Source: Paenarthrobacter sp. A20
Lineage (GTDB): Bacteria; Actinomycetota; Actinomycetes; Actinomycetales; Micrococcaceae
Length of the DNA stretch: 64,000 nt
Reading direction: 5' to 3'
NCBI RefSeq assembly: GCF_024168825.1
Contig: NZ_JALJWH010000001.1
Location: 744,001-808,000, forward strand
Shown: piece after piece, positions 1 to 64,000 of the stretch
How the letters are laid out: each line of letters opens with the position of its first letter
Numbering within the stretch: the first letter of the stretch is position 1
Translations under genes and position numbers: made by a program
The notes under the pieces: generated by a model
Database searches by the model: none
What the model was told of the DNA's origin: nothing
The model's input: the letters and a program-made list of their open reading frames with translations, nothing else

Positions 1-2209
1 GCGTCCCATCGGAGGCCCTCGCCACGAGATCCGGGTGCTTATCGCCGTCGAAATCCCCGGCACTGAGTACCGCCGTGAAGACGTTCCAGCCCGTCCCGAG
101 CTGCACGCGCGGCAGGAAGCCACCCGACCCGTTGCCTGGGTAGAGCCACAGGACGCCGTTGGTGCCACGCGCCAGGACGTCAGCGACAGCATCGCCGTCG
201 AAATCCCCCGCCTCCCACACTTGGCTGAAGTGGTTCCAGCCGGTTCCAATTGCCAGGCGGTCCGCGAAGCCGGCACCGTCACCCGGGTACAGGATCATGG
301 ACGCGCCCGCGAGGACGTCAGCACGCTGATCGCCCGTCAGGTCCTGCCCTCCGACGATGTCACCGGCGCTGTTCCAACCACTTCCGACGGCGGCACGCGG
401 CAGGAAGCCGCCCCCACCATCGCCGGGGTAGACATAAAGCGTGCCGTCAGCAGCGCGGGCAAGGAGCCCGCCGGACCCGCCACCGAAGGAACCGGCAGGG
501 GCGAGGCTGTTGAACGAATCCCAGCCCTGGCCGGCCAGCACCCTGGCAAGGAAACCACCCGAGCCGTTGCCCGGGTAGAGCCACAGGCGACCGTCCGTAT
601 CGGAGGCGATCACGTCCGCGCGACCATCGCCGTTGAAGTCACCCGGAGCTACTAACTGGGTGAAGCCCTGCCATCCGATGCCAACCTGGCTTCTGGGCAG
701 GAATCCGCCCTTCCCGTTGCCCGGGTAGAGCCACAGGGCACCGTCGCTGCTGCGTGCCAGAATGTCCGCAAAGCCATCCCCAGTGAAATCGGAAGTGCCC
801 AGCACTGCGTTGAAAATATCCCAGCCGGAGCCGATCCGCACCGAATCCTCCAGGCGGTTCCCGGGCAGGCCCGCGAAAAGGAGCAAGGAGCCGTCGGCTT
901 CGCGGGAAATGACATCGGCGAGTTTGTCGCCGTCGAAATCACCTGCTGAGAACCGCATTCGCGTCTTGAGCTTGGGATCGGCGTTGATGGTGACCGTCGC
1001 CGAGGTCGACGTGACGGAATTGATGGTCACCTTGGTACCCGTGTAGGTGGTGAACGTGCTGCCGGCCTGCCACGCGTGGTTCTTTGCGTAGTAGGGCTCA
1101 GTGAACGGAACGGTCGACGGCATGAGGATCAGTGACGAGGCAATGGTGGCCCCGCCGCGCTGGACGATTTTGACGCCCTTGTTACCGCTCTGCGTCGATG
1201 CCGAGAGGTAGTTGTCGTAGCCCACCGGTTGCCGAAGTTCCAGGTAATAGACCTCGCGGCTGATGGGATCCGTGAACTTGATGGCCCGCTGCGCCTCAGT
1301 GCCGCCCCATGGTTTGAGGGTGTAGCTCTTGACCCCCGTGGCAACGCCCACGTCTCGGATTTCGTCGCCGCGGCCCAGCCCGGCGAAGTCCCACAGCGTG
1401 GAACTCACCACGGGCGAGGCGTACTGCGCTGCACCCATGATGTCCGTGGTGTCGCCGTACTCGCGGATGTAGCAGGAAGAGTCGGTGAAACGCCCGTTGC
1501 TGTCCACCCCAATGTCGGAAGCACCGCTGCGGCACTGCAGCGCATCGGCGTGCATCAAGCCGATCACGTGACCGAATTCGTGGCTCATCACATTGTTGGA
1601 GAAGTTGCTGATCTGCGGCATCAGGACGCGACCACTGTAGCTGCCGCTGCTGTAGCCGGCGCCCAGCGCATTCCCGGACAGCGTGGCCGTGGGAACGAAG
1701 ATCACCAACGCCGTGTAAGGGCTCGCGGACCACTTCAGCTCACTGGTGATGGTGGACATGATGGTGCTGTAACTGTCCGTGGACTTCGCCTTGGACTGGT
1801 GCCCGGCCACCTTGCTGGCAACGGACATGGACAGCTTGTTGGCCGTCATCGCTTTCCAGTAGCTGCTGGTCGCAGCCACGGCCTGCTCGGCACCCGCCAT
1901 CGAAACCGGGTTGGTGTTGTCCGCCAGCTTGGCCGTCACCAGGCGGACGCGGATATCTCCGCCCGGGCCGGCGGCCAGCGCCCCGTCGCGGAGGAGGGAG
2001 TCGACGTCGGCCTGTCCCTTGGGTGCGTTGTCGACGGGAGGCGTCTCGAACGTATGCTCCGAGTGCGGTGTTCCTTCCACGAACTGGACGTTCGGATTGT
2101 CCGGCCCCGGCAAGGGAACGGCCGTGGCCGGCGCCTGGACGAAAAACAGGCCCGCGGCAAACACCACCAGGCCTGTAGACAACGCGATCGATCGCCGCAA
2201 AACACCCAT
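1..2209 (-). CDS. Secreted metzincin metalloprotease with FG-GAP repeats (3' end cut by window edge)
   Basis: An uninterrupted minus-strand frame starts with ATG at 2209-2207 and runs off the left edge (736 codons visible). Residues 1-30 form a signal peptide with a basic start and an Ala-x-Ala end. The motif HExxHxxGxxH lies at 210-220 and a Met-turn DIMG at 256-259, the zinc site and turn of the metzincin clan, so this is a secreted zinc endopeptidase. From about residue 418 come at least six repeats of about 50 residues with GDFDGD/GDFNGDG cores and LWLYPGNGxGGFLPR, typical of FG-GAP/VCBS calcium-binding propellers and probably used for substrate or surface binding. The same repeat type ends the protein at 54284-56194. 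The start is followed by a convincing signal peptide; the upstream GGGGAGA is a plausible ribosome site. Substrate unknown. Confidence 0.88.
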   Translation of the reverse strand, partial: MGVLRRSIALSTGLVVFAAGLFFVQAPATAVPLPGPDNPNVQFVEGTPHSEHTFETPPVDNAPKGQADVDSLLRDGALAAGPGGDIRVRLVTAKLADNTNPVSMAGAEQAVAATSSYWKAMTANKLSMSVASKVAGHQSKAKSTDSYSTIMSTITSELKWSASPYTALVIFVPTATLSGNALGAGYSSGSYSGRVLMPQISNFSNNVMSHEFGHVIGLMHADALQCRSGASDIGVDSNGRFTDSSCYIREYGDTTDIMGAAQYASPVVSSTLWDFAGLGRGDEIRDVGVATGVKSYTLKPWGGTEAQRAIKFTDPISREVYYLELRQPVGYDNYLSASTQSGNKGVKIVQRGGATIASSLILMPSTVPFTEPYYAKNHAWQAGSTFTTYTGTKVTINSVTSTSATVTINADPKLKTRMRFSAGDFDGDKLADVISREADGSLLLFAGLPGNRLEDSVRIGSGWDIFNAVLGTSDFTGDGFADILARSSDGALWLYPGNGKGGFLPRSQVGIGWQGFTQLVAPGDFNGDGRADVIASDTDGRLWLYPGNGSGGFLARVLAGQGWDSFNSLAPAGSFGGGSGGLLARAADGTLYVYPGDGGGGFLPRAAVGSGWNSAGDIVGGQDLTGDQRADVLAGASMILYPGDGAGFADRLAIGTGWNHFSQVWEAGDFDGDAVADVLARGTNGVLWLYPGNGSGGFLPRVQLGTGWNVFTAVLSAGDFDGDKHPDLVARASDGT

Positions 2210-2438
2210 TGAATCTCCCCGGGGATGGAGCCTGTTGGTTCCTGTGAGTCTCAGGAACCGAGATCAGGCTACAGCCGCGGCCGCAGTGCACCCGGAAGGC
2301 GGGGCGGGGCCACCGGAAATGCAAGCAACCCGGAATGCTAACCGGACCCTAACCGCCCCGAAATACCGTGGCAACATTGGCCCGCCACACTGGAATAGCC
2401 GGCAAGTGCAGGCACAAGCTCCAGCCCAGGAGGCCACA

Positions 2439-2675
2439 ATGTTGAAGGAAGTCACAACACACACAACACGTATACGCGCGATCAGCCAGCTCCACCGTGG
2501 AGACGAGATCGAAGCCCGCCTGTCCGTGGGACCCGCCTACGATGACGTGGTCATCCGCCGCGGACAGGTCCAGGAAACCGCGCCGGGAATCGGCGTCGTC
2601 TGGATCATGGATCACGCCTCAGGTATGAGGAAGGCCATCAATACCGACGAATGCAGTGTTTGGCGCGTCGCCTGA
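2439..2675 (+). CDS. Small hypothetical protein (78 aa)
   Basis: ATG at 2439 is preceded by a strong AGGAGG at 2428-2433, which chooses this start over longer upstream readings. The 78-residue product is soluble, with no signal peptide, membrane segment or cysteine pair apart from one Cys near the end, and is rich in Val/Ile/Arg as in a small beta-rich domain. I do not recognise the family. It is transcribed away from the metalloprotease and converges on the MoaD-like gene, so it is probably monocistronic. Confidence 0.65.
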   Translation: MLKEVTTHTTRIRAISQLHRGDEIEARLSVGPAYDDVVIRRGQVQETAPGIGVVWIMDHASGMRKAINTDECSVWRVA

Positions 2676-2698
2676 ACCGGCTTGACCCCAAACCCCGC

Positions 2699-2986
2699 TC
2701 AGCCACCGGCCACGGACTGGACAATCAGGACCTCCTGGCCGGCCGCGACCTCCGTATCAAGACCCTTCAGACGCCGGACCTCATCACCGTTCACGTAAAT
2801 ATTCACGAAACGGCGGAGCGCCCCGGTTTCATCACGCAAACGCCTGGCCAGCACCGGATAATCTCCGGTCACAGAATCCAGCAACTGTCCCACGGTCACA
2901 GCCCCGTCGGCGGACGCAGTCAGATAGGACTGTCCGCCGACGAGCGGCTGCAGGACACCAGGCAACAGGACCGTAAAGTCAGCCAC
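2699..2986 (-). CDS. MoaD/ThiS-family ubiquitin-like protein
   Basis: The 95-residue product has the pattern of a beta-grasp sulfur-carrier protein: hydrophobic N-terminal strand, a middle RRFVNIYVNGDEVRRL-type segment, and a C-terminal VAGG whose terminal Gly-Gly is the site thiocarboxylated or adenylated in MoaD/ThiS. The GTG start at 2986-2984 lies 7 bases after the stop of the upstream BNR-repeat gene, so translation is probably coupled. No MoaE, MoeB or other molybdopterin gene is nearby, so a role in cofactor synthesis is not implied by context. MoaD-like/BNR pairs are, as far as I know, common in actinobacteria but of unknown function. Confidence 0.85.
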   Translation of the reverse strand: MADFTVLLPGVLQPLVGGQSYLTASADGAVTVGQLLDSVTGDYPVLARRLRDETGALRRFVNIYVNGDEVRRLKGLDTEVAAGQEVLIVQSVAGG

Positions 2987-2993
2987 AACGGAC

Positions 2994-4232
2994 CTAACCA
3001 GGTACCGGGGCGCTGGATTGATCGTCCGGAGTGGGGTCAATCGACCGGGCCGCTTCCTCCACAATCACTGCGGCTTCGGCAATCACAGTGGCTTCCGCCG
3101 CAGCCAGCGGGGCTTCCACGCCTGCGGCGTTGCCAACCACGACAGCGGCCCGCACGCACAGTACGTCCGGTAGGTGCGAGGCCACTTCAGTAAAGGTCCC
3201 GTCCTCGTCGGCGCTGGCGTACACGGCACCGCCGCGGGTTCCGAAATACACGCCAACGGGTTCGGCTGTGTCCACGGACGCCGCATCGCGCAGGACGGCG
3301 TTGTATTCGTGGTCCGGAAGTCCCGTGTGCAGTTCAGTCCACGAGTTTCCTGCGTCGTTGGTTCGGTGCACGCTGAGCTTGCTGTCAGGAGGGATGCGTT
3401 CGCCATCGGCCTTCAACGGAATGACCCAAGCCGTGCCCTCGCGGCGGGGATGCGTCAGCATGACGAAGCCAAAGTCCGCCGGCAGCCCCTCCGCGATGGA
3501 ATCCCAATTCTCACCGTTATCGTCCGTGCGGTACACGCCGTGATGGTTCTGCGCATACAAGCGGCCCTCGACGGCGGCATCCGCTGCGATCTTGTGAACG
3601 CACTGGCCGAACTCCGGATTGGGATCGGGCATGAAGTAGGCCGAGATTCCCTTGTTGCGGGGCTCCCAGGACGTCCCGCCGTCGAGCGATCTGTAAACGC
3701 CGCCAGTGCTCATGGCGATGTGGACCTTTTCGCCGGACGGATCAACCACGATCGAGTGCGCAGCCGCGCCACCATAGCCGGCGCCCCATTCGCTGCGATG
3801 CGGGTGGTCCCACAGCCCGCGGTTGAGCTCAAAGTGCTCGCCGCCGTCGGTGGATTTCCACACGGAAATCGGTTCGCAACCAGCCCAGACGACGCCGGGG
3901 CGGGAGTCGGCGTCGGGGTGGATCTGCCAGATCCGTTCCAAGGCGGCGTCGGTGCCGTCCGGGAATTTGATGGCGCCTTGCTCAGGCTCGGTCCAGGTGG
4001 CACCAAGGTCGTCGGAGTGGGCCACGGTGGGACCCCAATGCTCTGATCGCACACCCACCATGATCCTGGTTTTGCCGCCCCGCGTGTCTATCCCGATGCT
4101 GGGTATCTCGCTCATCAGGAAGTGCGGGCCGGAGAGGGACCATTCCTTGCGGTCCGGGCTGGTAGCCAGCCACAGGCCTTTCTTGGTCCCGATCGCTAAG
4201 ACATAGCTCTCTGCGGTATCTGCGGTTGCCAT
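2994..4232 (-). CDS. WD40/YVTN/BNR-repeat (sialidase-like fold) protein
   Basis: About 412 residues with repeated Asp-box signatures (SxDxGxTW-like: SDDLGATW, STDGGEHF, SLDGGTSW, TDDNGENW, TNDAGNSW) spread over the whole length, which form a beta-propeller. The segment LAIGTKKGLWLA at the N-terminus is typical of the glycosyl-hydrolase-like BNR family. No signal peptide is seen, so it is probably cytoplasmic and not a true sialidase; the catalytic Arg triad was not identified. I chose ATG 4232 (MATADTAES), with GGGA just upstream; ATG 4241 or an upstream start is possible. It is followed directly by the MoaD-like gene in the same operon. Function unknown. Confidence 0.82.
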   Translation of the reverse strand: MATADTAESYVLAIGTKKGLWLATSPDRKEWSLSGPHFLMSEIPSIGIDTRGGKTRIMVGVRSEHWGPTVAHSDDLGATWTEPEQGAIKFPDGTDAALERIWQIHPDADSRPGVVWAGCEPISVWKSTDGGEHFELNRGLWDHPHRSEWGAGYGGAAAHSIVVDPSGEKVHIAMSTGGVYRSLDGGTSWEPRNKGISAYFMPDPNPEFGQCVHKIAADAAVEGRLYAQNHHGVYRTDDNGENWDSIAEGLPADFGFVMLTHPRREGTAWVIPLKADGERIPPDSKLSVHRTNDAGNSWTELHTGLPDHEYNAVLRDAASVDTAEPVGVYFGTRGGAVYASADEDGTFTEVASHLPDVLCVRAAVVVGNAAGVEAPLAAAEATVIAEAAVIVEEAARSIDPTPDDQSSAPVPG

Positions 4233-4783
4233 GAGTCCCATCGAACCATCAGGGCGGGTGGGTGGCAAGGGTGGGATACTGGCCGATTTTGCGGGACGGC
4301 GGCCGGCATATTCCATCGCCGATAAATCAGTATCGATTCCGTTATTGGCGTGCCTGGGAAAATCTGCTGTTTCCTCGACTGCTGGGCCCTTCGCTGGTTC
4401 TCGTGTTTTTTATTTCGGCCGCAGGCAGCATTGCAGGCATGGCAGCGGTCCGCATTAAAAGGCCCGCGGAACCTTAGAAGGCCCCGTGAAATCAGCCGCA
4501 AACAAGAGCCAGTGCAGGGCGTCCCTGAACGGGCGCTGACCCGCGAGGCAGCGCCCAACGCCGAACAAACGTGGCTCACGTCCGGGTTCGGATTCCTCCG
4601 GGTTCGGATTCCCCTCACTGATCCCTATTCACTAAAGTGAGAAAACATGCTTGACTGTTGGCTTTGTGGCCAAAAGCCAGTAGAGCAACAAATGCGGGGG
4701 ATTAAGTGCAGCACGGAGATAGCGATCATTCGAGGGTAACAAATGAGGGATATTTGGTGCTCGGAAGTTAGCGGCGCAGCGCC
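4233..4783. other. 551-bp gene-free divergent region with small repeats
   Basis: This spacer lies between the BNR-repeat gene (minus) and the diguanylate cyclase (plus). No credible gene was found; the short frames have poor composition and no ribosome sites. It holds an exact 16-bp tandem duplication (TCCGGGTTCGGATTCC at 4581-4596 and 4597-4612), a 12-bp palindrome TCACTAAAGTGA at 4629-4640, and a hairpin with arms TGGCTTT (4659-4665) and AAAGCCA (4673-4679). TTGACT at 4651-4656 could be a -35 box but I see no good matching -10. No known riboswitch pattern was recognised. Confidence 0.5.
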
Positions 4784-5995
4784 ATGATTGCACAATCAGT
4801 GCAAGAGGGAGCCATAGTCCTGGACCCCTTCTCCGTCAGGATCGTCCTCGGCCTGGTCACTCTGACCTTGATCGTCATTTCCTGTGCCTCGTCCCAACGA
4901 AGACGCTCGCCCTACGCCGAGTGGTGGCGGGTAGCCCTGTGCCTCTTTTTCGTTGGCAATGCAGCCTTCCTGCTGAACGGTACGGCCGCCCAACTGTGGG
5001 CCAATCCCGCCGGCAAGACCCTTGTTGTCGCGGGGACATTCTGTGTCTGGGCGGGGGCACGCACCCTCCGCGACCGCCGGGCAAGCGCGTGGCTGCTGTT
5101 GCCGGCTCCTCTTCTCAGTGGCTTTGCATCCGTTCTGGACGATCCGGGAAACAGCGTGTGGTCCGGCGGCTTGGTGTACCTGTGCCTGACGACGCTGGGA
5201 ATCACGTTGGCCGCGATGGAACTGTGGTTCGCGAAACCTGCCCGGTCCAGGATCACCAAATTCCTGTCCATCGTCGCCGGGCTGACGGCCTTGTACTACC
5301 TGTTCCGGGCAGTGACCTTCGTGCTGGCCGGACCGGGCAACGAGGTTTTCCGGACCTTCTTTGGCTATGCGCCGGCTGCCCTGATGCATTTGATGCTGCT
5401 GGTGGCCGTGTCCTCCACCATGAATACGCTCAGCAACAAGCAGTTGATCAAACGCCTCCGGGAACGGGCGGATCGTGATCACCTGACCGGGTTGCTCAAC
5501 AGGGGTGCTTTCCTGGAGCTGGCCTCCCGGCAGTTGGCGGGCCCTGCGTCCCATCACGGTGCGGCCCTGGTCCTGGCCGACCTGGACCATTTCAAGGCCG
5601 TCAATGATGAACACGGGCACTCGGCCGGTGACGCGGCCCTCCGCGCCTTCGCCACAGCCTGCACTGCCTCGGTCAGGTCGACGGATCTCGTGGCCCGATA
5701 CGGTGGGGAGGAATTCATCCTGTTCCTGCCTGGAGCTACCCAACAACGGGCTGAGGTCATCGCTTCAGAAATCAGTAGCCGCCTATCGGCGATGCAGGGC
5801 CCGGATGGCTTGCCGTTCCCAACAGTGAGCTACGGCGTCACCTCGACAGGCACGGACGTTCCGGACCTGGCCTTCATGATCAACGTGGCAGATGCCGCGC
5901 TTTACAATGCGAAAGCCCAGGGCCGGAACAGGGTCGTAGGAGCAGAGCCGGCGGAAACGGAACCAGCGGCAGAAGCCGGCCACCCGACGTCGTAG
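4784..5995 (+). CDS. Membrane-bound diguanylate cyclase (GGDEF protein)
   Basis: 403 residues. Residues about 17-210 contain six or so hydrophobic segments forming an N-terminal membrane sensor. A GGDEF domain follows (about 225-385): RDHLTGLLNR at 231-240, the metal/nucleotide segment DLDHFKAVND at 266-275, and the active loop RYGGEEF at 305-311. An RxxD motif (RSTD, 298-301) sits exactly five residues before GGEEF, the inhibitory I-site, so product inhibition by c-di-GMP is expected. No EAL domain is fused. It should make c-di-GMP from two GTP at the membrane. The start lacks a clear Shine-Dalgarno sequence. It is monocistronic, with a long upstream spacer. Confidence 0.9.
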   Translation: MIAQSVQEGAIVLDPFSVRIVLGLVTLTLIVISCASSQRRRSPYAEWWRVALCLFFVGNAAFLLNGTAAQLWANPAGKTLVVAGTFCVWAGARTLRDRRASAWLLLPAPLLSGFASVLDDPGNSVWSGGLVYLCLTTLGITLAAMELWFAKPARSRITKFLSIVAGLTALYYLFRAVTFVLAGPGNEVFRTFFGYAPAALMHLMLLVAVSSTMNTLSNKQLIKRLRERADRDHLTGLLNRGAFLELASRQLAGPASHHGAALVLADLDHFKAVNDEHGHSAGDAALRAFATACTASVRSTDLVARYGGEEFILFLPGATQQRAEVIASEISSRLSAMQGPDGLPFPTVSYGVTSTGTDVPDLAFMINVADAALYNAKAQGRNRVVGAEPAETEPAAEAGHPTS

Positions 5996-6137
5996 TTTCC
6001 ACCGCTACGTAGTACATGGGCACACGATGCATGGTGTGCCGCCTCACCCCCCAGGCTGTTTCCATGGCCCGACGTTATGCCTAGGCTGTGGGTGGCAAGT
6101 GAGACTGGTTCCCACCCGTGGATCACGGAGAACAACG

Positions 6138-6161
6138 ATGACGGAGAACGACGATGACTGA
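6138..6161 (+). other. Seven-codon upstream reading frame with duplicated start region
   Basis: ATG at 6138 opens a 7-codon frame (MTENDDD) whose TGA (6159-6161) lies 3 bases inside the next gene, which starts at 6154. The 16-base stretch ending in this ATG (acggagaacaacgatg) is repeated with one change as the ribosome site and start of the main gene. This looks like a duplicated translation-initiation region that could couple or tune expression. It may have no function. Confidence 0.35.
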
Positions 6162-6933
6162 CGCAAATATCAACGCCCGTGCACAGCAGCTCAAAGCCCT
6201 GCATGAGGCACCGGAAATCCTGAGTGTGGTCAATGTGTGGGACGCCATCAGTGCCCGGACAATTGCAGCACTGCCTGAGACGAAGGCCATTGCCACTGCG
6301 GGGCATTCGATTGCTGCAGCCTTTGGCTATGCCGACGGAACCATGCCCTTGGACGTCGCACTGGACGGCGTGAAACGCATCGTCGACGCGGTGGATCACC
6401 CGGTCACTGCCGACCTGGACGATGGCTACGACAACCCGGCCGAGACCATCCGCCGGGCGATGGGGATCGGCGTAGTTGGTGCCAACGTCGAAGACCGGCT
6501 TCGGCCCTTCGACGAGGCCGTGGCCCGCGTGCAGTCGATCATGTCGGCAGCCGCCGACGAAGGCATCCAGTTCCAGCTGAACGCACGCACCGACGCGATC
6601 GCCCGGGGCGGGGACCGGCCGATCAAAGACAGCATCGAGGACGCCATCGCCAGGGGACGCGCCTTCCTGGACGCCGGCGCTGCGCTGGTCTTCGTGCCAG
6701 GCGCCATGACCCGTGAAGTCATCGAACCGCTGGTTGAAGGCCTCGGTCACGGGAAGCTCTCCGTGATCGGTGCACCTGGAGCCCTGCCCGCTGCCGAGCT
6801 CCAGAAACTGGGTGTGGCCCGCGTGTCCTACGGCCCGTTTACGCAGCGCGTGGCCCTGCGTGCACTGCAGGACCTCGCCACCGACCTGTACGGCTCGGGA
6901 GTGATCCCTACTGACACCCCGGCCCTCAACTAA
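6154..6933 (+). CDS. Isocitrate lyase/PEP mutase family enzyme
   Basis: 259 residues with the family pattern: a substrate-loop region TAGHSIAAAFGYADG, metal-binding Asp cluster TADLDDGYDN (about residues 86-95), VEDR (about 112-115), NARTDA (about 142-147) and a late VPGAM segment. This is the PEP mutase/carboxy-PEP mutase/oxaloacetate hydrolase-like superfamily of TIM barrels, which make or break C-C or C-P bonds in 2-oxo acids. The typical isocitrate lyase KKCGH motif is absent, so isocitrate lyase activity is unlikely; the exact substrate cannot be told. It converges on a LysR gene whose partner may lie elsewhere. Confidence 0.85.
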   Translation: MTDANINARAQQLKALHEAPEILSVVNVWDAISARTIAALPETKAIATAGHSIAAAFGYADGTMPLDVALDGVKRIVDAVDHPVTADLDDGYDNPAETIRRAMGIGVVGANVEDRLRPFDEAVARVQSIMSAAADEGIQFQLNARTDAIARGGDRPIKDSIEDAIARGRAFLDAGAALVFVPGAMTREVIEPLVEGLGHGKLSVIGAPGALPAAELQKLGVARVSYGPFTQRVALRALQDLATDLYGSGVIPTDTPALN

Positions 6934-6987
6934 CCTGAAGCAGTCGCCGGCTGCCTGACCTGCCCCGCCTGCGAAAGGCGCGGCGGG

Positions 6988-7911
6988 TCAGGAGCCCGAG
7001 CGGGTGTCGAACGCCGCCGCAGACTCCCGGAGCAGCCGGGCCACCGTGTCCACGGGCAGGCTCGCCGCCCTTCGCCGGTCGAAGCGTCGCAAGGCGATGT
7101 GCCGGGTCCCCAAACCGGGAACGTCCAGGATGTCCACTTGGTCATGGACCACGCCGGTGAGCGCCAAGGTGGGCACGATGGCAACCCCCTCGCCGGCAGC
7201 GACGAGTGCCAGCGCGGTGAGTGTGTCGTGGTACTGATGAACAGTCTCAATCCGGGCACCCGTCGAGTGGCGGAGACGCCCGAGCACTGCTGTGTTGGCT
7301 GCTGACGGCTCGACTCCCAGCCACGGCAAGTGCAAACGGGTCAGGTCGATGTTGTCCGTGCCCAGCAGGGTTCCTGTGGGCACCACGAGCTTCCATGGTT
7401 CATCCAGCAGGGGTTCCTGCACCATTCCGGCCGCCATCGGATGCTGCTCGGCCGCTGTCGAGTCCTGTTCAATCACCACAGCATCGAGCTGGCGTTGGCG
7501 GAGCAGCCGCATCAGCGCGGGATAGGAATCCTCCACGATCTGAATCTGCAACTGGGGGTATTGGCTGCGCCACTCCGGAAGACGCGGGATCACCACTGTC
7601 CGCATGAAACTGGTGAATCCGCCCACGCGCACAACACCTGCGATGTTGACCTCGCTTTGCATCCGGGCGCGGGCCACGTTGAGGGCTCGTTCTATCTCTT
7701 CCCCCGCCTCGGCCATGGCCAGGCCTGCGGGTGTGAGCACGGAGCCTTTAGGGGTTCGCAGGAGTAGCGCCTGCCCTGCCTCGTTCTCGAGTTTGCTGAG
7801 CTGCTGCGACACCGCGGAGGGCGTAATCCGCAGTTCATCAGCTGCCGCGAGGACGCCGCCGGTACGGGCAACAGCGAGAAGAACCAGCAGTCGGCGCGGG
7901 TCCATATCCAT
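6988..7911 (-). CDS. LysR-family transcriptional regulator
   Basis: 307 residues. The N-terminal winged helix-turn-helix is clear (RRLLVLLAVARTGGVLAAADELRITPSAVSQQLSKLE, about 6-44), followed by a linker helix and a two-lobe effector-binding domain. Divergently transcribed from the small CBU_0592-like membrane protein gene at 8094, with a 182-bp shared control region, so that gene is the most likely target. Converges with the PEP-mutase-family gene. Confidence 0.9.
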   Translation of the reverse strand: MDMDPRRLLVLLAVARTGGVLAAADELRITPSAVSQQLSKLENEAGQALLLRTPKGSVLTPAGLAMAEAGEEIERALNVARARMQSEVNIAGVVRVGGFTSFMRTVVIPRLPEWRSQYPQLQIQIVEDSYPALMRLLRQRQLDAVVIEQDSTAAEQHPMAAGMVQEPLLDEPWKLVVPTGTLLGTDNIDLTRLHLPWLGVEPSAANTAVLGRLRHSTGARIETVHQYHDTLTALALVAAGEGVAIVPTLALTGVVHDQVDILDVPGLGTRHIALRRFDRRRAASLPVDTVARLLRESAAAFDTRSGS

Positions 7912-8093
7912 GTTAAGCGCTCCTAAACACGGGCTTCAGAATATTGCAATTGAACTAAACGGCTTACTCACTCAATATTGACTCAAAAGCACGATTCCGT
8001 CGCCCAACACCGACTACCGAATCAAGCCTCCACTCCGGACCACACGCCGCCCGCCGGCTTCATCCGAGTGCCCAAAATCATGAAAGGACTCCC

Positions 8094-8438
8094 ATGGAAA
8101 TGCTGTTCGAAATCACCGGCTGGGCCGGCGCAGTGGCAATGCTCGGCGGCTACATGGGAGTGTCACTGGGCTGGTTGCAGGCGGGCAGCACCTTCCAGAC
8201 GGTCAATCTTTTTGGTTCATGCGCGTTCATCGTCAATGGCACGCTCCATGGAGCCTGGCCCTCCGTCGTGACGAATGTCGCCTGGTTCCTGATCTCGGCA
8301 GTGGCTCTTCTCCGGATGCGGGCCAAGCAGCGGCCTGCGCGGGTCGCAGCCCAGGCTCCGGAAAGCCCGTCACTGCGCCCGGACACTGCCGCCCAGGTCA
8401 TCGTCGCGGCAACCCGCCCGGCCGCCAGCTGCGCGTAG
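8094..8438 (+). CDS. Small CBU_0592-like membrane protein
   Basis: 114 residues with three predicted membrane segments (about 9-28, 35-52 and 55-73) and a conserved-looking GGYMGVSLGW...FQTVNLFGSCAFIVNG...WPSVVTNVAWF pattern that matches the CBU_0592 family of uncharacterised inner-membrane proteins. The C-terminal 40 residues are polar and Ala/Pro rich. AAAGGA just before ATG supports the start. Divergent from a LysR regulator. Function unknown. Confidence 0.75.
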   Translation: MEMLFEITGWAGAVAMLGGYMGVSLGWLQAGSTFQTVNLFGSCAFIVNGTLHGAWPSVVTNVAWFLISAVALLRMRAKQRPARVAAQAPESPSLRPDTAAQVIVAATRPAASCA

Positions 8439-8547
8439 TTCTGGCACCAGAAGCAGTCCTCCATCACAAAAGGTAACGTCCCGCCGTCGCCCCCGGGACC
8501 GCAGCCTATTCTGGGCAGTAGCCGCCGCCCGACCGTGAAGGAAGCCC

Positions 8548-9579
8548 ATGCCCATCCCCGAACACCCCCTGCGCAAGCTTGGTTTCCTCACTATCGGCCT
8601 GTTCGATCCAGCTGACCCGGCCGCCGGGCACCAATCGACGTTGGAGATCATCGAACTCGGCGAGCGGCTGGGGTTCGACAGCGCCTGGCTGCGGCACCGC
8701 CACCTGCAGTTCGGGATCTCCTCACCTGTTGCGGTCATGGCCGCGGCAAGCCAGCGCACCTCCAGGATTGAGCTCGGCACCGCCGTGACGCCGTTGGGTT
8801 GGGAAAACCCCTTGCGGCTGGCCGAAGATCTGGCCACCGTGGACCTGCTCTCCGGTGGGCGGATCAACCCGGGGCTGAGCGTCGGCGAACCCATGAACTT
8901 CGACACTGTGAAACATGAGCTCTATCCGGACACCGCTGACGTGGAGGACTTCAGCTACGCACGGGTGGACCGGCTTGCCCGTCTGATAGCCGGCGAAAAA
9001 GTGCGGGACTTCTCCGGGAAGCAAGGCGTAGTGGAGGAATTCTCCAACCGCGTGGAGCCGCACTCCGCCGGGCTTCGTTCACGGCTTTGGTATGGGGCGG
9101 CAAGCATGAAATCGGCCGTGTGGGCCGGAGAAAACGGCTTCAATCTGCTCTCCAGCAGCGTCATCTTCCCCGACAAGGACCAGGAGCCGGATTTCGCCGG
9201 GGTCCAACAGTCACAGATCCGCGCTTACCGCGCGGCCCCCGCCCTGGCAGGGAACACTGCCCGGGTATCGCAGGGGCTGGTGGTAATTCCCACGGATTCG
9301 GCATCACCGGCCCAGCGGCAGAAGTACCAGCGGTACGTGGACGAACGCACACCACGCACACGCACGCCCCAAGGACCGAAGCGCATGATGTTCGCCCAGG
9401 ACATCATCGGTACCAGCGATGACATCGCCGAGCAGCTCTACGCCCATCAGGGATTCCAGGAAGTCGACGAGGTTGCCTTCGCGCTGCCCTTCAGCTTTGA
9501 CCAGGAGGACTATGTACAGATCCTCACCGACATCGCGGGCAAGCTGGGACCGGCCCTGGGATGGAAGCCGGCCGGCTAA
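8548..9579 (+). CDS. LLM-class (luciferase-like) flavin-dependent oxidoreductase
   Basis: 343 residues of the bacterial luciferase-like TIM-barrel family: N-terminal LGFLTIGLFD strand, HQSTLEIIELGERLGFDSAWLRHRHLQFGISSPVAVMAAASQRTSRIELGTAV core and a GENGFNLL segment that would bind FMN/F420. Such enzymes oxidise small organic substrates with reduced flavin or F420. The substrate cannot be inferred. GAAGGAAG precedes the ATG. It stands alone and converges with the small gene at 9589-9789. Confidence 0.88.
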   Translation: MPIPEHPLRKLGFLTIGLFDPADPAAGHQSTLEIIELGERLGFDSAWLRHRHLQFGISSPVAVMAAASQRTSRIELGTAVTPLGWENPLRLAEDLATVDLLSGGRINPGLSVGEPMNFDTVKHELYPDTADVEDFSYARVDRLARLIAGEKVRDFSGKQGVVEEFSNRVEPHSAGLRSRLWYGAASMKSAVWAGENGFNLLSSSVIFPDKDQEPDFAGVQQSQIRAYRAAPALAGNTARVSQGLVVIPTDSASPAQRQKYQRYVDERTPRTRTPQGPKRMMFAQDIIGTSDDIAEQLYAHQGFQEVDEVAFALPFSFDQEDYVQILTDIAGKLGPALGWKPAG

Positions 9580-9588
9580 GCAGCCTCG

Positions 9589-9789
9589 TCAGTCCACGAA
9601 CTCCGACTGCGTCTCAATGAAGTCCCAATCGGCGACGGTCAGCACACCGCTGACCTTGTCCCGGTGGGGTCCGCCGGCTTCGGCAATATGCTGCAGTACT
9701 TGCAGCGGAAGTTCGTCGGCACGCAGGTTTTCGCGCAGCCATTCCTTGCTGTCCAAGTGCAGATCGAGCCACCACATGTAAATTTCCAT
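9589..9789 (-). CDS. Small hypothetical protein (66 aa)
   Basis: A 66-residue acidic, Trp-rich product (WWLDLHLDSKEWLRENL near the start, DWDFIETQSEFVD at the end) without signal peptide or membrane segment. GGAAGGCGG lies upstream of the ATG. Divergent from the CHAT protease gene, with a 167-bp region holding an inverted repeat between them. I do not recognise the family; the composition resembles short helical proteins. It could be an accessory of the CHAT locus, but this is only positional. Confidence 0.55.
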   Translation of the reverse strand: MEIYMWWLDLHLDSKEWLRENLRADELPLQVLQHIAEAGGPHRDKVSGVLTVADWDFIETQSEFVD

Positions 9790-9814
9790 CGCAGACCGCC
9801 TTCCTTCGAATTAA

Positions 9815-9858
9815 CCGTAGGCCGGGGCAGTTGCGTCTACAAGGGTCCCGGCCTACGG
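9815..9858. promoter_or_regulatory. 12-bp perfect inverted repeat between divergent genes
   Basis: CCGTAGGCCGGG (9815-9826) and CCCGGCCTACGG (9847-9858) are perfect complements with a 20-base spacer, lying between the starts of the 66-aa gene and the CHAT gene. It can form a stem-loop or serve as an operator; no T-run follows on either strand, so a terminator is less likely. Confidence 0.5.
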
Positions 9859-9956
9859 GCTCTTGTGGCGGGGCGGGCTTAGGGCCAATCTATTCCTAGG
9901 GGCACTCCCGGCTCACTGGATGTGCGGCGGATTGCCCTCTGCACAAGGGATCCGCG

Positions 9957-12596
9957 ATGGACTGTGACATCGAGCTGGAAATTGATACCGGCTCCGCACG
10001 CGGCGAATATACGGTGCACGTAGTCCGTGCCCCGGCGGGAGGCCACGCTTCGGGGGCATTCACCCTTGACGTGGACGGCATCCTGGACCGGCTCCCCCAA
10101 CTGGAGGCCACAGTACTTGCTTCCGCTGTTGCCGCCCGCAGGACCATGCCCGTGGCCGAGATGGCCGTCCGCGAGGTTGGCCAGGAGCTGTTCCAGGCGC
10201 TGTTCACTCGCGAGGTCTACGGCACGTACCGGGCAAGCCTGGGTGCGGCGCAACACGCCGGCCAGCAACTGAGGGTTGTCCTGAGACTGGCAGCCCCGGA
10301 ACTGGCCACCATGCCTTGGGAGACCCTGTTCGACCCGGAAACCGAAACGTACCTCTGCCAGACCGAGCCCCTGCTCCGGCACGTCCCCGCCCCCGATTAC
10401 AACCTGAACCCCTTGGATGTGGCGCCTCCGTTGCGCATCCTCGGGATCGTGGCCTCACCCCGGGACCTGCCCACTTTGGACGTCGACGCGGAGAAGGACC
10501 ACTTGGGCCGGGCTCTTGCCGGTCCGGTGTCCGAAGGCCGGGTGGAGCTGGTTTGGGCAAAGAGCGGCACTTGGGATGACGTGCAGTCCATGCTGCTCGC
10601 CGGCCCCTGGCATGTGGTCCATTTCGTGGGACACGGCGACTACGACTCCCGTACCGACGAAGGCCGGATAGCGCTGGTGGGGCCGGATGGCAGGGCCGCG
10701 ATGGTCCGTGCCGTCCGACTCATGGCCCTGCTCAGCGTCGCCGCACCCCGTCCCCGGTTGGTGGTGCTGAACTCGTGTTCCTCCGGCGAAATGGGGCAGT
10801 CAGACCTCTTCTCAGGCACCGCGTCGGCCTTGGTCCGGAGCGGCATCGGAGCCGTGGCAGCAATGCAGTTCGCCATCAGCGACTACGCCGCAATCGCCTT
10901 CGCCCACGGTTTCTACGCCGCCATCGCAAACGGCCGCACAGTGGACGAGGCAGCACGGATCGGCAGGATCTCGGTCATGGCCAGCCCGGACGGCACCCTG
11001 GAGTGGGTCACCCCTGCCCTCTACGTCCGCGGCGGCTCCACCCAACTGTTCACCTTGAAGGGAACGCCCCGCGCGCCCGGTTTCGTTGACGGGACAGGCT
11101 CGGTTGCGGGCACTGGTTTTGCTACCGGCACGACGGCGGCAACATCAGCGGGTGGCCAGGCTGCGGGTTCGACGGCGGTCACCCCGGTGGGCGGTCAGGC
11201 GGCAATCCCACCGGGATTTGCCGGTGGTTCCGGAAGCGGTGCTGCGCAGGCCATGAAACGCGCCCAACTGCGTGCGTTGTATGTTCAGGCATCGGCGGAA
11301 CTGCGGGCACGGCGCTTCGAGCAGGCCGTAGAGCTGTTCGAAGACCTCCTGACACTGGAACCCGGATATCGCGACGCCACAGCCTTGAAGGACAACGCGC
11401 GGCACCGGCTTGAGCTGGCCCGGACGTACCGCGAAGCTCTCGAAGCTGAAGAAGCGGGCGATTGGTTGGCCGCGGCAGATGGCTTCGCCGTGGTCCAGGA
11501 CGACCCCGCGTACCCAGAAGCCGCAGCCCGGAGGCAGGACTCCGAACGGCGGCAACGCATCTCCGATCTGCAGGGCGAGCTGCGCTATCACTCGTCCCTC
11601 GGCTCGTGGGAGGCGGTGCTGGACGTGTCGGAAGAGTTGGCGGCCGTGGACGCCGGCGCAACGGATCCCGACGGACTCGCCACGGCAGCGCGGGCAGAAA
11701 TCGAGAAGGCCAGGCCCAAGGAGCCACCCCCGGCTGAGGTGCCTGTGGTTGCCGGGGCCACTGAAGATGAGACACCACATGGCTCCTACACAGCGGCCGA
11801 TTCTCCGTTGCGGCCACTGCGGAAACCGACGCCGGCACACACCGTCGCCGCGGACCAAAGTCCCGGCCCTGGGACTGGCGCGAACCCCGCCCCAACTACC
11901 GGCACCGAAGAACGTCCGGCACCTGACCCAGCCCCTGACGAAACCAAAGCTGAGGCACCCGACGGCGTCCCGGCGTCGGGCGCTGGCGTTTCAGCACCCG
12001 ACCCCGGAGGCGGGCCGGAGCCGCTGCTGTGGACGCCGTTGGCGTGGGGCGGCGCCGCGCTGGCTGTTGCAGGCGGCGTGGGAGCGTGCTTCGCGGTGTT
12101 CTTCATGTGGTTCGACGTCGAGTTCTGGCAGGACAACGGCGGCGACATCGTTCTTCGGGTCCTTTATGGGCTGTTGGCTCCTATCGGGTTCCTGCTGTTG
12201 GCCGTCGCGGGCCTCCCGGAGCGATCAGCCCAAGGAAGGTTGGCCATGGCGGGCGTTGTGGTTTCCCAGGCCGCTTTTGGCTTGGCCGGCCTCAACTACA
12301 CGGTTGAGGTAACCGCAGTCGTGTCCAGCTTTATCCTGTGCGTTTTTGGGCTGTGGGCGGGCGTCCTGGCACTCCGGAATCCGGCACAACGGACTCTCGC
12401 ATGGTTCTTGCTGCTGCCCCCTGTGCTGCAGCCCATCATCTGGATTCAAGGGAAAGGCGTGTTCATGGAGAGCTGGTATATGACGCAGGCGCTGCCATTG
12501 CTCCTGCATTTGCTGCTGCTTTGCTCGGTGGGCATTGGAATCATGGTCACTGCCCGCAGGCTTCGTCCGGTTGCTGAAGCGGGGACCGCGCCATGA
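9957..12596 (+). CDS. CHAT-domain protease with TPR region and C-terminal membrane domain
   Basis: 879 residues. A CHAT (caspase HetF associated with TPRs) peptidase domain spans roughly 100-370, with the catalytic dyad His226 in VVHFVGHGDYD and Cys274 in LVVLNSCSSGEMG. After a Gly/Ala/Thr linker come helical TPR-like repeats (about 420-590, RRFEQAVELFEDLLTLEPGY), a Pro/Glu-rich linker (about 600-690) and five or six membrane segments to the end. So the protease is anchored with its catalytic head in the cytoplasm. CHAT proteases act in regulated cell-death and anti-phage conflict systems and are activated by partner sensors. The stop overlaps the start of the next gene by ATGA, giving tight coupling to a Trypco1-like protein. 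Confidence 0.87.
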   Translation: MDCDIELEIDTGSARGEYTVHVVRAPAGGHASGAFTLDVDGILDRLPQLEATVLASAVAARRTMPVAEMAVREVGQELFQALFTREVYGTYRASLGAAQHAGQQLRVVLRLAAPELATMPWETLFDPETETYLCQTEPLLRHVPAPDYNLNPLDVAPPLRILGIVASPRDLPTLDVDAEKDHLGRALAGPVSEGRVELVWAKSGTWDDVQSMLLAGPWHVVHFVGHGDYDSRTDEGRIALVGPDGRAAMVRAVRLMALLSVAAPRPRLVVLNSCSSGEMGQSDLFSGTASALVRSGIGAVAAMQFAISDYAAIAFAHGFYAAIANGRTVDEAARIGRISVMASPDGTLEWVTPALYVRGGSTQLFTLKGTPRAPGFVDGTGSVAGTGFATGTTAATSAGGQAAGSTAVTPVGGQAAIPPGFAGGSGSGAAQAMKRAQLRALYVQASAELRARRFEQAVELFEDLLTLEPGYRDATALKDNARHRLELARTYREALEAEEAGDWLAAADGFAVVQDDPAYPEAAARRQDSERRQRISDLQGELRYHSSLGSWEAVLDVSEELAAVDAGATDPDGLATAARAEIEKARPKEPPPAEVPVVAGATEDETPHGSYTAADSPLRPLRKPTPAHTVAADQSPGPGTGANPAPTTGTEERPAPDPAPDETKAEAPDGVPASGAGVSAPDPGGGPEPLLWTPLAWGGAALAVAGGVGACFAVFFMWFDVEFWQDNGGDIVLRVLYGLLAPIGFLLLAVAGLPERSAQGRLAMAGVVVSQAAFGLAGLNYTVEVTAVVSSFILCVFGLWAGVLALRNPAQRTLAWFLLLPPVLQPIIWIQGKGVFMESWYMTQALPLLLHLLLLCSVGIGIMVTARRLRPVAEAGTAP

Positions 12597-12934
12597 GCAG
12601 GCTGGTTGAGTTCACTACCGACGACGGCGGCACGGTTGTTGTGGAGGTCGCGAGCGCTGCGGGGAGCCTGGTGACCAGGGGCGGCGATCATGCAGGGGAT
12701 CATTCCGGCATTTTCGCGCGGGCCCAGCAGACCTTCGAGCGGGCGTTGGCGCATGTGCGCCCAGCGGTTCAGGGGGTCATCGATGAGCTCCTTAGCCTGG
12801 AGAACCGTCCGGATGAGGTGAGTGTGGAATTCGGCATCGACCTTCATGCGGAGGCGGGCGCGTTCATTGCATCGGCGAGCACGGGCTCCAATTTCACAGT
12901 GCGCCTCACGTGGAACAGGCCCTCTGAAAGCTAA
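12593..12934 (+). CDS. Trypco1-type (CU044_2847 family) small protein
   Basis: 113 residues with the pattern of the trypsin-co-occurring domain 1 family: an N-terminal VEFTTDDGGTVVVEV strand pair, a central helix (FERALAHVRPAVQGVIDELLSL), then EVSVEFGIDLHAEAGAFIASASTGSNFTVRLTW. This small beta-rich domain is recurrently encoded beside trypsin-like or CHAT/caspase-like effector proteases in predicted conflict systems, where it may sense or present a signal. It overlaps the CHAT gene by 4 bases. Family recognition is from pattern memory; biochemical role unknown. Confidence 0.78.
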   Translation: MSRLVEFTTDDGGTVVVEVASAAGSLVTRGGDHAGDHSGIFARAQQTFERALAHVRPAVQGVIDELLSLENRPDEVSVEFGIDLHAEAGAFIASASTGSNFTVRLTWNRPSES

Positions 12935-12992
12935 CCCGCAGTAGCCCCCAAACAGCCTGTTCATTGGATCGCCCCGGCGCAACAATAAGGGT

Positions 12993-13499
12993 ATGGCTGC
13001 GGAAAATTTCAGCGGACCGATTCCCTTGGTTGTAGGGGTTCTGCCGGACCAGCATGTGGAGGTCCTCCAAACTGCCCGGACCTTGGCCGAGCGGCTCGGC
13101 GTGCCGTTGGTGTGCGCGTACGTGGACGAGGCCAGCTACCTCGTGGAGTGGGACCCATCCCGGGAGACACACCGCATGTCGCTTCATCCCGAGAAGGACG
13201 ATGCCGACGTCGAGGCCGTGCGCGGCGATCTTGGCAGGGTTATCGCAGAGGCGATGGACGGCGGCACGGCTGATTGGACCTTGCGTCTGCTGGCCGGCGA
13301 TCCGGCCCGGGCCTTGGGCAGGCTCGCCGCGGATATCAACGCCTCAATGATCATCGTTGGGACGCCGGAGCCGGGTTTGGGGCATCGGATTTCGGAGGCC
13401 TTGAATGGTTCGGTGGCGGCGTGGCTCAGCCATCACCAGCGCCGTCCCGTACTGATCGTGCCCCGGAAAAAGAGGCCTGACGGTGCCCATAAAAACTAA
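12993..13499 (+). CDS. Universal stress protein (UspA family)
   Basis: 168 residues: N-terminal LVVGVLPDQHVEVLQTARTLAERLGVPLVCAYVDEASYL and a C-terminal SMIIVGTPEPGLGHRISEALNGSVAAWLSHHQRRPVLIVP that matches the single-domain Usp fold with a variant of the ATP-binding G-x2-G-x9-G(S/T) loop. Probably a nucleotide-binding stress protein. It lies 58 bp after the Trypco1-type gene and could be read-through transcribed with it, but it has its own ATG and spacing, so I do not include it in the CHAT unit with confidence. Confidence 0.88.
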   Translation: MAAENFSGPIPLVVGVLPDQHVEVLQTARTLAERLGVPLVCAYVDEASYLVEWDPSRETHRMSLHPEKDDADVEAVRGDLGRVIAEAMDGGTADWTLRLLAGDPARALGRLAADINASMIIVGTPEPGLGHRISEALNGSVAAWLSHHQRRPVLIVPRKKRPDGAHKN

Positions 13500-13582
13500 A
13501 GCGAAAGTACTTATTCAAGGTGGTGGCAAAGGGGTTCCCCGCAACGTAGAGTAATTACTGCAGGTCGGCCAAAGCCCCTGCT

Positions 13583-13635
13583 CAAAGACCGCTCCGGAGT
13601 GCGTATCCCCCAATAACGCACTCCGGAGCTCTTTG
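13583..13635 (+). terminator. Long stem-loop, probable terminator after the Usp gene
   Basis: CAAAGA..GCTCCGGAGTGCGT (13583-13604) pairs with ACGCACTCCGGAGCTCTTTG (13616-13635), with a 2-base bulge in the left arm and an 11-base loop. TTTA follows within a few bases. The stem is unusually long for a terminator and contains an internal palindrome CTCCGGAG, so it may have another role. Confidence 0.6.
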
Positions 13636-13685
13636 CTTTAAGCGGCCTGCCCACATGTACCGCCACCACCTTCTTTGACGCGACA

Positions 13686-13725
13686 ACGGCCCCGACACAC
13701 CTTTTCCAAGGCGTGTCGGGGCCGT
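13686..13725. terminator. Stem-loop terminator between convergent genes
   Basis: ACGGCCCCGACACACC (13686-13701) pairs with GGCGTGTCGGGGCCGT (13710-13725) with one mismatch and an 8-base loop. On the plus strand it is followed by TTCGATTTC. It sits downstream of the minus-strand GntP operon and could end transcription from either side. Confidence 0.65.
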
Positions 13726-13805
13726 TTCGATTTCATCGTGGGTGGCAGCGGTTCAGGCTCAAACGGACGGGCACGACGCCGGCGCCTGGGTTGGGTGCCG
13801 GAACG

Positions 13806-15197
13806 TCACCTGACGAAGGTGTACAGCAGGGCCGCCATCCCGAAGCCCACGATGGAGAGCACCGTTTCCAGCACGGTCCAGGTCTTCAGGGTGTCCTTGA
13901 CGGACATGTTGAAGTACTTGGAAATGATCCAGAAGCCGCCGTCGTTCACGTGGCTGGCAATGATGGAGCCCGAGGAAATGGCCACCACGATCAACGCGAG
14001 CTGCGGCTGCGAGTACCCGGAGGCCAAGCTGGGAGCCAGGATGCCGCCGGTGGTCACGATCGCCACGGTGGCCGAACCCTGCGCGATGCGCATGCCGGCG
14101 CTGATCACGAAGGCGGAGAGGATGATCGGCAGGCCTGCCTGGGACAACGAATCCGCAACGGCCTTGCCCACGCCGGTGGCCGAGAGGACCGCGCCGAAGA
14201 AGGCGCCGGCACCGACAACCAGCAGGATCATGCCCACGGGACGCAGCGAAGAGCCCGTGATTTCGCTGAGCTCGGCCGAGGTCATGCCGCGTCGGATGCC
14301 CAGGAGCCACATGGCCAGCAGCACGGCCACGGTCAACGCGATGGCCGGGTTGCCGAAGAACTGGAGGATGTCCCGGAACGTGCCCGCAGGGGCAAAGATG
14401 TTGCCGAACGTGCCGCCGAGGATGAGGATCATGGGCAAGCCGATGGCCAGGAGGACAAGTCCAATGGACGGCTCGTTGCCCTTGGCCTGATCAGATTCCG
14501 GAACAATCCGGTCCTCCGGCACGGAAACCATCACGCGCTTGCCGATGTACGTGCCCCACAGGATGCCCGAAGCGAACCAGGCCGGAATGCCGCAGATGAG
14601 GCCCATGAGGATGATCCATCCAAGGTCCACGCCGAACAGTCCAGCGGCCGCAACCGGTCCGGGGTGCGGCGGCAGGAAGGCGTGGGTCACGGAGAGGCCG
14701 GCGAGCAAGGGCAGCGCGTAGAGGGCCAAGGACTTGCCACCACGGATCGCAGCAACGTAGACCAGCGGCGCCAGGACGAAGATGCCGATATCGAAGAACA
14801 CCGGAATACCCAGCACGAAGCCGGTGATACCCATGGCCAGCGGGGTGCCCTTTTCGCCGAAGATCTTCACCAGCTTCCCCAACAGCACTTCAGCGCCGCC
14901 GGACCGCTCAAGGATGGCGCCAAGAACGGTGCCGAGGCCGATGATCACGGTGATGTGGCCCAGGATGCCGGCGAAACCCTTCTCAATCAGGGCGTCGCTG
15001 CTCTTGGTGGCTGAGCCCACCAGGGCCTCCACGGAGATCCCGCCCACCAGGGCAACGATCACACCGGTTCCCACCAGGGCGATGAACGGCTCAAGTTTGA
15101 CCTTGATGATCAGGAACAGCAGAAGGGCAATGCCTGCACCTGCAAGGAGGAGCAGCCCGGCAGTATCGTGCCGCAGCCAGTCAAGGAATTCATTCAT
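13806..15197 (-). CDS. gntP: GntP-family gluconate/sugar-acid:H+ symporter
   Basis: 463 residues, 12 or so membrane segments, with family signatures ILERSGGAEVL, FVLGIPVFFDIGIFVLAPL, THAFLPPHPGPVAAA and SSGSIIASHVNDGGFW. This is the gluconate:proton symporter family, which imports gluconate and related aldonic acids across the inner membrane. It is the last gene of a minus-strand operon (deaminase, deacylase, aldolase, permease), 23 bp after the aldolase gene, so its substrate is likely an acid sugar or amino-sugar acid used by those enzymes; gluconate itself is possible. Confidence 0.9.
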   Translation of the reverse strand: MNEFLDWLRHDTAGLLLLAGAGIALLLFLIIKVKLEPFIALVGTGVIVALVGGISVEALVGSATKSSDALIEKGFAGILGHITVIIGLGTVLGAILERSGGAEVLLGKLVKIFGEKGTPLAMGITGFVLGIPVFFDIGIFVLAPLVYVAAIRGGKSLALYALPLLAGLSVTHAFLPPHPGPVAAAGLFGVDLGWIILMGLICGIPAWFASGILWGTYIGKRVMVSVPEDRIVPESDQAKGNEPSIGLVLLAIGLPMILILGGTFGNIFAPAGTFRDILQFFGNPAIALTVAVLLAMWLLGIRRGMTSAELSEITGSSLRPVGMILLVVGAGAFFGAVLSATGVGKAVADSLSQAGLPIILSAFVISAGMRIAQGSATVAIVTTGGILAPSLASGYSQPQLALIVVAISSGSIIASHVNDGGFWIISKYFNMSVKDTLKTWTVLETVLSIVGFGMAALLYTFVR

Positions 15198-15220
15198 GGG
15201 CGTTTCTTTCTGGGTGAGTC

Positions 15221-15856
15221 CTACTTGAGGGTGCCGGTGAAGGCGGCGGCACGTGCCGCAATGTCTGCCCAGTCGCCTGCTGCAACTGCTGCGGGCGGGA
15301 CTACGCTGGTGCCGCAGCAGACTGCGGCAGCACCGGCGTCGAGGTAGCTCTTGGCGTTGGAGGCGTCGATGCCTCCCGAAGGCAGCAAGCGGATGCCCGG
15401 GTACGGGCCCTGCAGGTCCTTCAGATACGCCGGGCCGAGCTGCCGGGCGGGGAAAATCTTGACGGCGGCCGAGCCCAGGTCCAGGGCCTGCGCCACCTCG
15501 GTGGGGGTCATGGCGCCGAGGCTGAACGGGATCCCCGCAGCCACGGCAACGGCGGCAACCTCCGGCCTGAGGCCGGGGGTCACCAGGAACTGCGCACCTG
15601 CGTCGATCGCCGCGCGGGCTTGGTCCGCTGTCATCACCGTGCCGATTCCGACGGCGGCACCATGCTCCGCTGCCGTCTCCGCCGCACGCTGTACGTGCTT
15701 GAGAACATCCGGGGTGGTGAACGTCAGCTCGACACTGCGGATGCCGCCGTCGGCCAGTGCCCGGCAGAGATCCGCGGCGTCGGTGATGGACGGGGCGCGG
15801 ACAACCGCGAGGGTACGGTCGGCTTCGAGCTGCTGGAGGAACTGTTCAGGGGTCAT
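15221..15856 (-). CDS. eda: KDPG/KHG aldolase
   Basis: 211 residues of the class I 2-keto-3-deoxy-6-phosphogluconate / 4-hydroxy-2-oxoglutarate aldolase family. Seen: catalytic Glu43 in VELTFTT, GIGTV at 70-74, PG at 94-95, and Schiff-base Lys133 in AAVKIFPA, then PSGGID. It cleaves KDPG to pyruvate and glyceraldehyde 3-phosphate. The start overlaps the stop of the D-aminoacylase-type gene (ATGA). With the KDG kinase encoded on the opposite strand it completes the lower part of a 2-keto-3-deoxygluconate route. Confidence 0.92.
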   Translation of the reverse strand: MTPEQFLQQLEADRTLAVVRAPSITDAADLCRALADGGIRSVELTFTTPDVLKHVQRAAETAAEHGAAVGIGTVMTADQARAAIDAGAQFLVTPGLRPEVAAVAVAAGIPFSLGAMTPTEVAQALDLGSAAVKIFPARQLGPAYLKDLQGPYPGIRLLPSGGIDASNAKSYLDAGAAAVCCGTSVVPPAAVAAGDWADIAARAAAFTGTLK

Positions 15857-17496
15857 TGTTGTCCTTCTCTGGTGAGGCCGTCGCTGCTGCGGCGCAGGGC
15901 GCGGCCGGCGCGTGCGCCGGTGGGTTGGCCGGCGTCGATCGCTGCCGCGCCGTTGACGAAGACGTACTGGATACCGCTGGCGGCTTGGCGGGGGTTCTCA
16001 AAAGTGGCTTCGTCGCGGATGGTTTCGGGATCGAAGAGCACGACGTCGGCCGCGTAGCCTTCGCGGACCAGCCCCCTGTTGTGGAGCTTGAGCCGTGCGG
16101 CAGGACGGCCGCTGAGATGGTGGACCGTTTCCTCGAGGCTGAGCAGTCCGAGGTCGCGGGAGTAGTGGCCGAGGTAGCGCGGGAACGTGCCCCAGGCCCG
16201 GGGATGTGGCTTGGCGCCGACCAGGAGTCCGTCGCTGCCGCCGGTGTGGGTCCGGTGCTTCATGATGGCCTGCACGTTTTCTTCATGGCCTACGTGCTGC
16301 AGGATTCCGGTTCCGAGGCGGTCTTCGGTGAGGATGCGCGCGAAAACGTCGAAGGGCTCTTGCTGGGTTTCCGCAGCAATGTCCCTGATGGTCTTTCCCA
16401 CGTGACCCGCGAGCGCCGGGTTCTGGACGCCGCTGATTTCCAGGGTGTCCCACTCGGCCACTACGCCGTGGCAGCCATCGGAGCCGTAGACCTCCACGGC
16501 TTCACGGATCTTCGCGCGGGTTTCAGGATCTGCCAGGCGCGCGAGAGTGGCTTCCGTGCCGCCGGAGGAGGCCCAGCTCGGCAGGATCGCCGCAAGAGTG
16601 GTGGCTCCCGGGAGGTATGGGTAGGTGTCCAGGGTGATGTCCACGCCTTCATCGAGGGCGGAGTCGATCAGGTTCAGGAGTTCCCCGGCGCGGCCCTTGT
16701 TCTCAGCGAAGTTCATGGTGGCATGCGACAGGTGCAGTGCGCAGGCGGTGTCGCGGCTCAGCCCGATCATCTCGGCGTAGGCACCAAGCGCTCCCTTGCC
16801 GTAGGAGCGGTGATGCGGTGCGTAGAAGCCGCCCAACTCCCCCACCGTCCGGCAGAGCCCGGCAAGTTCCTCGGTTTGGGCGTACATGCCCGGCGTGTAA
16901 GTCAGGCCCGAGGACATTCCCACGGCGCCCTCCTCCATCGCCGCGCGGATGACGTCCTGCATCTGCTGCTGTTGCTCCGGCGTGGGGTCGCCTTCGGCGA
17001 AGCCCATCACCATGGCCCGGACGGTTCCCTGTGGGACGAGGTACGCGGCGTTGGTGGCGATGCGGCCACCGTCGTGTTCTGCGTCGAGGCGGTCGAGGTA
17101 CTCGCCCACGGTCCGCCAGTTCCAGTCGAAATCGGCCGGGTTGTCGTTCCAGCCGGCGATCTTCTCCCGGACACCGGCCAACGTCGCATCGTCCACCGGC
17201 GCGTAGGACAATCCGTCCTGGCCGAGCAATTCCGTGGTGACGCCCTGGCTGAGCTTGGCGTAGTGGTCCCTGTTGACCAGAAGTTGCAGGTCCGAGTGCG
17301 CGTGCATGTCGACGAACCCGGGACTCAGGACAAGTCCCGTGGCGTCGATGACGCGGTCGGCACCGGTTTCCGCTGCGGTGAGGGTCCCGGCGTCGACGAC
17401 GGCGGCAATCACCGCACCGTCCAGCAGGACATCCGCGGGGTGGCGGTCGGATCCGGTTCCGTCCACCAGGGTGGCGTTGCTGATGAGTGTCTTCAT
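15853..17496 (-). CDS. N-acyl-D-amino-acid deacylase family amidohydrolase
   Basis: 547 residues of the D-aminoacylase branch of the metal-dependent amidohydrolases. Seen: N-terminal composite beta-domain (1-55), metal site GFVDMHAHSD (H65, H67), APHHRSYG, LHLSHA, LDTYPY, GVVAEW and GGSDGLLVG motifs, and a C-terminal YVFVNGAAAID strand. Known members remove acyl groups from N-acyl-D-amino acids; in the context of a KDG pathway the substrate may instead be N-acetyl-D-glucosaminate, whose C2 amine has the D configuration. 10 bp after the PLP-enzyme gene and overlapping the aldolase gene. Confidence 0.9.
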   Translation of the reverse strand: MKTLISNATLVDGTGSDRHPADVLLDGAVIAAVVDAGTLTAAETGADRVIDATGLVLSPGFVDMHAHSDLQLLVNRDHYAKLSQGVTTELLGQDGLSYAPVDDATLAGVREKIAGWNDNPADFDWNWRTVGEYLDRLDAEHDGGRIATNAAYLVPQGTVRAMVMGFAEGDPTPEQQQQMQDVIRAAMEEGAVGMSSGLTYTPGMYAQTEELAGLCRTVGELGGFYAPHHRSYGKGALGAYAEMIGLSRDTACALHLSHATMNFAENKGRAGELLNLIDSALDEGVDITLDTYPYLPGATTLAAILPSWASSGGTEATLARLADPETRAKIREAVEVYGSDGCHGVVAEWDTLEISGVQNPALAGHVGKTIRDIAAETQQEPFDVFARILTEDRLGTGILQHVGHEENVQAIMKHRTHTGGSDGLLVGAKPHPRAWGTFPRYLGHYSRDLGLLSLEETVHHLSGRPAARLKLHNRGLVREGYAADVVLFDPETIRDEATFENPRQAASGIQYVFVNGAAAIDAGQPTGARAGRALRRSSDGLTREGQQ

Positions 17497-17506
17497 GGCA
17501 TGGGTC

Positions 17507-18826
17507 CTAGAAGAAGGTATGGATGAGGTCCACGACGGTCTGGTCGCCGGCGGTATCCGCGAGGACCGGGATGACGGTCCATTTATCGAAGGCGGTGCAC
17601 GGGTGGGACAGGCCCAGCCGGACGACGTCGCCGGGGTTCACCGTGGTGGTGTTGGCGTCGTAGGTCATGAAGCTGTGCTGGTCATTGACCGAGGTGATTT
17701 CGGCGCCCACCAAGGGGTCCATGGCTCCGCCCAGTGTTGGGCCGATGAGCTGCGGTTCGGGCAGGCCTTCGTCGAACGGGAGGTCACGCTTGCCGGCGTC
17801 GAGGATGGCCAGGCCGGGTTCCGTCTGCGAAACGACGCGTGCCCAGCCGTACATTCCAGCGCTGAACGGCTGATTGCCTTCACGGGAAAACGGCGAGATT
17901 CCGCGGTAGAAACCGTCGTCGTGGATGATGTACGCCCCACTGCGGATCATGAGGTCCACAGATACGGAATCGGACCCAGTCTCACCGGCCGCTCCTGTTT
18001 TTCCGATGTACGGCGACAAGACGGTGACAACATCGTCAAAGTAGGCGCTTCCCCCCGCGGTGAGGATCACCTCGCTGGAGCCGTACAGCCCTTCGGTGAG
18101 CAACTGCTCATGAAGCAGCCCCATCCGGGCGAGGTAGCCACGGACGGCGGCCAGGCCGGCGTCGTCCGCTGTGTGCGCGAGCGAGCCTTCGTACCCACTG
18201 ACGCCTACCAGGCGGAGGTTCGGGGAGGACGAAATCGCGCGGGCCACGTCCATGGCGGCTTCGACGCCACGGGCGCCGGTCCGGCCGCCATGGGCACCGA
18301 GCTCCACCAGGACGTCCAGCACGGCCCCACTGCCGGCGAGGGTCCGGTCGATGACATCCACGGTTCCCAGGGAGTCGATCCAGGACAGGATGGTGGTCCC
18401 GGCGGGCTGGCCGGCTACCCACTGGATCGCCTGCGGATCCGTGAGGCTGTTGGCCAGCTGCAGGTTCCGGACCCCGAACTCCCGGGCAACCCGGAGCTGC
18501 GCGAAGTTGGCCAGCGTGATGCCCCAGGCGCCCCGGTTGAGCTGCTCGGTCCAGAGCTGCGGCGACATGGTGGTCTTGCCGTGCGGCGCGAGGAGGACTC
18601 CGCGTTCCGTGCACCACCTGGCGAGGCGATCGGCGTTGGTTGCGAGCGCTGAAGCGTCGAGTGTCAGCAGCGGCGTCTGGAGGTCGGCCAACGTGTGCTT
18701 GGCGGCGAGGAAGTCCGCGTGGGTTGTCCCGTTGTCGGTTGCCGGCACGGCCTTGTGCCGCCAGTCGAGCCTGCGGTCTGCGAGGCCGGCCACGGCGGTC
18801 CCCGAAATGGCTTCGGAAGTGTTCAC
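17507..18826 (-). CDS. DSD1-like PLP-dependent amino acid deaminase/aldolase
   Basis: 439 residues of the fold-III alanine-racemase-like PLP family that holds D-threonine aldolase and eukaryote-type D-serine dehydratase. Seen: Schiff-base Lys84 in APHGKTTMSPQ, SGYEGS, a glycine-rich TAGGS phosphate loop, and a C-terminal HPCTAFDKW whose His and Cys are the zinc ligands of the D-serine dehydratase-like domain. It should remove ammonia from a beta-hydroxy D-amino acid; D-glucosaminate (giving 2-keto-3-deoxygluconate) or D-serine fit. GTG start, with AAGGGAA upstream. First gene of the minus operon, divergent from the KDG kinase. Confidence 0.88.
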   Translation of the reverse strand: MNTSEAISGTAVAGLADRRLDWRHKAVPATDNGTTHADFLAAKHTLADLQTPLLTLDASALATNADRLARWCTERGVLLAPHGKTTMSPQLWTEQLNRGAWGITLANFAQLRVAREFGVRNLQLANSLTDPQAIQWVAGQPAGTTILSWIDSLGTVDVIDRTLAGSGAVLDVLVELGAHGGRTGARGVEAAMDVARAISSSPNLRLVGVSGYEGSLAHTADDAGLAAVRGYLARMGLLHEQLLTEGLYGSSEVILTAGGSAYFDDVVTVLSPYIGKTGAAGETGSDSVSVDLMIRSGAYIIHDDGFYRGISPFSREGNQPFSAGMYGWARVVSQTEPGLAILDAGKRDLPFDEGLPEPQLIGPTLGGAMDPLVGAEITSVNDQHSFMTYDANTTTVNPGDVVRLGLSHPCTAFDKWTVIPVLADTAGDQTVVDLIHTFF

Positions 18827-18896
18827 GCGTTCATTCCCTTCGCGGTGCTGCGTTTTTGGAGCTGCGTTGTGGGGTTGTTTGGGGAGGTTTTCCCTT

Positions 18897-18928
18897 AGCG
18901 TTGCGTATTTTGCAACGCTGGTTGCAAA
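18897..18928. promoter_or_regulatory. Overlapping palindromes, candidate IclR operator
   Basis: Two inverted repeats share bases: AGCGTTGC (18897-18904) with GCAACGCT (18912-18919), and TTTGCAACGCTGGTTGCAAA (18909-18928), 8-bp perfect arms around GCTG. They lie between the divergent starts of the deaminase (18826) and the KDG kinase (19074), as expected for an operator of the IclR regulator encoded next to the kinase. Confidence 0.6.
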
Positions 18929-19073
18929 CCTGCTGGTGATATGTCTAACATGGTGGCGGATTGAGAGTCAAGGCCGCGGCATACCCGCAGAGCCTCCCAA
19001 TCTGCCGCGAATCGCCCAGAATTCGTGGCCCACCAAAGGCGCTGGGAAGCGCAACGATGAGTGCGGGAGAACG

Positions 19074-20096
19074 ATGCTTTCAGCTGTATGCGTTGGCGAA
19101 ACCATGGCCATGCTTACCCCTGTCCATGCCGTTCCCCTGCACCTTGCCACCGAGCTCCACTTCGGAATCGGCGGCGCAGAATCAAACGTCGCCATGGGCC
19201 TGGCGGCCATGGGGCTGGACACCCACTGGGTCAGCCGGGTGGGCCGCGATGGCTTCGGCACGCGCATCCTCCACGACCTCCGGGACCACGGCGTCGGCGT
19301 GTCCGGCGTCGAGGTTGACGATTCCCTGCCCACGGGCCTTTACGTGAAGGTCCCCGCCCAGGAAGCAGACCCCGACGGCGGCAGTTCAGTTCTGTACTAC
19401 CGGCAAGGCTCAGCGGCGTCGGCCATGGGACGGGCCACGCTCGCCAATCCGGCCGTTTCCTCCTTGCTGGAGAATGCTGCGCTGATTCATCTGAGCGGGA
19501 TCACCGCTGCCCTCTCCCCCGAGTGCCTGTCATTGCTGGAGGCCATCCTGACCGCACCGCGGAACGGCCGGACCATCAGCTTCGACGTCAACTGGCGCGA
19601 AGCCTTATGGGCAGGCCAGGACCGTTCCGTCCTGCAGCGCCTGGCGAACCTGGCCGACGTCGTACTCGTTGGAAAAGACGAAGCCGAGCACGCCTTCGGC
19701 ACCACCGACGAAGCCGAACTCCGCCGGATGATGCCGGATCCCGAGGTTCTGGTCATCAAGAACGAGGCCATCAGCGCCATTGCGCTGACACGCGGCACGG
19801 CTGACTCAAGTGGCACCCGGGAAGAGGTGTCCGCCCTGTCCGTCGCCGTCGTCGAGCCTGTTGGCGCGGGTGACTCGTTCGCCGCCGGTTACCTCAGCGG
19901 CATGCTGTTCGGCCTCGGCCAGAAAGAAAGCCTCCGCCGCGGACATGTGGCAGCAGCGTGCACCCTCACTGTTCACGGCGACCGCGGCCCGCTGCCCGAT
20001 GCCGCCGAGCTTGCAGCCATCCTGGATTCTTCGGATGACGCCTGGGCTGCTATTCATGTTGAAGACGGACAATTCAACACCAGAACCGGAGCGTGA
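19074..20096 (+). CDS. kdgK: PfkB-family kinase, probable 2-keto-3-deoxygluconate kinase
   Basis: 340 residues, PfkB/ribokinase family: N-terminal VGETMAML, GGAESNVAMGLAAMG, HWVSRVGRDGFGTRI and the catalytic anion-hole motif VGAGDSFAAGYL near residue 265. The GETMAM start and the substrate-loop region resemble KDG kinases. It phosphorylates 2-keto-3-deoxygluconate to KDPG with ATP. GGGAG at 19065-19069 selects ATG 19074; the reading frame is open far upstream but without a ribosome site. Divergent from the deaminase operon and followed after 4 bp by iclR. Confidence 0.87.
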   Translation: MLSAVCVGETMAMLTPVHAVPLHLATELHFGIGGAESNVAMGLAAMGLDTHWVSRVGRDGFGTRILHDLRDHGVGVSGVEVDDSLPTGLYVKVPAQEADPDGGSSVLYYRQGSAASAMGRATLANPAVSSLLENAALIHLSGITAALSPECLSLLEAILTAPRNGRTISFDVNWREALWAGQDRSVLQRLANLADVVLVGKDEAEHAFGTTDEAELRRMMPDPEVLVIKNEAISAIALTRGTADSSGTREEVSALSVAVVEPVGAGDSFAAGYLSGMLFGLGQKESLRRGHVAAACTLTVHGDRGPLPDAAELAAILDSSDDAWAAIHVEDGQFNTRTGA

Positions 20097-20100
20097 CACT

Positions 20101-20862
20101 GTGAGCCAGAGCCTCATGCGGGCCATCGACCTGCTCGGCGAACTCGCCGCCAAACCCGCAACGCTGGACGAGCTCGCGTCCAAGGCCGCGGTGCACAAGA
20201 CCACCGTGATGCGGCTTCTGCACGCCATGGAGGAGAAGCGTTTTGTGGTGCGCGACGAGGACCAGCGGTTCATGCTCGGCTCAAAGCTGTTCGAACTGTC
20301 CTCGCTGGCACTGGAACAACGGGACATCCGCAAGGTGGCCCACCCGCATTTGGCCGACTTGAACGGCCGCACCGGGCACACTGTGCACCTTGCCGCCTTC
20401 GAAGGGAGCGAGGTGGTGTACATCGACAAGTTCGAGTCGCACCACCCCGTCCGCATGTACTCGCGCATCGGCCTGACTGCATCGCTGCACTCGGCCGCTG
20501 TGTCCAAGGTCCTCCTCGCCGATATGCCGCGCAGCCGGCAGGAAAAGATCGCGGCGGGGCTGGACTACATCAAAGTTACCGAGAACACCCTGACCTCGCC
20601 GGAGGCCCTCCTGGCCGAACTCGAGCAGGTCAAGGAACAGGGCTGGGCCCACGACAACGCCGAGCACGAAGCCTTCGTGCACTGCATCGCGACCCCCATC
20701 CGCGACGCCAGCGGCACCGTTGTAGCAGCAGCCTCTTGCTCGGTACCGGTAGTGATGCTCAGCTATGAAGGCTTGCTTGAGCTGCTGCCCGACCTCAAAG
20801 CCAGCACCGAGTCCATCTCCAACGACCTCGGCTGGATCAGCCACGAAAGGAACTCAGCATGA
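20101..20862 (+). CDS. IclR-family transcriptional regulator
   Basis: 253 residues: N-terminal winged helix (SLMRAIDLLGELAAKPATLDELASKAAVHKTTVMRLLHAMEE) and an IclR effector domain (GRTGHTVHLAAFEGSEVVYIDKFES, SRIGLTASLHSAAVSKVLLA, GWAHDNAEHEAFVHCIATPI). GTG at 20101 has GGAG nine bases before it; an in-frame ATG at 20056 inside the kinase gene lacks one. Sits between kdgK and ridA and overlaps ridA by ATGA, so it probably controls both divergent operons through the palindromes at 18897-18928, with KDG or a related keto acid as effector (inference). Confidence 0.9.
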   Translation: MSQSLMRAIDLLGELAAKPATLDELASKAAVHKTTVMRLLHAMEEKRFVVRDEDQRFMLGSKLFELSSLALEQRDIRKVAHPHLADLNGRTGHTVHLAAFEGSEVVYIDKFESHHPVRMYSRIGLTASLHSAAVSKVLLADMPRSRQEKIAAGLDYIKVTENTLTSPEALLAELEQVKEQGWAHDNAEHEAFVHCIATPIRDASGTVVAAASCSVPVVMLSYEGLLELLPDLKASTESISNDLGWISHERNSA

Positions 20863-21263
20863 GTGAAAAGACCGTAGTACTGACCGAAAACGCCCCCGCC
20901 CCGGCGCACGTATTCTCGCAGGGCATCAAAAAGGGTGGCATGTTCCAGGTTTCCGGCCAGGGACCCATGGACCCCGCCACCAACCAATACATCGGCGACG
21001 GCGACGTCCGCGTCCAGACCCGTCGCACGCTGGAAAACGTGAAGGCCATCCTGGAAGCCGGCGGCTCCTCCGTTGAAGACGTCCTCATGTTCCGCGTCTA
21101 CCTCACCACCCGCGACGACTTCGCCGCAATGAACGAGGTCTACGGCGAGTTCATCCGCGAGAACGTGCCCAGCGGCCAGCTGCCGAGCCGCACCACCGTC
21201 TTCGTGGACCTGCCCCACGAGGTCATGCTGGTGGAGATCGACGCCCTGGCAGTCACCGCGTAA
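20859..21263 (+). CDS. ridA: RidA-family enamine/imine deaminase
   Basis: 134 residues. Seen: SQGIKKGGMFQVSGQGPMDP, LEAGGSSVEDVLMFRVYLTTRDDFAAMNEVY, and the ligand Arg/Glu region QLPSRTTVFVDLPHEVMLVEIDALA typical of YjgF/YER057c/UK114 trimers that hydrolyse 2-aminoacrylate-like intermediates. Next to a PLP ammonia-lyase it would speed release of ammonia from the enamine/imine product and protect other PLP enzymes. Starts within iclR (ATGA). Confidence 0.92.
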   Translation: MSEKTVVLTENAPAPAHVFSQGIKKGGMFQVSGQGPMDPATNQYIGDGDVRVQTRRTLENVKAILEAGGSSVEDVLMFRVYLTTRDDFAAMNEVYGEFIRENVPSGQLPSRTTVFVDLPHEVMLVEIDALAVTA

Positions 21264-21353
21264 CCCCCTCCCACCTAACTACAGCTTCCACCGGACGCTC
21301 TCTCACCGCCGGAACGGTTTCGGGGAAGGCTCTCTCACCGCCCGCACGGGAGA

Positions 21354-21391
21354 GCTCGACGGCGGCACTCACCCGAGTGCCGCCGTCGAGC
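21354..21391. repeat. Dispersed GGCACTC hairpin, copy 1
   Basis: A perfect 17-bp stem, GCTCGACGGCGGCACTC (21354-21370) and GAGTGCCGCCGTCGAGC (21375-21391), with loop ACCC, between the convergent ridA and AEC-transporter genes. No T-run follows. The stem sequence recurs at 28870, 33266 and 35793. Confidence 0.75.
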
Positions 21392-21540
21392 CTTAAGCGG
21401 TGGCTGGCTTCCCACTGCGTGCCGCCACCACCCACTTTGGATCTGAAACCACTCCGACACGCCGCGACTGACGGCATGTCGAGCTCCGTCATGTTTCAAA
21501 GTTGGTGTTGGAGGCCCAGCCAGATGGACAGCTGTTGGGC

Positions 21541-22464
21541 CTAGCCGAACAGCCAGGCCGCCCCCAGCAGCAGCGGTATGGCCAAGATGCTGGTGAACAC
21601 CGCCGTTGACTGGGCAATCCCTTGGCCCACGCCGTAGCGGACAGCATAGAGGACCACGTTCTGGCCGGTGGGAAGGATGGCACACGCCGTGACCACGAAT
21701 GTGCTGAAGGGGTCCAGGTGGAAGACGAAGGCGGCCAGGATCCATGCGAGCACAGGCTGGACTGCCGACTTAAGAATGACGGCAATAGTGGTGGGGACGC
21801 GGTCTCCGATGCCGGGGCGCACTGACAATCCGTGAAGGGACATGCCGAAGATGATCAGCATCAGGGGGACAGCCAACTGGGCAACCAGCGCCAACGGATC
21901 CAGAACCAGGCGGGGCAGTTCAATCCCCAAGGCACTCACCACGATCCCAAGAATCGCGGCAACTGTGACCGGGTTGCGGAAGGGGATGGACAGCACGCGC
22001 CAGATGGAGACGTGTTTGCCCGCCGGATCCGTGAGGTCCAGGATGGTCAGGGCAATGGGCGTGACGATGGCCAATTGAAACAGCATGATGGGCGTGACGT
22101 AGGTGGCGCTGCCGAGGATGTAAAGGGACAGAGGAACGCCCAGATTGGTGGAGTTCACGATTCCCACGGACAGCGCGCCAATGGTGGTCCGCCGGACACC
22201 CCAGCGGCCAATGAGGCCCGCCACGGTAAACACGAGCATGACCGCCACCGCCGTGACTACGGAAATCAGGCCGGTGGCGCTGAGGACATCTGAAATGTGG
22301 CGCGAGGCAATCGCCGAAAACATCAGGCAGGGCAGCCCCACCATGAACGTCAGCGTGGAGAGGACTTTGCTGCCCTCGGGACCCAACGTCTTGGTTCTGC
22401 CAAGGATGTAGCCAATGAGCAGCACAACACCGACCACAAAGAAACCCTGAAGGACTCCGTCCAC
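21541..22464 (-). CDS. AEC-family (auxin efflux carrier-like) transporter
   Basis: 307 residues with about ten membrane segments in two halves, GRTKTLGPEGSKVLSTLTFMVGLPCLMF at the start, VNSTNLGVPLSLYILGS in the middle and PTGQNVVLYAVRYG in the second half, which fit the AEC permease family (malonate/malate or other carboxylate efflux). Substrate unknown. Downstream of sdaA on the same strand with a 105-bp gap; it could export an amino-acid-derived acid. Confidence 0.85.
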   Translation of the reverse strand: MDGVLQGFFVVGVVLLIGYILGRTKTLGPEGSKVLSTLTFMVGLPCLMFSAIASRHISDVLSATGLISVVTAVAVMLVFTVAGLIGRWGVRRTTIGALSVGIVNSTNLGVPLSLYILGSATYVTPIMLFQLAIVTPIALTILDLTDPAGKHVSIWRVLSIPFRNPVTVAAILGIVVSALGIELPRLVLDPLALVAQLAVPLMLIIFGMSLHGLSVRPGIGDRVPTTIAVILKSAVQPVLAWILAAFVFHLDPFSTFVVTACAILPTGQNVVLYAVRYGVGQGIAQSTAVFTSILAIPLLLGAAWLFG

Positions 22465-22569
22465 ACCGTTTTCCTCAATCCGTAACTCTGGAATGCCGGC
22501 TGGTGACGCAGGCTGACTGGGAACGGATTAACCCTATCGGTCAGGAAACGACCGCCGGGCCAGGTGACG

Positions 22570-23940
22570 TCAGCACGCTATGACATTGACGGCCAGGCCT
22601 CCCCGCGAGGTCTCCTTGTACTTGCTCTTCATGTCCGCGCCGGTCTCGCGCATGGTTTTGATGGCGGCATCCAGCGAGACGTGATGGATACCGTCGCCGC
22701 GAAGGCTGATCCTGGCCGCATTGATGGCTTTGTTGCTGGCCATGGCGTTGCGCTCGATGCACGGTATTTGCACCAGGCCGCCCACGGGGTCGCATGTCAG
22801 CCCGAGGTTGTGTTCGATCCCGATTTCCGCAGCGTTCTCAACCTGCTGGGGCGTGCCGCCGAGGATCTCGCACAACGCCCCGGCCGCCATGGAGCACGCC
22901 GATCCCACCTCTCCCTGGCACCCGACTTCGGCACCCGAGATGGAGGCGTTCTCCTTGAAGAGAACACCGATGGCGGCCGCCGTGAGCAGGAACCGCACCA
23001 CCGAATCCTCCGTCGCCCCGGGCGTGAACATCATGTAGTAGTGCAGGACGGCAGGGATGATGCCCGCAGCTCCGTTGGTGGGCGCCGTGACCACTCTTCC
23101 GCCCGTTGCGTTCTCTTCATTGACCGCCAACGCGAAAAGGTTGATCCAGTCCACGGCGCGAAGGGGATCGCTGGTGTCGTCTTTCGCCTGCAGGTCAGCC
23201 AACAAACGGGGCGCACGACGGCGGACCTTGAGGCTGCCGGGCAGGTGCTCTTCCGGGCGGCGACAGCCGCGTTCCACGCATTCCTTCATGGTGTCCCAGA
23301 TGTGGAGCAACTCAGTGCGGGTTTCCTCATCGCTGCGCCAGGCACGCTCGTTGGCCAGCATAATGTCACTGATGGACAGGCCTTCGCGGTCGCAATGGGA
23401 CAACAACTCCTCGGCGCTGGTGAACGGGAACCGGAGCTGGACGTCGTTCTGCGGCTTGGCCCCCACCGAGCCTTCGTCCACCACGAAACCGCCGCCCACC
23501 GAGTAGCACGTCTGCTCGGCGAGCACGTTTCCGTCGTGGTCGAAGGCCTGGAACCTCATGCCGTTGGGATGGGCCGGCAGGGATTGGCGCAGGTGGAGCG
23601 TGACGTCCTTGCCCCGGTTGAAGGGGATCATCCGGCGTTGACCGATGAGGAGTTTCCTGGATTCTGTGGCCTCCTCGACCCTCTGGTCCGCCGTCACGGT
23701 ATCCACCGTTTCGGGCGACTCTCCCATGAACCCCAGGATGACAGCTTTGTCCGAGCCGTGGCCTCTTCCAGTAGCCCCCAGTGAACCGAACAGTCCGGCG
23801 TGAAGGCGATCAACGGCGTCGAGCATGCCTTCAGCGGCAAGGGTTTCAACGAAGGTGCGGGCAGCCCGCATCGGGCCGACCGTGTGGGACGACGACGGGC
23901 CGATCCCGATCGAAAACAGATCAAGGGCGCTCAAGGCCAT
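22570..23940 (-). CDS. sdaA: L-serine ammonia-lyase, iron-sulfur dependent, single chain
   Basis: 456 residues, the fused beta-alpha form. N-terminal [16 protein letters not shown] (residues about 12-27) is the L-serine dehydratase beta-domain signature; the alpha half has [34 protein letters not shown] and [20 protein letters not shown], whose cysteines hold the catalytic [4Fe-4S] cluster. It converts L-serine to pyruvate and ammonia. GCGGAGGAA precedes ATG. LysR gene 24072-24965 is upstream on the same strand and may control it. Confidence 0.95.
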
Positions 23941-24071
23941 GGCGTTCCTCCGCGGGGTAAAGGGTTGGGGGTCTCTTCCCAGCTTGAGGGCGGATCGGGT
24001 CAGCGTCTATCGGGAACTTCTGAACTCGATGTGAAGCGCAGCTTAACGATCCTGTACCGTAGTGCGCTGCA

Positions 24072-24965
24072 TCAGGCAGTGGGGCGTGCTTCCACGGCGA
24101 TCCTGAGTTCTTCAAGGACGGCAGCAACGGCTGGTGATTCCTTGCTGGCGGTCCGGTTCAAGACGATGATGTTGCGGCCACAGCTCGGCTCCACCCGGCG
24201 GACTACCAAATCCTCCGTTTCCCGCCCGAGGTTCAACTCACTCATCAACGCGACCCCGAGACCGCCACGGACCAACCCCAGTGTGGCCATGAGGTTTCGG
24301 CAGTTCGCGACAACGTTCGGCTCGAAGCCCGAGTCGCGGCACGTTTGGCGCACGAACTGCTCGAACACACTGCCCTGCTGGTCAAGGATCCACCGATCAG
24401 CCGCGAAGTCGGACAGGGTCACCGCCTCCGTCGCCTGCCTGCCCCCGGGAAGACAGAGGATGATTTCGTCACGCGCCAAAACGGTCTTCACGAGCCCTTC
24501 GTCCTGTATTTCGTGCAGGTCGTCCACTACCGCGACATCGATGTGCCCGGCGCGCAATTGTGCGACGCTTTCGAACGGCTCAAGGTCGGAGACGGTCACG
24601 TCCAGGCGCGGATAGTTCGTCTGCAGGGACATCACGGCAGCGGGCAATACCGTGCTGCAAAAGCTGGGGAAGGCGCTGATGGCAAGCCGGCCACGGACAT
24701 CAGTAAGGAACTTCTTCAGGTTGGCTTCGGCGGATTCCACCTCAGAGGCGATGCGGCCGTAGTGGCCAACCAACATAGTGCCGGCTTCGGTGAGCCGAAC
24801 CTTCCGTCCGGCGCGGACAAGGAGCGGCAGTCCGGCTTCCCGTTCAAGCACCGCCAGCTGCTGGCTCACGGCCGAGGTAGTCATGTGCAGCTTGGCAGCG
24901 GCCGCTGTCATGGTGCCTTCAAGCTCAAGGGTCTTGAGGATGTGCAGCCGACGGATATCAAGCAC
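24072..24965 (-). CDS. LysR-family transcriptional regulator
   Basis: 297 residues: winged helix RRLHILKTLELEGTMTAAAAKLHMTTSAVSQQLAVLEREAG at the N-terminus and a LysR substrate-binding domain. GTG start at 24965 with AGGAGG upstream. It lies between sdaA and an Lrp-type gene on the same strand; spacing to sdaA is 131 bp, so the two are probably separate units. Target not known; sdaA is the nearest candidate. Confidence 0.9.
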   Translation of the reverse strand: MLDIRRLHILKTLELEGTMTAAAAKLHMTTSAVSQQLAVLEREAGLPLLVRAGRKVRLTEAGTMLVGHYGRIASEVESAEANLKKFLTDVRGRLAISAFPSFCSTVLPAAVMSLQTNYPRLDVTVSDLEPFESVAQLRAGHIDVAVVDDLHEIQDEGLVKTVLARDEIILCLPGGRQATEAVTLSDFAADRWILDQQGSVFEQFVRQTCRDSGFEPNVVANCRNLMATLGLVRGGLGVALMSELNLGRETEDLVVRRVEPSCGRNIIVLNRTASKESPAVAAVLEELRIAVEARPTA

Positions 24966-24987
24966 AGGAACCTCCTACGGTTTAGCT

Positions 24988-26022
24988 CTACTTAACCCCA
25001 GAAGCAGGCCGCGAGCCACGTTCGGGTGACCCATCCGGCGTCGTCCAGGGGTGAATGAAACCGAGAGTCGCCGCTCCGTCGTCATCAATCAAACGCCCCA
25101 GGTGCTTGCTCATCCTGAACACCACGCTGCGATCCACAATCCTCGCGCTGGGAACGGCCGCTTCCAGAGCTGCCTCGAAGCGCATCACATCGGTCAGCTC
25201 CCTCAGCCATACGGCGACCACCAGGTTGTACTGGCTGGCCACTGCGAGCGCAGTGCGGGCTTCCGGGATCCGGGCCATCAGCCCGCGTATCTGCTGGATG
25301 TGCTTGGCGGCTGTGCGCATGAAGTACCAGGCATAGACGGGCCAGCCTGTGACGCTCCGGGCAACATCGGTACGAATGCGGAGCAGCCCGTCGGCCCGCA
25401 AGCGGGCCAGCCCATCTGCGACCCGCTGCTCGCTGAGGCCGTGTTCTGCGGCGATGTGGCTGACGGGCCGCCTTCCGTCCTCGGTGAGGCAGTGCCGTAG
25501 GGCCGCTTCGACGTCGGGGTGCACCGTCCGCGGGGCCCTTGTCCGGGGCGGGCGCGGTTTGGGTACTTTGGCCACTTCGGGTGGAGTCAGCGCGCGCAAT
25601 CGCCAGTCGGACGCCTCCATCACCATTTCCGTGACCAGATGCGTCTGGGTGTTCCGGACGCCCTCGAGCGCACCGATCTGATTTGTGACCGCATCCCAGA
25701 TGGCCAAAGGGTTGTCCGCGAGCATGGTCGCCAGAAGGTCGCGCCCGCCGGAGGTGTGGTCGAGGGTCAGCACGGAGGGAATCCGGGTAATTTGCCGGGC
25801 CACGTCACCGATTTGTTGCGGGATGCAGGTGATGTCGATGAGCGCCGAGGCCCCACTGGGGAAGATGCCGGTCACCCAGGCGAGTCCACGTTCCCGCAGC
25901 GAGTCCCATCGCCTTGCCAGCGTTACGGGGTCCACGCCGATCACCGGAGCCAGTTCGCTCCACGGGGCGCGGCCTTCAATCTGAAGAGCATGGATGATGC
26001 GTTCCTCAAGGGGATCGAGCAT
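24988..26022 (-). CDS. Lrp/AsnC-family regulator with two Lrp modules
   Basis: 344 residues carrying two tandem AsnC-type helix-turn-helix segments (LDPLEERIIHALQIEGRAPWSELAPVIGVDPVTLARRWDSL at the start and HPDVEAALRHCLTEDGRRPVSHIAAEHGLSEQRVADGLARLRADGL near residue 170), each followed by a RAM-like ligand domain, about twice the usual Lrp length. CAGGA just before ATG 26022 decides the start; longer N-termini look like translated leader. Divergent from the MFS/M20 operon, with a palindrome between them. Confidence 0.85.
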   Translation of the reverse strand: MLDPLEERIIHALQIEGRAPWSELAPVIGVDPVTLARRWDSLRERGLAWVTGIFPSGASALIDITCIPQQIGDVARQITRIPSVLTLDHTSGGRDLLATMLADNPLAIWDAVTNQIGALEGVRNTQTHLVTEMVMEASDWRLRALTPPEVAKVPKPRPPRTRAPRTVHPDVEAALRHCLTEDGRRPVSHIAAEHGLSEQRVADGLARLRADGLLRIRTDVARSVTGWPVYAWYFMRTAAKHIQQIRGLMARIPEARTALAVASQYNLVVAVWLRELTDVMRFEAALEAAVPSARIVDRSVVFRMSKHLGRLIDDDGAATLGFIHPWTTPDGSPERGSRPASGVK

Positions 26023-26045
26023 GTATTCCTGCATGAAGATAAGGA

Positions 26046-26057
26046 TATTCATGAATA
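26046..26057. promoter_or_regulatory. TATTCATGAATA palindrome, candidate Lrp-type operator
   Basis: A perfect 12-bp palindrome inside a longer near-symmetrical AT-rich stretch (26043-26060) between the divergent Lrp-like regulator (start 26022) and the MFS transporter (start 26134). Position and AT-rich symmetry suit an Lrp/AsnC binding site. Confidence 0.5.
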
Positions 26058-26133
26058 CCTGCGATTTCATCCAACGGAAACACGGCACTTCCATGATGTT
26101 GTGATCCCGTTCACTTCACACATCGGAGCGCAC

Positions 26134-27594
26134 ATGCGTACAACTGCGCAGACTTCCACCAAGGCCGCAGGAGCCGTCGGCTTCCTGGTGGTCATGGAGC
26201 TCGGCAGCGGCATTCTTCAGGGCTGGCTGAATCCTTTGTTCTCGTCCATCGGTGAACACCATGGAGTTTCGGCTGCCTCGCTGAACTGGATCAGCGCCGC
26301 GTACTTGCTGGCTACCGTCTTGGTAGTCCCGCTGCTGTCCAAGCTCGGCGACATCCACGGCCACAAGCGAATCCTCATGATCTCCACGGCAATTGTCGCC
26401 GCGGCCTCAGTGCTTGTGGCGTTTGCCCCCAACTACGAGTTGTTCCTGCTGGGCCGGGCCATCCAGGCGCCACTGGCAGTGTTCCTCCCCCTGGAATTCG
26501 CCATCGTCCACCAGCGCGATTCGGAACGCTCGGGTCGGAGCATCGGCCGGCTGGTCGCCGCGCTGACCCTCGGCGCCACGATCGGCGGATTCCTCGGAGG
26601 CCTCGTCCTCGACGCCACGGGGAGCCTGTCCATCACCTTGCTCATGCCCGCAATCTTCATGGCCCTGTGCATCCCGGGCATCGCCATGTTCGTCAAGGAG
26701 ACCCCGCTGCGGAGCAAAGGGCGGGTGGACTACCTGGGGGCCGCGCTTCTTGGAGCCGGGCTGGTTGCCCTGCTTGGAGGAGCCTCGAACCTGGCGACCT
26801 GGCCGCCAACGACGACTGCCCTTGCGATGGCGGCCGGTGTTGCGCTCCTGGCTGCCTGGGTGGTTTCCGCCCGCCGGATCGAACACCCTCTGGTAGACCT
26901 CACCATGCTCTTGCGCGGTGGAATTGGGCTGCCGATCGTGGTCGCGTTCCTGTTTGGGGCGCAGCTGTTCGGAGCACAGGCACCCATCTCCGTGTATCTG
27001 CGCTCTGATCCCGCCACCTTGGGCTTTGGCTTCGGTGCCGCAGCTTCTGCTGCCGGAACCATGCTCAGCATTATGGCCTTGGCCGCCTTCCTTGGGGCTT
27101 CCCTCGGCGACCGCGTTTCCCGCGCCTTGGGCGGCACCCGCACCGTTGCCCTCGGCGGAGCGCTCGGCGCCGTGGCCTATGCCCTCATGATCCTGACGCC
27201 GGGCAGCCTGGTGACCTTCTCCACGTGGCTGGTGATTGCCGGCTTCGGTACAGGACTGGTCAGTGGCACCCTGCCAACCTTGGTGGTCCAGCGCGCGGCG
27301 GCGGATTCTGTGGGGATCGCGTCCGGCCTGTATAACACCGCCCGTACCGCTGCCGGCGGTGTTGCCGGAGCGCTGTTCGCGCTGCTGATGTCCGCTCTCA
27401 CAACCCCGACGGCTACGGGAACACGCGCCGCAACCGAGTTCTCCTTCCACGCCGTGTGGTGGATCTGTGCAGGCCTTTGCGTGCTCTTCGCCATCGCCGT
27501 CCTGTTCATCCGTCAGGCTGCACCACCAAAGGAAATGGCCGCACCAGCCGTGGCCGCACCCCGGGCAGGCGACGCCCTCGAACCCGTCAACTGA
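26134..27594 (+). CDS. MFS transporter, DHA2-like (14 membrane segments)
   Basis: 486 residues. Motif A-like LLSKLGDIHGHKRILM follows the second membrane segment; the total of about 14 hydrophobic segments points to the DHA2 drug:H+ antiporter group. GGAG at 26125-26128 precedes ATG 26134; the frame is open further upstream without a start signal. First gene of an operon with the M20 peptidase, 29 bp apart, and divergent from the double Lrp regulator, which suggests transport of an amino-acid conjugate or of its hydrolysis product. Confidence 0.85.
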   Translation: MRTTAQTSTKAAGAVGFLVVMELGSGILQGWLNPLFSSIGEHHGVSAASLNWISAAYLLATVLVVPLLSKLGDIHGHKRILMISTAIVAAASVLVAFAPNYELFLLGRAIQAPLAVFLPLEFAIVHQRDSERSGRSIGRLVAALTLGATIGGFLGGLVLDATGSLSITLLMPAIFMALCIPGIAMFVKETPLRSKGRVDYLGAALLGAGLVALLGGASNLATWPPTTTALAMAAGVALLAAWVVSARRIEHPLVDLTMLLRGGIGLPIVVAFLFGAQLFGAQAPISVYLRSDPATLGFGFGAAASAAGTMLSIMALAAFLGASLGDRVSRALGGTRTVALGGALGAVAYALMILTPGSLVTFSTWLVIAGFGTGLVSGTLPTLVVQRAAADSVGIASGLYNTARTAAGGVAGALFALLMSALTTPTATGTRAATEFSFHAVWWICAGLCVLFAIAVLFIRQAAPPKEMAAPAVAAPRAGDALEPVN

Positions 27595-27623
27595 CACGAC
27601 TACAACTACCAGCGAGGAAAACA

Positions 27624-28853
27624 ATGACAATTTCAATCGACATCACCTCACGGCAGACACTGCGCGACGCCGTACGGGAGTCCGTGGCCGCCGTCGGGCC
27701 TTCCATCCTTGACCTCAGCCACAAGGTCCACGCGCTGGCCGAGGTCTCCTGGGAAGAACACAAATCGGCGGCGGCCGCGGCCGAAGTCCTGCGCGACGGC
27801 GGTTTCGACGTCATCGAAGGCGCCTATGGTGTGCCGACGGCGCTTGAGGCCGTCTACGGGAGCGGCGAACTGACCGTCGTGATCTGCGCAGAGTACGACG
27901 CCCTCCCGGAAGTGGGCCACGCATGCGGGCACAACATCATCGCCGCAGCAGGCGTCGGCGCAGCGCTGGCCCTCAAGCCCGTAGCGGACGCCGCCGGGCT
28001 GCGCATCAAATTGCTCGGCACTCCGGCTGAAGAGCATGGCGGCGGCAAGGTGTCCCTCTTGCAGGCAGGCGCCTGGGAGGACGCCGCGTTCTCGCTCATG
28101 GTTCACGGGATGACCGGGACGGAACGGAGCGCATCAGCGTTCAGCATGGCGGCCGTGGAACGCTTCGAGGTCCAGTTCAAGGGCAGCGAAGCCCACGCCG
28201 CAGGAGCGCCGGACAAGGCCATCAACGCGGGAGCAGCAGCGAGCCTGGCGCTGATGAACATGGCCGTCCTGCGGCAGCACCTGCCGGAGGACTCCAACAC
28301 CAACGCCTTCATCTCGCACGGCGGCGGCGCCACCAATGTCATCGCTGGTGACGCCACGGTGCAGGTGGAGGTCCGGGCCGGAGACCTCAACGATTGGCGC
28401 GAGCTCAAGCGGCGCGTTCTCGCCTGCTTCGAGGGAGCGGCCATCGCTACCGGCTGCACGTGGACGCACTGCCAGACCGAGCACCCCTACGCCCCCTTGG
28501 ACACGCACGCCGGACTGGGTAAGGCATGGGACGCCAACATGGAAGCAGTAGGCCGGCCCGTGGATCACACCCCTGTCTTCGGTGGCGGCTCCTCGGACAT
28601 GGGCAACGTCTCCCAAGTGATCCCGTCTGTCCACGGCATGGTGGTTGTCCGCAACAGCAGCGCGGTGCCCCACCACCCGGACTTCACGGCAGCCGCCATC
28701 ACGCCCGAAGCCGACGACGCAGTCATCGACGGCGCCACCGTCCTGGCGCTCACCATCCTGGATGCCGCTTTGGATCCCCAACTGCGGTCCGGGCTGATGG
28801 AGCTTCAGGCCTCGCGACAGCCCGGTGCCACCAGGCTGACGCTGGAGGCATAG
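27624..28853 (+). CDS. M20-family amidohydrolase (AbgB/aminoacylase-like)
   Basis: 409 residues. Metal-binding and catalytic segments seen: AEYDALPEVGHACGHN (H99, H103), GTPAEEHGGGK (about 144-152), and a dimerisation lid with FKGSEAHAAGAPDKAINA. This resembles p-aminobenzoyl-glutamate hydrolase and N-acyl-amino-acid amidohydrolases. It should release an amino acid from an amide conjugate. GAGGAAA lies before ATG. In an operon with the MFS transporter. Confidence 0.87.
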   Translation: MTISIDITSRQTLRDAVRESVAAVGPSILDLSHKVHALAEVSWEEHKSAAAAAEVLRDGGFDVIEGAYGVPTALEAVYGSGELTVVICAEYDALPEVGHACGHNIIAAAGVGAALALKPVADAAGLRIKLLGTPAEEHGGGKVSLLQAGAWEDAAFSLMVHGMTGTERSASAFSMAAVERFEVQFKGSEAHAAGAPDKAINAGAAASLALMNMAVLRQHLPEDSNTNAFISHGGGATNVIAGDATVQVEVRAGDLNDWRELKRRVLACFEGAAIATGCTWTHCQTEHPYAPLDTHAGLGKAWDANMEAVGRPVDHTPVFGGGSSDMGNVSQVIPSVHGMVVVRNSSAVPHHPDFTAAAITPEADDAVIDGATVLALTILDAALDPQLRSGLMELQASRQPGATRLTLEA

Positions 28854-28869
28854 GTTACGGCCCACACGG

Positions 28870-28903
28870 TCGACGGCGGCACTCGCGTGGGTGCCGTCGT
28901 CGA
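28870..28903. repeat. Dispersed GGCACTC hairpin, copy 2
   Basis: TCGACGGCGGCAC (28870-28882) pairs with GTGCCGTCGTCGA (28891-28903) with one G-U type change, 17 bases after the M20 gene stop and before the convergent LssY_C gene. Followed by TCCTTTA. Confidence 0.65.
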
Positions 28904-28978
28904 TCCTTTACCGGGGACGGCTATTGGGGGACGGCTACTGGGGGACGGCGTGTCCCGGTCCCGCAAAGTCAAAGAAGG

Positions 28979-30292
28979 TCAGGACGGCACACGCCGGTTG
29001 ACCAGCTCCGGAGGAAGAGCCGGAACGCGTTGGCGCTTCGCGTAGACCCTGGCCCGTTGGCTGGAGAGCGCCAGCAACACGAGGATGTCCGAGGCCAGAC
29101 CGGAGAGTCCCGCCTCGAAGGTGAGGTTCGCGGTCCCCGTGGAGTAGTCGATTGCCTGAACCAGGATCGAGATGGAACTGAGGGCCATGGCGATCACCCG
29201 GGCGCCGTTGCTGCCCAGGAAAATCCGCCATGCCAGGAAGACTTCGCCGAGACCGAAGAGCAGCACAATGACCGCTACGGTGACCAGGGCCGCCGTCGTG
29301 GTTTCAGGGTCCGAGGAAGCGTCATCGAAGGTGATGCCATCCAGCTCTCCGCCGGACGTCAGGAGCGTGATCGATAGGACCAACGCCGCGACCGCCCTGG
29401 CAACCACCAGTGCCGCGCCCATCATCGTGGGGGCCGGCCGCCTATCGCGGCTGTCAGTCCTGTTGGCCGGTTGCCCGGAGGGGACCGGCACGCGGCGTGC
29501 GTCAACAATGGGCAGGTCGCCGTCGGTGGAAATCGAGTCACCGCCGCCGTTGCGTGTGTGATAGCCGGTGGAGAAGTCCTCGATGACCTGCACGGTGACA
29601 GCGGGCTCTACGGCAGAAACCGTGGAAACGATGTGGTCGCGTTCCACATCGGTGTTCTGCTCGATCTTGTGCGTGATCTGGAGGGTGAACAGCGAGAAAC
29701 CGACGCTGCGGTCATAGGTTCCGGCAGCCAGCCAATCCACTTTGTGGCCACCGGGCAGGAGCCATCCCTCCGGGCAACGCCAGAAGCGGACGTGGTGGCG
29801 TTTGCCCGGGGTGTTGTCCACTTCCTGTTGGTAGGCAAAGTCCTGTTGCCGGTCGAAGAGGTACAGAGGGCTGACCGGTGCCTCGGTGTAGCTCCGGCGG
29901 AAAATGGTGGAGCTGACAATACGGCGGCTGCTGGCAAACGTTACGTCGTCGGCCATCGTCCACCCGGCGGACTGCATGATCGCGTGGATCTGGGGCTCAG
30001 CGCCGAGAAGGGCAACATTCACTGGATCCCCGAGAAGGCCATCGCTGGTTCGTGCGCGGCCAATGAAATAGCCGGGAACGTAAATGGTGGTCAGAATCCG
30101 GTGCAGCCGTGGCAGCAGCAAATAGGCCAGGAATGCCCAGAACACCACGGAGAACCAGATCTGGCCCCATCCCAGATGGAAGCTTTCCCCCACCAACAGG
30201 AACGCCAGCCACACGGCAGCCGCTCCGCCCAGGATGAAGAATCCATGGTCCAAGCGGCTGTCTGTGACTTCTTTCTTCGGCACCTTGTACAT
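28979..30292 (-). CDS. Membrane protein with LssY C-terminal domain
   Basis: 437 residues. Two membrane segments near the N-terminus (about 17-33, 44-60), then the LssY_C signature VPGYFIGRARTSDGLLGDPVNVALLG, AGWTMADDV, SPLYLFDRQQDFAYQQEVD and RHHVRFW, and four more membrane segments in the C-terminal third. LssY_C domains occur in uncharacterised membrane proteins, some near lipid phosphatases. Function unknown. Divergent from the CotH lipoprotein. Confidence 0.78.
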   Translation of the reverse strand: MYKVPKKEVTDSRLDHGFFILGGAAAVWLAFLLVGESFHLGWGQIWFSVVFWAFLAYLLLPRLHRILTTIYVPGYFIGRARTSDGLLGDPVNVALLGAEPQIHAIMQSAGWTMADDVTFASSRRIVSSTIFRRSYTEAPVSPLYLFDRQQDFAYQQEVDNTPGKRHHVRFWRCPEGWLLPGGHKVDWLAAGTYDRSVGFSLFTLQITHKIEQNTDVERDHIVSTVSAVEPAVTVQVIEDFSTGYHTRNGGGDSISTDGDLPIVDARRVPVPSGQPANRTDSRDRRPAPTMMGAALVVARAVAALVLSITLLTSGGELDGITFDDASSDPETTTAALVTVAVIVLLFGLGEVFLAWRIFLGSNGARVIAMALSSISILVQAIDYSTGTANLTFEAGLSGLASDILVLLALSSQRARVYAKRQRVPALPPELVNRRVPS

Positions 30293-30440
30293 TTAGCTCC
30301 CCCTTGTGGCCCCTTAAGCTTCGGACTTCGGGTGGCTGTTGTACAGACGCCAATACATACAGCCCGCACTGGTACGGCACAGCAGAGTCACAGGCATCAT
30401 AGGGAACCTAGGAAGGACCCCTAGCCGAAAGCCAACGTCC

Positions 30441-31856
30441 ATGCATCGCACACCACGCACCGTTATCGCCGTATCCGTCCTTGCCGTGACACTCGCCGTC
30501 GCAGGGTGCGGCGCGGGCGCCGGGACCCAAGCGGCCGGCACCAGCGTCTCCACCGGCACCGCAGCAAGCACGACGGCGGCCACCACCCTTTTCGACGCCG
30601 GCTCCCCACATACGGTCAGCATCCAGTGGGACGAGGCCGCGTACGCGAAAATGATCGCAGCTTATGAGGCCGATGGTTCCAAAGAATGGATCAAAGCCGA
30701 TATCACCATCGACGGAACAATGATTTCCGCCGTCGGCGTGCGGCTTAAAGGGAACTCCACGCTTCGTAGCCTCAGCGGAAATGGAAGCGGCCCCGGCGGA
30801 AATGCTACGTCCTCAGGCATCTCCTCAGACGTCCCGGAGTCGCTGCCGCTGCTGATCGATTTCGGGAAATACGTGGATAACCAGACGTACCAGGGGCTGA
30901 CCCAACTCTCGCTTCGCCCGGGTTCGCCTGTCCTGAACGAGGCCCTGGCCCTGGCTATGACCCAAGCCAGCGGGCAGGCCACACAACGCTATGCCTACAC
31001 CACGTATTCCGTAAACGGCGGCCCAACCCAAACCAGGCTGTTGGTGGAAAACCCTGGCGAGACATACGCAGATGCCCTCTTCGACACCCCGGGTGTCCTG
31101 TTCAAGGCAGATGCCGAATCCAGCTTCACCTATCAAGGCGATGACCTGGCCACTTACGAGGAACAATTCAAACAGCTGAACGCCAAAGAGACCGCTGACT
31201 TCCAGCCGGTGGTGGCGTTCCTCAAGTGGCTCTCCGAGGCCAGCGACGAAGAGTTCGATGCGGGGCTGGCAGAGCGGGTGGACGTGGAGTCGTTCGCGCG
31301 TTATGCCGCCACCATGAACCTGCTGGTCAACGGGGACGACATGGCCGGGCCCGGACAAAACTACTACCTCTGGTACAACCTCGACACCAAGAAGATCTCC
31401 ATCATTTCCTGGGACTTGAACCTGGCCCTGGCAGGGGACGCCACAGCCACCCCGGACCAGGAGGTGTCCATCGGGGGTGGCGGTGAGGGTGCCGGAGGCG
31501 GGATGCAGCCGCCATCCGGATTCACCCCACCATCCGGGCTCACTCCACCAAGCGGGGACCCCGCGGGCTCCGACGCGTTCCCTGGGATGGGCGGAGCTGC
31601 TGGCGGAGGGCGGGGCGGGAACGAGCTCAAGGAACGGTTCCTGGCGTCGGCCGACTTCAAAACCTTGTACGACGACGCCTACAAGGATCTCTACCAGCAG
31701 CTCTACGCCAGTGGAAAGGCCGCGGGCCTCCTCGACCAGATCGCCGCCTCCGTGCCCACCAGCGACAACCTTTCAGCGTCCGACGTGGCCAAGCAAACGG
31801 ACACGCTAAAGGCCTTCATCACCGAACGCACGGAGGCACTGAAGGACAAGGTTTAG
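30441..31856 (+). CDS. CotH-family lipoprotein
   Basis: 471 residues from ATG 30441. Residues 1-23 form a lipoprotein signal ending in the lipobox LAVAGC (Cys23). The body matches CotH kinase-like proteins: VRLKGNSTLRS, LPLLIDFGKYVDNQTYQGLTQLSLRPG, LNEALALAMTQASG, FKADAESSFTYQGDD, YAATMNLLVNGDDMAGPGQNYYLWYN and SWDLNLAL. A Gly/Pro-rich loop (about 355-395) interrupts the domain. CotH proteins phosphorylate secreted protein or act as surface proteins in Bacillus spores; the role here is unknown. A longer N-terminus from 30339 is less likely because it would hide the signal peptide. Confidence 0.85.
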   Translation: MHRTPRTVIAVSVLAVTLAVAGCGAGAGTQAAGTSVSTGTAASTTAATTLFDAGSPHTVSIQWDEAAYAKMIAAYEADGSKEWIKADITIDGTMISAVGVRLKGNSTLRSLSGNGSGPGGNATSSGISSDVPESLPLLIDFGKYVDNQTYQGLTQLSLRPGSPVLNEALALAMTQASGQATQRYAYTTYSVNGGPTQTRLLVENPGETYADALFDTPGVLFKADAESSFTYQGDDLATYEEQFKQLNAKETADFQPVVAFLKWLSEASDEEFDAGLAERVDVESFARYAATMNLLVNGDDMAGPGQNYYLWYNLDTKKISIISWDLNLALAGDATATPDQEVSIGGGGEGAGGGMQPPSGFTPPSGLTPPSGDPAGSDAFPGMGGAAGGGRGGNELKERFLASADFKTLYDDAYKDLYQQLYASGKAAGLLDQIAASVPTSDNLSASDVAKQTDTLKAFITERTEALKDKV

Positions 31857-31893
31857 TGTCCTTCAGCACTGAGGCGAGTCCCGGCGTCGAGCG

Positions 31894-32877
31894 TTACGCC
31901 GTGGAATCAAGGGAAGCCTGAACCTGAAGCTTGTTGTTCCCAATAAGCCACTGCAGCGCCTCACGAACGGCCTGTTCCGGCTCGTAGCGGGGGGCGTAGC
32001 CCAGGAGGGACCTGGCTTTTTCGATGGTGAGGCAGTGGTTGCGGGAGAGATGGGCCCAGCTGGTGTCGGCATGTTCAGGCGTGGTGGTTTGGCGGAAGTC
32101 CTCCCAACTGATCATCTCCGAGTGCGGTTCCCGCCCAAACCACGACGCCGCGATTTCCACGTAGCCGCGAACCGTTAAAGCTGCGGGTGCAACGATGTTG
32201 AAGTCCTCGCCGGCTGCCGCGTCGCGATTCAGGATGGCTCCCTCGAAGGCCTGCGCGAGGTCGTCCGCATGGACGTGGTGCATCATCTCGGTGCCACTGC
32301 CCGGAATCTGCAGTGGCTGTCCGGCCGCGATCTTTTGCCACACGGAGGGATCGAAATTTCCGAGCGGCCCCACGGGATGCCATCCGGGACCGACAATGTG
32401 GCCGGGGTGCAGGGACGTGGTGATGAGCCCTCCGGAGGCCGTCTCATCCTTCAGCATCCGGGCAATATCGCGTTTCTGGATGCCGTATTCATCCAGCGGC
32501 TCCGCGGTGGAGTCCGCCCCCTCTGAGATGGGCAGCTTCCGGCTGGCACCATAACGCCAGATCGACCCGCAATGCAGCAGGTGCCCCGCCTCGCCGCGCA
32601 GCCGGTTCACCAGCGCCGTGGCGGAGTCGAGCGTGAAGCACACCAAGTCAACTACGACGTCGGCTCCCAGGTCGGCGACCCTGTCACCGAAGATGCCCTC
32701 CCGGTCCTCGAGGCGGCGGTCCGCGACGACCTGCCGGACCTGCTGCCACTCGGGCGCATCAACGTATGCTGTGCTGGTCCCGCGGCTGATATTGATGACC
32801 TCGTGGCCGCTGCGGACGAGCCTGGGAATGAGGAAGGAGCCAATATGGCCGCTTCCGCCGATAACAACAATTTTCAT
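31894..32877 (-). CDS. NAD-dependent epimerase/dehydratase (SDR family)
   Basis: 327 residues with an N-terminal Rossmann motif VIGGSGHIGSFLIPRL (GxxGxxG) and a YGxxK-like catalytic segment DEYGIQKRDIARML. An extended-SDR sugar or isoflavone-reductase-like epimerase. GGAGG precedes ATG 32877, so the apparent N-terminal extension upstream is not translated. Substrate unknown; no sugar nucleotide genes adjoin. Confidence 0.85.
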   Translation of the reverse strand: MKIVVIGGSGHIGSFLIPRLVRSGHEVINISRGTSTAYVDAPEWQQVRQVVADRRLEDREGIFGDRVADLGADVVVDLVCFTLDSATALVNRLRGEAGHLLHCGSIWRYGASRKLPISEGADSTAEPLDEYGIQKRDIARMLKDETASGGLITTSLHPGHIVGPGWHPVGPLGNFDPSVWQKIAAGQPLQIPGSGTEMMHHVHADDLAQAFEGAILNRDAAAGEDFNIVAPAALTVRGYVEIAASWFGREPHSEMISWEDFRQTTTPEHADTSWAHLSRNHCLTIEKARSLLGYAPRYEPEQAVREALQWLIGNNKLQVQASLDSTA

Positions 32878-32989
32878 GTGTCCTCCGATCTTCACCAGCC
32901 ACGGTAATGGCTGTTCGGCGCCGGCCATAGGGCCGGAGGGGCTTTCGCGGACCGTTGACTGCCTCGGGCCGGATGCTTACTCTATCGAA

Positions 32990-33235
32990 ATGACTAACCT
33001 GAAGAAGAAGATTGCGTCCATATTCGCGGCAACCTCCATCCTGGCGGGCGGTGGAATTGCTTTGGCTGCCCCGGCCGAGGCGGCCAGCACCTACGTCTAT
33101 TGGTTTCACACGAAGGCGACGTGCGAGTCGAACCTGGATGCCGCCCGGCCCGGATTCGGTTCCTACGTGCGCCTTGTCGAGGGGTGTGTCCGGAACGGCA
33201 ACGGCTACGCCTACACGGTGGTGTGGCGGTACTGA
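32990..33235 (+). CDS. Small secreted protein (81 aa) with one cysteine pair
   Basis: MTNLKKKIASIFAATSIL begins a signal peptide ending near APAEAA (residue about 31). The mature part is about 50 residues, aromatic and rich in Tyr/Trp, with two cysteines (CESNLD and EGCVRNG) that could form a disulfide. Resembles small exported proteins of actinobacteria of unknown function. Divergent from the epimerase gene with a short promoter region. Confidence 0.7.
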   Translation: MTNLKKKIASIFAATSILAGGGIALAAPAEAASTYVYWFHTKATCESNLDAARPGFGSYVRLVEGCVRNGNGYAYTVVWRY

Positions 33236-33265
33236 CAGCCCCACACCCGGCCCGCACGATTCCGA

Positions 33266-33303
33266 GCCCGACGTCGGCACCCACCCGAGTGCCGACGTCG
33301 GGC
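33266..33303. repeat. Dispersed GGCACTC hairpin, copy 3
   Basis: GCCCGACGTCGGCAC (33266-33280) and GTGCCGACGTCGGGC (33289-33303) form a perfect 15-bp stem with an 8-base loop, 30 bases after the stop of the small secreted protein gene. Followed by TTCATC, not a T-run. Confidence 0.75.
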
Positions 33304-33496
33304 TTCATCGTGGCCACCGCAGCGCGACCAACGTCAACCCGACACATAATAACGAGACTTACTTGTTCCCTGGTTAGACAAACGGCAGGCTCCCCCGACT
33401 AGCATGATTAAGCCGGGCATGCCCGGGTACGTGACCTCTTGAACGACCCCCTCGGACGGTCGGCGTTGACGCGGCGACCACGTAAAGGAGAAAACT

Positions 33497-35788
33497 GTGC
33501 GGGAGCCTGCAGTCAACGAGAGCGTGTCAGAAATCAGCGGAACCCCTGAAGGAAATTCGGAGGAGACGCCCCAGGAAACGCCCGATGAAACAGCAAGCGA
33601 ACCAGCGGAGATCACGTTCGACGAACAGTTCTATCCGGCCCGGCCGAAGGCCCTCAGGCCGATTGCCCGGCGGCGGCAGTTCTTCGCAGCGCGCCCCTCA
33701 CTGGAGTTTGACGGCCTGAACAAGACGTACGTGGACTGGCTGCGGAATCAGTCCATGCTGGGCGACGCCAACACCATGGCCCGCCAATTATCCGGCCAGG
33801 CCAGCATGTGGCAGAACTCCTACGCCAGGCCCAATCCCCGGGCGGCCGTGGAGCGGGCACCTGTCTGGTTCACCGCCTACCCCCTTTCCTTCATCACCAA
33901 GGATGGCCAGTCGTTCCTTTCGGCCCTTGGTGATCCCGAGCTCTGGGATGCCTTCAGCAAGATTGGCATCCGTGGGCTGCACACCGGGCCGGTCAAGCTG
34001 GCGGGCGGCATCCGCGGCTGGTCGCAGACGCCCAGCGTTGATGGCCACTTTGACCGCATCAGCATGGCGATCGACCCCGCTTTCGGCACCGAGGAAGAGT
34101 TCCGCCAGATGTGCGAGGTTGCCAACGATCATGGGGGCACCGTCATTGACGACATCGTTCCCGGGCATACCGGCAAGGGCGCGGACTTCCGGCTGGCTGA
34201 GATGAACTTCCGCGACTACCCCGGCATCTACCACATGGTGGACATCCCGGAGGAGGACTGGCACCTGTTGCCCGATGTCCCCGAGGGCGAGGACTCCGTG
34301 AACATCAGCCCCGATGCGGAGCAGGCCCTGCAGCAGGCGGGCTACATCATCGGCCGGCTGCAGCGGGTCATTTTCTATGAGCCTGGCGTCAAGGAAACCA
34401 ACTGGAGCGCCACCAAGCCGATCGTCGACACCACCGGCAAGACCCGCCGCTGGGTCTACCTCCATTACTTCAAGTCCGGCCAGCCCTCCATCAACTGGCT
34501 CGACCCAACATTCGCCGGGATGCGCCTGGTAGTTGGCGACGCCCTGCATTCCCTGCTGGACCTTGGCACTGGCGCACTGAGGCTGGATGCCAACGGCTTC
34601 CTCGGCGTCGAAAAGAGCGCGGAGGAAGAGCCCGGCTGGTCCGAGGGCCACCCACTGTCCGAGGCAGCCAACCAACTGATCGGTTCCATGATCCGCAAGG
34701 TGGGCGGGTTCTCCTTCCAGGAACTCAACCTCACCATCGATGACATCAAGATCCAGTCCGAGTCCGGCCCGGACCTCTCCTACGACTTCATCACAAGGCC
34801 CGCTTACCACTACGCCCTGGTCATCGGGGATACCGAGTTCCTGCGGCTGATGCTCAGGCTTTCCATGGAAATTGGCGTGGACCAGGCTTCCTTGGTCCAC
34901 GCCCTCCAGAACCACGATGAACTGACCTATGAACTGCTCCACTTTGCTGCAGGGCACAGGGACGACGTCTTCGAACTTGGCGGTGAGGAACTGACCGGCG
35001 CCGAGGTTGCCGAGAAGGTCCAGAACACCATGCGGGAACGACTCACCGGCGAGAACGGACCGTACAACGCGGTCTTTACCACCAACGGCATCGCCTGCAC
35101 CACGGTCAGCTTCATCATGGCGGCCCTGGGCATCAAGGATCCGGACGCCATCACCAAGGAGCAAGAGGTCCAGATCCTGGACGCCCACGTCCTGCTCTCC
35201 ATGTACAACGCACTGCAGCCTGGCGTCTTCGCACTCTCCGGCTGGGACCTCACGGGCATCACAGCCATTGACCGCGAGACGGTCCGCGAGCTCACTTCGC
35301 AGGGCGACACCCGCTGGATCAACCGCGGAGCCCACGACCTGATGGGCACCAGCCCCGACGCGAAGACCTCCTTGGCCGGCATGCCCCGCGCACGGAGCCT
35401 CTATGGTCCGTTGCCCGAACAGCTCAAGGACTCAACCTCCTACGCGCGGCGTCTGCAGCAGATCCTCACAGTGCGGGAAGAGTCGGGGATCGCCACCAGC
35501 ACCCTCCTGGACGTGCCGGACGTGTCCAACCGTGGACTGCTGGTCATGGTCAACCAGCTCGCCGACGGGGCTCTCCAGGTGACCGTCCTGAACTTCTCCG
35601 ACCAGGACATTGCCGGCAGCATCCAGTCACCGCACCTGGTCCCGGGCGCCACCGTGCACGACCTCTTCAGCAGCGAAAATGTCGGCCAAGTGGACGACCT
35701 CCACAGCTTCTTCCTCGAACTGCCCGCCTTCCAGGGCACTGCACTGCTGTTGAAGGACCCGGTCATTGAGGACGAGGTCACCGAATAG
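33497..35788 (+). CDS. GH13 enzyme related to trehalose synthase/maltosyl-transferring amylase
   Basis: 763 residues. After a 40-residue acidic, disordered N-terminus comes a GH13 alpha-amylase barrel. Catalytic triad seen: nucleophile Asp in [11 protein letters not shown] (about residue 358), acid Glu in [10 protein letters not shown] (about 412), and transition-state Asp in [10 protein letters not shown] (about 474). The NHDEL motif is shared with trehalose synthase (maltose alpha-glucosyltransferase), but flanking motifs differ from canonical TreS (FRLDAVPYL, AEANQ), so the exact reaction is uncertain; maltose/trehalose conversion is the best guess. GTG start with AAAGGAG at 33484-33490. 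Monocistronic; hairpin copy 4 follows. Confidence 0.82.
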
Positions 35789-35792
35789 GGAG

Positions 35793-35829
35793 CACGACGT
35801 CGGCACTCACGGTGAGTGCCGACGTCGTG
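35793..35829. repeat. Dispersed GGCACTC hairpin, copy 4
   Basis: CACGACGTCGGCACTCAC (35793-35810) and GTGAGTGCCGACGTCGTG (35812-35829) are perfect complements around one base, 4 bases after the GH13 stop and before the convergent PPK2 gene. Confidence 0.75.
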
Positions 35830-35854
35830 GTGTGGCGTTTGGTCGCCTGCAGCG

Positions 35855-36790
35855 TTAGTCGCCTACAGCGTCCCGGCCGCGGCGGAGGATGAGCGGATCG
35901 GCGTCGTAGACAACCGAGGTGTCCTTATCCTCGTAGTCGAATTGGTTCAGGAAATAGCGCATGGCGTTGATGCGGGCGCGCTTCTTGTCGTTGGACTTGA
36001 TGGTGATCCACGGCGCGTGGTCCGAGTCCGTATGTAGGAACGTTTGTTCCTTGGCGTCGGTGTATTCTTCCCAACGGTCCAAGGACGCGAGGTCCATGGG
36101 CGAGAGCTTCCAGCGGCGGACGGGGTCGATCTGGCGGATGGCGAAGCGCGTGCGCTGCTCCTGCCGGGTCACGGAGAACCAGAACTTGGTCACATGGATG
36201 CCGGCGTCCACCAGCATCTTTTCGAAGACCGGCGCCTGCCCCATGAAGGTGTCGTATTCGTCCTCGGTGCAGAAGCCCATGACGCGTTCGACGTTGGCGC
36301 GGTTGTACCAGGACCTGTCGAACATGACGATTTCACCGGCTGTGGGAAGGTGCTGGATGTAGCGCTGGAAGTACCACTGGCCCTGTTCGCGGTCCGAAGG
36401 TTTGGCGAGAGCAACTGTCCGGGCGGAGCGTGGGTCCAGGTGCTCCGTGAAGCGCTTGATGGTGCCGCCCTTGCCGGCGGCGTCCCTGCCCTCGAAGACA
36501 ATCACGTGCTTGAGTCCGCGGTCCTGGCCCCAATACTGGAACTTCAGCAACTCGATTTGCAGGCGGTACTTCTCGATTTCGTATTCGTCGCGGGTCATCC
36601 GCTCCTGGTACGGATAATCCTCGTTCCAGGTTTCAACAGCGGATCCACCGGGATCGATCAGGTCCGGGTCCTCGCCTTGCCCGCCGCTGATGGTGTATCC
36701 CAGCTCCACCAGGTGGTCGATGGTCTCACGCAGGTTGTCCCTGACCCACCAATTATCCAGTGATGCGGATAGTGGATTTGCCTCCGTCAT
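35855..36790 (-). CDS. ppk2: Polyphosphate kinase 2 (PPK2)
   Basis: 311 residues. Walker A FEGRDAAGKGGTIKRF (about 99-114), lid-like region RSARTVALAKPSDREQGQWYFQRYI and Walker B IVMFDRSWYNRANVERVMGF (about 154-172), all PPK2-specific. It transfers phosphate between polyphosphate and nucleoside di- or monophosphates. A single PPK2 domain with a 65-residue N-terminal extension suggests class I (NDP to NTP). The upstream AGGAGGACCGC gives a good ribosome site. Confidence 0.93.
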   Translation of the reverse strand: MTEANPLSASLDNWWVRDNLRETIDHLVELGYTISGGQGEDPDLIDPGGSAVETWNEDYPYQERMTRDEYEIEKYRLQIELLKFQYWGQDRGLKHVIVFEGRDAAGKGGTIKRFTEHLDPRSARTVALAKPSDREQGQWYFQRYIQHLPTAGEIVMFDRSWYNRANVERVMGFCTEDEYDTFMGQAPVFEKMLVDAGIHVTKFWFSVTRQEQRTRFAIRQIDPVRRWKLSPMDLASLDRWEEYTDAKEQTFLHTDSDHAPWITIKSNDKKRARINAMRYFLNQFDYEDKDTSVVYDADPLILRRGRDAVGD

Positions 36791-36826
36791 GCGGTCCTCC
36801 TGGTCAGCCGTGTAGTGCGCGGCAGC

Positions 36827-37381
36827 CTAACAACCGTTGGTGACGGGAACATGAACAGGTGCCAGATCGATCCAGTAGCGCCGAAACAGACGTCCATCCG
36901 CATCCGTCCGGGTGTCCTCGAGCGCCCCACCTCCACGCTCGATGGTCTTGGCGGAGGCGGCGTTCGTATCGTCGCAGGTCAGCAGAACCCGCTCAGGCCT
37001 TCCCTGCGCAGCCAAGCGGGAACACAACTCCCGCAGGGCCCATGACGCCGCCCCCCGGCCGCGATCCGAGGGCCGGACACCATATCCAATGTGCCCGCCG
37101 GAGTTCAGGAGTGCGGGGGTGAGGTAGTGCCGGAATGCAATGGCGCCCACGTACCGTGAGCCTTCGGTAATCCAGAGGTAGGTGCAGGGAACAATGCCGT
37201 CCTTCTCCGCCGTTTGCGCGGCGTCCTCCAGTTGCCGAATCCACGCCGCGAACCCTTCGGGGGTGATGACGTCGTCCGCCATGAATACCCCTGCGCCGTC
37301 CTGATGAGCCCCGTCCCACTCGCGGTGGGACTCAAGGAAGGACTGGTGGAAAGAGACATCCGGAGCGACGAGCTTAAACAT
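36827..37381 (-). CDS. GNAT-family N-acetyltransferase, possible immunity factor of the microcin C-like cluster
   Basis: 184 residues from ATG 37381 (MFKLVAPDVSF); a start at 37405 is also possible. GNAT features: WITEGSRYVGAIAFRHYL beta4-like strand, the acetyl-CoA loop GYGVRPSDRGRGAASWALRELC (about 110-130), and LTCDDTNAASAKTIERGGG. It is divergent from the peptide-antibiotic precursor gene, sharing the 144-bp control region. In E. coli the C-terminal domain of MccE is a GNAT that acetylates processed microcin C and gives self-immunity; position suggests the same role here, but no direct evidence. Confidence 0.85.
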   Translation of the reverse strand: MFKLVAPDVSFHQSFLESHREWDGAHQDGAGVFMADDVITPEGFAAWIRQLEDAAQTAEKDGIVPCTYLWITEGSRYVGAIAFRHYLTPALLNSGGHIGYGVRPSDRGRGAASWALRELCSRLAAQGRPERVLLTCDDTNAASAKTIERGGGALEDTRTDADGRLFRRYWIDLAPVHVPVTNGC

Positions 37382-37454
37382 GAAGTCGACCCTATACCTC
37401 GCCACGGCAGCGGCGGCGACACGGACGCGACACGCGGATAAATAATCGACAAAC

Positions 37455-37484
37455 TTGTCATACGCACAACAAGCGTCGTATATT
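37455..37484 (+). promoter_or_regulatory. Promoter of the microcin C-like operon
   Basis: TTGTCA (37455-37460) and TATATT (37479-37484) with an 18-base spacer give a good vegetative promoter, predicting transcription from about 37491, 35 bases before the precursor start. The -35 box overlaps a small inverted repeat GACAA-AC-TTGTC (37449-37460). The stretch is clearly more AT-rich than its neighbours. Confidence 0.6.
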
Positions 37485-37525
37485 CGTTCCGTCCAGCGAG
37501 TTTATAAAACAAAGGAGTGAATCAA

Positions 37526-37585
37526 ATGCTTAAGCTGAAGCGACTGGCAAAGCGCCGTTCCAAGCTGAACTTCGTGTTCAACTGA
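37526..37585 (+). CDS. Microcin C-like precursor peptide (19 aa)
   Basis: ATG 37526 to TGA 37583-37585 encodes MLKLKRLAKRRSKLNFVFN. AAAGGAG at 37511-37517 is an ideal ribosome site, 8 bases from ATG. The peptide is strongly cationic (seven Lys/Arg, no acidic residue) and ends in Asn, the residue that MccB enzymes convert to the nucleotide-linked warhead in microcin C. It is followed by a stem-loop and an MccB-like gene, the order of the E. coli mccA-mccB pair. The Met-Leu-Lys start and 19-residue length resemble Gram-positive MccA-type precursors I recall from Bacillus. It is too short for routine gene calling. Expected product: a peptide nucleotide that is processed in the target cell to an aspartyl-tRNA synthetase inhibitor. 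Confidence 0.85.
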   Translation: MLKLKRLAKRRSKLNFVFN

Positions 37586-37598
37586 ACCAAGCAGAAAT

Positions 37599-37629
37599 AG
37601 TGGGGACCACGCAATGCGTGGTCCCCACT
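37599..37629 (+). terminator. Attenuator-type stem-loop between precursor and modification gene
   Basis: AGTGGGGACCACGC (37599-37612) and GCGTGGTCCCCACT (37616-37629) form a perfect 14-bp stem with loop AAT, 13 bases after the precursor stop and before the ribosome site of the MccB-like gene. A partial terminator in this place would make precursor mRNA far more abundant than mRNA of the enzymes, as known for mcc operons. Confidence 0.78.
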
Positions 37630-37647
37630 CATCATTGGAGGCAAGAA

Positions 37648-38685
37648 TTGGCAGCCACTACCTACTCACTCAAACAGTCCCTCCCGGTTGTGACAACGGA
37701 GACGGCCGTACACATCGGACTGGCACCGCCCAACGCAATTGAAATTGAGGACGCCCCGCCTGGGCTCGCCGAATTGCTCGGCTTTGCATCGCACCCCCGG
37801 ACGCTGGATGACTTGGGCGCCAAGGCACAGGACCTGCTTGGTGGCGACTCCGGGCAGATCGTTGAGGAGCTCATCGAGGCTGACATTCTGGTCCCGTACA
37901 GGTTCGACCTCACCGGCCGGTACAGCCGCCACGATCTCTACTTCGAACTTGCCCACGGCACAGGTCCGGGCGCAAGCGATCTGCTGCGCAGCCGGAAAGT
38001 CGCGCTCATCGGCGTTGGAGGCATCGGCACGAATGTGGCCATGCAGCTCGCAACAGCGGGGGTGGGGGTCATCATGCTGGTCGACGGCGACACAGTGGAA
38101 GAAAGCAACCTCACCCGGCAATACCTCTTTACGGCACAAGACGTTGGCGCTTCGAAGATCGAAGCCGCCGCACGGAACCTTCAGCTTCGGGCTCCGGCCA
38201 CCAACACGGTTGAAGTCGCGGCCATGATCTCCGGCGTTGAAGATCTTCTGCCGATCTTTCAGGACGCAGACTTCGTAGTGGTATCCGCAGACACGCCCCA
38301 GGAAGTGCTTGAGTGGTCCAACGAGGCCTCCATCGCCACCGGCACGCCGTTCACCTGTGCCGGATACCAGGACACGCGCGGCGTGGTGGGACCAGTTGTC
38401 AGGCCCGGCACAACCCCTTGCCTGCAATGCGCAGCAACTGACAACGACGTACGCACCAACTCCAGGGCGTCGCTCACCACGGCAAACCTCAATACTGCAT
38501 ACCAAGCCCCAAGCTTTGGCCCCCTGAACGCCATCGTGGCCTCCATTGCCGCTATGGAGGTGTTCCGTTACCTGCTCACTGGATCCACCAACCTGGACGG
38601 CAGAAGGCTGGTGTTCGACTCCCTGGAGTTGTCGTCCGAGTTCGAAGATTTCGCCAGGAACAAGCGCTGTGCTGCGTGTTCCTGA
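37648..38685 (+). CDS. mccB: MccB-like ThiF/E1 enzyme (peptide nucleotidyltransferase)
   Basis: 345 residues from TTG 37648, chosen because GGAGG at 37637-37641 lies six bases before it; an upstream GTG (37600) would lie inside the hairpin. Residues 1-105 form an N-terminal peptide-binding (peptide-clamp-like) domain. The adenylating E1 domain follows: GVGGIGTN (122-129), VDGDTVEESNLTRQ (145-158), K170, and zinc-binding CLQC (258-261) and CAAC (341-344). Size and layout fit MccB (about 350 residues), which joins AMP (or CMP in some relatives) to the C-terminal Asn of the precursor. A generic ThiF/MoeB role is unlikely given the precursor directly upstream and the exporter downstream. Confidence 0.85.
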   Translation: MAATTYSLKQSLPVVTTETAVHIGLAPPNAIEIEDAPPGLAELLGFASHPRTLDDLGAKAQDLLGGDSGQIVEELIEADILVPYRFDLTGRYSRHDLYFELAHGTGPGASDLLRSRKVALIGVGGIGTNVAMQLATAGVGVIMLVDGDTVEESNLTRQYLFTAQDVGASKIEAAARNLQLRAPATNTVEVAAMISGVEDLLPIFQDADFVVVSADTPQEVLEWSNEASIATGTPFTCAGYQDTRGVVGPVVRPGTTPCLQCAATDNDVRTNSRASLTTANLNTAYQAPSFGPLNAIVASIAAMEVFRYLLTGSTNLDGRRLVFDSLELSSEFEDFARNKRCAACS

Positions 38686-38707
38686 CTGCGATCCAGGGAA
38701 GGTGCTG

Positions 38708-39151
38708 GTGACCCTGACTGGCGCCTACGTAGTCGCATCCCTCGGTGCCACCATCGCCAACAGGAACTTCTGGCCCATCGCATCCAACAACATGTTCAAC
38801 GCAAAGTTCGGGGACCGGGTGTCACGCTTCGCGGTCGAATTTCACCTGTCGGACGGAACCGTGGTCACGTGCGGTCCCGCCAACTGCCTGCCAACCCAGT
38901 TCTTCCGGGCCGGGGCAATGTTCGCCAACATTTTCATGGCTGCTGACGAGCAACCAAAGCGCGTCCTTTGCCAGAGAATTGAGAACCGTCTTCGCCGAAA
39001 CAGGTGGAAACCTTTCGATGAGGTCCGGGCACCCGCCCATCTGCCCAACATTCCACTGGGCAGGATGGACATTCTTGTGGAGACCACCGTTCGGGGAATG
39101 CCTGAGGAAAAGGAAGTCGTGTACACCTATGTTCCGTCGATTTCGCGCTAG
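38708..39151 (+). CDS. Small membrane-anchored partner of the HTTM protein, unknown (147 aa)
   Basis: GTG 38708 follows GGGAAGG (38696-38702); GTG 38702 overlaps that site and is less likely. An N-terminal hydrophobic segment (TLTGAYVVASLGATIA) is followed by NRNFWPIASNNMFNAKFGDRVSRFAVEFHLSDG and a basic, Cys-containing region. The aromatic WPxxxxxMF pattern resembles small proteins that accompany HTTM/VKGC-like membrane proteins, such as the SdpA-SdpB pair of the Bacillus SDP toxin system (analogy by pattern and position only). 22 bp after mccB; overlaps the next gene by 23 bp. Probably a maturation or transport accessory. Confidence 0.7.
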   Translation: MTLTGAYVVASLGATIANRNFWPIASNNMFNAKFGDRVSRFAVEFHLSDGTVVTCGPANCLPTQFFRAGAMFANIFMAADEQPKRVLCQRIENRLRRNRWKPFDEVRAPAHLPNIPLGRMDILVETTVRGMPEEKEVVYTYVPSISR

Positions 39152-39962
39152 ATCAGTCACGTCCCGGCAGGTTCGTGCTGCTGGAGTGTGGATCGTCGCC
39201 GCCTTGGCGGTAACGCTTCGCCCAGGTCCGGCGGCAGCGCAGGACTACAGGGCCGCAGTTGCTTCGACGGACGTGGATGCGGATCCAGTTTCTGATGCCC
39301 GCAAGCAGTGGGCTGCCCGACGCGCGGCAACTGCCCTCCTGTTGGCGGCCGCGGCGACGAGCGAGGTGTACAGCGGGCCTGGCGCAAGGCACGCGCCGTG
39401 GCTTCGGCGGACAGCTCTGGGAGTGTTCCTGGGGACTCGCGCCGCGGATGCCCGGTCACTTCCAGGGCGTTGGCCTTACGACACGTTTATCGAGGTCGTA
39501 CTTCTCACAAGTCAGCTGTCCACGCCGGCGAACAGGCAGCCGGCCAGCCTGCCGCTCTCCGTCTCGCGCGTGGCCCTGTACCTGCCCTACACCCAGGCAG
39601 GCTTATCCAAGCTCATCCACGGTTTCGACGCCTGGGTCCATCGTGGCGACGCCAACCATATTTACCACCGGCATTTGAAGGCATCGGCCGGCCACCCATT
39701 TGCGCAGGAGCGATTTGACCTGCCTGTTCGGGCAATGACCCGACTCATTCCATTTCTTGAATTTCTCGCACTCCCACTGGCATTGGTCCTCCCCGGCAGG
39801 TTCCGGATCCTGGTTCCATGCTGCACCACCATATTCCATATGATTATTGCCCGCACGTGGAATATCAGCTTTTGGCAGGCCCCACTCATGCAATGGTTGA
39901 TGGTGTCGACGGAAAAGCAGCCCGATCTCGCAATCATTCTCCGCGCATCCCGAGGTGATTAA
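39129..39962 (+). CDS. HTTM/VKGC-like integral membrane protein of the microcin C-like cluster
   Basis: 277 residues from ATG 39129. Several membrane segments; the second half carries the HTTM-type pattern VALYLPYTQAGLSKLIHGFDAWVHRG, HPFAQERFD, IPFLEFLALPLALVLPGRFRILVPCCTTIFHMIIARTWNISFWQAPLMQWLM. HTTM proteins are related to the membrane part of vitamin K-dependent gamma-carboxylase; SdpB of Bacillus is a relative used in toxin maturation. It overlaps the partner gene and the exporter gene, so all are one operon. An HTTM protein is not part of classical mcc operons known to me, so it may add or export a modification. Confidence 0.75.
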   Translation: MFRRFRARSVTSRQVRAAGVWIVAALAVTLRPGPAAAQDYRAAVASTDVDADPVSDARKQWAARRAATALLLAAAATSEVYSGPGARHAPWLRRTALGVFLGTRAADARSLPGRWPYDTFIEVVLLTSQLSTPANRQPASLPLSVSRVALYLPYTQAGLSKLIHGFDAWVHRGDANHIYHRHLKASAGHPFAQERFDLPVRAMTRLIPFLEFLALPLALVLPGRFRILVPCCTTIFHMIIARTWNISFWQAPLMQWLMVSTEKQPDLAIILRASRGD

Positions 39963-41187
39963 ATTGTCGCTGGCAAAGACATGGCAGAGACGTCTCCACC
40001 TGACCGGAATGTGGGTGAATTCGCTGGGTGGCGGCGCGTACAACATCGCACTCCCCCTCATAGTCCTCCAAACGAGCGGCAGCCTCGCCCAGATGTCCAT
40101 CGTGGCCGTGGCATCACAGCTGCCCAAGGCCTTCCCTGGAGTACTCATCGGCGGACTCGCTGACCGCATGTCGCCCCGCACCATGACCCACATTGGCTAT
40201 TGGGGCCAGGCACTGGTTGTTGCCGCGATGGCGCTGCTTATCGGCCCGTGGCACACACCCTTCTGGGTTCTGGTGCTCGGCGCGTTCCTGCGCGGCAGCC
40301 TCGACATGTTCGCCAGAACAGCCACCTTCGTGGCCATTCCGAAAATGTACGGCGAAGGCACAGCCAAGTTCAACGCATCAGTGTCCACTGCGTGGACTTC
40401 CGCTTCCATTGTGGGACCGGCCATCGGCGGCGCCCTGAGTGCCGTTTGGGGCCCCTGGTGGTTGCTGGCCGTGGACGCGGTGTCCTTTACCGTCATCGCA
40501 ATGATCATGAATTTTCTGCCGTGGCCGGACCGCCCTACCAGGCAACCTGACCGCCCCGGCTTCTTCAAGGATCTTTCAGCCGGGTACCGAAGACTCTCCC
40601 AAGTCAATGGTTGGTGGCGCTTTGCCGGAACCGTTGTCCTCATCGGCTTCCTGTCCGCCCCGCTGTCCACGCTCGCGATCTTCCAGACGTCAGTTGGCCT
40701 TGGAGGCTCTACTACGGAAGTGGGAATCGTCGGCGCGGCTGCGGCTGCGGGACTGTTCTGCGGGTCAATATTGTCCGGCCTGGTCTCCGCTTGGCAACCG
40801 AACCTGTTGATGCAACGTTCCTCGTGGCTTATGGCAGGAGGAGCTTTGCTCTTCTTCATCCCGTCGTGGATTGCCGTTGCGGGTGCGCTGTTCGTTGTCT
40901 GCACGGGCGGCATTGCGTGGACGATTGGGCGCACTTCCCTCATTCACCAACAGATCCCCGCGTCCGATCTTGGCAAGACCATGACCGCCGTCCAATTCTT
41001 GGAAACAGTGTCGAGCCCCCTCAGTCTTGCCGTCGCCACCTTCCTCATGGGCGTGTCCTCATTCATGGCCTTTGCCTCGATACTCCTGGCAGCACTTCTT
41101 TCAGGGGTACTTGCCATCAAGTCGGGATCGATGCTGAAGCCGGGTGAACTGCAAGCCGAGGACAAGGAAAGCGAGCCCGTCCACTAG
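39955..41187 (+). CDS. MFS exporter of the microcin C-like cluster (MccC-like)
   Basis: 410 residues, about 12 membrane segments, of the MFS_3/enterobactin-exporter-like group: VIGGLADRMSPRTM motif A near residue 60 and second-half repeats. GTG 39955 overlaps the HTTM gene by 8 bp; TTG 39964 with GAGG eight bases upstream is an equally good start. MccC of E. coli is an MFS pump that exports microcin C and gives partial immunity; order and strand suggest the same task. Last gene of the operon. Confidence 0.85.
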   Translation: MIKLSLAKTWQRRLHLTGMWVNSLGGGAYNIALPLIVLQTSGSLAQMSIVAVASQLPKAFPGVLIGGLADRMSPRTMTHIGYWGQALVVAAMALLIGPWHTPFWVLVLGAFLRGSLDMFARTATFVAIPKMYGEGTAKFNASVSTAWTSASIVGPAIGGALSAVWGPWWLLAVDAVSFTVIAMIMNFLPWPDRPTRQPDRPGFFKDLSAGYRRLSQVNGWWRFAGTVVLIGFLSAPLSTLAIFQTSVGLGGSTTEVGIVGAAAAAGLFCGSILSGLVSAWQPNLLMQRSSWLMAGGALLFFIPSWIAVAGALFVVCTGGIAWTIGRTSLIHQQIPASDLGKTMTAVQFLETVSSPLSLAVATFLMGVSSFMAFASILLAALLSGVLAIKSGSMLKPGELQAEDKESEPVH

Positions 41188-41209
41188 CAGTAGCCCGCGG
41201 CGTCGGGAC

Positions 41210-42118
41210 CTAGTCGGTTGAACTGGCCCGCGGCAGTTTCCGGCCCTGGACAGCAGCGTGCGTTTTTTGAAGTGCCGTGACCGATGATTCGTAGGAGCGC
41301 TGGGCAACTCCCACGAAGAGACAGTCCACAACCATCATCTGGGCGATCCGGCTGCCCATCGCACCGGACCTGAAAGGCGTCTCGCGCGCGGCGGTGGCCA
41401 GCACAATATCGGCCGCCCGCCCCAAGGTCGAGTTGGCATGGTTGGTGATGGCAATGGTGGTGGCTCCTGCCGCTTTTGCTGCCAGCAGGAAGTCGACCGT
41501 ATCCACGGTGGTCCCCGAATGCGAGATGGCGACAGCAACGCCGTCGTCGTCCAGGAGCGCTGCAGAGGCCAAGGCGCCATGGGGGTCTGACCAGCTGAAG
41601 GACGTCACGCCGATCCTGTGCAGTTTCTGCTGCAAGTCCTGGCAAACCAGGCCTCCTGCGCCAACTCCAAAGATATCGGCCTTCCGCGAGCGGGAGATCG
41701 CGTCAACTGCCTCAGCGAGCTTGCCGACGTCCAGCACCTGCGCTGTATCTGCGATGGACATGGTCTCGTTTAAGGCAATCTTGGAAACGATGTCGCGCAG
41801 CGAGTCGGACGTGTTGATGTCTTCGTAGACCTCTGCCGACACGTTGTGGGCCAGGCTCTCGCGGGCGGTCTCCCGGGCAAGGTCGAGGCGCAGGTCCGAG
41901 TAGCCGCGGTAGCCCACCTTCTTGTAGAAGCGGACCACTGACGTGGTGGACGTTCCACCCTGCTCGGCAAGGTCACCAATGGACATCATGGCCGCCCGGG
42001 AAGGATCCGCCAGGACCAACTCGGCGACAGCCCGCTCGGAGGGGCGCAGCGCTGGCAAGGCGGAACGGATCCGCACCAGCACAGTCCGTGACAACTGCGC
42101 GCTTTCTGCGTGTTCCAT
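41210..42118 (-). CDS. RpiR/MurR-family transcriptional regulator
   Basis: 302 residues: N-terminal RpiR helix-turn-helix (RPSERAVAELVLADPSRAAMMSIGDLAEQGGTSTTSVVRFYKKVGYRGYSDLRLDLAR) and a SIS sugar-phosphate-binding domain (KADIFGVGAGGLVCQDLQQKL, AISHSGTTVDTVDFLLAAKAAGATTIAITN). AGGAAGGAAA precedes ATG 42118. Divergent from the NamZ/NagZ-type cell-wall glycosidase genes, so it probably represses them and responds to MurNAc-6-P or a related sugar phosphate. Confidence 0.9.
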   Translation of the reverse strand: MEHAESAQLSRTVLVRIRSALPALRPSERAVAELVLADPSRAAMMSIGDLAEQGGTSTTSVVRFYKKVGYRGYSDLRLDLARETARESLAHNVSAEVYEDINTSDSLRDIVSKIALNETMSIADTAQVLDVGKLAEAVDAISRSRKADIFGVGAGGLVCQDLQQKLHRIGVTSFSWSDPHGALASAALLDDDGVAVAISHSGTTVDTVDFLLAAKAAGATTIAITNHANSTLGRAADIVLATAARETPFRSGAMGSRIAQMMVVDCLFVGVAQRSYESSVTALQKTHAAVQGRKLPRASSTD

Positions 42119-42168
42119 GGTGTTTCCTTCCTGGCGTCCCGGGCCGACCCGCAGCCGCAGGCAGCGCA

Positions 42169-42183
42169 TGTAAATAAGTTACA
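42169..42183. promoter_or_regulatory. Candidate MurR/RpiR operator
   Basis: TGTAAATAAGTTACA has perfect 5-bp arms (TGTAA/TTACA) around 5 bases, the TGwAA-N5-TTwCA shape usual for RpiR-family sites. It is 51 bp before the regulator start and 26 bp before a possible promoter for the glycosidase genes. Confidence 0.55.
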
Positions 42184-42208
42184 CAACAGCTCGCACAAAG
42201 GTAAACGA

Positions 42209-42237
42209 TTGACGCAATCCCAGTGAGCGAATACGGT
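42209..42237 (+). promoter_or_regulatory. Possible promoter of the NamZ/NagZ operon
   Basis: TTGACG (42209-42214), a 17-base spacer and TACGGT (42232-42237) give a plausible vegetative promoter. The -35 box is near consensus and the -10 is weak, which fits a regulated promoter. Confidence 0.4.
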
Positions 42238-42296
42238 CGATGTAATCCAAGTCACAAAAGTTGTCATGCACTTCTGCTCATCAGGAAAGGCTCCCC

Positions 42297-43589
42297 ATGA
42301 CACTCAACCGCCGAAAACTCATCCATGCCTCGGGGCTGGCCGCCGCTGCCGCCGTCGTCGCACCTTTCGCGCCAAGCGCCGCCGCCGCCCCTCAGGCCGA
42401 CCGCCCCGGAAAGCCGGGAGCCACAGTCAATGGCGCCGACATTGCCGCCGCCGACAACTGGATCATCTTCGCCGGCCGCCGGGTGGGAGTCATCACCAAT
42501 CCCACCGGAGTCCTGGAGAACTTCCGCTCGATCGTTGACGATATGGCGGACAAGGACGTGGAGGTGGCCGCGGTCTTCGGCCCGGAACACGGCTTCCGCG
42601 GCACCGCCCAGGATGGCGCCAGCGAAGGGACCTCCGTTGATCCCCGCACCGGGATCACCGTCTATGACTCTTATGGCGCCGAGGTGGCCGACTACGTGGG
42701 CTTCTACGAAAAGTCCGGCGTGGATACCATCTGCTTCGACATCCAGGACGTCGGGGCGCGGTTCTACACCTACATCTGGACGATGTGGGGTGCCATGCAG
42801 GCGGCATCCCGGACGGGTGCCAGGTTCGTCGTCCTGGACCGTCCGAATCCGGTTGGGGGCCAGGCACGGGGCCCCGTCCTTCAACCCGGGTTCGAGTCCG
42901 GAGTGGGAAAGCTGGGGATCGCGCTCCAGCACGGCATGACCGTCGGCGAACTCGCCAAGTATTTCAACGCCGTGCACTTGCCGGCCGCCGGCCTCAGGCC
43001 TCTCCAGGACCTTCACGTCGTCGAGGTCCAAGGTTGGCGCCGTGAGATGACCGGCCCGGACAGCCGTGCGTCATGGATACTGCCGAGCCCCAACATGCCC
43101 ACTCCGGAAACGGCTGCCTTGTACCCGGGAACTGCGCTCTTCGAGGCCACCAATATGTCCGAAGGCCGCGGGACGACCCGGCCGTTCGAGCTCATCGGCG
43201 CACCCTATGTGGACTACCGCTGGGCGGAGGCGCTGAACAGCAAGGGCCTTGCCGGCGTCACTTTCCGCGAGGCCTACTTCCAGCCGACGCTTTCGAAGAA
43301 CCAGGGCCTCGTCTGTGGAGGGGTACAGGTGCACATCACGGATGCTTCGCGGGTTGAAGCGCTGGAAATCGGCACGCACATGCTGGTCGAAGCCAAGCGC
43401 CTCTATCCAGGTTTCGCCTGGCGTGGCGACGGAGGGCGCTGGATGGGACTGCTCAGCGGGTCCGCGCGCTTTGCCGAACAGCTCGACGCCGGCGCTGACG
43501 CCCGGACCATCACGGAAAGCTGGCGGGCGGAACTGGGTCAGTTCGTCCGCGATACCCGCCAATATCTCCTCTACAACGGGCCACGCTAG
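42297..43589 (+). CDS. namZ: NamZ-type exo-beta-N-acetylmuramidase (DUF1343, GH171), exported
   Basis: 430 residues from ATG 42297 (AGGAAAGG upstream). LNRRKLIHASGLAAAAAVVAPFAPSAAAA is a Tat-type twin-arginine signal. The body has DUF1343 signatures: GRRVGVITNPTGV, AAVFGPEHGFRGTAQDG, YDSYGAEV, DIQDVGARFYTYIWTM, VVLDRPNPVGG and SEGRGTTRPFELIGAP. Bacillus NamZ of this family removes terminal MurNAc from peptidoglycan fragments outside the cell. Forms an operon with the NagZ-type gene. Confidence 0.88.
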   Translation: MTLNRRKLIHASGLAAAAAVVAPFAPSAAAAPQADRPGKPGATVNGADIAAADNWIIFAGRRVGVITNPTGVLENFRSIVDDMADKDVEVAAVFGPEHGFRGTAQDGASEGTSVDPRTGITVYDSYGAEVADYVGFYEKSGVDTICFDIQDVGARFYTYIWTMWGAMQAASRTGARFVVLDRPNPVGGQARGPVLQPGFESGVGKLGIALQHGMTVGELAKYFNAVHLPAAGLRPLQDLHVVEVQGWRREMTGPDSRASWILPSPNMPTPETAALYPGTALFEATNMSEGRGTTRPFELIGAPYVDYRWAEALNSKGLAGVTFREAYFQPTLSKNQGLVCGGVQVHITDASRVEALEIGTHMLVEAKRLYPGFAWRGDGGRWMGLLSGSARFAEQLDAGADARTITESWRAELGQFVRDTRQYLLYNGPR

Positions 43590-43626
43590 GCCAACCGGAA
43601 TACTCACGATTGGGATTGGGATTCGC

Positions 43627-45669
43627 ATGCACAGAAAAGGAACAACCTTGATGACGGCCGCCGCCACGGCACTGCTCATGACGGGCACGGGGGTAATGGC
43701 TGGCGCGGGCGCCGCAGTGGCCGCCGTGCCCACCACCGCGCGTACGACGACGGTCGCCGCCTCACCTGACATCGAGGCGATGATTTCAGGCATGTCGCTG
43801 GACGAAAAGATCGGCCAGATGACGTGGACCCATGTGTACGGCTCATCGGCAGATGACACCTCCATGGCGGCAAGCAACCAAGAGCGGTACGGCGTCAATA
43901 CGCCAGCCGAGGTGGTGGAAAAGTACAACCTTGGCGGCGTCCTCTACTTTGCGTGGTCTGGAAACACCAACAACCCCCAGCAGGTGGCCGGGCTGTCCAA
44001 CGGCCTGCAACAGACTGCGCTGCGCCAGGACGGGACGGGGATTCCCCTGGCGGTCACCATCGACCAGGAAGGCGGCCTGGTTGCCCGTATCGGATCACCG
44101 GCCACGGTCCTCCCGGGCAACATGGCGCTCGGAGCCACGGCAGATGCGGACCTGGCGAGGGCACAGGGCAAAATCCTGGGCTCGGAGATGCGTGCCATGG
44201 GCATCAACGTTGACTTCGCGCCCGTGCTGGACCTCAACTCCAACCCGGACAACCCGGTCATCGGCATCCGGTCCATGGGAGAAGACCCTGCCTTGGTCAG
44301 CGCACTCGGGGTTGCCCAGATCGATGGCCTGCAGGAACACAACGTTGGCGCGGCAGCCAAGCATTTCCCCGGCCACGGTGACACCTCAGTGGATTCCCAT
44401 TACGGGCTGCCCACCGTCACCTACGACCGGGAAACCCTGAACCAGCACCTGAAGCCGTTCAAAGCCGCCATTGACGGCGGGGTGGACATGGTCATGACGG
44501 CACACATTATTGTGGAAGCCATCGACCCCGAGATGCCCGGCACCCTGTCCCACAAGGTGCTCACCGGCTTGCTCCGTGATGAGCTGGGGTTCAAGGGCCT
44601 GGTCACCACGGACGCCCTGGACATGGCCGCGATGGCTGCCGAATGGCCCCAGGAAGAAATCGCCGTCAAGGCAATCCAGGCCGGCTCCGACATCCTCCTC
44701 AACTCCCCCGACGTGGACGCGTCGTTCGCTGGGGTTCGTGCCGCCGTCGAGTCCGGTGAGATCACCGAATCACGCCTCGATGAGTCCGTTCGACGAATCC
44801 TCGAGTGGAAGGTCAAGCGGGGCGTCTTCGAGCAGCCGCTGGCAGATCCCGCCACCGTGGATCAGCTCGTTGGCACGGCCGGCAACCTGGCCACCGCCAA
44901 CCTGATTTCCGACCGCGCCGTGACTTTGCTCCGCAACCAGGAACAGGTCTTGCCGCTGGCTTCCGGCAGCTCTGTCCTCATGGTGGGCGCCGGTTCGGGA
45001 CGCCCCGAAATTGCGGGTCCCATGCTCAAAGAGCAGGGCTTCACGGTCACAGAGGACTACGAAAACGGAAGCTCACCCTCCGCCGCCTACCGTGCCCGGG
45101 CCGTTGCCGCCGCGGGCAGCGTGGACGCCGTCGTCTTCACCTCTTACAACGCCAGCGCCAACGCAGCACAACAGCAGATGGTGGCAGAACTGGTGGCAAC
45201 TGGAACACCTGTGATCGTCGTCGCCACACGCAATCCCTACGACATCAGCGTCTTCCCCGGCGCCGACGCCGTGCTCAACAGCTATGGAGTCAACAAGGTC
45301 AACTTCCACGGAGTGGTCCGTGCCATCTCCGGTGCAGTCAACCCCGGCGGCAAGCTTCCGGTCAACATCCCTGAAGCCGACGGCGACGGCGTCCTCCTGC
45401 CATTGGGCTTCGGCCTCCGGTATGACACCACGACGCCGGCAGCGGTCACCTTCACGGACCGGCCCGGCAAGGGTCAGGACTCGTACCTTGTTCCGTCGGT
45501 CGAGGGCGTGGCCTACCTGGTGGACGGCCAGGAAATCGCCGGCGGGACGTACAGGAAACCCGCTGGAACGGTGACCGTTACCGCCGCGCCCATGAAGGGG
45601 TACGTCCTCACTGCAGGCGCCACCACTGAATGGAGCCACACCTTCACTACGGGACTCCCCAAACCCTGA
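43627..45669 (+). CDS. nagZ: Exported GH3 beta-N-acetylglucosaminidase (NagZ-type)
   Basis: 680 residues from ATG 43627; MHRKGTTLMTAAATALLMTGTGVMAGAGAA is a signal peptide (ATG 43651 is an alternative but lacks the basic start). GH3 domain: DQEGG (146-150), NVDFAPVLDLN, the NagZ signature KHFPGHGDTSVDSHYGLP with Asp256-His258 acid/base dyad, and nucleophile Asp329 in VTTDALDM. A GH3 C-terminal domain follows (about 420-620) and a short beta-rich tail. It releases GlcNAc from the non-reducing end of muropeptides or chitooligomers, as in the two-domain Bacillus NagZ, which works with NamZ. Confidence 0.9.
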   Translation: MHRKGTTLMTAAATALLMTGTGVMAGAGAAVAAVPTTARTTTVAASPDIEAMISGMSLDEKIGQMTWTHVYGSSADDTSMAASNQERYGVNTPAEVVEKYNLGGVLYFAWSGNTNNPQQVAGLSNGLQQTALRQDGTGIPLAVTIDQEGGLVARIGSPATVLPGNMALGATADADLARAQGKILGSEMRAMGINVDFAPVLDLNSNPDNPVIGIRSMGEDPALVSALGVAQIDGLQEHNVGAAAKHFPGHGDTSVDSHYGLPTVTYDRETLNQHLKPFKAAIDGGVDMVMTAHIIVEAIDPEMPGTLSHKVLTGLLRDELGFKGLVTTDALDMAAMAAEWPQEEIAVKAIQAGSDILLNSPDVDASFAGVRAAVESGEITESRLDESVRRILEWKVKRGVFEQPLADPATVDQLVGTAGNLATANLISDRAVTLLRNQEQVLPLASGSSVLMVGAGSGRPEIAGPMLKEQGFTVTEDYENGSSPSAAYRARAVAAAGSVDAVVFTSYNASANAAQQQMVAELVATGTPVIVVATRNPYDISVFPGADAVLNSYGVNKVNFHGVVRAISGAVNPGGKLPVNIPEADGDGVLLPLGFGLRYDTTTPAAVTFTDRPGKGQDSYLVPSVEGVAYLVDGQEIAGGTYRKPAGTVTVTAAPMKGYVLTAGATTEWSHTFTTGLPKP

Positions 45670-45690
45670 ACTCTAAACCTTAGGTAAGAG

Positions 45691-46700
45691 TCACACCACC
45701 GGGGAGTTCATCAGTGCGACCGTGATGAGCAGGGCAATCCCGAACATCGGCAGGCAAAGAATGATGTTCGTCAGGCGGTTGTCCCTCATCACGGCCACAA
45801 ACTCCCGGAGGAACGCGCTGGGCACAAAGTACCTGGCAGTCGGAGCACCCACCACCTCCGCGTTGATCTTCTGCCGACGGGACAGGAGGGCGGCGCGGAG
45901 CACGTGGTAGTTGTTGGTACACACCAGAAGCGGCCCCTGGACACCTTTTTCGGCCAGCAGCGCAACGGAATACGCGAGGTTTTCCCGGGTGGTGGTGGCC
46001 TTGTCCTCCTCCAACACGTCGCCGGAAGCGGCGCCCTTGGCCACCAGGTAATCCTTCATGCCGAGGACTCCGGCCGCGGCTCATCCGGGCCTTGGCCCCC
46101 GGAAGGCACCAGGACGGGCCTGACCGGTGTGACGCCGTCGTAAATTTCCAAAGCCTTGTTCAGGCGCGCGGTGAGCAAAGGCGGGACCTTGCCGTCGATC
46201 AAGCCGGAGCCCAGGACGATCACCGCTGCCGGGTTCGGAGTGAAGCGCATCCTGGAATAGACCAAGGCATACCCCAGGAACACCACGAACGCGCATCCCA
46301 AATAGGCGCAAAGGAAGAACGCCAACGCGGCCAGGCCGGCCAACACAGGCTGCCCGCTCAGCACGAAAAGGAAGGCGACAACCGGCGCGAGGAACACCGC
46401 CATTCCCACAGCCATCGGCAGGAAACTGCTGATGCCGGGGCCTTCCCTGCGGACCATGGTGATCCCGTTGGCGATCAGGAAGCCGGCAAAGACGAAGATG
46501 CTCACCACGGGCACCACCAAAACCACCAGGTTCAGCCACTCGAACCAAGGGTTCAGGTCAATCAGGAAGTCCAGGAGGGCCTGCAGCAGGAACCACGCCG
46601 CTACCAGCAGGAGCACGCCATTCCGGAGCCGGCGCCGATCCGACTGAAACGAGGCAAGGAAGAGGCCCGCGAAGAGAAGTCCAAGGACCAGGGTCAGCAT
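45691..46700 (-). pseudogene. YdcF-family (DUF218) membrane protein split by a frameshift
   Basis: Two frames overlap by 4 bases at 46056-46059. The first (46700 to 46056, 214 aa) has six membrane segments and the start of a DUF218 domain (NPAAVIVLGSGLIDGKVPPLLTARLNKAL ... VLVPSGGQGPDEPRPESSA). The second (46059 to 45691, 122 aa) gives the rest (MKDYLVAKGAASGDVLEEDKATTTRENLAYS ... LLVCTNNYHVLRAALLSRR, then a membrane segment). Family members run SGGQGPDE...EAxAMxxYL without a break, so one base is missing or added near 46057. This may be a true inactivation, a sequencing error, or two coupled half-proteins. YdcF-like proteins may act in cell-envelope sugar metabolism. Confidence 0.82.
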
Positions 46701-46836
46701 GGTCCAAGCCTATGCGGTGCCGCTAACGCTCGCGGGGTGCCTCGTACGATTCGGGCATGAGGCCTTCGCCGGTGGCCACATGGAAGCGGTCCTTCTATAG
46801 GTGACGCAGCCTATTGGTGACGCATCGGCGAGTAAC

Positions 46837-47196
46837 TCAAGCCCCGCCGGAAGGCAGCTGCTGAAGTCGCCACGCGATGATGTCGCGGATCAGCTCGGTG
46901 GGGAGCGGGGTTTTATGGGGCAGCTTAATGGCGTGCCCGGTGGTTCCATAGTCGGCCAGCTCCACCGAAAAATGCGCGATTGCGTCCGGGGTCGGGTAGA
47001 ACCCGATGTGCTGCTTTGTTCCGGTGAAGAAGAACAGCGGCTCGGTGCCGAGCTTGAAGGTGGGCATGCGCCAACTGATCGATTCCACCGCGTCGTCCGG
47101 CACGGCCGAGCGGATCATGTCGTACACGGCCAACAACCGCTGCCGCACGTCGCCGTCGTACTGGTCGATGTACTCGCTGATCGAGGTGGCTGTCAT
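46837..47196 (-). CDS. DUF1801/YdhG-like protein (iron-chaperone fold)
   Basis: 119 residues: ISEYIDQYDGDVRQRLLAVYDMIRSAVPDDAVESISWRMPTFKLGTEPLFFFTGTKQHIGFYPTPDAI...LPHKTPLPTELIRDIIAWRL matches the DUF1801 family related to frataxin-like fold iron chaperones. ATG 47196 follows AAGGAGGACCTCC, in which the ribosome site can pair with CCTCC next to it, possibly lowering translation. Cytoplasmic; function uncertain. Confidence 0.85.
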   Translation of the reverse strand: MTATSISEYIDQYDGDVRQRLLAVYDMIRSAVPDDAVESISWRMPTFKLGTEPLFFFTGTKQHIGFYPTPDAIAHFSVELADYGTTGHAIKLPHKTPLPTELIRDIIAWRLQQLPSGGA

Positions 47197-47240
47197 GGAG
47201 GTCCTCCTTGTGCGATGCTGCACCCCCGATCATATTCGAG

Positions 47241-47906
47241 CTAGTTCTCGCGCACCTTGCTTCCAGCGATCTGCTGGGCGAAGTCGTTCAGGACCGCGGC
47301 CACGGCGGCCGGATGGCTCAGTGTGGCGTAGTGACCGCCAGGGATCTCTACCGGTTCGGTTCCCAGACGGTCGCGAATTTGGCGCGTCATGAACGACGGT
47401 GGAAAGAACAGATCGTCACGGCACAGAATCCCCAAGGTCGGCACGTCCGGATGGTTGCCTGGCCAAGGTCCTGACATCCAGGCACCTTGCTGGTCGCGCT
47501 CCCTGTCGGCGGCCTGCTGTGCTAGATCTGTAGGGACGAGATTGAAATATGGCTCTTCGGGGATGGTCTCGCGGTCATGTCCTGTGTTGGTCCACCAGTC
47601 GCCGAAGGTCTCGCCCGGCATCGGAATCATTGCCGAGAGGTACACCAAACCGTCGGAGTGGAGCTCTTCGCAGGCCAAGGGTGCCGTGAAGCCACCCAGC
47701 GAGTGCCCCACCACGATGGTGTGCCGGGCATCACCAACTGCTTCCGCCACTGCGCGGGTGTAGTCCTCGAGTCCGGCATCAACATCTTCGATGGGCAAGT
47801 CGACGGCCACCACACCATGTCCGGACGCTTCAAGCAGTGGGCTGACCAGATGCCAGTCCCACGCGGTGGAACCACCGCCGTGTATCAGTACGAAAACCGC
47901 CATCAT
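47241..47906 (-). CDS. Alpha/beta-hydrolase
   Basis: 221 residues: oxyanion segment LIHGGGSTAWDWHL, nucleophile elbow VVGHSLGG (Ser69), late Asp in ILCRDDLFFP, and His in PGGHYATLSHP. An esterase/salicylate-esterase-like hydrolase of unknown substrate. 14 bp after the rhodanese gene on the same strand, so possibly the tail of that operon. Confidence 0.87.
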   Translation of the reverse strand: MMAVFVLIHGGGSTAWDWHLVSPLLEASGHGVVAVDLPIEDVDAGLEDYTRAVAEAVGDARHTIVVGHSLGGFTAPLACEELHSDGLVYLSAMIPMPGETFGDWWTNTGHDRETIPEEPYFNLVPTDLAQQAADRERDQQGAWMSGPWPGNHPDVPTLGILCRDDLFFPPSFMTRQIRDRLGTEPVEIPGGHYATLSHPAAVAAVLNDFAQQIAGSKVREN

Positions 47907-47920
47907 GCCCCCGCTTCAAC

Positions 47921-48325
47921 TCAGGCCGTGTGTGCTGTCACCAGCGCATCCGGCGTACTTTGGACGACACCCGCTGCTGTTTCCACAGGCAGTCCGTTCC
48001 GGATCCAATATTCGATGCCGCCGATCATTTCCTTGACGGCGTACCCGAGTTCAGCGAAGGCCAGCGCGGCAAACGTGCTGCCGTTGCACCCCGGGCCCCA
48101 GGAATACACCACCACCTGTGAATCAGCCGGGACGAGATCAGCGGCCAGCACAGCAATCCGGGCCGTTGGAATATGTACCGATCCGGGAATATGTCCGTGG
48201 TCCCACGAAGACCGACGGCGGGTGTCCACCACAACCAATGAACCGGGCTCGGACTCAGCCACTTCCATGACGTCGATTTCGCACCGTAGCTTGGCGCGGA
48301 AGTATTCAGATGCAGTAATACTCAT
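47921..48325 (-). CDS. Rhodanese-like sulfurtransferase
   Basis: 134 residues, single rhodanese domain: LVVVDTRRRSSWDHGHIPGSVHIPTARI and active-site Cys80 in VVVYSWGPGCNGS. The loop CNGSTF differs from the classical CxxGxR, and an aromatic-rich GGIEYWIRNGLPVE ends the domain. Starts 4 bases inside the IclR gene (ATGA), unusual company for a sugar operon. Role there unknown. Confidence 0.87.
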   Translation of the reverse strand: MSITASEYFRAKLRCEIDVMEVAESEPGSLVVVDTRRRSSWDHGHIPGSVHIPTARIAVLAADLVPADSQVVVYSWGPGCNGSTFAALAFAELGYAVKEMIGGIEYWIRNGLPVETAAGVVQSTPDALVTAHTA

Positions 48326-49137
48326 GCGAGCTTCGCCAGCTTCGCGGATGCCCGGCGCGAACCGAGCTTGGCGGAAATCCGGAGGCTTGTCTCCGCAGCC
48401 ATCGGCCCGACCTCGCGGACACGCTTAGCGGTCATACGCGACGACAACGAAGATACGGACAGGGCTGCCACTACGTGATCGTCGTGGCCAAAGATCGGCG
48501 CGGCGACACAGCGCACCTCCGGCTCGTTCTCCCGATCATCAATGGAATAGCCCCGCCGCCGGATGGCTTCGAAATCAGCCCGCAACAGCGCCGGATCCGT
48601 GATGGTCTTCTCTGTGAGCGGGTGGAGCTCGGAGGCGAGGATCGGCCCCACCACTTCCTCGGGACTGAAGGCGAGCATGGCCTTGCCAACAGCAGTGCAG
48701 TAGGCCGGCATGGTTGCGCCTACCCGCGACGCCATGCGCACCGTGGCCTCGTCCTCCACCTTGTCCAGGTAAACCACGTCGTGCCCGGAAAGCACCACCA
48801 AGTGGCAGGTGCTTTCCGTGGCACGCATGAGGCTCCGAAGCTCACCGTTGGCGACACTGCGCAGATCCACACGGTCAAGATAAGACTGGCCCAGGCGCAA
48901 ACAGCCATGGCCCAGGCGGAACTTGCCCGTCTCGTGATCCCGTTCCAGCAGGTTCTCCTCCAGCAGTGGTGCGGCCAGGCGCAACAACGTGCTCTTGTTC
49001 AAGCCGGAGAGGCGGGCGAGCTCCACGAGCGCCAGCCCATCACCGTTGCCGGGCTCCTCTGACACGACGGAGAGCAGAGCCAACGCTTTGCGGAGTGATG
49101 CCGAGGAGTTCCGGGCATCCTTGCCTTCAATAGTCAC
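48322..49137 (-). CDS. IclR-family transcriptional regulator
   Basis: 271 residues: winged helix SLRKALALLSVVSEEPGNGDGLALVELARLSGLNKSTLLRLAAPLLEENL and effector domain with STCHLVVLSGHDVVYLDKVED, MPAYCTAVGKAMLAF, and GYSIDDRENEPEVRCVAAPI. GTG start directly abuts the stop of the hexosaminidase gene, so it is co-translated with the amino-sugar operon and likely regulates it. A TTTGC-ATT-GCAAA palindrome before the first gene (54099-54111) is a candidate target. Confidence 0.9.
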   Translation of the reverse strand: MTIEGKDARNSSASLRKALALLSVVSEEPGNGDGLALVELARLSGLNKSTLLRLAAPLLEENLLERDHETGKFRLGHGCLRLGQSYLDRVDLRSVANGELRSLMRATESTCHLVVLSGHDVVYLDKVEDEATVRMASRVGATMPAYCTAVGKAMLAFSPEEVVGPILASELHPLTEKTITDPALLRADFEAIRRRGYSIDDRENEPEVRCVAAPIFGHDDHVVAALSVSSLSSRMTAKRVREVGPMAAETSLRISAKLGSRRASAKLAKLA

Positions 49138-50748
49138 TCAGTTCCTTACAAGCTGCTCGGCGTCGTAATCGCGCTTCCAACCCTCAACACCAGGGCGCTG
49201 CTGCCACGGCATCGGACCGGACAACGGCCGGTATTCCACGCCCATGGCATCAAGCCGTGCCACGTGGGAGCCTGTGAGTCGGGTTAGGAATTCATCGTAG
49301 TCCCGGCCTTCCGGGTTGGACCAGAACACTTCGGCGATCGCACTGAGTCGCGGGAACGCTGCGAACTGCACGCGGCGCGGTGAGTCCAGGTGCTCGGTCC
49401 AGATGTTGGCCTGGGCACCGAGCAGGCGGCCCGGGAAGTCCGTGCCTTCAAGACCAGGCAGCGGCTCGAACTCGTAGACGGCCTGAAGCGTGGTCACGAA
49501 TCCAACCGGCACGGGTTCGTCGTCGCCATCCGCTTGGCGATGGTCGAGGTAAAGCTTGTGCTCGGGGCACATCACCACGTCGTAGCCGTTGCGGAGGGCG
49601 TCAATGCCGCCCTCGTATCCACGCCAGGACGCGACGAGCGCACCGTCCGGAAGGCCGCCGTCGCCGATTTCATCCCAGACGGACGTGGCGCGGCCGTGGC
49701 CCTTCACATGCAACGCCAACTGCCCCACGAACCAGCTGTGCAGACCGGAAACGTCATCCAAGCCCAGTTCTGCGGCCTTCGCCTGGGCCTTGGCGCTGGC
49801 CTGCCACTGCGTCAGGGGCACTTCGTCGCCGCCGAGGCTTATCCACGGGGAGGGGAAGATCTCCACCACCTCGTCCAGCACATTGCGGTAGAACTCAAGC
49901 GAGGTTTCGGAAATTTCCAGAACGGTCTCGTTGATGCCCCAGCGTGTCCACACCTCCACAGGCCCGTCACCCGCGCCAAGCTCCGGGTAGGCCGCGATGG
50001 CCGCCTGGCTGTGGCCTGGAACGTCGACCTCGGGGATGACGGTGATGTGCCGTTCAGCGGCGAAGCCCACAATCTCGCGAAGGTCTTCCTGCGTGTAGAA
50101 ACCACCGTGCGGGCGGCCGTCGAAAACGCCTGCACGCCAGGAGCCAAGCGACGATTCACGTCGCCAAGCGCCCGTTTCAGTCAGCTTGGGATAGCGGTTG
50201 ATCTGGATCCGCCAGCCCTGATCGTCCGTGAGGTGAAGGTGCAGCACGTTCAGCTTGTGCATCGCCATCACCTCAATGAACCGCAGCACGTTGTCCTTGG
50301 GCATGAAGTGCCGCGCGACGTCCAGCATGGTTCCGCGGTAGCCGAATCTCGGCTTGTCCTCCACAGAAACCCGCGGAACCGGCCACCCCTCAACAGACCC
50401 AACTGGAGCCTGCCGCAGCGCAGCCGCCCCCATCAACTGCAGAAGCGTCTGCGCACCGTAGAACGCACCCGCGGCACCGCCAGCAGAAATCACGACGGCG
50501 TCACTCACCTCCAAGCGGTACGCCTCGGCGTCGAGCGCTGGGTCAAGCAGGAGGCGGATGTCCGCCCCGCCGGTCGGCGCGGGAGCCAGGTCCCAACCGG
50601 TGGCTGCCCCCAAAGCCCGGGCCAACCAGCGGCGGGTACCGGCGAACGCAGGATCCGCACCCAAGGTTGCGCCGGCGTCGAGCTCCAATTCGCCGGTCCC
50701 CGCGGAGAAGGCCCACGGCGCCGGGACCAGCTGGTGAAGCGCGCTCAT
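49138..50748 (-). CDS. GH20 beta-N-acetylhexosaminidase
   Basis: 536 residues from ATG 50748. GH20b-type N-terminal domain (about 5-125), then the catalytic barrel: GYRGTMLDVARHFMPKDNVLRFIEVMAMHKLNVLHLHLTDDQGWRIQI, EVDVPGHSQAA, and catalytic Asp308-Glu309 in ISLGGDEVPLT. No signal peptide, so it acts in the cytoplasm on imported chitobiose-like sugars, releasing GlcNAc. Start overlaps the permease stop by ATGA. Confidence 0.93.
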   Translation of the reverse strand: MSALHQLVPAPWAFSAGTGELELDAGATLGADPAFAGTRRWLARALGAATGWDLAPAPTGGADIRLLLDPALDAEAYRLEVSDAVVISAGGAAGAFYGAQTLLQLMGAAALRQAPVGSVEGWPVPRVSVEDKPRFGYRGTMLDVARHFMPKDNVLRFIEVMAMHKLNVLHLHLTDDQGWRIQINRYPKLTETGAWRRESSLGSWRAGVFDGRPHGGFYTQEDLREIVGFAAERHITVIPEVDVPGHSQAAIAAYPELGAGDGPVEVWTRWGINETVLEISETSLEFYRNVLDEVVEIFPSPWISLGGDEVPLTQWQASAKAQAKAAELGLDDVSGLHSWFVGQLALHVKGHGRATSVWDEIGDGGLPDGALVASWRGYEGGIDALRNGYDVVMCPEHKLYLDHRQADGDDEPVPVGFVTTLQAVYEFEPLPGLEGTDFPGRLLGAQANIWTEHLDSPRRVQFAAFPRLSAIAEVFWSNPEGRDYDEFLTRLTGSHVARLDAMGVEYRPLSGPMPWQQRPGVEGWKRDYDAEQLVRN

Positions 50749-51656
50749 CCCTTCACCGCCCCAGCCAGTCCGGATACAAGCTTGCGCTGGACTGATACGA
50801 AGAAGATCAGCACGGGAATGGTCATGATGACCGAGCCGGCCATGATGGCGCCCCAATCGTTTTGGTCGGGCTTGAAGAATGTCAGCAATGCCATGGGCAG
50901 CGTCTGGTTCTCCTGGGCGGAAATGATGAAGGTCTTAGCGAACAGGAAGTCGTTCCACGTGGAAATGAACGAGAACACCGAACATGCCACCACGCCCGGC
51001 GCCACCAGGGGGAACAGGATGGAGCGGACAAACCGGAAGCTGCTGGCACCGTCCAAACGGGCGGCCTCCTCAACTTCCAGAGGAACCGCCGCCACAAATC
51101 CACGAAGCATCCAGATGGCGAACGGAATGCTGAAACCAACATGCACCAGGACCAGCGATCCCAGTTGGTTCAGGCCCACCAACGGGATGGCCTCGCCGGC
51201 GTTCCGGAGGAGGAAGAACAGCGGAATGGTCAGGGCTTCAACTGGAACCATCTGCGAGACCAGGATGATGATCAGCAGCTTGGTACGCATTTTGAAGTTG
51301 TATCGGGTCAACGCGACGGCCGCGAGGAACGCGAGGATGGTGGACAGCACCACAACCACCAACGCCACGATCACGCTGTTCAGGAAGTACTGGCCGAAGT
51401 TGTTCACACCCAGGACGCGCCCGAACGAGTCCAGCGACGGTTCAAGCGTGTACGGCGCGGCGTCACCGGCGTCGAGCGCTGTTTTCGGTTTCAGCGCGGA
51501 CAGCACCATCCAGAACAGCGGGAAGGCAACGATCAGCGCGATGACAATTGCCGCGGCATCGGCGCCAAAACGGCGCTTGCCCTGCTTGCGCAGCTTCTGC
51601 GGGGCCTCAGCCTTGGCGGTTCGGCGCGGGACTGATGAAACGTCGACGGCGGTCAT
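50745..51656 (-). CDS. Carbohydrate ABC transporter permease (MalG-type)
   Basis: 303 residues, six membrane segments, with the inner-membrane permease EAA motif EVEEAARLDGASSFRFVRSILFPLVAPG near residue 190. N-terminal 35 residues are basic and cytoplasmic. Starts 4 bases inside the preceding permease gene. Together with the second permease and the binding protein it forms a CUT1 sugar importer; no ATPase gene is in the operon, so a shared MsiK-type ATPase encoded elsewhere is expected. Confidence 0.92.
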   Translation of the reverse strand: MTAVDVSSVPRRTAKAEAPQKLRKQGKRRFGADAAAIVIALIVAFPLFWMVLSALKPKTALDAGDAAPYTLEPSLDSFGRVLGVNNFGQYFLNSVIVALVVVVLSTILAFLAAVALTRYNFKMRTKLLIIILVSQMVPVEALTIPLFFLLRNAGEAIPLVGLNQLGSLVLVHVGFSIPFAIWMLRGFVAAVPLEVEEAARLDGASSFRFVRSILFPLVAPGVVACSVFSFISTWNDFLFAKTFIISAQENQTLPMALLTFFKPDQNDWGAIMAGSVIMTIPVLIFFVSVQRKLVSGLAGAVKG

Positions 51657-52645
51657 AGGGCTTCGCCTGTTCTCTTGAGGATCCGGAGGTAGACCAGCGT
51701 GATGACCATGAGCAGCGCCGTCATGATCACGCCCAGCGCGGAACCGAGGCCATAAAGGCTCGCTGCGAAGGCCTGCTGGTAGCCATAGACGTTGAGCACC
51801 AGGTTCTGGCCGGCAATGCCACCGCCGTTGGTCATGATGTAGATCTGCGAGAAGATCTTGAAGTTCCAAATGATCGACTGGATGGTCACCACGATCACGA
51901 TGGGCCGGAGCATTGGAAGCATGATGCTGCGGGCAATCCGGGGCATGGAGGCGCCATCAATCCTCGCGGCTTCAATGACCTCGGTGGGTATCGCCTGGAT
52001 GCCTGCGTACACCGTGACCAGGACGAACGGGAACGAGCACCACACCACTTCACTGGCGACGAGCCCGAATGCCGACCACTTGTCGTAGGTCCAGGAGTAT
52101 CCCTCGAACTGCGTCAGCCCGATGGCCACCAGTGTCTTGTTGACCAAGCCCAAGGTGGGCTCGAACAGGAACAGCCACACCGCACTGCCCGTGACTGCCG
52201 GGGTGGCCCACGCGCCGAGCGAGACCACGAACAGCATCGAGCGGACCCACGGGCGCAGCCTGGTTGCCAGCACCGCCAGCGAGCTGCCCACCAGCAAGGT
52301 GAACACCACGCAGGCGGTGGCGAAGACCACCGTGTTGCCAAGGACAGTCCAGAACTGCGGATCGGCGAACAGCTTCTGGTAGTTCTCCAAACCGACGAAG
52401 TTCAGGGGCGCCTTGCCGCTGACCTGCGCCTGGCGGTAGTCGTACAGCGAGACGTTGATCAGCTGGAAGATCGGGTAGCCGAGCAGGGCGATCAGGACGA
52501 TGAAAGCCGGGGCAAGGTAGAGCCAGGGCTCCAGTCCGCGCTTCCCGTTGGAGAAGCGCCGGGACTTGCGCGCCGCCGTCGTCGGCCCCTTAACTGGTGT
52601 GCCGCCTTGGGGCGCCTCGGGCAGAACCGGGGTGAGCGCTGTCAT
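51653..52645 (-). CDS. Carbohydrate ABC transporter permease (MalF-type)
   Basis: 330 residues: GLEPWLYLAPAFIVLIALLGYPIFQLINVSLYDY first membrane segment, EAA loop EVIEAARIDGASMPRIARSIMLPMLRP (about 220-246), six membrane segments. Partner of the second permease in a CUT1 importer for an amino-sugar oligomer, as judged by the GH20 gene in the operon. A tandem 18-bp repeat lies just upstream. Confidence 0.92.
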   Translation of the reverse strand: MTALTPVLPEAPQGGTPVKGPTTAARKSRRFSNGKRGLEPWLYLAPAFIVLIALLGYPIFQLINVSLYDYRQAQVSGKAPLNFVGLENYQKLFADPQFWTVLGNTVVFATACVVFTLLVGSSLAVLATRLRPWVRSMLFVVSLGAWATPAVTGSAVWLFLFEPTLGLVNKTLVAIGLTQFEGYSWTYDKWSAFGLVASEVVWCSFPFVLVTVYAGIQAIPTEVIEAARIDGASMPRIARSIMLPMLRPIVIVVTIQSIIWNFKIFSQIYIMTNGGGIAGQNLVLNVYGYQQAFAASLYGLGSALGVIMTALLMVITLVYLRILKRTGEAL

Positions 52646-52658
52646 GATGCGCCTTCAG

Positions 52659-52694
52659 TTGGTGAGGGGGTGCAGCTTGGTGAGGGGGTGCAGC
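52659..52694. repeat. 18-bp tandem repeat in the binding-protein/permease gap
   Basis: TTGGTGAGGGGGTGCAGC occurs twice in a row (52659-52676, 52677-52694), filling most of the 52-bp gap between the binding-protein stop and the permease start. In mRNA it is C-rich (CACCCCCTCACC) and could affect stability or translation of the permease. Confidence 0.6.
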
Positions 52695-52697
52695 GCA

Positions 52698-53990
52698 TTA
52701 CTTGGACCCGAATGCCGTGTTCATGGCCGTTGCGGCCTCGGTGGTAGCGGCGTCGACGTCGGCCTTGCCCGTAACCACCTTCTGGTACATGCCCGTGAAG
52801 ACACCCTGGGCGTCAATGGTGGACCAGTTTTCCGTGACCGGGACAAACTTGGTTCCGGCACCGAGGGTGTTGATGAACGGTTCAACCTGTTTGTTGTTCT
52901 CTGCCACAGACTTCTGGACATCGCTGAACGTGGGGAGGTTGCCCATGGAGTCGAACATCTTCTGCTGGTACTTCTTGCTGGCCAGGAGCTTCACGAAGTC
53001 AGCAGCCAGGGTGCGACGTTCGCTGCTGTTGAAGACGCCAAGGTTGTTGCCGCCGGCGAAGGCGGGAGCGATGGAACCAGCGGTCTTGCCGGGAACCGGA
53101 ACGACGGCGAACTTGTCCTTGATGGCGCTGGCGGCAACGGCCTTGTAGTTGAAGTCACCGCCGATGGTCATGGCCGACTTGCCGGCGATGAACTGCTGGA
53201 CGCTGGCATTTCCGCCGAACTCCGCGCAGGTCTGGGCGGGGCAAATATCGTCCTTGAGCAGCCGCGTGTACGCCGCGACGCCTTCGCGTGACTCGGTGGA
53301 GTCCAAACCGGAAACGAACGTGTCACCTTCCTTCGTGGCGATCTCGCCGCCGTTGGCCCACAGGTACGGCATGGCGGAGAACTGCGCAGCGCCACCAACG
53401 GAGATACCCAGCAGGTCCGGGTTTGCGGCCCGGACGGCGCGGGCGACGGTTTCTACTTCGTCCAGTGTCTTGGGAACCTCAAGGCCCAGCTGCTGCAGGA
53501 GGTCCGTGCGGTAGTAGAGGGCACGAACGCCGACGAACCACGGAACTCCGTAGTTCTTGCCGTCGATTTCGGTGGTATCCAGGATCTTCCCGTCCAGGTC
53601 CTTTGCTTCGTCCCAGGACTTGATGTCCTCGGTGACGTCGGCCAGGCCACCGGATGCCACGTAGCTGGCCAGGTCGGTGTTGCCGAACTCAGCCACATCC
53701 GGTGCGCTGGAAGGATCGTTGAACGCGGCCTTGAATCGTTCGGCACGGCTGTCTACCGGAATGTACTGAACGTCGATCTTGGCACCACTGTGTGCCGCTT
53801 CGAATTCAGTAACGGCTTCCTTGACCACTGCGGACTTGGGATCCTGGTTGACCTCGGAGAAGAGCCAGACGCGGACCGTGCCGGTCTGCTCGTCCGAACT
53901 GGAGGCTGCGTTGTTCGAGGTGGGCGGAGCGCAGGCGGTCAATGCGAGCGCTGCGATGGCTATTGCCGCGGCGGAGCGTGCGAGTTTCAA
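52698..53990 (-). CDS. Sugar ABC transporter substrate-binding lipoprotein
   Basis: 430 residues from a TTG at 53990, fixed by GGAGGA six bases upstream and by a lipoprotein signal MKLARSAAAIAIAALALTAC (lipobox Cys20). Cluster 1 extracellular solute-binding fold: VRVWLFSEVNQDPKSAVVKEAVTEFEAAHSGAKIDVQYIP, FGNTDLASYVASGGLADVTEDI, GVPWFVGVRALYYRTDLLQQLG. Likely binds N,N'-diacetylchitobiose or GlcNAc-containing sugars (inference from the GH20 partner). First gene of the operon. Confidence 0.92.
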   Translation of the reverse strand: MKLARSAAAIAIAALALTACAPPTSNNAASSSDEQTGTVRVWLFSEVNQDPKSAVVKEAVTEFEAAHSGAKIDVQYIPVDSRAERFKAAFNDPSSAPDVAEFGNTDLASYVASGGLADVTEDIKSWDEAKDLDGKILDTTEIDGKNYGVPWFVGVRALYYRTDLLQQLGLEVPKTLDEVETVARAVRAANPDLLGISVGGAAQFSAMPYLWANGGEIATKEGDTFVSGLDSTESREGVAAYTRLLKDDICPAQTCAEFGGNASVQQFIAGKSAMTIGGDFNYKAVAASAIKDKFAVVPVPGKTAGSIAPAFAGGNNLGVFNSSERRTLAADFVKLLASKKYQQKMFDSMGNLPTFSDVQKSVAENNKQVEPFINTLGAGTKFVPVTENWSTIDAQGVFTGMYQKVVTGKADVDAATTEAATAMNTAFGSK

Positions 53991-54098
53991 GTGTCCTCCA
54001 TGGAGAAAAGTTGGGTTCCGCGGGATTTCCCCCTCCGCGGCTATGAAACCAAACACTATGAACGGGCAGGTGTGGGCGGAAGCACATTTGCCAAAAGG

Positions 54099-54111
54099 TT
54101 TGCATTGCAAA
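54099..54111. promoter_or_regulatory. TTTGC-ATT-GCAAA palindrome, candidate IclR site
   Basis: Perfect 5-bp arms with a 3-base centre, 109 bp upstream of the binding-protein start. It shares the TTTGCA/TGCAAA core with the candidate IclR operator at 18909-18928 near the other iclR gene. Confidence 0.4.
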
Positions 54112-54135
54112 ACAAGAATCCAGTTTTTGGGCATT

Positions 54136-54149
54136 TTGGTCTATACCAA
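54136..54149. promoter_or_regulatory. DasR-like (dre) site upstream of the amino-sugar ABC operon
   Basis: TTGGTCTATACCAA contains TGGTCTATACCA, 11 of 12 matches to the dre core TGGTCTAGACCA bound by GntR-family DasR/NagR repressors of chitin and GlcNAc genes. It lies 146 bp before the binding-protein start, in the region shared with the divergent gene at 54284. No dasR gene is in the window. Confidence 0.65.
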
Positions 54150-54283
54150 GACGCATTCTCCTGCGTGCGGACGGGCATGTTTGCGGATGATGACCGCGGC
54201 AAACTCTCGCCCTTTTCGAGGCCCGGCGGTAGAGTGCGGCCTATGGCGCGGGGGAGCGTCCTGGCATTCTTGGGGGGATTTCA

Positions 54284-56194
54284 GTGGGAACTGTTGTCAG
54301 TGATTCAGGGCTGCATGCGTTCAGCTCTATCGGCCGGGTGTGGTCCCGGCGGGGCACCATGGTTGCAGCCGCCGGAGTAGCGGCGCTCCTGCTTGCCGGG
54401 ATCCCGGCTGTTCCTGCCGAGGCGGATGTCATCACGGACACCCTTGGGGTGGGGCCAAATGGTCATGACGTGGCAGTTAACGCCCTCACGAACACTGTGT
54501 ACGTGGCCACGGAGGACGGGCTGACCATCGTGAACGGCACAACGCATGCCATCACCAAGGTAAATACAGGCGGAACAGCGGACGCCGTGGCAGTCAACGA
54601 AGCCACGAACAAGATCTACGTTGGCAACAGGGTAACCAGTCCGGGCGGAAGTGTGGCTGTGGTTGATGGCGCCACGCTTGCCGTGACCATGGTCCCGGCC
54701 GGGGCGCAAACCGAAGCCATCGTAGTCAATCAAAAGACGAACAAAATCTACGTTGGTACTCGCTCCGGGCTGTACGTGATCAACGGAACGAACAACCAAA
54801 CCACACAAATCACTACGAGTCCGTCGAGTGACCTCTCCATCAATCAGGCAACCAACAAGATTTACGCGTTGAGCGGCGGGGTGATGGTCATCGACGGACC
54901 CACGAACGCCGTCAGCCGCCTCGATGCCGGCCACGACGTTGCCGCGCCTGTCCACCTGGCCATCAATGCGGCCACCAACCAGGTCTATGTAGCCCTCAAG
55001 GTAAGAAACTACATGGAGCTCAATGTCATTGACGGGGCTACCCACGATGTTGGAGGGCTGTTCTCCAGCTACGACACCAGCCCCACCGAACTCACCGTCG
55101 ACGAAACGCGAAACAAGGTCTATCTGGGCCGTTCGCTCGGGGGCGGACTCGGACCCGCAACGGGAATAGTGTCCATCTTCAACGGCGGAAGTGGGGGACG
55201 CGTCGATATCAGGACGGGCCTGCTTCCTTCCGAAATCGCCGTCAACCGAACCACCAACAAGCTGTATGTTTCCACGGAAAACGGCGGCACCACCGTCATC
55301 GATGCTGCCAGTTTCGCCGCGACCACCTTGAACACCGGGGGCGCGGCGGATGTGGCCATCAACGAGTCGACGAACAAGATCTACATCACGGAACCACCCG
55401 GCTCACTGAACGTCATCGACGGCAACAGCCCGACGCCTCTGAAGAATGACTTCAGCGGCGACAGGAAGACTGACCTCCTCGCCCGCGACGGGTCAGGCGT
55501 GTTGTGGCTGTACCCCGGAAACGGCACTGGCGGCTGGCTCCCCCGCGCTCAGGTGGGATCCGCCTGGAACTCCATGACCGCCGTCGTCAGCCCGGGCGAC
55601 TTCAACGGTGACAAGAAACCGGACATTCTTGCCCGGGATGGTGCGGGGCATTTGTGGATGTATCCGGGGAACGGTGCGGGGAATTGGCTGCCACGGGTAC
55701 ACGTGGGTTCAGGCTGGGGCATCATCTCCGCAATCGTCACTCCCGGCGATTTCAATGGCGACGGAACAGCCGACATCCTCGCCCGTGATACCTCAGGGAC
55801 CCTTTGGCTGTACCCCGGCAACGGGCGCGGGGACTGGCTGCCACGAACCAACCTCGGGGCCGGCTGGAATTCGCTGACGGCAATAGTCGGTTCGGGCGAT
55901 TTCAACAGTGACGGCACTCCCGATGTCCTCGCCCGTGACGGCTCCGGAGTCCTCTGGTTTTATGGCGGGAACGGCTCCGGAGGCTGGCGGTGGGACCGCC
56001 AGCAAGTCGGCGAGGGATGGAACAGCATGACGGCCATCCTCGCCCCGGGGGACTTCAATGGTGACGGGCGGCCGGACATAGTTGCCCGCGACAGCACCGG
56101 CGCCCTTTTCCTCTACCCGGGTGCGAGTGGAAGCGGCTGGCTGCCCACAGTCCGGATCGGAACAGGCTGGAACGCCATGTCCGCCATCCTCTGA
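54284..56194 (+). CDS. Secreted beta-propeller (YncE-like) protein with C-terminal FG-GAP repeats
   Basis: 636 residues from GTG 54284 (GGGGGGATT upstream). Signal peptide: RRGTMVAAAGVAALLLAGIPAVPAEA (cleavage near residue 48). Residues about 50-385 hold eight or so repeats of NxxTNKIYVG...VIDGxTxA type, a YncE/NHL-like propeller. From about 390 to the end come five FG-GAP repeats (GDFNGDGxxDILARDxSGxLWLYPGNGxGGWLPR), near-identical in style to those of the metalloprotease at the left edge. Surface or secreted adhesion/binding protein; ligand unknown. Confidence 0.85.
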   Translation: MGTVVSDSGLHAFSSIGRVWSRRGTMVAAAGVAALLLAGIPAVPAEADVITDTLGVGPNGHDVAVNALTNTVYVATEDGLTIVNGTTHAITKVNTGGTADAVAVNEATNKIYVGNRVTSPGGSVAVVDGATLAVTMVPAGAQTEAIVVNQKTNKIYVGTRSGLYVINGTNNQTTQITTSPSSDLSINQATNKIYALSGGVMVIDGPTNAVSRLDAGHDVAAPVHLAINAATNQVYVALKVRNYMELNVIDGATHDVGGLFSSYDTSPTELTVDETRNKVYLGRSLGGGLGPATGIVSIFNGGSGGRVDIRTGLLPSEIAVNRTTNKLYVSTENGGTTVIDAASFAATTLNTGGAADVAINESTNKIYITEPPGSLNVIDGNSPTPLKNDFSGDRKTDLLARDGSGVLWLYPGNGTGGWLPRAQVGSAWNSMTAVVSPGDFNGDKKPDILARDGAGHLWMYPGNGAGNWLPRVHVGSGWGIISAIVTPGDFNGDGTADILARDTSGTLWLYPGNGRGDWLPRTNLGAGWNSLTAIVGSGDFNSDGTPDVLARDGSGVLWFYGGNGSGGWRWDRQQVGEGWNSMTAILAPGDFNGDGRPDIVARDSTGALFLYPGASGSGWLPTVRIGTGWNAMSAIL

Positions 56195-56210
56195 CGCCAT
56201 CGCCTGAAGA

Positions 56211-56251
56211 TACCCCTAGGGGGTACTTGTATTCATACCCCCTTGGGGTAT
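56211..56251 (+). promoter_or_regulatory. Two CsoR operators and promoter of the copper operon
   Basis: TACCCCTAGGGGGTA (56211-56225) and ATACCCCCTTGGGGTAT (56235-56251) are G/C-tract pseudo-palindromes of the CsoR type. TTGTAT (56227-56232) and TATATG (56249-56254), 16 bases apart, form a promoter with the second operator between its boxes. Predicted start about 56260-56262, so the csoR mRNA would be almost leaderless (ATG at 56263). Confidence 0.75.
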
Positions 56252-56262
56252 ATGTTGGGTTC

Positions 56263-56628
56263 ATGAGCAAGGTAGACCTGAATCACCCGAGCGCGGACGT
56301 CCCCGTCATCGAAGTGGACCTGGATGATGCCCCACAGCATGGGTACACCAGCAATAAGGACGCGTACCTGAAGCGGTTGAAACGCATTGAGGGCCAAGTC
56401 CGCGGCATTGCGCGCATGGTGGACGAGGACAAATACTGCATCGACATCCTGACCCAGGTCGCCGCTGCCACCAAGGCCTTGCATGCGGTCAGCCTTGGGC
56501 TTGTTGAGGAGCACATCGGCCACTGCGTCGTGGGTGCAGCATCCGAGCCCGATCCGGAAGCCCGCGCCCAGCAGATCGATGCCAAAGTCAAGGAGGCCAC
56601 CGATGCCATCGGGCGCCTGCTGCGGTAA
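56263..56628 (+). CDS. csoR: CsoR-type copper-sensing repressor
   Basis: 121 residues: DAYLKRLKRIEGQVRGIARMVDEDKYCIDILTQVAAATKALHAVSLGLVEEHIGHCV. The Cu(I) ligands Cys59, His84 and Cys88 have exactly the C-x24-H-x3-C spacing of CsoR. It should repress its own operon without copper and release DNA when Cu(I) binds. First gene of csoR-copZ-copA. Confidence 0.93.
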   Translation: MSKVDLNHPSADVPVIEVDLDDAPQHGYTSNKDAYLKRLKRIEGQVRGIARMVDEDKYCIDILTQVAAATKALHAVSLGLVEEHIGHCVVGAASEPDPEARAQQIDAKVKEATDAIGRLLR

Positions 56629-56677
56629 TCCCGCCACCAACCACCACACCATCCAACCCACCACCAGGGAGCACGCC

Positions 56678-56911
56678 ATGAGCCAGACCATCCAGACCAA
56701 TGTCAACGTTTCCGGCATGACCTGCGGCCACTGCGTCTCCAGCGTCAGCGAAGAACTCGAAGCGCTCAGCGGCGTCCAGGACGTCGCTGTGGACCTCAAC
56801 CCCGGCGGCCTGTCCACCGTGACCATCACATCAACCAAAGAGCTCTCGCCCTCGGAAATTGGCGAAGCCGTGGCAGAAGCCGGCTACCTGGTGGTAGCCA
56901 ACCAGGCGTAG
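56678..56911 (+). CDS. copZ: CopZ-like copper chaperone
   Basis: 77 residues, a single heavy-metal-associated domain with NVNVSGMTCGHCVSSVSEELEAL (Cys16, Cys19). It carries Cu(I) to the exporter. AGGGAG precedes ATG. 49 bp after csoR and 8 bp before copA. Confidence 0.93.
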   Translation: MSQTIQTNVNVSGMTCGHCVSSVSEELEALSGVQDVAVDLNPGGLSTVTITSTKELSPSEIGEAVAEAGYLVVANQA

Positions 56912-56919
56912 GAGTCCCC

Positions 56920-59238
56920 GTGAGTAGCCAGGACACTTTCAACCAGCCCGCACACCGGGTTATCGAACTCGACATCGAGGGCATGACCTGCGCCTCGTGC
57001 GTCAATCGAGTGGAACGTAAACTGGGCAAGCTCGACGGCGTAGAGGCAAGCGTGAACCTGCCCCTTGAATCAGCCCACGTGACCGTCCCTGCCACAGTGA
57101 CGGACCAGCAAATCGTGGACACCGTCAACGCGACGGGCTACAAAGCGACAGTCCGCCACGCCCCGGCGCCGCACGCCCGGGAACACACTGAGCACGCGCA
57201 CCACGGCAACGAGGCTCCCGAAGCAGGGCACTCTGCCCACGTTAATCACATGGATCATGGCCCCTCCGCCTCGACGCTCAGGCCCCGGCTGATGACCGCA
57301 GCGCTGTTGACCGTGCCGGTGTTCGCGATCTCGATGATTCCCGCGCTCCAGTTTGCCAACTGGGGATGGGTCGTCGGCGCCTTGGCCCTTCCCGTGGTGA
57401 GCTGGGCAGCTTGGCCGTTCCACAGGGCCGCGGCCATCAACGCGAGGCACTTCGCCTCCACTATGGACACACTCGTCTCCATCGGCGTCATCGCCGCCTA
57501 CCTCTACTCGGCCTGGCAGTTGTTCGCGGATCCCCGCATGACCGAACACCCCGGCATGGAAAGCATGTCCGGAGGGGGCCTGTACTTCGAGGTCGCGGCG
57601 GTGGTCACCACCTTCCTGCTCCTTGGGCGCTACCTCGAGGCGAATGCAAAGGCCAAGGCAGGCAATGCGCTCAAGGCGCTGCTGAACCTGGGAGCCAAGG
57701 ACGCAACGATTTTGTTGGACGGCGCGGAGCAGAAGATCCCCGCGGATCAGCTCCTGGTGGACGACCTCATCGTGGTTCGCCCGGGCGAGAAAATCGCAAC
57801 CGATGGCGTGGTCACCGACGGTGCATCCGCCGTCGATGCCTCGCTGGTTACGGGCGAGTCAGTGCCGGTCGAGGTCGGACCGGGCAGCTTGGTAACAGGC
57901 GCTACGATCAACACGTCCGGACGCCTGCTGGTGCGTGCAACACGCGTCGGGTCCGACACGACCCTCGCCCAGATGGGTCGCTTGGTCAGTCAAGCCCAGA
58001 CCGGCAAGGCCCCGATCGCCCGGCTCGCGGACAGGATCAGTTCTGTCTTCGTACCGATCGTGCTGGTTATCGCTGTGGTCACCTTCGTTCTGTGGCTGTT
58101 CTTCTCGGGCGACCTCAACGCAGCCTTCACGGCAGCAGTCGCTGTCCTGGTGATCGCGTGCCCCTGCGCTTTGGGCCTGGCCACTCCTGTCGGGCTGCTG
58201 ACCGGAACGGGCCGGGGAGCCCAGCTGGGCATTCTGATCAAGGGCCCCCAGGTTCTTGAGGACACCCGCCATGTGGACACCATCCTGCTGGACAAGACAG
58301 GCACCGTGACCAGCGGCAAGCTCGCCGTGGACCACACTGTGGCACTGAACGGCCATTCTTCCGCCACCGTCCTGACATTGGCGGGTGCGGTTGAGTCCGC
58401 CTCGGAGCACCCGATCGCCCACGCGATTGCCGCTGCCGCGAAGGACGCAATGCACGACGCCGGCAGCCTGCCTCACGTTGAAGGTTTCAGTTCCGCCCCG
58501 GGCGGCGGCGTGCTCGGAACAGTGACGATGGACGGCTCCCCTAGAAGTGTGGTGGTTGGCCGTTCCGGCTGGCTCGAAGAGAACGGAATTTCCCTCGGGT
58601 CCGACCACCGGGATGCCTTGGCGGCAGAGGAAAACGGCGGCGCCACAGCGATCTGGGTTGCAGTCGACGGCCAGCCTGCCGGCATTGTGAGCCTCAGCGA
58701 CACCATCAAGCCCGGCTCGGCAGCCGCAATTCAGAAGCTGAAGGACCTGGGCATCCGCCCCATCCTCTTGACCGGCGACAACGCTGCCGTGGCCGCCCAG
58801 GTGGCTGCCGCCGTCGGGATCCCACCGGAAGACGTGTTCGCCGGAGTACTCCCGGAAGGCAAAGTTGAAGCCGTCCGGAAGCTGCAGGCGTCCGGCGCCA
58901 CGGTGGCCATGGCCGGTGATGGCGTCAACGACGCCGCGGCCTTGGCGCAGTCGGATCTTGGTATCGCGATGGGTTCGGGCACGGATGTTGCCATCGAGGC
59001 ATCCGACCTGACGGTGATGGGCAGCGACCTTGGTCAGCTGGTGCAGGCGATCGAGCTGTCCCGCAAGACCCTGTCCACCATCAAGACCAACCTGTTCTGG
59101 GCGTTCTTCTACAACGCGATCGGTATCCCGGTGGCAGCACTCGGATTCCTGAACCCGATGGTCGCCGGCGCAGCAATGGCAGCGAGCTCGGTGCTGGTAG
59201 TCGCGAACTCGTTGAGGCTTCGGTCCTTCGGAAAGTAG
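56920..59238 (+). CDS. copA: Cu(I)-exporting P1B-type ATPase
   Basis: 772 residues from GTG 56920 (TAGGAG five bases before). One N-terminal metal-binding domain (EGMTCASC, C24/C27), a His-rich stretch (about 82-113, HAREHTEHAHHGNEAPEAGH), eight membrane segments, CPC in VIACPCALGLATP, DKTGT phosphorylation site, GDGVNDAAAL hinge, and the Cu(I) P1B-1 marks YN in the seventh and MxxSS in the eighth segment (FFYNAIG, MAASSVLV). Pumps Cu(I) out of the cytoplasm. Confidence 0.95.
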   Translation: MSSQDTFNQPAHRVIELDIEGMTCASCVNRVERKLGKLDGVEASVNLPLESAHVTVPATVTDQQIVDTVNATGYKATVRHAPAPHAREHTEHAHHGNEAPEAGHSAHVNHMDHGPSASTLRPRLMTAALLTVPVFAISMIPALQFANWGWVVGALALPVVSWAAWPFHRAAAINARHFASTMDTLVSIGVIAAYLYSAWQLFADPRMTEHPGMESMSGGGLYFEVAAVVTTFLLLGRYLEANAKAKAGNALKALLNLGAKDATILLDGAEQKIPADQLLVDDLIVVRPGEKIATDGVVTDGASAVDASLVTGESVPVEVGPGSLVTGATINTSGRLLVRATRVGSDTTLAQMGRLVSQAQTGKAPIARLADRISSVFVPIVLVIAVVTFVLWLFFSGDLNAAFTAAVAVLVIACPCALGLATPVGLLTGTGRGAQLGILIKGPQVLEDTRHVDTILLDKTGTVTSGKLAVDHTVALNGHSSATVLTLAGAVESASEHPIAHAIAAAAKDAMHDAGSLPHVEGFSSAPGGGVLGTVTMDGSPRSVVVGRSGWLEENGISLGSDHRDALAAEENGGATAIWVAVDGQPAGIVSLSDTIKPGSAAAIQKLKDLGIRPILLTGDNAAVAAQVAAAVGIPPEDVFAGVLPEGKVEAVRKLQASGATVAMAGDGVNDAAALAQSDLGIAMGSGTDVAIEASDLTVMGSDLGQLVQAIELSRKTLSTIKTNLFWAFFYNAIGIPVAALGFLNPMVAGAAMAASSVLVVANSLRLRSFGK

Positions 59239-59264
59239 GCCCGGAAAGCGAACAGGGGCCCGGG

Positions 59265-59537
59265 CTAGGCCGTCCCGAAACGGACGGCCGACCGGGCCTT
59301 TGCCTTGGCCGCTTCCTCGTCACGGTTCTTCGCCGGAGCGTGGCTCACCAGGGAGTCCAGGAGATGCTGCGTAATGTGGGCGATCTCGTGGACTGCCTCG
59401 GCAAAGGCTTCCTCGTTGGCTTTGGAAGGCTTGGTGGAACCGCTGATTTTGCGCACGTATTGCAGTGCTGCGGCCTCCACTTCGGCGTTCGTGGCATGCG
59501 GTTCGAAGTTATGCAGGGTCCTGATATTGCGGCACAT
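59265..59537 (-). CDS. DUF2277-family protein
   Basis: 90 residues: MCRNIRTLHNFEPHATNAEVEAAALQYVRKISGSTKPSKANEEAFAEAVHEIAHITQHLLDSLVS matches the DUF2277 family, a short helical protein with the conserved MCRNI start. Function unknown. Converges with copA. Confidence 0.88.
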   Translation of the reverse strand: MCRNIRTLHNFEPHATNAEVEAAALQYVRKISGSTKPSKANEEAFAEAVHEIAHITQHLLDSLVSHAPAKNRDEEAAKAKARSAVRFGTA

Positions 59538-59695
59538 AAACCCATGCTAACCATGGGCAGTGCTGCATGGGGAGGGGTGCCCATCGACGGGTTTGCGATT
59601 CCCGGGATAGGTTTTAGCTATTGGATCTTCCGGATGAGCCGGAGGCCGCTGGGGATGCCGAAGAGCTCGGGTCCGAACAAATGAAGGAGAATCTC

Positions 59696-59959
59696 ATGGC
59701 TATTTGGGGTGCAGATGTTGATCAGCTTCGTCAGCTCGGTAACAAGCTGAAGGCAGGTGCCGAGAACATCGAGCAGCAGCGTTCACAGCTCAAGGGCGCA
59801 CTTGACGGCACCGACTGGAAGGGTCCGGACGCTGACAAGTTCCGCGGCGAGTGGGACAGCCAGCACGCTTCCAACCTGAAGAAGGTTGCCGACGCCCTTC
59901 GCGAAGCCGGCGATCGCGCTCAGAAGAACGCTGAGCAGCAGCAGCAGGCTTCCAACTAA
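59696..59959 (+). CDS. WXG100-family (ESAT-6-like) protein
   Basis: 87 residues from ATG 59696 (GAAGGAGA upstream). Helix-turn-helix hairpin: IWGADVDQLRQLGNKLKAGAENIEQQRSQLKGALDGTDWKGPDADKFRGEWDSQHASNLKKVADALREAGDRAQKNA with the central W-K-G turn. Such proteins are secreted as dimers by type VII systems. No EccC or other type VII gene is in the window, so it is an orphan gene here. A strong terminator follows at once. Confidence 0.9.
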   Translation: MAIWGADVDQLRQLGNKLKAGAENIEQQRSQLKGALDGTDWKGPDADKFRGEWDSQHASNLKKVADALREAGDRAQKNAEQQQQASN

Positions 59960-59969
59960 GACAGTTGGG

Positions 59970-60003
59970 AAAGGCCCCGGACGCAACAGCGTCCGGGGCC
60001 TTT
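59970..60003 (+). terminator. Intrinsic terminator after the WXG100 gene
   Basis: AAAGGCCCCGGACGC (59970-59984), loop AACA, GCGTCCGGGGCCTTT (59989-60003), a perfect 15-bp stem followed by CGCTTTT. It can also serve the convergent transporter gene. Confidence 0.85.
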
Positions 60004-60019
60004 CGCTTTTAAGTTCCGC

Positions 60020-61039
60020 CTAGTTCCGTGACGCCTTGGTGACGGAGCCCGTGGGGACGGGTTCGACGTCGTTGACGTGATCCAACGCCCGGGCAGTCCG
60101 GCGGCCGCCGCGCAATTCGTCGATGCGCACCAGGACCACACCGCCAACAATCAGAAGGCCACCCAACAACTGGATCGGCCCAGGGAGTTCACCCAAGAGC
60201 AGCCACGCCCAGACGACGGCGAAGAGCACTTCAGTCAGGGAGACGAACGACGCCACCTTGGAACCCAGGCTGCGGGCGGCCATGATTCCGGAGACGTAAG
60301 CCAGGACGGTGGCCAGGACGATGAGCCCCACGGCGGACACCCACCAAGGAGTGGTCCATGGCCCGAGGGTCGTGTCCGCGGTGCTGAACGTCATGGGCAG
60401 CAAGCCCAGCAGGCCGACCAGCCACATCACCAGCGCGCCCACCAGGAGTCCGCCCGATGCGAGCACCAGCGGCGGAAGAGTGTCATTCTCCTTGGCGGTG
60501 ATGAAGAAGTAGATCACCAGGCAGACGGCGGCGGCCATGCCCCAGAGGACTCCGATGAAGTCCACTTTCACGGCGCCGGTCAGGTCGAGAACCAGCACCA
60601 GGCCGCCCAATGAAAGCAGGGCGCCCGCAGAGGTAAGGGCTCGCGGCCTGCGTCGACTGGCAATCCACAGCCACAGCACGATCATCACCGGAGCCAGGTA
60701 CTCCAGCAACAGCGCGACGCCCACGGACAAACGCGCAACGGCATTGAAGTAGAAGAGCTGGCACCCTGCGACGCCAATAAGGCCGAACAGCAGGATGGTC
60801 AGCCAGTTGTCCTTGAGCTGGTGCCAACGGCCGCGGAGAACCACGACGGCGGGAATCACCAGGATCAGCGCGGCACCTGTGAGGCGCACGGCGACTGCGG
60901 CCCCGGGTGACCAGCCGGTTTCCAGCATTGACTTGGCGAACGAGCCGGACGTGCCAAAGACAGCAGAAGAAAAGAGTGCGATGCCGAGTCCTGATGCCAG
61001 GAAACCTTTTGCATCAGCCTTCGTCGTTGGAGCTGACAC
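60020..61039 (-). CDS. EamA-family (DMT) transporter
   Basis: 339 residues with ten membrane segments in two EamA repeats: SGLGIALFSSAVFGTSGSFAKSMLETGWSPGAAVAVRLTGAAL and LAYVSGIMAARSLGSKVASFVSLTEVLFAVVWAWLLLGELPGPIQLLGGLLIVGGVVL. Drug/metabolite exporter of unknown substrate. Divergent from the CGNR gene. Confidence 0.9.
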   Translation of the reverse strand: MSAPTTKADAKGFLASGLGIALFSSAVFGTSGSFAKSMLETGWSPGAAVAVRLTGAALILVIPAVVVLRGRWHQLKDNWLTILLFGLIGVAGCQLFYFNAVARLSVGVALLLEYLAPVMIVLWLWIASRRRPRALTSAGALLSLGGLVLVLDLTGAVKVDFIGVLWGMAAAVCLVIYFFITAKENDTLPPLVLASGGLLVGALVMWLVGLLGLLPMTFSTADTTLGPWTTPWWVSAVGLIVLATVLAYVSGIMAARSLGSKVASFVSLTEVLFAVVWAWLLLGELPGPIQLLGGLLIVGGVVLVRIDELRGGRRTARALDHVNDVEPVPTGSVTKASRN

Positions 61040-61110
61040 AGCAGCCTCCTGTCAGGAGTAAAGTGGGCTTATGGTCATGACAGTACTCCCGAATCATGTA
61101 AGGAGTCAAA

Positions 61111-61659
61111 GTGCTTTTTGCGCCTGACACCGAGGTTGCACTCCGCAGCGTCGTCAATTTGATCAACACGGCTGCCAACGGGGAGGAATCACTCGCCACA
61201 GCGAAGGACCTCGACGCCTTCCTGGACGCTGAAGAGTTCACGGGCTCGCGGGTCAACTCCCCTGCCGAACTGAGCAGCATCAAGCGTCTTCGCAGCGAAC
61301 TGGCAGCACTCTGGAGCGCCGACGAGGACACGGCGGCCAAGTCCGTCAACACGTTGCTCGCCGACGCCAAAGCCCTTCCCCAACTCGTGAAGCATGACCA
61401 TTGGGACTGGCACCTCCACGCCACCACCCCGGAAGCGCCCCTGGCTGACCGGATGGGCACCGAAGCTGCAATGGCCATCATCGACGTCATCCGCAGCAAG
61501 GAAATGGAGCGCATGCGCGTGTGCGCGGCAGATGACTGCGACGCCGTCGTGCTGGACCTCAGCCGCAACCGATCCAAGCTCTACTGCGACACCGGAAACT
61601 GCGCCAACCGAGCCCACGTCGCCGCATACCGCGCAAGGAAGGCCGCAGAAGGCGAGTAA
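61111..61659 (+). CDS. ABATE/CGNR zinc-finger regulator-like protein
   Basis: 182 residues from GTG 61111 (AAGGAG upstream). N-terminal ABATE-like helical domain (EVALRSVVNLINTAANGEESLATAKDLDAFL) and C-terminal CGNR zinc finger: CAADDCDAVVLDLSRNRSKLYCDTGNCANRAHVAAYRARK, in which CGNR is CANR. Probable DNA-binding regulator; the divergent EamA transporter is the likely target, a common pairing. Confidence 0.88.
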   Translation: MLFAPDTEVALRSVVNLINTAANGEESLATAKDLDAFLDAEEFTGSRVNSPAELSSIKRLRSELAALWSADEDTAAKSVNTLLADAKALPQLVKHDHWDWHLHATTPEAPLADRMGTEAAMAIIDVIRSKEMERMRVCAADDCDAVVLDLSRNRSKLYCDTGNCANRAHVAAYRARKAAEGE

Positions 61660-61670
61660 GGCCGGGCATA

Positions 61671-62141
61671 ATGGCGGCCATGGGGGAAACCAACCCGGCG
61701 GCACACGTCGGCCATGCCACAGCGAAGCTTGGCGTCGCATCGATGGCACAACTGGCCATCACCTATCCTTTTGTGGGCGCGGCGTGGATTGCGGCCATGC
61801 TGGCATCACCCATGATTGGCACAGCCTCAGGCGTCCTGCTCGCCATGATCCATCTTCCAATCTTTGCCATCGCCCTGGGTGTACTACTGGGCTTACCCCT
61901 GCGGCTCCATGCCCGGACCGCCCAATGGTGGATGGGAAACGGCCGCCTCTATGTCATGATCGCAGCCGCCGCGGCCGGCCTCATGATTTCCGGCTACACC
62001 CGGCGGGTCCGCCTGACAGGGGTGATTGAAGGGGTGCCCTACGACGAACTCACCCCTGACATAGGGCTGGTCCTCTGCGGCTGCTTCGTCCTCACCTTCC
62101 TGCTCGTCAACGCTTCGCTCCCGCTCCGCTGGTCTAAATAA
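61671..62141 (+). CDS. Four-segment membrane protein, unknown
   Basis: 156 residues with four predicted membrane segments (about 26-46, 52-76, 93-110, 132-150) and a short N-terminal tail. 11 bp after the CGNR gene, so probably co-transcribed. No family recognised. Confidence 0.7.
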   Translation: MAAMGETNPAAHVGHATAKLGVASMAQLAITYPFVGAAWIAAMLASPMIGTASGVLLAMIHLPIFAIALGVLLGLPLRLHARTAQWWMGNGRLYVMIAAAAAGLMISGYTRRVRLTGVIEGVPYDELTPDIGLVLCGCFVLTFLLVNASLPLRWSK

Positions 62142-62312
62142 GCAGACGGCGTCACCCTCCACCACTCTTGACATCTCGAATTGTTGGTGATGCAGATCAC
62201 TTTCGTTTTGCGTCACGATCCCTGAAATGCCCCTACCTACACCTCAGGAAAGAAAAAAGCGGCAGCCCTCAGGAAGGTCTGATCCGCCCGGGTATCAGGG
62301 AAAAGGAACTTC

Positions 62313-64000
62313 ATGCGGAAGCAGTTGGGGCACATGCGTGCTCATGTTCGAGGCAGGTTGGGTGAGAGGGCAGGGCATTCGGTGTTCGCCCTCATGGCCT
62401 CCGTGCTTCTGGTCCTGGTCGGAATGACGGCCTACGGAGTAGTCGGATCGCCAGCTACCGTATCCGCAGCCCCGGGTTCACCCGGCGTCACGCAACCGGG
62501 CATCCAAATCTACAGCGAAGACTTCTCGAACCAGAGCGCTGCCACGGCCCCGGTCCCTCTTGGCATCTACACGGGCGGTGCTGCGGCGCAGACTGAGCGC
62601 TACACCGCTGGCGCTGCCTGGTCTCCAGGTTCAGGGGCCTGCAACGGCTGGATCCTCAGGCAAGGGACTCCGGTGCCCGCTAACGGCGGTGGCATCTCCA
62701 ACAACGATCAATGCCTGCGAAACGGGGCGTTTACCCATCTCGGCAACATGGCCTTCGCCATGGGCAAATACCAGGGCATGACCGACGCGCAGGCCCGGCA
62801 AAACCAGATCCTTAGCGAATACACCAACGACCCCAGCTCAAACCAAGCCGCCGGCCTGCAGCTCCAGACCACCAAGAACAGCATCCCGACCATCGCCGGC
62901 CATTACTACGCCGTCTCGGGCATCTTCGGTGAGGCGAACTGCTTCTCCAACCATGCGAGCCAGGAATTCGCCATCCTGGTCAACGGAGTAGCCAACGTTG
63001 TTGGCACCAGCCTGGACCCTTGCGCGGACGCCAGCCGCCAAGTCATCGTGGTTGACAACACCAACTTCAGCGTGGCCAAGCTCCAGTCCGCAGCCATCCA
63101 GGTCCCACTGACCGGAACGACGCCCACGCTCGGCATCCGCGTCCGTAACCTGACTGCGACCGGCACCGGCAACGACGTCGGTTTCGACCTTCCCCAGCTG
63201 GTGGACGTCACGCCCCAGTTGGACAAAGCGTTCTCCCCCGCTTCGATCTTCCAGGGCCAGAACACAACGCTCACCTACACGGTCACCAACACTTCTGACC
63301 TGATGGCCAAAAACGGGTGGCACTTTGTCGACAATCTCCCCGCCGGCCTGACCGCCAGTGGCCCCCTCGGTGGAACCTGCGTTCGCACAGCGGGTACCGT
63401 ATCGGCCGGGACCGTTGATGTCACCGGAAACCTCGCTCAAGGCAGCGCTTCCTGCACCATCACAGTGACGGTCACCAGCAACACCCCCGGCGTCTACAAC
63501 AACTCCGGATGTGTGGCCAATACCGGCGCAGCAATCCCGGATTGCGTCAACAACTTCCCCACCATCACCGGCTTGTACTCTCCCGGCACGGCACCGTTGA
63601 CCGTTCGCCCGCTTGTGGACCTGTCCATCACCAAGGACGACAACCTGGACTCGTACACCCCGGGCCAATCCATCACCTACACGGTGGTTGTCCACAACGA
63701 CGGACCAAGCGATGCCGTCAACGCGACGTTCACTGACCCCCTGCCCGCTTCCATCCAGGGCGCTACGTGGACGTGTGCCGTCACGGCACCGGGAACAGCA
63801 ACGCTGTCCCCTACCGGCCCCACAGCCTGCAACGCGCCCAGCGGCTCAGGCAGCGTCTCCGGCACAGTCCGGATCAACACCGGTGGAACGCTGACTTACA
63901 CCATCACTGGAACCGTCGCTCCGAATACCTCCGGAACGATCTCCAACACAGCCACCATCGTGCCTGCAGCTGAGACCGCCGTGCCCAACATGCCTGGCGG
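62313..64000 (+). CDS. Secreted DUF11-repeat surface protein (3' end cut by window edge)
   Basis: ATG 62313 follows AAAAGGAAC. The frame stays open to the right edge (562 codons visible). Long signal peptide: MRKQLGHMRAHVRGRL basic start and HSVFALMASVLLVLVGMTAYGVVGSPATVSAA. An N-terminal Asn/Gln-rich jelly-roll-like region (about 50-290) is followed by DUF11 repeats (LDKAFSPASIFQGQNTTLTYTVTNTSD; LSITKDDNLDSYTPGQSITYTVVVHNDGPSDAVNATFTDPLP). Probable cell-surface or secreted structural protein; the C-terminal anchor is out of view. Confidence 0.85.
   Translation, partial: MRKQLGHMRAHVRGRLGERAGHSVFALMASVLLVLVGMTAYGVVGSPATVSAAPGSPGVTQPGIQIYSEDFSNQSAATAPVPLGIYTGGAAAQTERYTAGAAWSPGSGACNGWILRQGTPVPANGGGISNNDQCLRNGAFTHLGNMAFAMGKYQGMTDAQARQNQILSEYTNDPSSNQAAGLQLQTTKNSIPTIAGHYYAVSGIFGEANCFSNHASQEFAILVNGVANVVGTSLDPCADASRQVIVVDNTNFSVAKLQSAAIQVPLTGTTPTLGIRVRNLTATGTGNDVGFDLPQLVDVTPQLDKAFSPASIFQGQNTTLTYTVTNTSDLMAKNGWHFVDNLPAGLTASGPLGGTCVRTAGTVSAGTVDVTGNLAQGSASCTITVTVTSNTPGVYNNSGCVANTGAAIPDCVNNFPTITGLYSPGTAPLTVRPLVDLSITKDDNLDSYTPGQSITYTVVVHNDGPSDAVNATFTDPLPASIQGATWTCAVTAPGTATLSPTGPTACNAPSGSGSVSGTVRINTGGTLTYTITGTVAPNTSGTISNTATIVPAAETAVPNMPG

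What the first reader, a model, noticed from the sequence alone, without database searches (positions are those of the whole stretch)
36827..41187. Probable microcin C-like peptide-nucleotide antibiotic cluster in an actinobacterium
Seen: a 19-codon gene ending in Asn (MLKLKRLAKRRSKLNFVFN) with a perfect ribosome site; a stem-loop right after it; a ThiF/E1 enzyme of MccB size with both zinc CxxC pairs; an MFS exporter at the operon end; a divergent GNAT gene. Known: microcin C systems consist of mccA (short peptide ending in Asn), an attenuating hairpin, mccB, an MFS exporter mccC, and a GNAT immunity domain in MccE. Inference: the operon makes a cationic peptide nucleotide that, after cleavage in the target cell, blocks aspartyl-tRNA synthetase. 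The precursor is too short for standard gene calling, so the locus may be annotated only as ThiF and MFS.
Basis: partly seen in the sequence, partly recalled or inferred. Interest (0 to 1): 0.95.

Follow-up and report, generated by a model that had tools for sequence, protein, structure and literature searches.

The report
Microcin C-like antibiotic operon in Paenarthrobacter
An actinobacterium carries a compact five-gene operon, encoding a 19-residue peptide that ends in asparagine and a relative of the microcin C enzyme MccB, that likely makes a Trojan-horse peptide-nucleotide antibiotic; two of its genes match no known family and are predicted to encode membrane proteins.

Summary
The 345-aa enzyme is closest to MccB among solved structures (family profile: MccB 251 bits, PaaA 132, ThiF 121). 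The 19-codon Asn-ending frame and the hairpin behind it recur in all 10 distinct same-genus loci examined. Two distant MccB relatives also have a short basic Asn-ending frame with a strong hairpin beside the enzyme; one of these clusters carries MccD, MccE-decarboxylase and MccE-acetyltransferase homologues. A microcin C-type pathway is well supported by sequence; product, nucleotide and target are inferred. First, the operon holds two overlooked genes (38669-39151, 39129-39962), found in all 10 loci and matching no family above cut-off; no known tailoring gene is present. Second, the GNAT is an older chromosomal gene: 37 of 198 same-genus genomes have it at 71% identity or more, but only 10 carry MccB, all among the 37. 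The mcc genes form a ~3.8-kb unit set against the GNAT start, with empty sites in relatives. Actinobacterial mcc clusters are published, so this is a new variant of a known kind.

The parts
37382..41228 (+). mcc unit: stretch absent from an mcc-less relative, between the GNAT start codon and the SIS-domain gene
   Evidence: blastn against mcc-less L034: homology ends at 37381 and resumes at 41229; same kind of site L028 vs L039 (3,831-bp insert) and L025 vs L049
37455..37484 (+). sigma-70-like promoter TTGTCA-N18-TATATT before mccA
   Evidence: consensus scan, 1 found vs mean 0.2 in shuffles; TTGTCA invariant in 10 loci
37526..37585 (+). mccA-like precursor gene, 19 aa MLKLKRLAKRRSKLNFVFN, C-terminal Asn, RBS AAGGAG
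   Evidence: conserved in 10 of 10 same-genus loci; Asn-ending basic short frames beside mccB in L009 and L011/L023
37599..37629 (+). hairpin between mccA and mccB, 14-bp stem
   Evidence: searches (z -3.49; 126 of 126 cells paired, no covariation above control), hairpins after the short frame also in L009, L023 and E. coli L033
37648..38685 (+). mccB-like ThiF/E1 nucleotidyltransferase, 345 aa, TTG start, CxxC pairs at residues 258/261 and 341/344
   Evidence: phmmer and profile vs PDB, hhalign to E. coli MccB E 2.1e-49, Pfam ThiF 151.6 bits
38669..39151 (+). P2: 160-aa protein of unknown family with one predicted N-terminal membrane helix; conserved NRNFWPIASNNMFNA stretch
   Evidence: present in 10 of 10 loci
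39129..39962 (+). P3: 277-aa predicted multi-helix membrane protein of unknown family (sub-threshold LMF1 matches)
   Evidence: present in 10 of 10 loci
39955..41187 (+). MFS transporter, likely exporter (mccC role)
   Evidence: Pfam MFS_1 73.1 bits; 36% identical to the MFS at the end of the L009 mcc cluster
36827..37405 (-). GNAT acetyltransferase, divergent neighbour; candidate immunity gene, but an older chromosomal gene
   Evidence: Pfam; adjacent to mcc in 10 of 10 mcc+ loci but in 37 of 198 same-genus genomes at 71% identity or more

Best explanation
This is a microcin C-type operon: it encodes a 19-residue basic peptide ending in asparagine, an MccB-family enzyme that is predicted to join a nucleotide to that asparagine, two predicted membrane proteins of unknown role, and an MFS protein that likely exports the product, which would enter neighbouring bacteria, lose its peptide and block their aspartyl-tRNA synthetase. 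Shown by sequence: gene content, homology, conservation, and presence or absence as one ~3.8-kb unit beside a resident GNAT gene. Inferred: N-P bond formation on Asn19, nucleotide identity (AMP or CMP undetermined; the enzyme has no carboxymethyltransferase domain, so carboxymethylation is not expected), export, uptake, AspRS as target. Also inferred: the hairpin limits read-through from mccA into mccB, as the terminator between these genes in E. coli is held to do; the resident GNAT may acetylate and so disarm processed product; P2 and P3 likely act together at the membrane in handling or tolerating the product.
For: Enzyme: MccB is the top solved structure for the single sequence (140 bits; next best UBA7 68, ThiF 66, PaaA 60) and for a 16-member profile (251; PaaA 132, ThiF 121); hhalign aligns 297 columns to E. 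coli MccB. The 29 plasmid records matched by tblastn at E 1e-25 are 27 Escherichia and 2 Salmonella, none covering 80% of the query; the one opened is pMccC7-H22, with ThiF-MFS-methyltransferase-GNAT-S66 order and MRTGNAN plus hairpin upstream. Peptide: Asn-terminal in 10 of 10 loci; against the window the differences are silent ones plus L4I, A8T, F16L, ATG/GTG starts and TGA/TAA stops. Distant relatives: L009 has VLNIKRITARVLRGRLKN, hairpin, an MccB-GNAT fusion (GNAT's best PDB hit is MccE, E 0.003), an MccD homologue (39.5%), an MccE-decarboxylase homologue (28.5%) and an MFS 36% identical to the window's; L023 has MKSIILKIKRIVRVKGSHFGSFN with a hairpin next to an MccB-methyltransferase fusion. 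The three precursors share a hydrophobic-x-hydrophobic-K-R-hydrophobic start (LKLKRL, LNIKRI, LKIKRI), read by eye from those outputs. Published minimal cluster: mccA, mccB and an exporter (PMC9239234, passages).
Against: No product, activity or expression evidence. No MccF-type S66 peptidase found in the genome and only one AspRS, so self-protection rests on an unproven GNAT, a standalone S51 peptidase or the unknown genes. The window's MFS has no blastp match to E. coli MccC at E up to 1. Single-sequence phmmer does not align residues 1-88 to MccB; the profile reaches position 11 only against PaaA, so the precursor-binding domain is likely but not proven. One of the 10 same-genus mccB copies is frameshifted. 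The hairpin shows no covariation above control.
Confidence: 0.82

Rival explanations
1. A ThiF-like RiPP pathway of another chemistry (pantocin-like ring formation, thiolactone or indolylamide macrocyclisation): the enzyme would activate the peptide C-terminus but join it to a side chain instead of a nucleotide.
For: The E1 fold is shared by PaaA, GrcB and IndF-type enzymes (review passages PMC12250964; PMC12150305 start of abstract in search listings); the profile covers the N-terminal domain only against PaaA.
Against: PaaA scores 119 bits below MccB. The peptide has no Cys, Trp or Glu, and ends in Asn in all 10 loci and in two distant clusters. L009 carries homologues of MccD and MccE, which decorate the peptidyl nucleotide in E. 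coli.
Confidence: 0.08
2. A housekeeping MoeB/ThiF-type sulfur-transfer enzyme beside a chance short frame.
For: Pfam ThiF matches above its cut-off (a superfamily model); NCBIfam MoeB and ThiF models match far below their cut-offs.
Against: Weaker than MccB by more than 100 bits; present in only 10 of 198 same-genus genomes as an accessory unit with empty sites; short frame conserved.
Confidence: 0.02
3. Same operon, but P2 and P3 (not the GNAT) are the self-protection system, and the GNAT is a bystander at the insertion point.
For: GNAT occurs in 27 mccB-less genomes at 71% identity or more in two chromosomal neighbourhoods and on its tree the mcc label needs 5 changes, at least 3 forced. 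P2 and P3 are in every mcc+ locus examined, and four searches found no P2 or P3 away from near kin except one 37% P2 relative (one search scored a capped candidate list).
Against: All 10 mcc+ loci keep the GNAT directly adjacent and divergent although the flanks differ; E. coli MccE2 protects by acetylation (PMC9239234 passages) and L009 fuses a GNAT to MccB.
Confidence: 0.4
4. P2-P3 are a maturation pair analogous to SdpA-SdpB of Bacillus, acting on the peptide at the membrane before or during export.
For: Similar layout: a ~160-aa protein with one predicted helix followed by a larger multi-helix protein in a peptide-toxin operon (Sdp layout recalled and seen in L012, L013); hhalign of P3 to the two SdpB-like rows aligns 38 columns, E 0.039; sub-threshold LMF1 matches in 5 of 13 P3 members.
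Against: P2 to SdpA: E 0.22 over 17 columns; no Sdp model listed for P3 at E up to 10 or for P2 and P3 at E up to 1; the SdpA model finds nothing in this genome; structure models are poor (mean pLDDT 52.8 and 41.5) and give no PDB match at E 0.001. The Sdp profiles compared held only two sequences each.
Confidence: 0.2

Closest known systems
E. coli microcin C (mccABCDEF, pMccC7-H22)
   Same: Short Asn-ending mccA, hairpin, mccB, MFS exporter; mccB homologous, 32% identity
   Different: 19-aa strongly basic peptide instead of MRTGNAN; no mccD, mccE decarboxylase or mccF; two extra predicted membrane-protein genes; MFS not detectably related pairwise
Actinobacterial mcc clusters: Nocardia vaccinii and Mycobacteroides abscessus (PMC9239234), putative ones in Nocardiopsis and Thermobifida (PMC7157772 passages)
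   Same: mccA/mccB core in Actinomycetota; N. vaccinii precursor is 21 aa (Results, part 1 of 2)
   Different: N. vaccinii MccB is fused to a carboxymethyltransferase and its cluster has mccS, mccD, mccE1, mccX, mccG; no homologue of a methyltransferase, decarboxylase or peptidase was found among the window operon's genes
Bacillus amyloliquefaciens peptide-carboxymethyl-cytidine
   Same: 19-aa precursor, four-gene cluster (review passage PMC12250964; the primary paper is not held)
   Different: carboxymethyl-cytidine made there; no carboxymethyltransferase domain here
L009 cluster (contig of a MAG labelled Gammaproteobacteria)
   Same: closest cluster with full context outside the genus: mccB 42%, MFS 36%, Asn-ending basic peptide, hairpin
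   Different: GNAT fused to MccB, plus MccD and MccE-decarboxylase homologues; no P2 or P3 match
Pantocin A (PaaA)
   Same: E1-like enzyme with a precursor-binding domain (PMC12250964 passage)
   Different: score far lower than MccB; its chemistry on internal Glu residues is recalled
SdpABC of Bacillus
   Same: small plus large membrane protein pair in a peptide-toxin operon (recalled)
   Different: no significant similarity found

Membership tests
microcin C-like (mcc) clusters | precursor peptide with C-terminal Asn next to mccB | tested here: met
   10 of 10 same-genus loci and two distant clusters
microcin C-like (mcc) clusters | ThiF-like nucleotidyltransferase closest to MccB | tested here: met
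microcin C-like (mcc) clusters | exporter gene | tested here: met
   MFS overlapping the operon, 36% to the L009 MFS; export itself untested
microcin C-like (mcc) clusters | hairpin between mccA and mccB (E. coli type) | tested here: met
   (no T-run; function untested)
microcin C-like (mcc) clusters | N-terminal precursor-binding (RRE) domain of MccB | tested here: inconclusive
   profile covers it against PaaA (position 11 on); hhalign against MccB from about residue 48; phmmer only from residue 89
microcin C-like (mcc) clusters | peptidyl nucleotide with N-P bond on the Asn | not testable with these tools
   needs enzyme assay and mass spectrometry
microcin C-like (mcc) clusters | AspRS as target | not testable with these tools
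   only one AspRS in the genome says nothing on the target
MccE2-type GNAT immunity | GNAT related to the MccE C-terminal domain | tested here: inconclusive
   22% identity, E 3e-6; not among PDB hits up to E 0.1
MccE2-type GNAT immunity | gene belongs to the mcc unit | tested here: not met
   adjacent in 10 of 10 mcc+ loci but outside the inserted unit and present in 27 mccB-less of 198 genomes
MccD/MccE aminopropylation or MccS/MccB carboxymethylation | methyltransferase, decarboxylase or cxSAM genes in the operon | tested here: not met
   none among the operon's genes
Pantocin A (PaaA) | enzyme closest to PaaA | tested here: not met
   132 vs 251 bits for MccB
SdpA/SdpB | match of P2/P3 to SdpA/SdpB profiles | tested here: not met
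   (that NCBIfam holds an SdpB model is recalled)
LMF1/HTTM-type membrane proteins (P3) | match above Pfam cut-off | tested here: not met
   LMF1 best 17.6 bits vs cut-off 27, 5 of 13 members at E up to 10; no HTTM match listed

The most novel reading that the evidence does not exclude
A distinct class of microcin C system in which a membrane-protein pair of a new family replaces all known tailoring and immunity genes, and whose operon moves as a precise unit that docks at the start codon of a resident acetyltransferase, turning a chromosomal gene of the host into its immunity gene.
Probability: 0.3. Interest if true: 0.72.

Novelty: new variant of a known kind. Interest (0 to 1): 0.52.

Why it matters
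Peptide-nucleotide antibiotics are few and their precursors, here 19 codons, fall below usual gene-calling limits; named database entries for close relatives call the enzyme 'TOMM precursor leader peptide-binding protein' or 'ThiF family adenylyltransferase'. A lineage without known tailoring genes gives a clean way to ask what two unknown predicted membrane proteins contribute, and present/absent pairs of closely related strains make the value of the unit directly testable.

Tried and rejected
P2/P3 as SdpA/SdpB: not supported. Structures of P2 and P3: low-confidence models (mean pLDDT 52.8 and 41.5), so the fold searches are uninformative. P2 and P3 elsewhere: P3 profile in 1 of 198 phylum genomes and P2 profile in 1 of 246 class genomes, in both only the window's own. 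Spare AspRS as immunity: one AspRS only; the two other matches lie in one 516-aa frame, probably LysRS (my reading). MccF: none. Phages: no match in 50,697 records at E 1e-20. Hairpin covariation: one two-sided change, not above the shuffle control. Literature: the listings show no paper on an mcc cluster in Arthrobacter or Paenarthrobacter; one Paenarthrobacter paper that mentions a microcin once (PMC10812812) was not opened; the one Arthrobacter mention seen in an mcc paper is a standalone MccG homologue. The library lacks most subscription papers, among them two mcc papers I asked for, so prior mention cannot be excluded.
Full report
Observation. The window contains, on the + strand, a 19-codon frame (37526-37585), a 14-bp stem (37599-37629), a 345-aa ThiF-type frame (37648-38685), two further frames P2 (38669-39151, 160 aa) and P3 (39129-39962, 277 aa), and an MFS frame (39955-41187), with a divergent GNAT (36827-37405). 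Overlaps of 17, 23 and 8 nt tie mccB, P2, P3 and MFS together. A sigma-70-like promoter lies at 37455-37484.

Enzyme. Against solved structures MccB leads clearly: 140 bits with one sequence, next best 68 (UBA7), ThiF 66, PaaA 60; 251 with a 16-row profile, PaaA 132, ThiF 121. hhalign to E. coli MccB covers 297 columns, E 2.1e-49. Of the four CxxC cysteines three are invariant in the 16 rows and one nearly so. NCBI entries of close relatives are named 'TOMM precursor leader peptide-binding protein' or ThiF.

Peptide and hairpin. Ten distinct same-genus loci (window, L003-L008, L024, L025, L028) all encode a 19-residue peptide ending in Asn; residue changes are L4I, A8T and F16L plus ATG/GTG starts. 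The stem pairs in all 126 cells, with one two-sided change, which is not above the shuffle control. mccA is conserved at the base level beyond its protein: 14 of 15 invariant residues (of codons 2-19) keep one codon across 9 loci, against 39 of 243 in mccB, where no run of invariant codons exceeds 2 (the frameshifted L007 was left out; the loci are related, so this is not an independent count). The codons include CGA, 6% of Arg codons in the window's long ORFs. The reason is unknown.

Distant relatives. L009 (42% mccB, contig of a MAG labelled Gammaproteobacteria) has VLNIKRITARVLRGRLKN, a hairpin, an MccB-GNAT fusion, a methyltransferase 39.5% identical to MccD, a decarboxylase 28.5% identical to MccE, and an MFS; its GNAT's best PDB match is MccE, E 0.003. 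L011/L023 (39% mccB, same family as the window's genome) has MKSIILKIKRIVRVKGSHFGSFN with a hairpin, downstream of an MccB-methyltransferase fusion. The E. coli plasmid record shows the reference architecture, MRTGNAN-hairpin-mccB. These give independent support for a peptidyl-nucleotide pathway.

Distribution. MccB at E 1e-30 or better: 10 of 198 same-genus genomes, 1 of 396 phylum genomes (only the window's own); at 1e-40, 3 of 295 family genomes; at 1e-25, 2 of 396 order genomes. These draws overlap and score a limited number of candidates per genome. One of the ten (G351) has a frameshifted mccB.

The GNAT. At 71% identity or more over at least 170 residues it is in 37 of 198 same-genus genomes (my count; one of them, G328, shows a stop inside the match), including all 10 with mccB, hence 27 without. 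Twenty loci of these 27 were fetched; none of the 20 holds an mccB, P2, P3 or MFS match at E 1e-10. Eighteen of the 20 carry marker genes of the same two neighbourhoods (PPK2/SIS-domain, or FAD-dehydrogenase/ion-channel/lipoprotein, in varying order); L035 and L038 match none. On a GNAT tree of 30 rows the mcc label needs 5 changes, at least 3 forced by well-supported branches, though it is more clustered than in most shuffles (3 of 500 as low). L028 (mcc+) and L039 (mcc-less) align at 96% and 93% on either side of a 3,831-bp insert that begins 12 bases before the GNAT start codon; in the window homology to L034 stops at the GNAT ATG (37381) and resumes at 41229. L025 against L049 shows the like in the second neighbourhood, with 106 unmatched bases on the mcc-less side. 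So the mcc genes come or go as a unit docked at this gene. That fits immunity by a resident GNAT, or the GNAT as mere recombination anchor.

P2 and P3. Present in all 10 loci (in L028 the P2 match starts at residue 24). Database searches find 8 P2 and 15 P3 proteins, near kin apart from P0008 (37% over 67% of P2) (the P3 search scored a capped list). No Pfam or NCBIfam family above cut-off. By hydropathy P2 has one helix (12-30); P3 has segments at 203-230 and, at a lower threshold, 10-35 and up to 243, and its low-confidence model is all helix, so 'membrane protein' is a prediction. Resemblance to SdpA/SdpB or LMF1 is a lead, not a finding.

Mechanism and standing. Known steps for microcin C (passages): MccB turns the C-terminal Asn into an N-P-linked nucleotide; the exporter releases it; peptidases in the target free an Asp-nucleotide mimic that blocks AspRS; GNAT, MccF, MccG or MccH protect producers. 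In E. coli a terminator lies between mccA and mccB (PMC6495379 passage). The window fits the minimal published set (mccA, mccB, exporter) with two additions. Actinobacterial mcc clusters are published (N. vaccinii, M. abscessus; Nocardiopsis and Thermobifida as putative). Hence: new variant of a known kind.

Noticed in passing
37526-37585 and the same frame in L003-L006, L008, L024, L025, L028: mccA codons are conserved far beyond the protein (14 of 15 vs 39 of 243 in mccB), including a rare CGA; codons 14-19 also hold a small stem TGAAC-TTCGT-GTTCA. A base-level function of mccA mRNA is possible.
   Followed up: partly
L007 / L027 (G351): mccB is split over two frames near residue 233 while P2, P3 and the MFS each match as one piece; either decay or a sequencing error.
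   Followed up: no
37455-37472 and the same place in L005, L008 and L028: In L005 and L008 a perfect inverted repeat TTGTCAT-N4-ATGACAA overlaps the -35 box (6 of 7 pairs in L028, degenerate in the window); TTGTCA and ACA parts are invariant in 10 loci, so an operator is possible.
   Followed up: no
G000:C1:1062772-1063326 (L058): Standalone S51 peptidase in the window's genome; the family includes MccG, so it could add immunity.
   Followed up: no
about 35791-35829 and copies in L034, L040, L044, L045, L046: A ~33-44-base repeat occurs in both orientations beside the PPK2 gene (blastn).
   Followed up: no
L047 vs L024, L025: An ion-channel-like gene (my label) lies beside the GNAT in mcc-less L047 but beyond the FAD-dehydrogenase in mcc-bearing L024/L025, so the second neighbourhood is itself rearranged.
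   Followed up: no
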